A stretch of DNA of 31,675 bases. Origin: a virus. Below the pieces are notes generated by a model that saw nothing but the letters and a program-made list of their open reading frames with translations, did no database searches and was not told where the DNA came from. The number at the start of each line of letters is the position of its first letter. Position 1 is the first letter of the stretch. Of this stretch, positions 1 to 31,675 are shown piece after piece. The position numbers and the translations under genes are program-made. Location of the stretch: the IMG/VR virus record IMGVR_UViG_3300030098_003523, positions 1 to 31,675 of that record; one strand, written 5' to 3'.

Positions 1-3000
1 GGAATATTAGAATCAGTTGCAAACTCCCAATTATGTCCAAATTGCATACATAAAGGTCCAGGAAGATCAACGTTCATCGGTTGTGGTCCTCTAAATAATA
101 CACCCATTGCTGACTGAGGAAAACCACTAACTATTCCTGCTACATAAGAGTTATTACAAAGTTCAGAGGCAGCTCTTATGATGCATTGTAATCTGCTTCT
201 ATACCATATTGTATCAAAATCAACTGGTCCAGGTGTATATGTTGTATTACTATCTTCATTATAAGTAAACTCTCCATACTCTAATGAGTTATCTGCTAAT
301 TGGCTATACTGTTCATCTTGACAACATAAACCTGCATTCTCTCCATCTTCATTAAAGAAATATCCGTCTGGACAATGCGGAGTTTCTGCTGGCCCTGTTT
401 TAGTTGTTAAGAAGTGATTCAAGCTTGGTAGCGTAAGCTCAGGATGCCAATCATGGAATGATAACCAACCTTGTATCTTAGGATCATAACTTACTGTCCA
501 TGATACATCTCTAAAATATTCAGGATCATCTAAAGAAACAACTGATCCAGATATTGTTATTTCAGGTTCTGTAACTAAAGTACAACCACATGTAATTGAT
601 GTTGGTGTATCTGTAAGTCCTACACTATCTATTACTTCAAAGCCTGGTGGACAATCTGGTACAACAAGTGTGCCATCAACATAAACTTCATTTAAATTTG
701 GATCCCAGTATCTTTCTGGTGGTGGACAAAATCTTTGTACTAATCCATCTATCATATCTCTAATAGCATCACTATTAAAATTACCTGTTGCTACATTTTG
801 ACTTTTAGGATGTGATGCATATTGTTCAAAGTAATCTATTTCTTGAGAAGTAACAGCACCATCACCTGCAGCTTTAAGATATATAGGATACACGGTAAGT
901 TCTCCCCACTTATCAATTACCTCTTGTTCCTGATAAATAACTTTTCTATTATCTGATGCAATTGGGTTTGTACCATTTATATCTCCAATAACAAAATTAT
1001 TCCACCAAACAGCTAACTCACTGCCAAGTGCAGAAGGATCAGTGTTATCAGCAATTGTACTAATACCATAAGGTCCTTCATCACATTCAGAATAAGGAGC
1101 CCAATTACTACCCATTACAGGTGTAGTATATATCTTACCTTCTTCACCATATTCATCAACTGAATAATCAAAAGGACTTGTAGGAATAACAATACCTACA
1201 GCAGCATCAACCGCATAATATTGATCTAAATGATTTTTACATCTTCCTCTACCAACATACCCACCATCTAAACCTTTAAAACGTACAGTTTCAGTACGGG
1301 CATATTGTGCATCTGTATCATCAATACCCGCAGCATCATTAGCATCAGAAATTTCATTCTGATCCATAAATCCATTTATTTGCCAGCCTCTTATATAATC
1401 CTCTAAATCACAACCACCCATATTTCCATCAAACTTACATGCATCATCCACTGCATTATTTAATTGTCTATTTTGTAAATCACTACTTCCAGGAAATGTT
1501 AAATTAGGTCTAAGAGTATGTTGAAATGGTGGATTGTTTGGAAGATCTACCATTACACCAGCATCTGCAAGAGGTGCTGATGTTGATGGACTATTACCAA
1601 TATTACCTAAACCATCAGTTACAAAAATTAATAATTTTTGCACACCTAGCCTAGCATGTTCATAGCTAGGTTGTACGTCAGAATTATAATCTGGTTGGAA
1701 AGTTTGACCATCAATGTCCCATCCTGGATTATAAAGCATATCTAATCCATCCCATAATCCTGCAGCATGATTTGTTAACCCAGCATTAAAATTTAATGAT
1801 TGATAATAGTTATCTATCCAATTTAATGCGGCATTTATTGATGGTAACATTTGCATAGGACTAGGTCCATCAACTTGAGTATATGGATCTCCAGCAAAGG
1901 TAGTCATTCCAATTTGTCTATATGACCAACCTACAAAACCAATTCTTACATCACCGCTTTCTATACCAGGTCTAAATCCTGGATTGTCTTCATCAACAAC
2001 TACAACACCACCTTCTACTTTATGACCTACAAGACCAAGAAGTAATTGACGCATATCATCTTCATTAGAATTTTCACTTATACTTTGAGAAGCATCAACT
2101 GATACAATAATATCTAATGGACATGGTGTTGGTTCTGGTGTAACCCATCCTCCTTCATATTGAGTAAAGCCTTCTGTAAAACTTGACTGAAGATATATAG
2201 TATCTGTACACTGACATACAAACTCACCTTCATCATTTTGTATTAACTCAGTATCAGGTGGACATTCATATTCATATGCATCTTCTATATTACCACCATT
2301 ACATAATACTTCATTATAAATAAAACCTACACCTGGCTGGTATGCCATACAATCAGGATTTATAGGTTCAAAGTCTCTTTTACAGAAATAAACAATATCA
2401 TAGTTAGGATCATATACAGACTGACATCCTACACCTACTACCGGATTATCAATTATTTCATCAAGTTGTTCTATTTCAGGGAATGATGCTAATAGTCTAG
2501 ATGGTAAGTATTTATTAAACCATTGCTTCATTCCGTTATTTGCAATGTTAGTTATACCTTGACCACCATATTGGAATACCTTACCTTGTGCTTGTGATAT
2601 ATAAAATAAACCTGAAGGAGTATTAATAACACTTCTTGCACTTTCACATGATCCATATTCATGTGGTAAATCTGCATTAGTTACATTTGTTTGTGGTATA
2701 GAAGAAAATAATCCACCATCTCCAATTGTAATTTTAGTGTTTAGATCTGTAGTTAATTGATCTACACCTTGAAACATTTGTGGAGATAAATGAGGGAAAA
2801 ATATTATAGCTCCATTCTTAGATATAGGTTTAATTACATTTACTTGATTTTTAAAGTCTTTATAATTGTTAGGTAAGAATACTCTCCAGAAATCTAACTT
2901 AGCTTCTTTCTGAGCTTGTAATGAATACATTAACCTCTTTGGATAATGTGTATAACATTTCTCAGCAGTAATAGGATCATAGTCTCTAGGTTGTATTACA

Positions 3001-6000
3001 CCAAAAGATATAAGCTGAGAAAATAATTTACTTTTTGTTAGTGACGTATCATACTTATAAAAATTACCATCCTTAATTATCTTAGCATCAAACAATCCTT
3101 TAATATCTGTATTCTCTAACCAATCATAATGTCTTTCACCATCTCTATCCTCCCAATCTCTAAGTGCCATGTTTAACTCTGACTCAACAAAAAAGTCTTG
3201 TATACCATTAGAATGTGTATACATATAGCCTCTTTTATGTACAAATAATCCACCTAGACCTAAAGAATCATTTCCTGCACCACCACCTTCATCATCATCA
3301 TCTATATTATTAGCACTTACATCTAAATTATAATAACCAGATGGTAAAGGAGCACCAGTACCAAATCCACCATCATTAGAAAAATCAAAATTTAAATTTA
3401 TTAATGGAGCAACAAAAGCAGACATGTCATACTTTTCTGTGTTCATCCAAAACATAGGACATGGAGAGTTTTGTCTCATTTTATAGTTATAAGGAAAACC
3501 ATCAGGTTGTTCATATAAGAAATCCCAAAAGAATGGTTTTATACTCTTTTCTGTATATCTTGCAATATAACAATCACCACCAAATAATAACTGAGTAGAA
3601 AATGCTGTTTCAGTATCTATGTTAATTACGTTAATATTAGAATCATATTCAGGATCAAAATAATCTATACAACCTCTAATTGGTATTTGTCTAATACCAT
3701 CTATTTGTCCATACTGATTATCAAAGTTAACTTTTAAACCTCCGTAGTGAGCTGCAACACGTCTAACAAAAAAGTCACCAGTATTATCATCATTAAAAGA
3801 TGGTATAGCCTCACTCATTAAGAATCTAGAATTATCAGTGACACCCGCACCCCAATTTTCTGGTAATGTTAAATTTGTACCATCATCATCATCTCCAGTT
3901 TTAATAACTACTGTCTTTGGTCTAAATAAATTATTTACTTTATGTGTTGAATCTATATTTTGAAAACTATCAGCTACATATCTTGCCTTATCAATAGTAG
4001 CTCTAAAATTATCTGTTACACTATATTTTCCACCAGAAGGTGAATTGTTAGCAACATAAAAACCATGTCCATTATATTTAATAGCATGTTGCTGATAACT
4101 AGCCATGTTATAAATTAGATCAATTATAACTTGTCCACCATCTGCCATCAAAGTTAAAAATGACATAACTGATTGTGCTATTTCTATTGCACCAGGTAAT
4201 GATTTAAATCTACTACCTTTATGTTCAACTTGTTTTTCTGGACCTTCACTACCAGGAACAGTTTTTGCAACTTCTTGCTGTGCTTTTCTACTTTCATCCA
4301 TATATCTTTCTTCCGAAGCACCTGGACCTGCAATAGAACCAAAAGTCATTTGAGATTCCCTACCTACAAGAGGCAGAATATTAGTTGATGGTGCTTCACC
4401 TGTTGCACCACTAGGATAAGTATAAGCTGCACCATCAGGAGTAGTGCCTGCTTGTCCTACTATAGCACCTCCCACTGTATCATCTGCAGTTTGTGCTCCA
4501 GCAGCTTGATCACCAGTTGCTTCAAAATATTCATTATTTGGAGAATCTGTCTGCCCTTTTTCTAATCTATGATCACCACCAAAACCATGATTCCAATCAT
4601 TGTCATCTTCTTGTGTTCCTCCAAAATCACTTTGCTGTTGAGTTATAATTTGAGGACCATAACTTAAACCATATGTAGTAGTTGTTACATCAACATCAAC
4701 AAAAAGACCTGTTAATCCACCAGTACCTGTTGTATATGCTTCTGTTCCTCCACTAACAGTAAACCCTTGTTCTGTTATTTGTCCATGCTTTATATTATCT
4801 TTTCTTTTTTTCTTATTATCATAGATAGGTCCTGGATCTTTAGCTACAGACTTTACTTTAGCTTCTTTCATTTTAACAACTCTTTCACCACGCAGTTGTT
4901 GTATAGCATAACCTGCACCAATAATAGCTGCTATAATAGCTGAAAAGTTTCTTAGAAGTTTTGCGCCAGGATGTTCTTCTGATACAACAAAGTTACCTAA
5001 TGACTTACCGCTACTAACACCATAGCTTCTTACTTCAAAAGGATTTAAATAAACTCTGTTAAAAGATGTTTCAGGAGAATGGAATGTATAAAAATCTTTC
5101 CTAGATACTTTTCCATATGCATCTCCTTTTTTATCAGCACAACCATTAATAGTATGATATGGATCATCTCCATTGTCATTAAAAGGAAAGTTAGCTATTA
5201 ACCCTACTGTTCCACCTTCATTATCATTATCTAAGACATACTGTCTCATATTTCTTAAAAGGCCTTTTGCTATAATAGATTTATTTCCTTCTCTTGCTCC
5301 CACAAGTATTTCATATCCTACTAGATTAGGAATAGGTTGTCCTTGATTATCTGTTGGCCAAAATATATTTGTAAACTCTACACCTAATACATATATTGAT
5401 TGACCATCATTAGAATTCCTTTGTGTGGTCCCATTTGGATCTGTAAGTTCATTAGGCATTTTATGATGTCTAATATTTTTACCACATAGATCAGCCCACC
5501 TAACTGGATCTGTTGCAGGATATCTTTCTGTAGATTGCCAATAACCCATTTTACCTTTAGAAACAACTACACCACCATCATCAGTTACTGAGTTTATAGC
5601 AACTCCTGGTAATGTTGATTCAACTGAGGCTGTATTATAAACTCTCCAGAAAGGTTCATTTGTAGAAAGTACATTACCACCAGCAGCTAAGTCTCTTGTT
5701 TCATCATCTTCTGTACCATTTCCAAAAAGTCCTGTACCAGCTTCTGATGTGGTATTAGGTGGTCTACCTGGTATATGGTATGAAGAAGATCTTTCACCTG
5801 TATTGTAAACAAACCTTATAAAGAATGCATATTGCTCATCCCTCATAAATGTAGGTTTATTACCACCATTGTAATAATAATCTGCAGGATACTCTGTAGA
5901 AACCCAATGTGTTTGTATGTTATTTGCTATAGGTTGATAATTAAAATCAAAGTCTTCATATGGACCTTGTCTAATAAGATAGTCATTTACAACATACATC

Positions 6001-6941
6001 TTATCAGACTTTTCAATAACTGGTAAGCTTAAAGGTATAGTAGATAAAGGTACTGATTCTAGTTTTTGATCTATAAAGTCTAAACCAATTCTAGTTTGCT
6101 CAGTGCTATATAAACCAATTTTCTTAGCTTGCATTTGTCCTTGATTATTACTAACAATAACCAACATATAAAATTCAAATTCTTTATCTAAATTTGTTAC
6201 TTCTATATCTAAGGATCCTGCAGTGTCTTCATGATCAAATAAAGGTTGAACATTTGAAATACCTATAAAGTCTCCAACCTTTTGTTCATTAACTGTATAA
6301 GCAATAAAAGCTTGATATGATCCATTTCTTAATTGACCTCCATCTTTATTCTTATTAATTTTTACACAAGGTACATCAACTAATGGTGCTAAACGTATCC
6401 ATTCACAATTAAGTCTTTTAGGTTCTATTGGAGCATATGTAATACAATCTGCGTTTTCAGTAGATGTAACTTCTAACTGCCATGGTATACGGTCTAAATT
6501 AAGAGTTCTAGAAGGATTATTACCATCATCCCAATATACTTGCCAAGAGCAATCAAAATTTTCTTTAGAAGCTCCTGTTATTAAGTGTAGTTTATTAAAG
6601 TTTAAACAAGGATCATTAACAATAGTTTCATATGTACATTCACTATCATCAAACATACCTATTTCACTACTTGTATTGTCTGTTGAATATATAACCCATT
6701 TATCTCCGTAAAGATATATAGTTCCAATTATTGTATATGGTACAACACCACATTGTAAATTAGCAGGTTCATTACCAACTGTACCTACATCACCATCCTT
6801 AGAATTATTTATTAAGTTACGGGCATGACTCCAGTTCTGCTGTCCCACCAAGGAAGCATTAGGATCCTTTGTCATACCTTTAACAAATAAATCTGTATCG
6901 GTCTGAGATGTATTTTGTGGTTGAAACTTTTGATCTGCCAT
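1..6941 (-). CDS. Giant crAss-like tail muzzle/stabilisation protein with inserted VWA domain (C-terminus beyond the window)
   Basis: The frame is open from the ATG at 6941 to the window edge (over 2310 codons), so the stop lies outside. Residues about 1-450 have the style I know from crAss-like tail stabilisation (muzzle) proteins: an early LFVKGMTKDPNAS motif, NEPAN near 55, YSTDNTSSEIG near 80, and FMRDEQYAFFIRFVYNTGE leading to SYHIPGRP near 365-393. A hydrophobic helix (SAIIAAIIGAGYAIQQL) lies near 661-680, followed by a basic stretch and a Gly/Thr-rich low-complexity linker to about 880. Muzzle-type sequence continues to YDPNYDIVYF near 1510. It resumes near 2125 with SWTVSYDPKIQGWLSFHDWH. 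The roughly 600 residues between them hold a VWA domain: DASQS at 1616-1620, GLTNHAAGL with T1723, and VTDG with D1776. The gene follows three connector genes after an 11-base gap, as expected for a protein at the distal tail. The muzzle role is inferred from family resemblance; the VWA motifs are directly visible. Confidence 0.82.
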   Translation of the reverse strand, partial: MADQKFQPQNTSQTDTDLFVKGMTKDPNASLVGQQNWSHARNLINNSKDGDVGTVGNEPANLQCGVVPYTIIGTIYLYGDKWVIYSTDNTSSEIGMFDDSECTYETIVNDPCLNFNKLHLITGASKENFDCSWQVYWDDGNNPSRTLNLDRIPWQLEVTSTENADCITYAPIEPKRLNCEWIRLAPLVDVPCVKINKNKDGGQLRNGSYQAFIAYTVNEQKVGDFIGISNVQPLFDHEDTAGSLDIEVTNLDKEFEFYMLVIVSNNQGQMQAKKIGLYSTEQTRIGLDFIDQKLESVPLSTIPLSLPVIEKSDKMYVVNDYLIRQGPYEDFDFNYQPIANNIQTHWVSTEYPADYYYNGGNKPTFMRDEQYAFFIRFVYNTGERSSSYHIPGRPPNTTSEAGTGLFGNGTEDDETRDLAAGGNVLSTNEPFWRVYNTASVESTLPGVAINSVTDDGGVVVSKGKMGYWQSTERYPATDPVRWADLCGKNIRHHKMPNELTDPNGTTQRNSNDGQSIYVLGVEFTNIFWPTDNQGQPIPNLVGYEILVGAREGNKSIIAKGLLRNMRQYVLDNDNEGGTVGLIANFPFNDNGDDPYHTINGCADKKGDAYGKVSRKDFYTFHSPETSFNRVYLNPFEVRSYGVSSGKSLGNFVVSEEHPGAKLLRNFSAIIAAIIGAGYAIQQLRGERVVKMKEAKVKSVAKDPGPIYDNKKKRKDNIKHGQITEQGFTVSGGTEAYTTGTGGLTGLFVDVDVTTTTYGLSYGPQIITQQQSDFGGTQEDDNDWNHGFGGDHRLEKGQTDSPNNEYFEATGDQAAGAQTADDTVGGAIVGQAGTTPDGAAYTYPSGATGEAPSTNILPLVGRESQMTFGSIAGPGASEERYMDESRKAQQEVAKTVPGSEGPEKQVEHKGSRFKSLPGAIEIAQSVMSFLTLMADGGQVIIDLIYNMASYQQHAIKYNGHGFYVANNSPSGGKYSVTDNFRATIDKARYVADSFQNIDSTHKVNNLFRPKTVVIKTGDDDDGTNLTLPENWGAGVTDNSRFLMSEAIPSFNDDNTGDFFVRRVAAHYGGLKVNFDNQYGQIDGIRQIPIRGCIDYFDPEYDSNINVINIDTETAFSTQLLFGGDCYIARYTEKSIKPFFWDFLYEQPDGFPYNYKMRQNSPCPMFWMNTEKYDMSAFVAPLINLNFDFSNDGGFGTGAPLPSGYYNLDVSANNIDDDDEGGGAGNDSLGLGGLFVHKRGYMYTHSNGIQDFFVESELNMALRDWEDRDGERHYDWLENTDIKGLFDAKIIKDGNFYKYDTSLTKSKLFSQLISFGVIQPRDYDPITAEKCYTHYPKRLMYSLQAQKEAKLDFWRVFLPNNYKDFKNQVNVIKPISKNGAIIFFPHLSPQMFQGVDQLTTDLNTKITIGDGGLFSSIPQTNVTNADLPHEYGSCESARSVINTPSGLFYISQAQGKVFQYGGQGITNIANNGMKQWFNKYLPSRLLASFPEIEQLDEIIDNPVVGVGCQSVYDPNYDIVYFCKRDFEPINPDCMAYQPGVGFIYNEVLCNGGNIEDAYEYECPPDTELIQNDEGEFVCQCTDTIYLQSSFTEGFTQYEGGWVTPEPTPCPLDIIVSVDASQSISENSNEDDMRQLLLGLVGHKVEGGVVVVDEDNPGFRPGIESGDVRIGFVGWSYRQIGMTTFAGDPYTQVDGPSPMQMLPSINAALNWIDNYYQSLNFNAGLTNHAAGLWDGLDMLYNPGWDIDGQTFQPDYNSDVQPSYEHARLGVQKLLIFVTDGLGNIGNSPSTSAPLADAGVMVDLPNNPPFQHTLRPNLTFPGSSDLQNRQLNNAVDDACKFDGNMGGCDLEDYIRGWQINGFMDQNEISDANDAAGIDDTDAQYARTETVRFKGLDGGYVGRGRCKNHLDQYYAVDAAVGIVIPTSPFDYSVDEYGEEGKIYTTPVMGSNWAPYSECDEGPYGISTIADNTDPSALGSELAVWWNNFVIGDINGTNPIASDNRKVIYQEQEVIDKWGELTVYPIYLKAAGDGAVTSQEIDYFEQYASHPKSQNVATGNFNSDAIRDMIDGLVQRFCPPPERYWDPNLNEVYVDGTLVVPDCPPGFEVIDSVGLTDTPTSITCGCTLVTEPEITISGSVVSLDDPEYFRDVSWTVSYDPKIQGWLSFHDWHPELTLPSLNHFLTTKTGPAETPHCPDGYFFNEDGENAGLCCQDEQYSQLADNSLEYGEFTYNEDSNTTYTPGPVDFDTIWYRSRLQCIIRAASELCNNSYVAGIVSGFPQSAMGVLFRGPQPMNVDLPGPLCMQFGHNWEFATDSNI

Positions 6942-6952
6942 TACAAACTATT

Positions 6953-7870
6953 TTATCTTCTTGGTGCGTGACTTCTAAACATATCATAATAATTACAATA
7001 TTGTGCTTTTCTATTAACTTCCCAAATTTTTTGCATTTCTTTAAAGTCAGGTGTATTAATAAAACCTAATGCATTGTTTCTAGAAGCTCTAAGTCTTTGT
7101 TCAATTAAAGCTAATTGTTGTGATGCTCCTGCCTCACCAGCAAAAACCATATTCTCTAATATTCTTTGTTTTAATGCATACTCATAATATTCATTACAAT
7201 ATGGATGATCTAAAACTAATAAATTACCTTCCTCATCTTCCATTGCTCCTAAATAATTTAAATAAACTTTACCAGCCTCAAAACTTGTTAATAAATATCC
7301 GTCTTTTATTTCAGCAATATCAATTGCCTTTTGATTTATATTTGGGCAATCACATTGTACAGAACTACCAGCTCTTATTGTTAAAGGAAAAAATCTAGTA
7401 TATGTTCTATACTCTTCAGCACCTACATATTGAATGACCATATATTCTTCATGACCTGTGATCGTTCCTCTAGCATCTTTAATTGGACATGCTTGAACTA
7501 CACATACATCTTTACATGTAGGATCATCACATGGTCCTATATCTCCACCATCTGGAGATGGTACATACTTTGGATGTGTTGTATCTATGTGTGTTCCTGA
7601 AGGTGGTGTATTAACTACTTTGTAATCACCACAAACTAAAGCATAATTAAGGTATTGAAAATCTGTAGGAAGTTTACCTTTTTTATGAGATATATCAATT
7701 ACTGCATCTTTAGTTCTATTTATTCTTAAACCTAGATCATAGTTTACACGTGTAGCCACTTTAATTAACTGTTGTGGTTCAATCATACCTTCTAGTGCTT
7801 GACTAGAAAAGTCAATACTAACATCATTTAGTAACTGATCAAAAGTTCTATATTTATGTGATAGTGCCAT
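6953..7870 (-). CDS. crAss-like tail ring/connector protein (305 aa)
   Basis: The N-terminal half resembles a short structural protein of crAss-like phages: a helical opening (KYRTFDQLLNDVSIDF), then GMIEPQQLIKVATRVNYDLG, then KGKLPTDFQYLNYALVC. A central segment (about 95-180) is cysteine-rich, with CDDPTCKDVC, QACP and CDCP. The C-terminal part has HPYCNEYYEYALKQRILENM and an Arg-rich helix. The start ATG shares its A with the stop of the preceding gene (TAATG), so translation is probably coupled. It is the third of three short genes lying between the phosphoesterase and the muzzle gene. In the known crAss-like tail, several ring proteins stack between portal and muzzle; which ring this would be cannot be told from the sequence. 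A virion role is well supported by context, the exact position is inference. Confidence 0.65.
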   Translation of the reverse strand: MALSHKYRTFDQLLNDVSIDFSSQALEGMIEPQQLIKVATRVNYDLGLRINRTKDAVIDISHKKGKLPTDFQYLNYALVCGDYKVVNTPPSGTHIDTTHPKYVPSPDGGDIGPCDDPTCKDVCVVQACPIKDARGTITGHEEYMVIQYVGAEEYRTYTRFFPLTIRAGSSVQCDCPNINQKAIDIAEIKDGYLLTSFEAGKVYLNYLGAMEDEEGNLLVLDHPYCNEYYEYALKQRILENMVFAGEAGASQQLALIEQRLRASRNNALGFINTPDFKEMQKIWEVNRKAQYCNYYDMFRSHAPRR

Positions 7871-8541
7871 TATCTATGTATATTTATTTTATTATCTGAG
7901 TCTTCTGGTGGAATTTGTAATGTAGTACCCATCTGAGCTATTACCTGAGTTTCTATTTCAGCAAATAAAAATTCAGGTATAAAAATTTGTTGAGTATATC
8001 TAGGTTTACAATTGTCTTCAGTATCACAATTCCAATGAGAAATATCTCCTTCAAAAATACCTTCTATCTTTACAGCATCCCATTCTACATTAGGAAAATA
8101 CATATAACCATTTAACCACCAAAAATATTTATTCTTATTATATTTAAATGATGTTGTTTTTGTCATTGATGTGTAAGTGCCAGGGCTTGTAGGTTGACAC
8201 TCAATAGATCCGTCTATAGAAGAAACAGTTCTAATTAGTGGACCCCAGTATCCTTCCATAAATGTTGGAAGTTTATGTTTAGTACGTTTAATAGTACATC
8301 CACTTTGAATACCAGTGCATTGAGCTTCTACAGTATCTACCTCTATTAATTCAACAAATGGCAATGGTTGCCATATACTGTTAAATTTCATAAGTTTATT
8401 TGCACTGTCTTGCCTTCTCATTAAGAGTTGAGCAAACTTCAATATTAAGCTGTATATGTATCTATCTGTTACAAACGCATCTTGAGACTCAGCTTTCATT
8501 TGGCTTCTTACTCTAGATACTACATCTGCTATTGTTGTCAT
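7870..8541 (-). CDS. crAss-like tail ring/connector protein (223 aa)
   Basis: The sequence matches the pattern of a conserved crAss-like virion protein: TDRYIYSLILKFAQLLMRRQ near 25-44, then a strand-rich region with PLPFVELIEVDTVEAQC, TIKRTKHKLP, GPLIRTVSSIDGS, and the aromatic stretch KYFWWLNGYMYFPNVEWDAV followed by IEGIFEGDISHWNC. Cysteines occur as C..C groups (QCTGIQSGC, NCDTEDNC). No enzyme motif is seen. It starts two bases after the stop of the 174-residue gene and its own TAA overlaps the next ATG, so three genes form one translational chain leading to the giant muzzle gene. Likely one of the stacked ring proteins of the neck; assignment to a numbered ring would need a structure or profile comparison. 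Confidence 0.65.
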   Translation of the reverse strand: MTTIADVVSRVRSQMKAESQDAFVTDRYIYSLILKFAQLLMRRQDSANKLMKFNSIWQPLPFVELIEVDTVEAQCTGIQSGCTIKRTKHKLPTFMEGYWGPLIRTVSSIDGSIECQPTSPGTYTSMTKTTSFKYNKNKYFWWLNGYMYFPNVEWDAVKIEGIFEGDISHWNCDTEDNCKPRYTQQIFIPEFLFAEIETQVIAQMGTTLQIPPEDSDNKINIHR

Positions 8542-8543
8542 AA

Positions 8544-9068
8544 TTACAATTTTTCTTTTTTGTACATATCAGCCACTCTCTTCTTACTTTCCATCACAAT
8601 GTATTTATTCCACTGCTTAGGGTAACTCTTAGCTACAGCTCTTTTAAATTGTCTAACAGCTTTAAATTGCCATAATTCTCTATTCTTAAATCTATATTTA
8701 GTAGATAGATTTGTATAGAATATTTTAGCTATCTTTCCATCTGTCTCCCAATTTCTATTCTGTAGCACTTTTCCATATTGTTTAGAAAGTGAATAATCTG
8801 TATTCACACTCTTTGCAGCTGGACATGTACCAATAAATAAATAACCTAGAGAGTCAGGTAATTCAACACCTCCTCTATTATTAATTACCGCCTCCCATAT
8901 CTTTGTATTGTACAACTTAATAATATTTTTAAGCTTAGTATTATCTATATTTCCATATGCTGGATGTTTATCTTTAAATTCTTTAATAAACTCAGCATTT
9001 AATAATCCTAGAACTTTTTCCCTATATCTAGGTGCTTTTAAGTTTGGAGCTTTAAAATTACTTATCAT
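8544..9068 (-). CDS. Conserved crAss-like virion/connector protein (174 aa)
   Basis: A basic, mainly helical protein opening with ISNFKAPNLKAPRYREK and carrying GVELPDSLGYLFIGTCP, AKIFYTNLSTKYRFKNRELW and QWNKYIVMESKKR. This is the flavour of a short protein found next to the ring genes in crAss-like genomes. I chose the ATG at 9068. A TTG nine bases upstream is also in frame, but the ATG is the better start, and the A+T-rich promoter-like motif ends right before it. It is the first gene of the unit that runs through the two ring-type genes into the muzzle gene. Role in neck or tail assembly is inferred from position; no catalytic motif is visible. Confidence 0.65.
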   Translation of the reverse strand: MISNFKAPNLKAPRYREKVLGLLNAEFIKEFKDKHPAYGNIDNTKLKNIIKLYNTKIWEAVINNRGGVELPDSLGYLFIGTCPAAKSVNTDYSLSKQYGKVLQNRNWETDGKIAKIFYTNLSTKYRFKNRELWQFKAVRQFKRAVAKSYPKQWNKYIVMESKKRVADMYKKEKL

Positions 9069-9071
9069 ACT

Positions 9072-9094
9072 ATACAATATAATTTACAAAAAAA
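9072..9094 (-). promoter_or_regulatory. Variant copy of the recurrent TTTGTATATTAT intergenic motif
   Basis: On the minus strand the gap ahead of the 174-residue gene reads CCCC, a run of T, then TTTGTAAATTATATTGTATAG. It resembles the motif seen in five other gaps but is closer to the ATG (about 19 bases from the G of TTTG instead of mostly 37-42), so it is the weakest member. Confidence 0.3.
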
Positions 9095-9125
9095 AGGGGA
9101 TTAATAAAAGTTTAAGATGAATAGA

Positions 9126-10334
9126 TTAGTCAGGAGAATATGTTAATTCACATATGTTGCCTTTATTGTAATCATGTAATTCTATTACACCAGATCTTTT
9201 TGATCCAACAAATTTGTTATGATAGTGCCAATAATCTGTTCTAGAAAGACTTGGAAGAATCTTTAACATAAAACCAGTACGTTCATTTGTAGTTATATAT
9301 TCTACTTTCTTTTTGTGGTGTAAATGACCAGTAAACAGTGTTCTATTTTTTGTTACACCCCATTGCTGTGAAAACTCTGTAGCATAAAGTAAAAGAGAAT
9401 TTTTAGTATTTACATCACCATGTTCAAATGCAAAAAAGTTATCACCCCAAGTATACACTTTTCTTTCAAGATATGTTGTATCCCATAATATATTCGGATC
9501 ATCTATTGCTTTAGATAAAGCATGAGCTAAATGAAATGAAGATAATCTATCATGGTTACCTGGTATATAAACAACTTGCAGATCTTCACAATACTGCTTT
9601 ATAAAATTAATACTCCAATACATTGCATCAAAAGCTTGCATGTATGCATCCGTAGCAGTAGAACAATTATCTAGTGGTGTTCCACTAGTTGTAGTACCAG
9701 CCCAACTATCCATATTCATAAGATCACCACCTACAACATAATATATTTTTTTAAGATTATGACTTGCATGTGCTCTTTCCACTAGATCCATTATAGTTTC
9801 TTCAAAGTCTTTATCTATAGTTTCATTACCTTGTTTTCCAAAATGAATATCTTGTAATGATAGTATAGCACACACATCTTTTTTACTTTGACTTTTAATT
9901 CTTTTAACTGGTGTAAATTTCTTTGGTTTCCAATTATCAAGTAATTGTTCTATGTGAGCAGTATCATCATTTTTAAGCTTTGTAATTAAAGCTGATATAC
10001 GCCAATGATCTGACATTTGTTTATTCCAATATTGTGACAACTTCCATTGCGTTGTATCAATATTTAATATTTGTATAATTTCTTCAGGAGATTTAGGTTC
10101 TGTATGTGATATTCCAGTAACTTTTCCTTGACCTTTTTCAATATCATATGATGATGTACAATCATCTGTAACATATCCCATGTCTCTCTCTTCTTTTCTT
10201 TTTTCTCTTTCTTCTGCATAAATTTCTTTTTTTACTTTATCAAATTCTTCTTCAGTTATCCCTAATCTTTCTGCACAATATTCAGAATTTTTTTTCCACT
10301 TAAGTGCATTTTTTACTTTTTCTTTTAGACTCAT
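9126..10334 (-). CDS. Calcineurin-like metallophosphoesterase (402 aa)
   Basis: The signature motifs of binuclear-metal phosphoesterases appear in order: DIH at 162-164, GGDLMN with D204, GNHD at 259-262, FEHGD with H305, and GHLHH at 336-340. These supply the two-metal site of the family (phosphodiesterases, phosphoprotein phosphatases, Mre11/SbcD-type nucleases). The N-terminal 150 residues are charged and helical, with a possible small helix-turn-helix (AERLGITEEEFDKV, 21-34) and a Lys/Glu-rich segment at 35-55; they resemble no domain I can name. There is no partner with SbcC/Rad50 features in the window. It sits alone between a terminator pair and the connector genes, with its own upstream motif, inside an otherwise structural region. 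Substrate unknown: nucleic acid, a nucleotide signal or a virion component are all possible. Confidence 0.9.
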   Translation of the reverse strand: MSLKEKVKNALKWKKNSEYCAERLGITEEEFDKVKKEIYAEEREKRKEERDMGYVTDDCTSSYDIEKGQGKVTGISHTEPKSPEEIIQILNIDTTQWKLSQYWNKQMSDHWRISALITKLKNDDTAHIEQLLDNWKPKKFTPVKRIKSQSKKDVCAILSLQDIHFGKQGNETIDKDFEETIMDLVERAHASHNLKKIYYVVGGDLMNMDSWAGTTTSGTPLDNCSTATDAYMQAFDAMYWSINFIKQYCEDLQVVYIPGNHDRLSSFHLAHALSKAIDDPNILWDTTYLERKVYTWGDNFFAFEHGDVNTKNSLLLYATEFSQQWGVTKNRTLFTGHLHHKKKVEYITTNERTGFMLKILPSLSRTDYWHYHNKFVGSKRSGVIELHDYNKGNICELTYSPD

Positions 10335-10361
10335 AACAAGATTAATATATTAATAATGGTG

Positions 10362-10376
10362 CTAAATATACAAAAT
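10362..10376 (-). promoter_or_regulatory. Recurrent TTTGTATATT motif upstream of the phosphoesterase gene
   Basis: Minus strand ATTTTGTATATTTAG, 37 bases ahead of the phosphoesterase ATG and just past a terminator hairpin. Here it also fits the Bacteroidota -7 consensus TAnnTTTG (TAATTTTG). Candidate promoter, inferred from recurrence and from placement between a terminator and a start codon. Confidence 0.45.
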
Positions 10377-10393
10377 TATATTTAATAAAAGAA

Positions 10394-10419
10394 GAACCCC
10401 AGATTTTCATCTAGGGTTC
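10394..10419 (-). terminator. Rho-independent terminator
   Basis: GAACCC at 10394-10399 pairs with GGGTTC at 10414-10419, and inside it AGAT pairs with ATCT across one mismatch, leaving a 4-base loop. On the minus strand the hairpin is followed by TTCTTTTATT. It lies downstream of the 207-residue gene and before the phosphoesterase promoter motif, so it closes the fibre unit. Confidence 0.75.
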
Positions 10420-10447
10420 AAGAGCGTTTTGTAGAGTTAAAACCAAC

Positions 10448-10473
10448 AAAAAAACCTCCACGCTTCGCTATGG
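10448..10473 (-). terminator. Possible first terminator overlapping the stop codon of the 207-residue gene
   Basis: On the minus strand CCATAGCGAAGCGTGG can fold with a GCGAAGC core, and AGG plus seven T residues follow. The TAG stop of the 207-residue gene (10468-10470) lies inside the hairpin. The stem is short and imperfect, but the T-run is good and a stronger terminator follows 30 bases on, so this would be a tandem pair. Confidence 0.45.
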
Positions 10474-11091
10474 TAATGTGATATATAAGTTAGTTGAAGA
10501 TAAACCATTAATAGTAAAACCATTAACAACTGTCATAACTTGAAATATATATGTCTGTCCTGATACATATGGGAATACACTTGATGGTATAGTATATGAA
10601 TTATTGTTTACAGGTATAATAGGATTTGTTATAATGGTAAAATTATTTGGTTGTTCTATTGTAGAATATCTAATTGAAAATCCATCTACTGTTCCAAGAG
10701 GTGCATCAATAACACCACTATATCCCCAATTTAAAGTTATACTAGTAGATGTTACATCTGTAGCAAATAAAGGTGTAACAGCTATATTATTATCTAAAGC
10801 TTGAGTAGATTGTGCTCCTAGTACTAACATTAACTTTTGCATAAATGATTCTAGGCTTTCTCCATGCACCATACAAAAATTTTGTCCATTTATCTCAACA
10901 CAATTCATTGTATTCTCTACACCCCTACAATTCTTAACACATTCTAGACACTGAATATCTTCACAAGTATTAAAAACATCTGTACAACCTTGACCAGCAT
11001 AACCTGTTAAACAATTAGCAGGTATAGTAAATGCTGTGTCTTTACAAGCACATGGTGATGAAGTAGTATTTCCGCATTGATTACAAACCAT
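10468..11091 (-). CDS. Small cysteine-rich protein with a C-terminal fibronectin type III domain (207 aa)
   Basis: Residues 1-74 contain twelve cysteines, including CNQC, CAC and CLEC, and no hydrophobic signal peptide. After a helix (about 75-100) comes a fibronectin type III-like domain to the end: TSTSITLNWGYS, a DGFSIRYS strand, YTIPSSVFPYVSGQTYIFQV and a final strand ending in LYITLP. The FN3 part has no cysteine, so the two halves are separate modules. FN3 and related Ig-like folds on phage virions usually serve as decoration or weak adhesion domains. It is 18 bases after the 1199-residue fibre gene and in the same unit, so a fibre-associated or tip protein is plausible. No homologue is recognised by name. 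Confidence 0.7.
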   Translation of the reverse strand: MVCNQCGNTTSSPCACKDTAFTIPANCLTGYAGQGCTDVFNTCEDIQCLECVKNCRGVENTMNCVEINGQNFCMVHGESLESFMQKLMLVLGAQSTQALDNNIAVTPLFATDVTSTSITLNWGYSGVIDAPLGTVDGFSIRYSTIEQPNNFTIITNPIIPVNNNSYTIPSSVFPYVSGQTYIFQVMTVVNGFTINGLSSTNLYITLP

Positions 11092-11109
11092 TTCTTTAAA
11101 TTTTAATTA

Positions 11110-14100
11110 TTAACATCCACTACATATTTTTACATGATCCCAGAATGGTGATCCTGCAGTCTTATATTGAGCAACAGCTCTACTAGAACTAGTAGTTCCA
11201 TCATATACTGCATACCATCTATCATTGATTAACTCATCATTCTTTGTACCACCTGCTGAAGTAACATTACTAGTATTACCTCCTTGTATACTACTAAATG
11301 CTGGTACAGATGTATCAAATAAAGTTCCTGTACTATTATATATTTCTACAGTGCTAGCATTTAAAGTCTCAGCATCAGTGCATGCAGCATCACAAGCTGA
11401 AGCTTGACCAAATTGATAATGACCATGACTATCCATTCTTTGTACTAAAGGTAAAGTAATAGCACAATTAGTACCTATATAGTCTAGACTTAAACCAAAT
11501 AAACTAGCAAGAACTTTTTTAAATGATAAGTTTGTTGTAGCAAAGTCATCATCAGTTTCCATTGCCATAAATGGTACAAATCCATATTCATGTAAACCTT
11601 TTATAGTTCTACCTTCTGTTGCAGTAGTTCCTGTATACGGTACAGATACCGCAGCTACTCCTGTTTGTAAGAATCCTTGTAAGTTAATTGGATAAGTATT
11701 ACCTCCTGTTACAAGACCTTTAAATTCTCTCTCTACAACTGTAGTTCCAAATAAAGCACCTGCCATTTGTAATGCTGTAGCAGCTGATTCATTATTATTA
11801 CCATCAATTATTGGCATTAAAATATGTCTATATTTACCAGCACTAAATTGAGTATATGTAACACTATTAGAAGTTCCCCATGGAGTTCTTTTAGCAGCAT
11901 CATAGTCTAATAAATCTAATAAAGCTTCATAATCTTCTTGATACTTAGTTGTACCAACACCTCCATTAGTAGTTGGTTGACTTGTAAATCCAGCACCTAA
12001 TGTAGAGGATCCATAAGTACCATATGAAGAAGTAGAAGCTGTTATACTTACTACATATGCAGATGCCGGAACAGGAGCTCCGTATGCTGTAGCACTCCAA
12101 TATGGTGGAAGAGATCTAACATTATCATACCACTGACCATCTGATGGTGTACCAGCATGCGTTACACTACCTGATGCACCAAGTTTCATATCTACTAATG
12201 CTTTTGTATGTTTTAAATAATCACCAGTAGTAGCTCCTGTAATAGGTATATAATATATAGTACCTGTCCATGATGAACATATAGCTTGTATATCTGTTTT
12301 AACAGCCTCAAAAGATTGTTTAATCTTTAACCCTGTTGCATATGATGTAGTATTAGTATCTATAAATACATAAATGTCTGTATCTTTATTTGGTAATGCA
12401 AAAGTTTTTTGTACAGGAACTAAGTTATTTACTTTAGCACCACCACTATCACAATCAGTAACTGCCTTTGCAACAAATGAATCTGCTCTCCAATCTGTAT
12501 CTGTTGTTTGTGTATTAGCATATCTAAACTTAGCAATCTTTTTGTCTAGCTGTGTTGTAGCAACAGATGTTCCATATATAGGTGAATTATTTAAACTCCA
12601 TGTAGGAGTTTCATCATCTTTTGTATGACCAACTAGTTGACTATGAGTATCTATTCCTGAGTTTGAAACTGCATAATAAGGAAAAGAATCAGTTCTACCA
12701 TATTCAATTCCAGATATAACACCATCATATCCTCTTATGTAATAAGATTTACAATCACAACAAGCAACAACTTGACTTACTTGCTTTGTAGTATTATCAA
12801 TTAATCCGTAAACATAATAACTAACATTAGTAGGTGATATTATAGATCCAACATATTCCCAACCACTTTTTGTATCATTACCATCAATAACACCATATCT
12901 TGTAGATACAGGATATGAAGTTGTACCACACATTATTGATTGTGTTGGATTATTACTTACAAATGTGCCATATGAAGTTATATCTCCAGCAGAAGATGTA
13001 GTACCATCTTGAGAAACTCCATAATAGATACAAACATTATTAGAAGAATCAAAACCTAAAATTGTTTCTTTTACAGAATCTGCTGCACCTAATCCATCAT
13101 TATAACAAGCAATCTTTAATTGACCTGCTCCTTCTCTAAGATCTCCATACTCAGTTTTAAAATCATCATATTCTATAGCTGCAGTTGTACAAGCCGGTAC
13201 GCTTGTTGTTATTTTACTTTTTGCACAGTCAGTTGTTGTTCCTCCTGTAGGACTAGTTAATCTAGGATAAATAAAATATGATTTACCTGAATCTAATCCA
13301 GAAACAGTATTAGTTCCATATCCTGATGGTTTATCATACATTTGCACATTAACTTCGTTTTCATTAGTATCTTCTACAACTATTTCTAATTTATATTTAC
13401 TAATAGCAGCACTTGCAATAAATGAATAACTAAATCCAGTATTAGTAATCCCAAATGTTGTTATTGGTGTACACTTACTAGAATTATCTAAAGTTTGTGA
13501 AATTGTTCTTGCGCATTGTGAAGAACCATCTGTAAAACAAAAATCTACAATTATTTCAAAGTTACTTGTAATATCTAAATGTCCTAAATTACCAATAACA
13601 AAACCACTTTCATTATTAACAAATTGACTTACCTGTACATAACGTGTTATAGAGTTTAAACCTTTATCTTTTATAGTAACTTTAGTTCCTTTACCAGTAG
13701 GACTACAATCTGTCCATGTTGTATCAGGTAACTTAGTGCCCATAAAATCTATTACAATACCAGTTACTACATCTACAGCATCAGTTCTTAACCTTGGTTT
13801 AAAATCATAAACCACATCACTACATTGTGTACTAATTAAACTTTTCTGTATATCAGTTAAACTTTTTCTTACATCATCATGTGACATCCAAAGGTTACCA
13901 ATTGAATCAGCAAGATTAGAAGGATTTACACTCCAACCAGGTATTGCAGACATTGTCCCAGTTCCATTAAGTCTTTTCTCTGCATTAAGACCCTGTGGTT
14001 GTTTTCCTGTAGCAGCTGAAATAGAAGAAGTTCCTCCCACTGCTTTTCTATGCACACCATAGTTTTGTTCTAGTTGTGCTAACATAACCTGCATATCTAC

Positions 14101-14709
14101 AGGTTTGCCTATTTGATTACCAACATATCTAGGTACAACCTTTGGTGGTACATATGTTGTTTTTACTTTTCTTTCTACATTTTTAACTCTTTCATCTAAC
14201 TTAGATAAATCAGTTCTCATCCTGTGAGTGTTTGTACAACATTCACATAGATAAGCAGCCAAAACTTCTATAGCCATAGCTAATCCAAAGCTTTCAGGCT
14301 GTTTCATTGGATGTAAATCCTCTATAGTATTTTCAAGACATTTATAAGGAGTTAAATCAACAGTACATTGTGATATTATACAATGATCATGCATGTCTTC
14401 CATTAAAGTACAAAGCTCTGCTGTTATAAGATCTACAAGACCTGTAAAATCTTCTGGTGTAGTACCAGTTTGTTCTGTAAGGCAAGCAAAATTAAATTGA
14501 GTAATATCTAAGTCTGCACCCGTTTGATTATTTATACCAGCTAATATATCACATAATTGCTCACCCATCTTTGCAATAACAGCACTTACTGTATCACCAT
14601 TACATAGGTTTAAACAAGGAATATCTGGTCCTTGCCAGATTACACAGTTAGAAGAAGTAGATGTTCCACATCCATTATTATTTCTATGACCTAAATTACT
14701 TGGTATCAT
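11110..14709 (-). CDS. Large fibre/adhesin-type virion protein with a degenerate VWA-like region (1199 aa)
   Basis: The N-terminus has a Cys module (CVIWQGPDIPCLNLCNGD, 22-39) of a kind I associate with fibre-type proteins of Bacteroidota phages, followed by helices with further cysteines and an amphipathic coiled-coil-like segment at about 160-183. This is probably the part that anchors it to the virion. Residues about 300-530 are beta-rich with FN3/Ig-like strands (YKLEIVVEDTNENE, GLDSGKSYFIYPRL). A region at about 775-1000 begins with DIYVFIDTNTTS (D784, N786, T788), a variant of the VWA DxSxS motif after a hydrophobic strand, and later has RHILMPIIDGN (D969), comparable with the VWA TDG strand. 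The C-terminal 200 residues are Gly/Ser/Thr-rich and strand-like, ending in KICSGC. It starts a unit preceded by the recurrent promoter-like motif. Fibre role is inferred; the VWA reading is tentative. Confidence 0.7.
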   Translation of the reverse strand: MIPSNLGHRNNNGCGTSTSSNCVIWQGPDIPCLNLCNGDTVSAVIAKMGEQLCDILAGINNQTGADLDITQFNFACLTEQTGTTPEDFTGLVDLITAELCTLMEDMHDHCIISQCTVDLTPYKCLENTIEDLHPMKQPESFGLAMAIEVLAAYLCECCTNTHRMRTDLSKLDERVKNVERKVKTTYVPPKVVPRYVGNQIGKPVDMQVMLAQLEQNYGVHRKAVGGTSSISAATGKQPQGLNAEKRLNGTGTMSAIPGWSVNPSNLADSIGNLWMSHDDVRKSLTDIQKSLISTQCSDVVYDFKPRLRTDAVDVVTGIVIDFMGTKLPDTTWTDCSPTGKGTKVTIKDKGLNSITRYVQVSQFVNNESGFVIGNLGHLDITSNFEIIVDFCFTDGSSQCARTISQTLDNSSKCTPITTFGITNTGFSYSFIASAAISKYKLEIVVEDTNENEVNVQMYDKPSGYGTNTVSGLDSGKSYFIYPRLTSPTGGTTTDCAKSKITTSVPACTTAAIEYDDFKTEYGDLREGAGQLKIACYNDGLGAADSVKETILGFDSSNNVCIYYGVSQDGTTSSAGDITSYGTFVSNNPTQSIMCGTTSYPVSTRYGVIDGNDTKSGWEYVGSIISPTNVSYYVYGLIDNTTKQVSQVVACCDCKSYYIRGYDGVISGIEYGRTDSFPYYAVSNSGIDTHSQLVGHTKDDETPTWSLNNSPIYGTSVATTQLDKKIAKFRYANTQTTDTDWRADSFVAKAVTDCDSGGAKVNNLVPVQKTFALPNKDTDIYVFIDTNTTSYATGLKIKQSFEAVKTDIQAICSSWTGTIYYIPITGATTGDYLKHTKALVDMKLGASGSVTHAGTPSDGQWYDNVRSLPPYWSATAYGAPVPASAYVVSITASTSSYGTYGSSTLGAGFTSQPTTNGGVGTTKYQEDYEALLDLLDYDAAKRTPWGTSNSVTYTQFSAGKYRHILMPIIDGNNNESAATALQMAGALFGTTVVEREFKGLVTGGNTYPINLQGFLQTGVAAVSVPYTGTTATEGRTIKGLHEYGFVPFMAMETDDDFATTNLSFKKVLASLFGLSLDYIGTNCAITLPLVQRMDSHGHYQFGQASACDAACTDAETLNASTVEIYNSTGTLFDTSVPAFSSIQGGNTSNVTSAGGTKNDELINDRWYAVYDGTTSSSRAVAQYKTAGSPFWDHVKICSGC

Positions 14710-14734
14710 GAATATGTTCTTTATTTTATACTAG

Positions 14735-14756
14735 TATATATAATAATATACAAATT
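14735..14756 (-). promoter_or_regulatory. Recurrent TTTGTATATTAT motif upstream of the 1199-residue fibre gene
   Basis: Minus strand AATTTGTATATTATTATATA, with the G of TTTG 42 bases ahead of the ATG at 14709. TTGTAT and a TATAAA 17 bases later could also be read as sigma70-like -35 and -10 boxes, but that leaves a leader of only a few bases. Confidence 0.45.
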
Positions 14757-14787
14757 AATTAATTAATTACCAATTTAACACTACCAT

Positions 14788-16065
14788 TTAAAACGTCTCT
14801 GGGTTAGGTGGTGCAGGAGGTATTGGTGTATAACTACAGTCATCCTCCTTTCTGATATAACAATGTAATTCTGGATTAGCACATGTGCACTCTTTTCCAT
14901 CATCAATTACTATATCTATTTTCTTTTGATTACAGTTACCTGTTGTTGTAAAACAGAAACCACATATATCTAATGAATGTTTAGTATTTACAGAAGCTTT
15001 ATCTATAGTATGTACTAACACACCCTCATCATTTGTTTTACCTATTAAGCCACCATCTAATACTATTTCCCAATTAGGGACTACTTTACCACATGCATCT
15101 GTTACTGTTATGTATAAACACTCTGAATCACATTTGCATTCTGGCTCTCCTGTTATATCATATGTTGGTTCTGTACCATCAATTGGACTATTTAATGTTG
15201 GCCAACCTTCACCACAAAATACACATCTCTTACAAGGATCTTCTTCACAAACTAATGTTATAACATTTTTAACAGTTGATTTATATTTATCAAACTCTCC
15301 ACTAATACAGTTTTGAGGATTAGGATAAACATTATGATCAGTACCGGTAAATTGTTGCCAATCACCTGCCCATATTTCAAAGTCATATACTTTTTTACCG
15401 CTGTCCACAGGATCAACAATTACCCATCTAATCTCATCACCTTTATAAGCTCCAGTTTTTCCTGTAACACTTGTATCATCTGCATATACTTTAAATTCTA
15501 AAATAGGATTTTTAGGATCATCTGGATTTTCAATATAATCACAAAATGTACCATCAGTAACATCTGTTGTTGTAGTAGTTGTAGATCCACTATCATTTGT
15601 AGTTGTTGTAAATGTTGGATATCTACATTCTCCCACCACTATCCAATCTTGATTAGATCTACCTGCTAAACAAATTAATTTAGCTGATCCAGATTCATTT
15701 GGCCATTGCGTTATAAACTCTTTATAAAACCAAACTGCTACATAACAAGGTTGTGGTGTAGGATGTCCAAAACTTTCACATGGTGGACAGTTAATTGGAG
15801 AGGGAGATGGATCTCCGTATTGTACCCATTCAGGAATAGGTTTAGAACAATTTACCCAATTAGTCTCTGTATATTTTTTTGTATATGTAGTTTTCTTCTT
15901 GCTATCCCAATCACATAAAGCTTTTTGTATAGAATGTTTATGTTTAAGATCTAATGAACAGCAAGTATTGATACCAAATCTTTTTGATCTAAAATCTTTA
16001 AAGATAGTGTCAGCAAACTTTTGTTGTATCTCAATATTTTTAAGTATGTTATCAGATCTCTCCAT
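14788..16065 (-). CDS. Cysteine-rich virion protein with C-terminal carboxypeptidase-regulatory/Ig-like domain (425 aa)
   Basis: About 26 cysteines are spread along the chain, many in close groups: CC at 35-36, CPPC at 93-96, CKRCVFC at 278-284, CKCDSEC at 310-316 and CTC at 393-395. A Thr/Ser-rich linker (about 151-172) separates an N-terminal part from a strand-rich middle. Residues about 316-388 look like a small prealbumin-type beta-sandwich of the kind found in carboxypeptidase-regulatory domains: LYITVTDACGKVVPNWEIVL, then GKTNDEGVLVHTI and a closing strand. The tail is proline-rich. No enzyme motif and no signal peptide. It is 17 bases after the 184-residue gene, so both probably come from one transcript. 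Likely a decoration or fibre component; the specific role is not known. Confidence 0.6.
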   Translation of the reverse strand: MERSDNILKNIEIQQKFADTIFKDFRSKRFGINTCCSLDLKHKHSIQKALCDWDSKKKTTYTKKYTETNWVNCSKPIPEWVQYGDPSPSPINCPPCESFGHPTPQPCYVAVWFYKEFITQWPNESGSAKLICLAGRSNQDWIVVGECRYPTFTTTTNDSGSTTTTTTDVTDGTFCDYIENPDDPKNPILEFKVYADDTSVTGKTGAYKGDEIRWVIVDPVDSGKKVYDFEIWAGDWQQFTGTDHNVYPNPQNCISGEFDKYKSTVKNVITLVCEEDPCKRCVFCGEGWPTLNSPIDGTEPTYDITGEPECKCDSECLYITVTDACGKVVPNWEIVLDGGLIGKTNDEGVLVHTIDKASVNTKHSLDICGFCFTTTGNCNQKKIDIVIDDGKECTCANPELHCYIRKEDDCSYTPIPPAPPNPETF

Positions 16066-16082
16066 TGATCAAAACTAATTTA

Positions 16083-16637
16083 TTAATTACAGCAATTAGG
16101 ATCACAAGTAATCTTTTGCAATTTTCTAAGTGCAAAATTGTACAACTCCATTCCTTCACTTGGACTGTGGCAGTATTCTACTTTTGCTTTTGCAGCATCA
16201 ATTAAGGTTTTGATATATTCCATTTCATTAATTAAAGCCTTTTTTTCTGAACTTGGTTCACAGGCTTTTAAATCCATATCACAAAGTTTTTTGTAGTACA
16301 TTTTTAATATAGTAGTAGTTCTTAAATGATTGTACTCTACATATGATTTGTCATGTGGTTGTACTCTATATCTTACCACATATATACCATCAGGAAATGA
16401 ACTTCTTGTTGTATTGCATTGCACTGTTTGTAAACCAAATGCACATGCATTAAAATCCATTTTAAAATTTTCTTTAATTTCAATTAGCTTAGGTGAATTA
16501 AAACCAGGAGCAATAACTAAAAGCTCTGGACAATCTACAGGAACAACACTAGAATAGTCACTAGTATCCCATATAGTAAAGATCTCACAGTTAGCAACAG
16601 TTGGTATTTCCAAACTCAAAATGTGTTTAGCTGCCAT
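16083..16637 (-). CDS. Conserved Bacteroidota-phage virion-region protein (184 aa)
   Basis: The protein begins with AKHILSLEIPTVANCEIFTI and continues with DTSDYSSVVPVDCPELLVIA and PGFNSPKLIEI, a beta-rich N-terminal domain. FPDGIYVVRYRVQPHDKSYV and EYNHLRTTTILKMYYKKLC follow, and then a long helical C-terminus with KALINEMEYIKTLIDAAKAK ending in a cysteine cluster (CDPNCCN). I recall similar small proteins near structural genes of other Bacteroidota phages, without an assigned function. It is the first gene of a unit that begins after a terminator and a promoter-like motif and continues into the 425-residue cysteine-rich gene. It may be an adaptor or chaperone for that protein. Confidence 0.55.
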   Translation of the reverse strand: MAAKHILSLEIPTVANCEIFTIWDTSDYSSVVPVDCPELLVIAPGFNSPKLIEIKENFKMDFNACAFGLQTVQCNTTRSSFPDGIYVVRYRVQPHDKSYVEYNHLRTTTILKMYYKKLCDMDLKACEPSSEKKALINEMEYIKTLIDAAKAKVEYCHSPSEGMELYNFALRKLQKITCDPNCCN

Positions 16638-16664
16638 AAATTATCAGATTAAATATAATACTTC

Positions 16665-16682
16665 TTATAAATAATATACAAA
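16665..16682 (-). promoter_or_regulatory. Recurrent TTTGTATATTAT motif upstream of the 184-residue gene
   Basis: Minus strand TTTTGTATATTATTTATA, with the G of TTTG 42 bases ahead of the ATG at 16637 and directly downstream of a strong terminator hairpin. The terminator-motif-start order supports a promoter role. Confidence 0.5.
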
Positions 16683-16706
16683 AAATATTATCTATATAGA
16701 AATAAA

Positions 16707-16733
16707 AAAGGGGTAGAATTAACTACCCCCTTT
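16707..16733 (-). terminator. Rho-independent terminator after the 452-residue gene
   Basis: GGGGTAG at 16710-16716 pairs with CTACCCC at 16723-16729 around a 6-base loop. On the minus strand the hairpin is followed by TTTTTTATTT. It lies 26 bases past the stop of the 452-residue gene. Confidence 0.85.
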
Positions 16734-16758
16734 CTAAAAATTAAATACTAATCAACTA

Positions 16759-18117
16759 TTATGTTGGAATAGTATCATTTGGATACTGTGCTTCAAGCCC
16801 TGCATGCTCTCTAATTCTTTCTAAGAAAGTCTTAAATAAAGTTGCATTAGCATTCACACCCCCTGTAGTATAGATAGTGTATCTGTACTGATCATTATCA
16901 AATACGCCAGATGGATTATTGTATCTTGGTACTGTGTGCTGTAAAGTAAACTTGTGATACTGTGCAGCAGTTGGGAAGTTATCCAACACTTCTTTAGACC
17001 CTTCTATTTGTCTAATTCTTCCAGAACTTTTAGCACCTTGGTGATAAGGATTCTGTAAATAATTTTGAGTTAATAAAAGATCATTAAGTGCATATGTACC
17101 ATTTCCAATTTCATGAACAGGAACTGTTGTACCAGCTGTACCATCAGTAATGAAGAAGATATTACCATTTGTTTCTGGAGCACCATTGTCTGTATCTCCA
17201 TCAACATTAAATAGTTTATCTGTAATCTTACAAGTAGCACAAGCTTTACCTGATTCATCAAGAACTTCAACATTAAGTAATAATGGTTCAGTATTTGTCC
17301 AATCTCTTGTATCAAAAGAACAAACTCCAAACTGAGTATCTACAACACCCATATTAAATATAATACGTGCTTGATTGTCAGCAGTCCAAGTTGTAAGACA
17401 AGCTTCAGAATCATATGCAGAAGTAGCAGTATTATTAGCTACAGTAATAGCATATGATGTCCATGCACCACCACCATTTGTAGAAACTTGGAAAGTAATA
17501 TTCATCAATTTACTTAAAATTGGATGAACAGCAATTTTCTTAGCCCACTCATTAACAACTTTAATAGGATCTAAGAATGTTCCAGCAGTATTACAACAAT
17601 TACATAATCCACCAATATCAATATTAGCATATGCATTATGATTTAATAATCTAAGTGCATCAGCTCCTTTAATATCAAGACGTAACATTGGGTCAGTCCC
17701 ACATTCAAAACAACTTTTAGAAGAAGCAGCACCTTTAACTACAAGATGTGCTATTTGGTTTGAACCTGCAACTCCAATTTGAGTTCCTATTTGATTAATA
17801 AATCTAAATTGAATATCTTTAGACTTAACTGATTCTGAGTAACCTCCGTGTAATGGGTTACCTCCAATAGTATCTGTTTGCTGAAATGAAGCGTTAGCTA
17901 TAATAAACTTATTTTGACTTCCAATGTTAAAAATACCACCAGTAGTTCCACCTGCAAGGGTAGATATAGCAGCAACATTGGCTAGTGCAGTATAAGTATC
18001 AGCATCATACAGACCTAAGTCTCCAATGGTTGTTAAAGCAGTTGTATTACCAGCTACTTTAAGACCACCAGATTTTAAATAAAACGCTTTATGATAAGCG
18101 TGATTAAAATGTGCCAT
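16759..18117 (-). CDS. Virion structural protein of unknown position (452 aa)
   Basis: The sequence opens with AHFNHAYHKAFYLKSGG and is rich in Gly, Ala, Thr and beta-strand pattern, as in capsid-decoration or tail-tube/sheath proteins. Cysteines come in pairs (CFEC near 136, CNCC near 173, CATC near 297). A middle section (about 195-300) resembles an Ig-like or bacterial-surface beta-sandwich: SKLMNITFQVSTNGGGAW, then LLLNVEVLDESGKACATC. The C-terminal 100 residues contain a helix-rich segment with FKTFLERIREHAGLEAQYP. It is a single-gene unit flanked by a promoter-like motif and a strong terminator, an arrangement typical of a protein made in high copy. It lies between the connector ring gene and the fibre-type genes. 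I do not recognise a named family; a tail or head decoration role is inference. Confidence 0.6.
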   Translation of the reverse strand: MAHFNHAYHKAFYLKSGGLKVAGNTTALTTIGDLGLYDADTYTALANVAAISTLAGGTTGGIFNIGSQNKFIIANASFQQTDTIGGNPLHGGYSESVKSKDIQFRFINQIGTQIGVAGSNQIAHLVVKGAASSKSCFECGTDPMLRLDIKGADALRLLNHNAYANIDIGGLCNCCNTAGTFLDPIKVVNEWAKKIAVHPILSKLMNITFQVSTNGGGAWTSYAITVANNTATSAYDSEACLTTWTADNQARIIFNMGVVDTQFGVCSFDTRDWTNTEPLLLNVEVLDESGKACATCKITDKLFNVDGDTDNGAPETNGNIFFITDGTAGTTVPVHEIGNGTYALNDLLLTQNYLQNPYHQGAKSSGRIRQIEGSKEVLDNFPTAAQYHKFTLQHTVPRYNNPSGVFDNDQYRYTIYTTGGVNANATLFKTFLERIREHAGLEAQYPNDTIPT

Positions 18118-18159
18118 GTTAAAAAAATTTAAAAATTAATAATTACAATTATAATGGTT

Positions 18160-18179
18160 TTATATATATAATATACAAA
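18160..18179 (-). promoter_or_regulatory. Recurrent TTTGTATATTAT motif upstream of the 452-residue gene
   Basis: Minus strand TTTTGTATATTATATATATA, with the G of TTTG 59 bases ahead of the ATG at 18117, followed by CCATTATAATTG. The longer spacing leaves a longer leader than for the other copies. Confidence 0.45.
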
Positions 18180-18201
18180 AAATATTAATATTCATTGTAT
18201 A

Positions 18202-19350
18202 CTAGTTATTCTTTTCTGATTGCTGTTGACCTCTCATCATGTTATTAGCATCACTAATATCACCAGCAATAATACTAATAGTATCATCCAATATGTTCTC
18301 AACAATGTCATCTTTAAATTCACATTCAACATCTACTGTTGATTGAACACCTGTATATGGATCTATACTATTTGCTATCTCTATTCTTCTTGGTTTTCTA
18401 TAATAAATCAAATGTGGATCTACAATAAAAAAGTCTTTTCTCCAAATTCTAATTTTATGATCCCTAAGTGTACAATATGTTTCAGCCCAATCCCAACTTG
18501 GATTCTTTAGAGGATCTCTTAATATTATATCTACATTACCAACTTCAGATAAATATGTAGTCAAAGATCTTTTTTCTTGACAACACTTTTCTTTATCCAT
18601 ACCTGGAGCATGTCTTTCCTCTTTAGTAAATGTTATAATGTCTTCTGGTATACAATCAAACTGAGGATTGTCTGGATGTATCTCCCAAGATTCACCATCC
18701 CCAGGCTGAACAGTATATGTTTTATTACAACAATCACACCAAGGATTAAGATACTCAGGCATTGTTTCCATTGCTTCTATTGGATCTGTAATACTTCCAT
18801 TTAGCCAACCTGATGATAATTTGTAGTTACAAAATCTACAAAATTGTGTTGGTGATAAATTGCTACCACCTATTGGTTCTCCAAAAGGAGGGCCAGATGG
18901 TATGGTGCTATTAAAACTTGGAGCACCTAAATGTAAATAATCTTCAAAACCTCTTTCACAATCCTGACATGTTTTCTTTTGTACATTTTCAATATTAAAC
19001 TCTACTATTTGTTGTGCATTTGCCCTTATTCTTTTAAACTCTAAATATGAAGTATCATATATAGCTTCAAAATTATTACTTTCAAAATAACCAAAAGTAT
19101 CATTATAAGGAACATCCGTTCCAGTAAGTGGTGCTTCAACTAATAAGATTTCTAGATCATCTATACGTCTCTTAGACATCTCATCACCTTCTTGACGTGC
19201 ATTAGTACCTCTAAGCTGTCTTCTGCACCACTCTATCTGTGCTTTGTTAAAAGCTTCAACAATTTGCCAATCTTTTATATTGTCATAATCATTACTATCA
19301 AGCTTATTAAGCCTTTGCTTTATCTTAACTTGTAATGTAGTATTGTTCAT
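18202..19350 (-). CDS. crAss-like connector ring protein (P22 gp4-like / tail stabilisation type) with inserted Cys-rich segment (382 aa)
   Basis: Both ends carry strong crAss-like signatures. The N-terminus has LQVKIKQRLNKLDSNDYDNI, WQIVEAFNKAQIEWCRRQLR and SKRRIDDLEILL; the C-terminus has VDIILRDPLKNPSWDWAETY, HLIYYRKPRRIEI and EFKDDIVENILDDTISIIAG. In other crAss-like phages this protein is described as the P22 gp4-like adaptor that docks under the portal. Between them, about residues 125-260, lies a segment with CQDC, CRFC, CDCC and CC groups, Gly/Pro-rich loops and no obvious helix; this looks like a zinc-ribbon or disulfide-linked insertion. Thirteen cysteines in total. The gene starts 10 bases after the 364-residue gene. 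Identity as a connector protein is well supported; the nature of the insert is inference. Confidence 0.75.
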   Translation of the reverse strand: MNNTTLQVKIKQRLNKLDSNDYDNIKDWQIVEAFNKAQIEWCRRQLRGTNARQEGDEMSKRRIDDLEILLVEAPLTGTDVPYNDTFGYFESNNFEAIYDTSYLEFKRIRANAQQIVEFNIENVQKKTCQDCERGFEDYLHLGAPSFNSTIPSGPPFGEPIGGSNLSPTQFCRFCNYKLSSGWLNGSITDPIEAMETMPEYLNPWCDCCNKTYTVQPGDGESWEIHPDNPQFDCIPEDIITFTKEERHAPGMDKEKCCQEKRSLTTYLSEVGNVDIILRDPLKNPSWDWAETYCTLRDHKIRIWRKDFFIVDPHLIYYRKPRRIEIANSIDPYTGVQSTVDVECEFKDDIVENILDDTISIIAGDISDANNMMRGQQQSEKNN

Positions 19351-19360
19351 ATTTAATTAA

Positions 19361-20455
19361 TTATGCATTCCAAAGAGTTTCTACCCTATTAAGTAAACCA
19401 TTATAGATTTCCTCATTTAAAGGACTTTCTAAAAATAATTTTACTTCTTCTGTAGTTTTACCAAGTTTTGCATTGAACTGTGTCTCAACAATAAACCCAC
19501 CTTTTGATGTTATAAAGTCATAAACAGTTGCATCTTTTATAAGAGCTAAAATTTTCAAATCTTTTAGATCCATTCTAGAAACATCTAAGAATCTCTTAGC
19601 AGCTTTTTCTCTGTTTCTTTCAGAACCTTCTCCATAAATGTATGCATCCATATTCTCATATATTACATCATTTGGTGTAGATTTTATATATTGAGTACTT
19701 TCAATATCTACAACTTTTGCAACATATAATAGTTTAGTAGGATTAGAATCATACAAACTAGTCAATGCTGCTAATGCTCTATTTCTTACTTTAGAAATAC
19801 TTGTTCTTTCACTTACAGTATCTTCTATTTCATCTAAATAAAATTTAGCACCAGTAGTTTTAGCCTCTGCTAAATTTTTAGCAACAATAGAAAATCCTCC
19901 TGCTTTAATAGCAAATATTTTAATTAGATCATAAGGATCTTTAGCTGGATCTAAATACAAAGGATCATTTCCACACTTAACTGTGATCTTTGACCATAAT
20001 GTATCATTATCTGGTCTAAGTAGTTTTACATTATTCCAGAACATTGGATCATTAATGTCTAATATATTTTGTGCTAACTCTGCTTCAAGTTGTGCAACAG
20101 CTGTTCTTATCTCTTTAACTTTTGCAGCCCTATCTTTAGCATTTAATCTTTTTACTTCTGGAGCAAACTCATTAAGACCTGTTACGTATCTCTTTACTCC
20201 ATTTACTTCCAAACATGAAAGAGACTCTTCATGATATACTCCTGCAAAAAGAGTCATACCATAATTTTCTAATCCCATGTTTTCTTTATCAGGATCAAAA
20301 TAGTTACGGATACATATAGTTTGATCCTTACCAGTTTGATACTGTTCTATCATATTTATTTCTTTTACTTGCTCTACTTGTGGAGCTCCTAATGTTTCAG
20401 TAAAAGTAGGTTCTACAACCGTTGTTGTTTTTTCAGTAGTTTTTTTCTTTGTCAT
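19361..20455 (-). CDS. Conserved head-region protein downstream of the capsid gene (364 aa)
   Basis: A soluble, charged alpha/beta protein with no catalytic motif and no membrane segment. The first 30 residues are Lys/Thr/Glu-rich and likely disordered. Recognisable stretches are ICIRNYFDPDKENMGLENYG near 50, RAAKVKEIRTAVAQLEAELA near 110, and a helical region with TSISKVRNRALAALTSLYD near 220. A gene in this place, directly after the major capsid protein, is common in crAss-like genomes and is usually called a structural or head-auxiliary protein. It heads a unit with the connector ring gene (10-base gap) and follows the strong terminator of the capsid gene. It lacks a full copy of the recurrent promoter-like motif; TTTTAATATTATATA just before its start is a possible degenerate copy. 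Confidence 0.55.
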   Translation of the reverse strand: MTKKKTTEKTTTVVEPTFTETLGAPQVEQVKEINMIEQYQTGKDQTICIRNYFDPDKENMGLENYGMTLFAGVYHEESLSCLEVNGVKRYVTGLNEFAPEVKRLNAKDRAAKVKEIRTAVAQLEAELAQNILDINDPMFWNNVKLLRPDNDTLWSKITVKCGNDPLYLDPAKDPYDLIKIFAIKAGGFSIVAKNLAEAKTTGAKFYLDEIEDTVSERTSISKVRNRALAALTSLYDSNPTKLLYVAKVVDIESTQYIKSTPNDVIYENMDAYIYGEGSERNREKAAKRFLDVSRMDLKDLKILALIKDATVYDFITSKGGFIVETQFNAKLGKTTEEVKLFLESPLNEEIYNGLLNRVETLWNA

Positions 20456-20491
20456 TTTATATAATATTAAAAGGTTTATTAAAAAAATTTA

Positions 20492-20518
20492 AAAGAGGGA
20501 TCCTTAGATCCCCCCTTT
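20492..20518 (-). terminator. Rho-independent terminator after the major capsid gene
   Basis: GGGATC at 20497-20502 pairs with GATCCC at 20507-20512 around a 4-base loop, and AAAG/CTTT can extend the stem. On the minus strand TCTTTTAAATTTTTTT follows. It is placed 14 bases past the capsid stop codon, as expected for a highly expressed gene. Confidence 0.85.
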
Positions 20519-20531
20519 AAATAAGTAGATA

Positions 20532-22169
20532 TTAGAATGAACCACCCGTGATTGGATTCTTCATTACAATCTTAAGGACTTTAGTCGGGTCTTTTACCCA
20601 TACAGCAGGCATGGTTTGAGTCATATAAACTCTATACCCATTGAAGTTACCAGAAGAAGCAAATCCTTGAGTTCTTCCCATATAATCCATAGTTCCATTT
20701 TGGTAGAACCATTTCAATTGATTATCCCATGAAAGTTTCAGTAAGTGGATATTATCACTTCCTTCATCAGTAACATCAAAGATTATAAATGAATAAGAGC
20801 TTAATGGTCTTCCATCTACTAATGGATTTTCAACATCATTAGTATGAAGATTGTCAAACGCTGGATTCAATACAAACTTAACATTAGCTAAGAAAGGAAT
20901 AATGAATGATGTAAATGACCATCCATAACCCATATCCATACCTGAACCTGTAACAGCACCAACAGCGTCAGCATTGATTACCCATGGAGCAGCACCATCG
21001 TTAGCATGGTTGATGATAGAAACATCATCTTTAATTGCTTGGTTAATCATTTTCATACCTCCAATACCTGTTTGTACAATAAGTTCACGTTTTGGATCTG
21101 GACCCTCAAACTCAACTTTACCTTGGTAGAAGTTATATAATTCATTCTTGAACATATCTAAGCTAAAGTTTCCTTTATTATAAACACGTTTGAATGAGTT
21201 ATCTAATTGCTTCCAAAGACCAACAGATAATCTAATATCATCTGGTCCATCTTGCTTAACTCTACCACCATGTCCCCACATTAAGTAAGTCTCAATATCA
21301 GATGCAACCTTAGAAAGGTGTGCAGCTTCCATATTTGTAAGGAAAGTTCTAGAAAGATCACCGTTATCAAACGCTCTCTTTACATAATCTTTACCCATAA
21401 TTTCAACCATACTCTCAAGTGAAGAAACAGAAGGATTCATATTTTTATCAAAAGATCTCCAAATCTCAGTAACAGGAATAGTACCATCAGCATTCATTCC
21501 TCCTTTAAGCATTAAATCAGCTCTAGAAGAAACAGAATAATGAACATGTGCTTCAGCTCCTCCTACAAAGTTGTAGAACTCTCTGAATCCTGTATGTGTT
21601 TGAATATCTGAAAATCTTTCACCATACTCACCACGTGCAGAACCTTTTCTGAAGTACTTAGTACCTATCTTTTGGTAAACCGCACCTAACGTAGCAGTAT
21701 TGCTATTATTTACTAATTGAACTGTATAAATGAAACCATCACCTTGTGGTAAGATATCATCAGCAGTTACGTATAATTCAGTTCCACCATACTTATCATA
21801 AGTAATAATGTCACCGTGTCCAAATTCACGTTTGTTAAACATGATCTTGAACTTTTGACCATCCGCTCCCATAGCTGAGGCACTATTTAAGTCCTTAACT
21901 ATAAAAGGTAGATCTTGAGCAACGGCCGTTTGCCATTTATACTCCCCACGTGCGTTGTCCACCATGATTGTATTCTTTCCACCAAATGATGCTAATTGAT
22001 ATAAAGGCATTTCCACTTTTTGTGTCATTGCCCAAATGTCAATTGGCCCCATATCCATAGGTTCTGGTGAACCTAGCATCTGGGTTAAGTGATAAGAATC
22101 AACATGGGAATTCGCAGTATAGTTTGTATCCCTGAGAAACAGACCATTATTTAAAACTGGTGTTGCCAT
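20532..22169 (-). CDS. Major capsid protein, crAss-like HK97 fold (545 aa)
   Basis: Length, position after a scaffold-like gene and sequence character fit a crAss-like major capsid protein. The N-terminal part has DTNYTANSHVDSYHLTQMLG, a segment with QKVEMPLYQLASFGGKNT, and a beta-hairpin-like region with EYKWQTAVAQDLPF that would suit the N-arm and E-loop. The middle has FREFYNFVGGAEAHVHYSVS and a long helix near 280-300 (MEAAHLSKVASDIETYLMWG) as expected for the spine helix. The C-terminal third has GYGWSFTSFIIPFLANVKFV and an axial domain ending in MKNPITGGSF. There is no visible prohead-protease domain in the window. It follows the scaffold gene by 40 bases with no terminator between, and it has its own strong terminator. 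Fold assignment is from family knowledge, not from a structure. Confidence 0.85.
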   Translation of the reverse strand: MATPVLNNGLFLRDTNYTANSHVDSYHLTQMLGSPEPMDMGPIDIWAMTQKVEMPLYQLASFGGKNTIMVDNARGEYKWQTAVAQDLPFIVKDLNSASAMGADGQKFKIMFNKREFGHGDIITYDKYGGTELYVTADDILPQGDGFIYTVQLVNNSNTATLGAVYQKIGTKYFRKGSARGEYGERFSDIQTHTGFREFYNFVGGAEAHVHYSVSSRADLMLKGGMNADGTIPVTEIWRSFDKNMNPSVSSLESMVEIMGKDYVKRAFDNGDLSRTFLTNMEAAHLSKVASDIETYLMWGHGGRVKQDGPDDIRLSVGLWKQLDNSFKRVYNKGNFSLDMFKNELYNFYQGKVEFEGPDPKRELIVQTGIGGMKMINQAIKDDVSIINHANDGAAPWVINADAVGAVTGSGMDMGYGWSFTSFIIPFLANVKFVLNPAFDNLHTNDVENPLVDGRPLSSYSFIIFDVTDEGSDNIHLLKLSWDNQLKWFYQNGTMDYMGRTQGFASSGNFNGYRVYMTQTMPAVWVKDPTKVLKIVMKNPITGGSF

Positions 22170-22209
22170 AATTGATCACTTTTTTAAAATTAAACATTAA
22201 ACTAATATA

Positions 22210-23502
22210 TTAAAACCTTTTAAATATATTTTTATTTTTTCTAGGTAACCTCCTAGTTGCTTTTCTTGAAGAACCTTTAGTATCTTTCATAACTGCAGCT
22301 GATGATGCTTTTTGTGATTGAGCAGTCTTCAGTTTTCTAACAGTCTTCTCTACAGCCTTTGTCTCTCCTTTCTTCATTATGTTTGTCTTATAACCTTTTG
22401 GATCTGCTAACAACCATAATGCTTCAGTTATTAACGGATAGTTTGGCTCAACAAACTGATACTTTTCTAAAAGATGTCCTAGTAAATTTGTATTCTTACC
22501 GTTAATAGAAGGATAAGAAGGTTGAACTAATCCATTATATAATAAAGACTGAGTTTTCCTATCTATCTTTGTTTCTCCTATTCTTCCATCTTTTAATGTG
22601 TTATACACATTCTTCATATAATTTTCAGATGCTTGTTGCTGTTGCTTCTTCTTCATTTCTTGTGCCTGTAATCTTTTAGCAACAACTTTCTCTTGCATCT
22701 TATCTAATTTTGGTTTGAACTTCATTGCTTGCTTTTCAAGCTTACCTAAGTCCTTCCATATTTCTATTTCTTCTGCAATCTCCTCTGCATTACCAAAACC
22801 AGTTGCAGTTAAATATTCTGTTATTATACGCTCTTGCCCTGTCTCTGACTTTGGATTAATCTCTCTAGTCTCCTCAACCTGAGCAAGTGCTCCAAATAAA
22901 CCTTTTAAATCTGTCCCACCATCTGCAACATATCTTGCTGCTATTTGCAATTCTTCAGGTAAACTATTAAAGAATTGTTTTGGTGTTTCATTTCTAACAG
23001 ATCTTGTTCTCTCATCCAAATTAGCTTGGATTAATTCTTCAAAATCTTTAGCACTATATTCTTCTATTGGCTTTTCATCATCAAAAGGAATAATCTTTTC
23101 ATCCTTTATTAACTTTCCAAAAACATCTGCCATCCCTTGTATTGGCTTTCTTCCTCTCTTAGGTGCTTCTTCTATATCATCATCTTCTACACCATCTTTT
23201 AATCCTAATACTTCATCAACATTTATTTCTTCTTTTGGTGCCTCTACTTTTTGTTCAACAACCTCTTCTTCTTTTGTTTCTGTTTTAGCCTCTGTTTCTT
23301 CTTCTACTACTGGTTCCTCTACTTTTTCATCTAAAAAAGAAGTATCAACTTCTCTTTGCGTTCTGCTAAAAATGTTAGGTTTTTTATCTTCAGGCAACGT
23401 TATGGAATCTCCTCCAGGTGCTGCGTCAAATATTTCATCAAGGTTAATATCTACTTTTTCAACCTTTGTTTCTTCTACTGTTTTGGTTTCTTTTTCAGCC
23501 AT
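22210..23502 (-). CDS. Probable capsid scaffolding protein (430 aa)
   Basis: Residues 1-125 are highly acidic, Glu/Val/Lys repetitive and probably disordered. Residues about 125-330 are helical and charged, with a coiled-coil-like Gln/Lys-rich stretch near 280-295 (MKKKQQQQASENYMKNV). The C-terminus is strongly basic, with KATRRLPRKNKNIFKRF. An acidic N-terminus, helical middle and basic C-terminal tail between portal and capsid genes is the typical plan of a phage scaffold, where the basic tail contacts the capsid shell. Cysteine is absent, unlike most virion proteins around it, which fits a protein that leaves the particle. It is preceded by a terminator hairpin and a promoter-like motif and is cotranscribed with the capsid gene. 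The function is inferred from these features; no family name is certain. Confidence 0.65.
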   Translation of the reverse strand: MAEKETKTVEETKVEKVDINLDEIFDAAPGGDSITLPEDKKPNIFSRTQREVDTSFLDEKVEEPVVEEETEAKTETKEEEVVEQKVEAPKEEINVDEVLGLKDGVEDDDIEEAPKRGRKPIQGMADVFGKLIKDEKIIPFDDEKPIEEYSAKDFEELIQANLDERTRSVRNETPKQFFNSLPEELQIAARYVADGGTDLKGLFGALAQVEETREINPKSETGQERIITEYLTATGFGNAEEIAEEIEIWKDLGKLEKQAMKFKPKLDKMQEKVVAKRLQAQEMKKKQQQQASENYMKNVYNTLKDGRIGETKIDRKTQSLLYNGLVQPSYPSINGKNTNLLGHLLEKYQFVEPNYPLITEALWLLADPKGYKTNIMKKGETKAVEKTVRKLKTAQSQKASSAAVMKDTKGSSRKATRRLPRKNKNIFKRF

Positions 23503-23528
23503 AATATATTTGGTTTTTATTGGTTATA

Positions 23529-23546
23529 CATATATAATATACAAAT
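23529..23546 (-). promoter_or_regulatory. Recurrent TTTGTATATTAT motif upstream of scaffold and capsid genes
   Basis: Minus strand ATTTGTATATTATATATG, with the G of TTTG 40 bases ahead of the scaffold ATG at 23502 and downstream of a hairpin. As the only candidate promoter between portal and capsid genes, it would drive capsid production. Confidence 0.5.
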
Positions 23547-23590
23547 AATAAAACTATAAACCTTAAAAATTTTTTTCAATTTAAAAATTT

Positions 23591-23611
23591 ATGATAGTAT
23601 ATAGCTATCAT
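23591..23611 (-). terminator. Possible terminator after the portal gene
   Basis: ATGATAG at 23591-23597 pairs perfectly with CTATCAT at 23605-23611 around a 7-base loop. On the minus strand AAATTTTTAA follows. The stem is A+T-rich, so strength is doubtful, but it lies 11 bases after the portal stop and before the promoter-like motif. Confidence 0.45.
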
Positions 23612-23622
23612 TATTTTTTCTA

Positions 23623-26376
23623 CTATTTTTTGTCTTTTTTACCAGCATTTGGTGCATCATACTTGTTTTTATTTTCCCTTGCAATAGCCAACTGATCTTG
23701 TGATACTTTACGTTGTGTAGCTAATTTTTCTTTCTCAATAGACATCTTAGCTTCATCATTTGCAAATTTCTTTGCAGACTCCTCTCTTTTAAAATTCATA
23801 TTGTCTCTATATTCATCTCTTTTCCTAATATCCTCCATTGCATCTTGGAAATCACTTTGCTGATTCTGATCTATATCCATCATAGCTCCATAACCAGATG
23901 CTCTAATTTCAGCAACTGTAATATCCTTCTGTCTTTCTTTCTCAGCTTCAACTTGTTTAAACTCTCTTTCAGCAGCTTGCTGTTGTTGCGTTGCTTCTAA
24001 TTGTTGCTGTTGCATTTGTTGTTGCTGTTGCATTTCTGACTGTCTCTTAGCTTCTTCTTTTTGTTCAGCATCTTTAAGTATATCACTTACTTCAGCAATA
24101 GAGTCTGCTTTTATTATATTACCAAGATCAAATATACTTGCACCTGTTGTATTATTAGTCATAGCTAATTGTTTCAGTTGCTCTAATATTTGTCTGTGAT
24201 TAGTCTTAGTTGTACAAAAAATATTAAAATCTCTCATTAATAAATCAGTACCATTAATAGTAAAGTTAACTTTTTCAGCTTGTGTAGATATATAGTTTAG
24301 TCTAACGCTTGGTTTAGAACTATGGTAATACTGTGATAAATCCGTTCTCATCTTATGTACCCTTGGCATAAGATTATCTGAATGTTGTATGAAATACATT
24401 TCCGTTTGTGAATATGATTGATTCATAGCTTGTACAACACCTGTAGCAGTTTGTTGTGCAACAGCTCCACCAAGTCTTTGTTGATTAATACCAATAGCAT
24501 CAAATGCTTGCTGCTTAAAATGATTAGCTAATTGTATTCTAGACATTAATCTTCCTGATTGCTCTAAATTTAAAGTTTGATAATGATTAAAGTTTACAGC
24601 ATTTTCAGTGTTTGTTATAGAAGTATCTAGTGGTAACATACCAAAATCTTTCATAGCAACATATGCTTTTGCCATATTATTCTTACCCCAATCTTCATTC
24701 ATTGAATGACGTGGTAATGCATTTTGATCAAACATAATTACTGTACCTAATTCATCTACAAGTATGTCTGCTATTTGGTTATTTACCATATTATAACCTA
24801 CTTGGTATGCTTTCATTAAATCAACAAGTGATGTTGATCTTGTATTTCTATCAGAAAATATTCTACCCTCTACAGGTAGTTTACATCCATATAAACTATT
24901 ATCACCTTTAAACTGAAATTCTAATCTGCCTGGTTTAGGTTTATTTATACCAACATATATAGGATTGATTTCTGTTGAAGATTGTCTCCATGTAGAAGGT
25001 AAATTTGGACCTATCTTTACACCACCCCACACTTCATTTATCCATATCCAGTCTACATGTTCTCCCTCAACTAAATTATCTTTTGTCTTTTGTTTAAATA
25101 AGTTTGTATTATAAATTGGTTGTTCTGTTACTTTCCACGTTTCATCTACAATATGACTTTCTACTTCACCATCTGGTAAAACTCTAGTTAAATGTCCAAC
25201 TTTTCTTTGTGTTTTCCAGTATACAGTTGTAACTCTTAACATGTTTCTTTCTCCCCATGTGTGAATATCTTCACCCTCTCCTAGTATTTGAGCAACTATA
25301 TCTGTACCCCTACCGGTTCTATCATTTGTTCTACTAACAAATTGTCTATGTGCTAAACCTGGCATATTAGTATTCCATGCATGAGACTTACTTGAATCAT
25401 AGTATGATCCGTCATTTTGCATAGCTCCAACTTGATATCTTGAAGACTTTACAGGATAAATATCTTCTAAAGATTTAAGTTGACCTGCATCCATTAAATA
25501 ACCATAACAATCTATAGCATCAGCTATAGTCATCATTTCACATTTACCTACATAGTTAGCATCTGATATATATCTTGTGTCTGGTGACTTTTGATAAAAT
25601 GTTAAAGATGGATTCCATAATTCAACTTCATAATCATCTTCCATCATACGGAAATGCCAAAACTCTCTATCACAAATAAGCATATCTCTAAATGCTCTTT
25701 CTTCAAGCTCTTGCATTTTAAATCTTTCTTCATCAACAACTAATTGATGAGAAGCCCATTCTTCAACCATGCTTCTATAGTCCTTTGTAAAGAAATCTTC
25801 TATTTCTGGTAATGATTTAATTTGTTGTGGATCTAAAGCTTTTTGTGCTTCTTCAGAAGCTGGGTCTAGACCTGACTCTGCTAACTTCATTGTAAGCTGC
25901 ATTTTAGCATCCGTCAATAAATTTTCTTCAACTAATGCTCTTTTCTTTTCAAGCATCTCATTATATGATGTATCATCTACTGCTCTAAATTGAACTTTAT
26001 TAAATCTTTTGGAAAACTCTCCTGATAAAACATTTATAACATTAGGAATTATAGGATAGAATTTTAACTCTAAAGCTGAATCATCTTCTTTTGTTAGAAC
26101 ATCCATAAGATCTCTATAGTCATTATCCTCTTCAACTATATAATCAGTTTTATCAATTATACCTTTTGCAAGTTTATAATTCTTTAAAATCTTTCTTGAG
26201 TTATGTCTAAGATAATCCATACCCTGCATCTCCAACCAGTCTATATTCCAAGCTGCCCAATTATCATCCTTTTTTTTGGCTGATATAAATTGTAAAGGTT
26301 GAGTTAAACTAGCTGAGACAGCACGTCCTTCTGTTTTAGCTCCCTTCTTTATTTGTAAGGCGTTCAATACCTTCAT
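23623..26376 (-). CDS. Portal protein, crAss-like (917 aa)
   Basis: A large, mostly helical protein directly after the terminase. Near residues 50-70 the chain has GMDYLRHNSRKILKNYKLAK, followed by a PIIPNVINVLSGEFSKRFNK stretch near 110-130, a pattern I know from crAss-like and related large portals. The wing and crown region contains DREFWHFRMMEDDYEVELWN near 235 and AYQVGYNMVNNQIADILVDE near 520-540. Residues about 650-700 include FKQQAFDAIGINQQRLGGAV. The C-terminus (about 750-917) is a charged coiled coil with a striking Gln-rich run near 778-802 (MQQQQQMQQQQLEATQQQQ) and a Lys-rich end, which would suit the portal barrel pointing into the head. The stop is TAG. It starts two bases after the stop of a 30-codon ORF that is itself linked to the terminase. 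Confidence 0.85.
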   Translation of the reverse strand: MKVLNALQIKKGAKTEGRAVSASLTQPLQFISAKKKDDNWAAWNIDWLEMQGMDYLRHNSRKILKNYKLAKGIIDKTDYIVEEDNDYRDLMDVLTKEDDSALELKFYPIIPNVINVLSGEFSKRFNKVQFRAVDDTSYNEMLEKKRALVEENLLTDAKMQLTMKLAESGLDPASEEAQKALDPQQIKSLPEIEDFFTKDYRSMVEEWASHQLVVDEERFKMQELEERAFRDMLICDREFWHFRMMEDDYEVELWNPSLTFYQKSPDTRYISDANYVGKCEMMTIADAIDCYGYLMDAGQLKSLEDIYPVKSSRYQVGAMQNDGSYYDSSKSHAWNTNMPGLAHRQFVSRTNDRTGRGTDIVAQILGEGEDIHTWGERNMLRVTTVYWKTQRKVGHLTRVLPDGEVESHIVDETWKVTEQPIYNTNLFKQKTKDNLVEGEHVDWIWINEVWGGVKIGPNLPSTWRQSSTEINPIYVGINKPKPGRLEFQFKGDNSLYGCKLPVEGRIFSDRNTRSTSLVDLMKAYQVGYNMVNNQIADILVDELGTVIMFDQNALPRHSMNEDWGKNNMAKAYVAMKDFGMLPLDTSITNTENAVNFNHYQTLNLEQSGRLMSRIQLANHFKQQAFDAIGINQQRLGGAVAQQTATGVVQAMNQSYSQTEMYFIQHSDNLMPRVHKMRTDLSQYYHSSKPSVRLNYISTQAEKVNFTINGTDLLMRDFNIFCTTKTNHRQILEQLKQLAMTNNTTGASIFDLGNIIKADSIAEVSDILKDAEQKEEAKRQSEMQQQQQMQQQQLEATQQQQAAEREFKQVEAEKERQKDITVAEIRASGYGAMMDIDQNQQSDFQDAMEDIRKRDEYRDNMNFKREESAKKFANDEAKMSIEKEKLATQRKVSQDQLAIARENKNKYDAPNAGKKDKK

Positions 26377-26377
26377 A

Positions 26378-26470
26378 CTATTTATTCTTTTTAATTATAT
26401 AATTAACAGGCATACTACAGCACCATGTTCCAGGATAACCAGTTGAGGAAGTGTTCCAATATTTTTCCAT
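26378..26470 (-). CDS. 30-residue micro-ORF between terminase and portal
   Basis: The ATG at 26470 shares its A with the TAA stop of the terminase gene, and the TAG stop at 26378 is one base away from the portal ATG at 26376. The frame fills the gap between the two genes exactly. The product starts MEKYWNTSSTGYPGTWCCSM and ends with a short hydrophobic-basic tail (NYIIKKNK). It has two Trp, two adjacent Cys and no membrane segment of full length. I recognise no family. Function unknown; it may be a real small protein or only a translational bridge that hands ribosomes from terminase to portal. TAATG junctions of the same kind join three other gene pairs here, which favours translation. Confidence 0.5.
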   Translation of the reverse strand: MEKYWNTSSTGYPGTWCCSMPVNYIIKKNK

Positions 26471-28659
26471 TATTTTATGTTTTTAAAAGCAGACTTCTTA
26501 AATTTAGTTCTATTTACACTTCTACTACGTCCTAAATTTTTAAAAGGTCTACTAGATAATTTATACATTTTTTGTGATTTTTCCAAGCTATCTACAGACT
26601 TATCCTTCTCTTTACGTTTAATATAACCCCTATTAGCTTGTTGTAGCTTTGCAAATGATATTAAAGCAGAAAATGAAACTAATCTATCCACGTTCAATCC
26701 TGGAAAGTATTGCATCATTTCTATTAATAACATTTTATCTGGTATTCTTTCTACTCCTAATGTAGAAGATAAAACTTCTCCATGTTCATTTAACTCTTGA
26801 TCTATCTCTTCTCTAATCCATTCTATTGCATAAGATATAAGATGATTTTTAAATAATGTACCCGTATTCTTCCAACCATATTCTTGGAATACATTACTGT
26901 TAGATCCAAGATCTTTTAAAAATACTATTTGTTGTTTTGGTACTAAATACTTTTGTTTCTTTTTTGCTATCATATGTTGTATAAATAATGATATATTATT
27001 TTCTACTAATGTCCAAGCATTATACCATTCTATAATTAATTCTAATTGTTCATGTGTTTTGTTTATATCATCATATCTACCACACCAAGATGCTACAATT
27101 TTATCTCCTTCTGTATAATGTTCTAATCCTTCTGATGTTTCTCTTGTAACTTCAACAGGATTTTTATAAACAAATATACTACATAAAGAATCAGATGTGG
27201 TTGTTTTTCCTTCTGACACAGGGTCAATAGATGCATAATACATACTAAATGGTGGATTCTTTACAGGTCTTTCCCAAACTACTATGGATCCTGTTTTATC
27301 TTCCATCTTCTTTTTAACTGGAAAATCAGATATAGGTAGTTTAGTTGTAGTGCTTGCTACAATACTATTATCATCTCTTTCTAATTTTATAAACTCATAT
27401 GAGTATTCTTTATCTTCTATCTTTCTTATTTGTTTAGATAGTATTGCTTGTGGAAAAATAGCAGCTTGTCTATAAGCAAAAGCTTCAGCAATGTTTATAG
27501 GTTTTTGTGATATTCTTAATTGAAATTGTTCAGGTGATAAATCTTTTTGCCATTGCATTCTTTCATCCTCTATTGCTTTCAATGCTTCAGGTACTAAACT
27601 ATTACCATAATTATCAATATAAGGAGGCATAGACCACTGTTCTGGTATAAACAAACCAGCAATACCAATTGTACCTTTATCATCCATTAAATCCGTTTCT
27701 ACAGCATATATATCATTTGCTTGTGGATTAAGTATCATTTCTTTTAATGGATTACATTGATCAAGATCACCAACAGATCCAGCAGCAATAAACATACCAG
27801 TAGTCATCATACCAGATGTCATAGCAGGTCTAATATACTCATATGTCTGATCCATCTTAGGTGCAATACCAGCTTCTTCATGAAAAAAGAAATTACAAGG
27901 TCCACCAACTCCAGTTGTTGCATTCTTTTCAAAAGATGCACCTTGTATTTTAGACATAAGCCCTCTATTAGTTTTTCTATTATTTATTCTAACTTCAATC
28001 TTTTGCTCCCACAGTAATACCTTTTCAGGAGTACATGGTCTATACCATGCAGTATGTTCATTAAGAAATGTTTTATATTCATCCAAAAATTTCCATGATC
28101 CTTTATCATTTATATAGTCTTTTAAAGATGCTCCTATCTTACATATAGATCCTTCTTCAAACCAAAATTGATTTATAATTTTTGCCATATGAAAATAAGA
28201 AGAAGCTATTTGCCTTTTCTTTAATATAGCAACATGTTTATTATTTAGTTCTGCTAGTATTTCATACAAAGCCATATGATATTGAGCATCTCTTACCTTA
28301 GCAAAACCATACTTCTTTTCTTCTTTATCAAAGATTGGTAAAAAGTTTAACCACATATAGTAATCTCTTGTAACATACCACACTTGTTTATCACCATGAT
28401 ATATTACACCTTCTCTACATTTTTCTTTTTGATCATTCCAATAGTTAACAAAATCTTTAGATCTAAAAGGTTTATCACAATAAAAACCTTGTTCATTAAA
28501 TATTGTAGCCTGTTTATTAAATAGTAAAGCTGTTTTATCAAATTGATATTGGCCTGGCTCTCTAAATAAAGTGGTCAAATACTTAACAAAACTTTCTTTA
28601 GTTTCAAATTCAGTATATGACCACTTACCATCTTTATATGTAGGTACCTTTTTGTACAT
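26470..28659 (-). CDS. terL: Terminase large subunit (729 aa)
   Basis: The packaging motor ATPase and nuclease. The ATPase part has a Walker A-like KKRQIASSY at 147-155 (crAss-like phages use a deviant P-loop), a Walker B with FFFHEE at 257-262, and a coupling motif AAGS at 292-295. The nuclease part has SIDPVSEGKTTTSD with D479, LVENN with E553 and VDRLVSFSAL with D658, the usual three acidic positions of the RNase H-like terminase nuclease. The C-terminus is basic (KKSAFKNIK), which may bind DNA or the portal. It follows the GroES-like gene by two bases and ends in a TAATG overlap with a micro-ORF before portal. No protein is clearly recognisable as the small subunit, though the 172-residue gene two positions upstream is a candidate. 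Confidence 0.93.
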   Translation of the reverse strand: MYKKVPTYKDGKWSYTEFETKESFVKYLTTLFREPGQYQFDKTALLFNKQATIFNEQGFYCDKPFRSKDFVNYWNDQKEKCREGVIYHGDKQVWYVTRDYYMWLNFLPIFDKEEKKYGFAKVRDAQYHMALYEILAELNNKHVAILKKRQIASSYFHMAKIINQFWFEEGSICKIGASLKDYINDKGSWKFLDEYKTFLNEHTAWYRPCTPEKVLLWEQKIEVRINNRKTNRGLMSKIQGASFEKNATTGVGGPCNFFFHEEAGIAPKMDQTYEYIRPAMTSGMMTTGMFIAAGSVGDLDQCNPLKEMILNPQANDIYAVETDLMDDKGTIGIAGLFIPEQWSMPPYIDNYGNSLVPEALKAIEDERMQWQKDLSPEQFQLRISQKPINIAEAFAYRQAAIFPQAILSKQIRKIEDKEYSYEFIKLERDDNSIVASTTTKLPISDFPVKKKMEDKTGSIVVWERPVKNPPFSMYYASIDPVSEGKTTTSDSLCSIFVYKNPVEVTRETSEGLEHYTEGDKIVASWCGRYDDINKTHEQLELIIEWYNAWTLVENNISLFIQHMIAKKKQKYLVPKQQIVFLKDLGSNSNVFQEYGWKNTGTLFKNHLISYAIEWIREEIDQELNEHGEVLSSTLGVERIPDKMLLIEMMQYFPGLNVDRLVSFSALISFAKLQQANRGYIKRKEKDKSVDSLEKSQKMYKLSSRPFKNLGRSRSVNRTKFKKSAFKNIK

Positions 28660-28661
28660 TG

Positions 28662-28949
28662 TTAGTTCAAGTGTGATATCTTACAAACCACTCCTGATTC
28701 TGATAACAACAAATGCTTTTCTCCATTATGCATAAATTCTTTTGCATTTGTATGCTCTAAAATCCATTGCACATGATCTCCTTCATTAAATTCATCACTA
28801 ACTTTACTACCCTTAGAAATAATAGTTCCTTTGGGTATTTGTTGAATTTGTGATTCAGGAAGTAAAATTCCAGACTTTGTTGTTTCTTTTACTGGCACAG
28901 GTTTGACTAATAAATTGTGGCCAACAGGTGTTACTTTTAAATGTTCCAT
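28662..28949 (-). CDS. GroES-like co-chaperonin (Cpn10, 95 aa)
   Basis: The length and motif order are those of GroES/Cpn10. The chain begins LKVTPVGHNLLVKPVPVKET, followed by KSGILLPES, which corresponds to the mobile loop that contacts the chaperonin ring (GroES has a similar Gly-hydrophobic triplet). GTIISKGSKVSDEFNEGDHV matches the barrel strand with the typical G-D-x-V turn, and HLLLSESGVVCKI matches the closing strand. In GroES such proteins cap the host GroEL chamber; phage T4 gp31 is a known co-chaperonin required to fold its capsid protein. The gene sits between an unknown gene and terminase, in the same operon as portal, so help with folding of a virion or packaging protein is likely. 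No GroEL gene is present in the window, so it would act with the host ring. Confidence 0.87.
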   Translation of the reverse strand: MEHLKVTPVGHNLLVKPVPVKETTKSGILLPESQIQQIPKGTIISKGSKVSDEFNEGDHVQWILEHTNAKEFMHNGEKHLLLSESGVVCKISHLN

Positions 28950-28960
28950 AGTTTTAAAAT

Positions 28961-29479
28961 TTATAATTGATCATAAGCTAATCCCTGCCCACCGCGGACA
29001 GAGCTTTTTTGTTCATCCTTCATATCACTATACGCCCCTTTAAATGATTGTCTTATTTGATCAAATTTAGCAGCAGTGTTTACTAATGAAGTTAAATTAC
29101 CGTCTCTACCATGCTCAATAGATGTAGTTTCCATATATCTAGCTAATCTATCTAACATAGTTTTTATACCCTTATATGCTCTATATGTAGGTGTTTGATA
29201 CATTTCTTTACACATATCTAAACCTTGTCTTATTTCACCATCTTCTGGTGATTCTTCCAAACCTACTTCTTCTATAATCATATCTTCTTTTTCATGTTCA
29301 GGGAGATTAAAAAAAGGATTCATATCAGGATCTGGACATGTCATGTAAAATATATATTGATATACAGATAAATATGTGTTTGGATATTTATCCATAATCT
29401 TTTTTAGAGATTTTAGTGTATAGCAATGTTCTGTAGGAACTACCTTACCATTTTGTATATCAAATAATTTTATGAGCAT
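28961..29479 (-). CDS. Unknown protein upstream of terminase; small-terminase candidate (172 aa)
   Basis: A soluble, acidic protein. The N-terminal 60 residues have a mixed alpha/beta look with TLKSLKKIMDKYPNTYLSVY and a CPDPDMNPFFNLPE loop. The middle is very acidic (EKEDMIIEEVGLEESPEDGE), and the C-terminal half is helical with YRAYKGIKTMLDRLARYM, SLVNTAAKFDQIRQSFKGAY and a Gly-rich end. It overlaps the end of the PD-(D/E)XK gene by ten bases and precedes the GroES and terminase genes. Small terminase subunits are often short helical proteins upstream of terL, so this is a candidate, but there is no clear helix-turn-helix. I do not recognise a named family. Confidence 0.5.
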   Translation of the reverse strand: MLIKLFDIQNGKVVPTEHCYTLKSLKKIMDKYPNTYLSVYQYIFYMTCPDPDMNPFFNLPEHEKEDMIIEEVGLEESPEDGEIRQGLDMCKEMYQTPTYRAYKGIKTMLDRLARYMETTSIEHGRDGNLTSLVNTAAKFDQIRQSFKGAYSDMKDEQKSSVRGGQGLAYDQL

Positions 29480-30306
29480 AACGGATTATCTTTTAACCAC
29501 ATCATAAGACTTTGAACCTCTTGTTTTAGATATGGTAAATTATACATTTTTATTTCTTTTATAATAGGTTCATTTTGGTTATTATATTTAGTTATTGGAT
29601 AGCCAAACTTATCTTCACCCTCCTTTTCAAATATAACATGTTGTATTGATAAATCCCCAATCTTAAGTTTTGGATTATGCTTTTTAATTATGTAAGCATA
29701 TAAGCTTAATTGAAGGTTATAATGTTTAAGATTACAATCATCTAAATGACTAACAGGATTATACATCTTGGATGTAATACCTTCCCAATTAGTAAATCCT
29801 TTCTCTTTTATTTCTTTATTTGTTTTATAATCAAGAATATTAATTTTACCATTTACTATACTTACAAGATCAGCTTGACCACAAAGACCTGCAGATTTTA
29901 AATATACAAAGTGTTCTGGATATACACCTTCAGAAAGTTTTTGCTCAGGTGCAATTTTTATTCCATTTTGATCTACAATAGGTTTTATTATTGGAACCTC
30001 TGTACCATCTCTTTCAATAGTTTTAAACTCTAATAATCTTTTTTCTCTTTCATCATGATACCAATTACCTAGACCTATAGCTCTTTGAGATTCACCATCC
30101 CAAGCTGCTAGTATTTCTTTTGGTGTCATACCATACCACTTAGATCTTTTGTTCTTAGAAGATTTCTTAGCTTGTTTTTCTGCATCAAATTTAGGTTTAA
30201 ACATACCTACAAATGATGTAACACTAGTCCACTTGATTTGATCTTTTTCAAGATTTTCATCTAATGTTTCATAAACATGTCCATCTGATTTAAATATTAC
30301 TGGCAT
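29470..30306 (-). CDS. PD-(D/E)XK superfamily nuclease, RecB/Cas4-like (278 aa)
   Basis: The core motifs of the RecB/Cas4-like branch are visible in order: GNWYHDE with H84, GQADLVSI with D146, INILDYKTNK with D159 and K161, and NLQLSLYAYI with Q199. These form the metal-binding active site used to cut DNA. An N-terminal region with KWTSVTSFVGMFKPKF is common in phage members of this group. It has no helicase domain and no cysteine cluster of the Cas4 iron-sulfur type. The ATG overlaps the stop of the preceding zinc-ribbon gene (TAATG) and the end overlaps the 172-residue gene by ten bases. Its place just upstream of the packaging genes suggests a role in DNA processing, recombination or debranching before packaging. 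Exact substrate is unknown. Confidence 0.87.
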   Translation of the reverse strand: MPVIFKSDGHVYETLDENLEKDQIKWTSVTSFVGMFKPKFDAEKQAKKSSKNKRSKWYGMTPKEILAAWDGESQRAIGLGNWYHDEREKRLLEFKTIERDGTEVPIIKPIVDQNGIKIAPEQKLSEGVYPEHFVYLKSAGLCGQADLVSIVNGKINILDYKTNKEIKEKGFTNWEGITSKMYNPVSHLDDCNLKHYNLQLSLYAYIIKKHNPKLKIGDLSIQHVIFEKEGEDKFGYPITKYNNQNEPIIKEIKMYNLPYLKQEVQSLMMWLKDNPLCS

Positions 30307-30632
30307 TACTTATATAAATTTTTACCTATTTGATCTTTAACTTTCTTTTCTGTGTCCTCATCCATTACGGCACCCCATTTACCTTTTGGACAACCAGATG
30401 ATAGTGATCTTAACTTTAGTGCTAAACTACAACCACAATCAGCACAACAAGGTTGTGTTCCATTAACTGCACACTTATCACCTTTAGTATCTAAATACTC
30501 ACATGAAACGCAATGATTATATCTAAGCTTTACAACTTGTTCAACATCATCTTTTTTGAAAATGTTATTCTTTACACCTTCTAAAATTTTATCCATGTTT
30601 CCAAAAGCAGCTATAATTTTATTTAGTCTCAT
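30306..30632 (-). CDS. Small zinc-ribbon-like cysteine-rich protein (108 aa)
   Basis: Eight cysteines are clustered at residues 41-81: CVSC (41, 44), C54, PCCADCGC (62, 63, 66, 68) and C81. The spacing suits two bound zinc ions. The region also includes a conserved-looking LALKLRSLSSGCPKGKW. The N-terminal 35 residues are helical and basic, and the C-terminus is Lys-rich. I recall small proteins of this appearance in Bacteroidota phages, function unassigned. It overlaps the IHF-like gene by 14 bases and is joined to the nuclease gene by a TAATG overlap, so it could be a DNA-binding partner of either. Zinc binding is inferred from the cysteine pattern. Confidence 0.65.
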   Translation of the reverse strand: MRLNKIIAAFGNMDKILEGVKNNIFKKDDVEQVVKLRYNHCVSCEYLDTKGDKCAVNGTQPCCADCGCSLALKLRSLSSGCPKGKWGAVMDEDTEKKVKDQIGKNLYK

Positions 30633-30978
30633 TTCTAAATTTTTTTTTGTTATTTATTTTTTCTTTTAATTTTTCAAATGCTATTTCCATTTGTTTAAGT
30701 TTTTTCTTTACAGGTATATACTTTTCAAAACCTTTGTATGTCATTTTTTCAAGATTACCTATAATATCTTTATTTCTTTTTATAGCTTTTTCTAACTTCT
30801 TCTTTCTAAGTATAAATGTACCTAATCCTGTAACATTAATATGAGTATCACTTAAATCAGATAAATTTTTTCTCAATTTAGCATAATAAAAAGTTACAAG
30901 ATCATCAACTACATCCTTATGTACACCTATCTCTTTTGATACATCTTCAAAAAAGTATTTATGATTCTTTGGTTTCAA
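30619..30978 (-). CDS. IHF/HU-like DNA-binding protein (119 aa)
   Basis: The layout is that of the HU/IHF family: a helical N-terminus (FFEDVSKEIGVHKDVVDDLV, 10-29), a second helix with YAKLRKNLSDLS, and then HINVTGLGTFILRKKKLEKA, which corresponds to the conserved strand with the GxGTF motif. In place of the usual long beta-arm and short end, the protein has an extended Lys-rich helical C-terminus to residue 119. IHF-like subunits are among the conserved genes of crAss-like phages. Such proteins bend or compact DNA and may help replication or packaging. The gene overlaps its neighbours at both ends (20 and 14 bases). Confidence 0.75.
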   Translation of the reverse strand: MKPKNHKYFFEDVSKEIGVHKDVVDDLVTFYYAKLRKNLSDLSDTHINVTGLGTFILRKKKLEKAIKRNKDIIGNLEKMTYKGFEKYIPVKKKLKQMEIAFEKLKEKINNKKKFRNETK

Positions 30979-31330
30979 TTCCTAAAATTTTATAATCTAA
31001 TAAGATATTATCTTCTGTTTGTATATTTATTTTATTACTAATAGATATTGTCTTTTTATTAGATCCTTCTTTTACAATTAAACCCTTCTTTTCTGCTTTT
31101 GCTAGTGCATTTCTACATGATTGTGAGCTTTTAAATATCTTCTTATCAGATATATCATTACAAAAAAGAGTTAGCTCTTTACTACCTTTTTTTGCAAGCT
31201 CTGCCAAACAATTAAGATCTGAATTACTTATCTGTATATTATTAAAAAAGCAATAAGTAAGGATTTGATATTTTACTACCTCATCCTTACTTGTTTTTAC
31301 TTTCTTTGTTACTTTATTTACTATAGCCAT
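30959..31330 (-). CDS. Small basic protein, possible winged-helix DNA binder (123 aa)
   Basis: The sequence is basic in its first 25 residues (VTKKVKTSKDEVVKYQ), helical through the middle (LNCLAELAKKGSKEL), and has a segment SQSCRNALAKAEKKGLIVKE followed by TISISNKINIQTEDNILLDY. A helix followed by GLIVKEGSNKKTISI resembles the recognition helix and wing of a winged-helix fold. I recall comparable small proteins in crAss-like phages next to IHF-like genes. It overlaps the lysis-type gene by ten bases and the IHF-like gene by twenty. A regulatory or replication role is possible, but the fold is a reading of the pattern and not certain. Confidence 0.5.
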   Translation of the reverse strand: MAIVNKVTKKVKTSKDEVVKYQILTYCFFNNIQISNSDLNCLAELAKKGSKELTLFCNDISDKKIFKSSQSCRNALAKAEKKGLIVKEGSNKKTISISNKINIQTEDNILLDYKILGIETKES

Positions 31331-31675
31331 GAATGTAATATATCTTTGCTTTCTAATAAAGTATAGGTAAATCTATTACCCCAAGTATCTCTTGCTTTTC
31401 TACAGATCTTCATAAATAGTTTCCAATCATCATTAGCTGCAATTACTTGACAACCAGCAGACCATTTGTCTACCTGACTAGATTTTTTACCAGCCCACTT
31501 GGTAGCTCTATGTATGTTGATACCAAATAAACCTGTTTGTACAGACTCTTCAATAAGATTGTACATATGGTCTCTGTTATCATCTCTGTATACTGAAACA
31601 GGTCTATCTTGACCTAATGCTTCATATCTACCTTGGTGCTTTCTTATTATATGACTTCCTCTATATTGCCCTGGT
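31321..31675 (-). CDS. L,D-transpeptidase-like / peptidoglycan-active protein, N-terminus outside the window
   Basis: The frame is open to the right edge; an ATG at 31566 is internal, because the upstream codons (including QYRGSHIIRKHQGRYEALGQ and DRPVSVYRDDNRDH) read on in the same style. The visible part carries FGINIHRATKWAGKKSSQVD followed by KWSAGCQVIA. A histidine followed by a serine-any-glycine-cysteine motif is the active-site layout of the YkuD-type L,D-transpeptidase fold, and the pattern resembles proteins I know from Bacteroidota phages. The stop is TAG and overlaps the start of the next gene. The likely role is cleaving or remodelling peptidoglycan during lysis or entry. Endolysin is a reasonable guess, but family membership should be confirmed. 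Confidence 0.6.
   Translation of the reverse strand, partial: PGQYRGSHIIRKHQGRYEALGQDRPVSVYRDDNRDHMYNLIEESVQTGLFGINIHRATKWAGKKSSQVDKWSAGCQVIAANDDWKLFMKICRKARDTWGNRFTYTLLESKDILHSWL

Follow-up and report, generated by a model that had tools for sequence, protein, structure and literature searches.

In phage crAss001, the tail terminates in a hexamer of the muzzle protein gp44, whose distal crass domain contacts the cell in the view of the authors who described it (Bayfield et al., 2023; PMC10172136). The IG2/crass region of gp44 ends at residue 1021, and length variation has been described for the crass and IG2 regions of the protein rather than for its C-terminal propeller (PMC10172136). The protein analyzed here is homologous to gp44 over nearly its full length and is encoded in the same ring-type tail gene neighborhood, but it carries an insert with a predicted von Willebrand factor A (VWA) domain, whereas gp44 has tight turns at both of the insertion sites described below and is devoid of VWA.

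VWA domains with a complete MIDAS bind ligands via a metal ion, as established for the I domains of integrins. These I domains and the pilus tip adhesins SpaC, PitA, and GBS104 share with the phage domain the fold, the complete DxSxS...T...D signature, and a position as a module within a larger surface protein. They differ from it in being cellular and about 12–18% identical, and the phage domain contains approximately 190 extra residues and sits in a tail nozzle. The BACON domain occurs as a tandem repeat in another crAssphage protein, without a metal site, and is not a muzzle insertion. The tail-region protein that harbors it is likewise fast-evolving and equipped with a putative binding module (PMC6949934). 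A VWA-like domain is also encoded by crAss001 (annotated in gp52), although in a separate gene outside the virion block and not in the muzzle. Finally, VWA domains are found among the exchangeable modules of the tail-derived fibers of eCIS, for which target binding has been proposed (PMC12923769), but these are tail fibers of contractile injection systems rather than a podovirus-type nozzle.

In the literature searched, neither VWA domains nor module exchange had been described for crAss-like muzzles, in agreement with the original prediction for this locus, made from the sequence, which knew of no described crAss-like muzzle with a VWA domain. A full-text search (few subscription journals, no bioRxiv preprints) returned no paper joining crAss-like phages and von Willebrand domains, save one text naming Crassvirales and VWA once each, and the accessible portions of papers mentioning the muzzle describe no such inserts.

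The muzzle gene and its neighborhood

The window, i.e. the whole stretch of 31,675 bases that was analyzed, is a virus record with genes on the minus strand, where a block encodes the terminase, portal, major capsid, tail ring, and muzzle proteins. The terminase and the portal matched PHROG families (E-values of 9.9e-65 and 2.8e-89, respectively), and crAss-like phages ranked best for TerL among the named phages in the matches listed. The muzzle gene (3..6941, minus strand, as for all muzzle features given below) encodes 2313 residues matching PHROG virion structural families (1.9e-40), the C-terminus being removed by the contig end. A longer, 99.9% identical record, IMGVR_UViG_3300030330_003182, provides the C-terminus absent from the window and indicates a full-length protein of about 2880 residues. 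This second IMG/VR assembly is identical to the window at 99.94–99.99% over 16.9 kb, and an assembly chimera was rejected on this basis. The muzzle gene adjoins the gene for tail ring protein 1 (6953..7870, minus strand; PF24228 CrAss_Ring_1, 35.1 bits for a cut-off of 27), as in crAss-like synteny.

A profile of relatives with empty insertion sites was aligned with the crAss001 gp44 family with an hhalign probability of 100 (E-value of 2.6e-56, 1208 columns), residues 24–1676 of one relative (L028) matching residues 1–1371 of gp44. Judged by this homology and by its CrAss_Ring_1 neighbor, the window protein is a Crassvirales muzzle of the gp44 family. Its conserved core, residues 1–1525 (2367..6941), would comprise the ring-joining, propeller, IG, and crass regions according to the homology with gp44. 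Sequence searches of the PDB with the muzzle profile or with the csAssE-Sib muzzle returned no muzzle chain. In csAssE-Sib (L003), a TnpB family gene and a gene annotated as Ro sixty-related protein are located beside the muzzle gene. The muzzle genes of cr273_1 and cr109_1 (L091 and L092) contain many in-frame stops in the standard code but are open when TAG is translated as an amino acid; this reading of TAG has been reported for some crAss-like groups.

Three other genes were noted along the window. Positions 9126–10334, in the structural block, encode a protein of 402 residues in which motifs resembling those of calcineurin-like phosphoesterases were noticed (GGDLMNMD, PGNHD, and GHLHH). 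A small protein encoded by positions 10468–11091 has a C-terminal fibronectin type III-like domain (E-value of 1.3e-4, below the cut-off), and a 95-residue protein encoded by positions 28662–28949 reads like a GroES-type co-chaperonin.

The slot 1 insert and its VWA domain

Conserved muzzle sequence stops near residue 1525 and resumes near residue 2134, close to the limits originally proposed (near 1525 and 2125). The intervening segment, designated slot 1 (528..2366), comprises 613 residues as delimited by script, versus 25–100 in most relatives; it is shorter than 110 residues in 66 of 85 non-redundant muzzles and corresponds to a tight turn in gp44. Thus, the VWA domain has been inserted cleanly into a muzzle of the crAss-like type. 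The range initially assigned to the domain, 1500–2400, contains its first part but falls short of the whole insert. A Cys-rich linker of the CPP..C.C type (2124..2366), in a form common to other slot 1 inserts, precedes the VWA domain (residues about 1607–2072; 726..2123), which is followed by a second Cys linker (CPPGFEV...CGCTL; 543..725). Beyond the insert lie a conserved middle block (VSLDDPEYFRDVSWTVSYDPK..HDWHPE..NHFLTTK; 387..542) and the beginning of a second slot (3..386). As seen in the longer record, the module of slot 2 is jelly-roll-like (CBM-like) and not a VWA; the window phage combines a VWA in slot 1 with a jelly-roll-like module in slot 2.

All five MIDAS residues are present in the window muzzle, in motifs located exactly where the original prediction had placed them: D1616, S1618, and S1620 in DASQS (residues 1616–1620; 2082..2096), T1723 in GLTNHAAGL (residues 1721–1729; 1755..1781), and D1776 in VTDG (residues 1774–1777; 1611..1622). 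DASQS and VTDG each follow a hydrophobic strand, and T1723 is located in the second loop, as in VWA domains of the MIDAS type. In an alignment of 31 related VWA sequences, they are kept in 29, 30, 29, 27, and 31 sequences, respectively, of which only the last three positions (S1620, T1723, and D1776) are unbiased because the sequences were chosen by a pattern touching the first two. The mean column identity of this alignment is 18%. Judged from these sequences, the VWA metal site is under constraint, indicative of strong purifying selection. By analogy with integrin I domains, the MIDAS of the muzzle VWA would bind a metal ion.

A Pfam scan of the full-length muzzle protein returned no family match. 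For the isolated window segment, VWA (PF00092) was the only Pfam family matched, below threshold (16.0 bits, E-value of 0.015, cut-off of 23.8). Relatives with a VWA in the same slot exceed this cut-off (L043, 28.8; L067, 31.0; L007, 26.0; and L008, 25.7 bits). A profile built only from VWA domains present in the other slot of relatives, without the window sequence, scored the window segment at 32.3 bits (E-value of 4.6e-9), the best of 200 shuffles reaching 2.5 bits. AlphaFold2, run with the 31 related VWA sequences, predicted a Rossmann-type core (pLDDT 85–95) with the VWA order of strands and helices, the fold ending with a strand and a helix at residues about 2015–2071 (window about 730–900). 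This model superseded an earlier one obtained from eight inserts, which was poor (mean pLDDT 45). The leading Foldseek matches in the PDB were VWA/I domains (ITIH1, factor B, the integrin alpha-1 I domain, SpaC, and PitA), with probabilities of 0.93–1.00 and modest E-values (about 3e-3, none below 0.001). Whole-model TM-scores were low because approximately 190 residues following the VTDG strand were predicted without confident structure (1023..1604; model residues 188–381, pLDDT < 50); this segment, within the VWA domain, corresponds mostly to gaps in relatives.

Together, the motifs, the predicted fold, and the profile score indicate that the slot 1 insert holds a VWA domain with a complete MIDAS, as originally proposed. 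Were the resemblance due to chance or to a chimeric assembly, the muzzle would have no VWA of its own, and the silence of the full-length Pfam scan and the sub-threshold score of the window segment would be accounted for. The independent profile, the relatives scoring above the cut-off, the predicted fold, and the second near-identical assembly reduce the probability of this explanation almost to nil.

Module exchange at two slots

A search of IMG/VR for the muzzle core yielded 77 loci, and one for the conserved C-terminus yielded 535 relatives, 80 of which were kept. The 85 muzzles compared are non-redundant at 90%. GTDB genomes contained only three relatives, all on metagenome-assembled contigs. 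The single insert of the window, used as query, matched the near-identical record only. Slot 2 is located approximately 40 residues beyond slot 1, between NHFFTTK and WRHNxRCD. An estimate that only about 15 relatives carry an insert was rejected, since it counted slot 1 alone and slot 2 was evident in the alignment consensus.

At least one VWA with an intact MIDAS was found in 55 of the 85 muzzles, usually in slot 2. The domain is therefore not peculiar to the window phage. Slot 1 was empty in 66 muzzles and held a VWA in 10, a VWA without MIDAS in two, a PA14-like module in three, another module in three, and a linker in one, the names PA14-like and CBM-like being based here and below on weak Pfam matches (E-values of 0.0045–0.086) and sequence pattern only. 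Slot 2 held a VWA in 51 muzzles, was empty in 10, and contained a PA14-like module in seven, a Cys linker only in six, another module in five, a VWA without MIDAS in three, and a zincin in three. In muzzles L071, L074, and L029, slot 1 is occupied by a jelly-roll-like module and slot 2 by a reprolysin-type zinc metalloprotease (L071:16049-17986, with the motif HEIGHNLGASH; L074:15797-17773; and L029:16091-18280), for which the PF13688 scores are 57.9, 25.7, and 39.9 bits, respectively.

In L013 and L018, the slot 1 domain (L013:14639-15955 and L018:14636-15928) is VWA-like but has lost DxSxS, the rest of the domain being kept, and slot 2 contains an intact VWA. Slot 2 of L104 (5547-8000; 818 residues) contains PA14-like and VWA-like domains in tandem, with Cys-rich linkers between them. 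The linkers of the modules are Cys-rich (CPPGY...C.C), for example in slot 2 of L030, L104, and L110, and give weak matches to cEGF (EGF-like), above the cut-off in one linker (L110, 28.2 bits). Loss of the MIDAS in L013 and L018 and the absence of any module from several relatives indicate that the module is not essential.

Modules are lost, gained, and exchanged whole between close relatives. On a tree of the conserved muzzle parts, slot contents change at least nine times for slot 1 and at least 17 times for slot 2. The clearest example is offered by the muzzles of L014 and L062, which share 77% identity over the core, 97.7% over the middle block, and 89% over the C-terminus. The similarity of their slot 1 contents is confined to the initial 35 residues, which form the Cys linker, and the module is PA14-like in one muzzle and a VWA in the other. 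Comparison of L062 and L058 revealed the same kind of replacement in slot 2, and comparison of L034 and L032 revealed a clean loss of the VWA with retention of both linker ends. The reading frame is intact in every complete muzzle compared, and the close pairs examined retain the ends of the linkers. The high turnover and the existence of relatives with empty slots would also be accounted for if the slots were permissive recombination sites and the modules near-neutral passengers. Retention of the MIDAS residues at so low a mean identity, together with preservation of the frame and of the linker ends, makes this interpretation very improbable.

The Cellulophaga phage phi4:1, cultured on Cellulophaga baltica, has a muzzle homologue, gp42, confirmed as a virion protein by mass spectrometry, whose slot 1 accommodates approximately 300 additional residues, indicating that the slot 1 site is old. 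In contrast to the window insert, that of phi4:1 is not recognizably a VWA (hhalign probability < 1, no Pfam match); it is related to a domain of a virion-region protein of 1100–1300 residues of the clade (E-value of 9e-12). In the window, a domain at positions 11590–12429 (TDIYVFIDTNTTS...YYIP), in ORF 11110–14709, resembles the phi4:1 insert (L002 10942-11751) and looks Rossmann-like. A second VWA was suspected in the 1199-residue protein encoded by this ORF but was not confirmed on testing.

Proposed role of the slot modules

In the profile alignment, slot 1 corresponds to the tight turn at about residues 1198–1203 of gp44 and slot 2 to the turn at about residues 1234–1235. Both slots are therefore located in the C-terminal β-propeller, as the IG2/crass region ends upstream of these positions. 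No description of propeller slots was found in PMC10172136 or elsewhere in the literature searched. The original prediction was right in assigning the domain to the muzzle, but its placement of the domain where the phage meets the cell has to be tempered, since the domain maps to a propeller turn (gp44 about 1200) and not to the distal crass domain. From this location, the modules may extend sideways, inward, or in the direction of the barrel. The VWA domain may plausibly be exposed to the cell surface.

In cells, many VWA domains serve to assemble complexes. The muzzle VWA might likewise be an assembly or stabilizing module, its MIDAS binding a neighboring muzzle subunit, a ring protein, or a tail fiber rather than the host, and the location of both slots in the propeller, where neighbors are close, is consistent with such a role. 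We consider it unlikely, as the modules are dispensable and are swapped for unrelated folds between flanks that are 89–98% identical, which would not be expected of a fixed interface, and as the slots also accommodate carbohydrate-binding-like modules and proteases. The modules might also bind targets other than receptors, such as extracellular matrix, surface polymers, or habitat particles, thereby holding the phage where hosts are. The Foldseek matches to matrix-binding VWAs (ITIH1, VWF A3, integrin I domains, and mussel PTMP1), the mixture of VWA, PA14-like, and CBM-like modules, and the near confinement of the clade to uncultured viral contigs (535 in IMG/VR versus three in GTDB) are compatible with this role. 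Nothing specific argues against it, although the tail-tip position favors contact with the cell, and we regard it as rather improbable.

We favor the interpretation that the muzzle slots display exchangeable modules binding the host surface, the VWA being probably a metal-dependent adhesin. The muzzle of the clade would act as a display platform, in which entire folded modules, with Cys-rich linkers on either side, are mounted in two turns of the C-terminal β-propeller, one at gp44 about 1200 (slot 1) and one at about 1235 (slot 2). Because gp44 is a hexamer, six copies of each module would surround the tail tip or nozzle. A divalent metal ion coordinated by the MIDAS would mediate binding to an acidic residue of a surface protein or glycan of the host. 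The modules would thus be exposed on the outside, engage a ligand, and participate in adsorption, to which their contact would add avidity or specificity; this contact could also help trigger opening of the muzzle. Loss, gain, and exchange among close relatives would be as expected of host-range determinants, and host-surface recognition fits the combination of interchangeable binding or protease modules, a fixed mount, and rapid turnover. A receptor-binding role of the VWA would also be in keeping with the modules that replace it, which are other surface-interaction modules, namely PA14-like, CBM-like (weak Pfam matches), and reprolysin (57.9 bits). More tentatively, the nozzle of this widespread environmental clade could be a two-slot receptor-binding rack, in which metal-dependent VWA adhesins, lectin-like folds, and zinc metalloproteases are interchangeable cassettes fitted into propeller turns of the gate for DNA ejection, so that recognition of the host or proteolysis at the surface would be coupled directly to opening of the gate.

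Crassvirales are abundant, and little has been described of how they recognize cells. If the slots display host-binding modules, the muzzle, seen as a conserved gatekeeper, would double as a rapidly evolving recognition device, and host range would be predictable from what occupies the two slots. Adhesion of the MIDAS type, familiar mainly from integrins and pilus tips, would join the binding tools of phage nozzles, and reprolysin-type proteases would be shown to form part of a phage tail tip.
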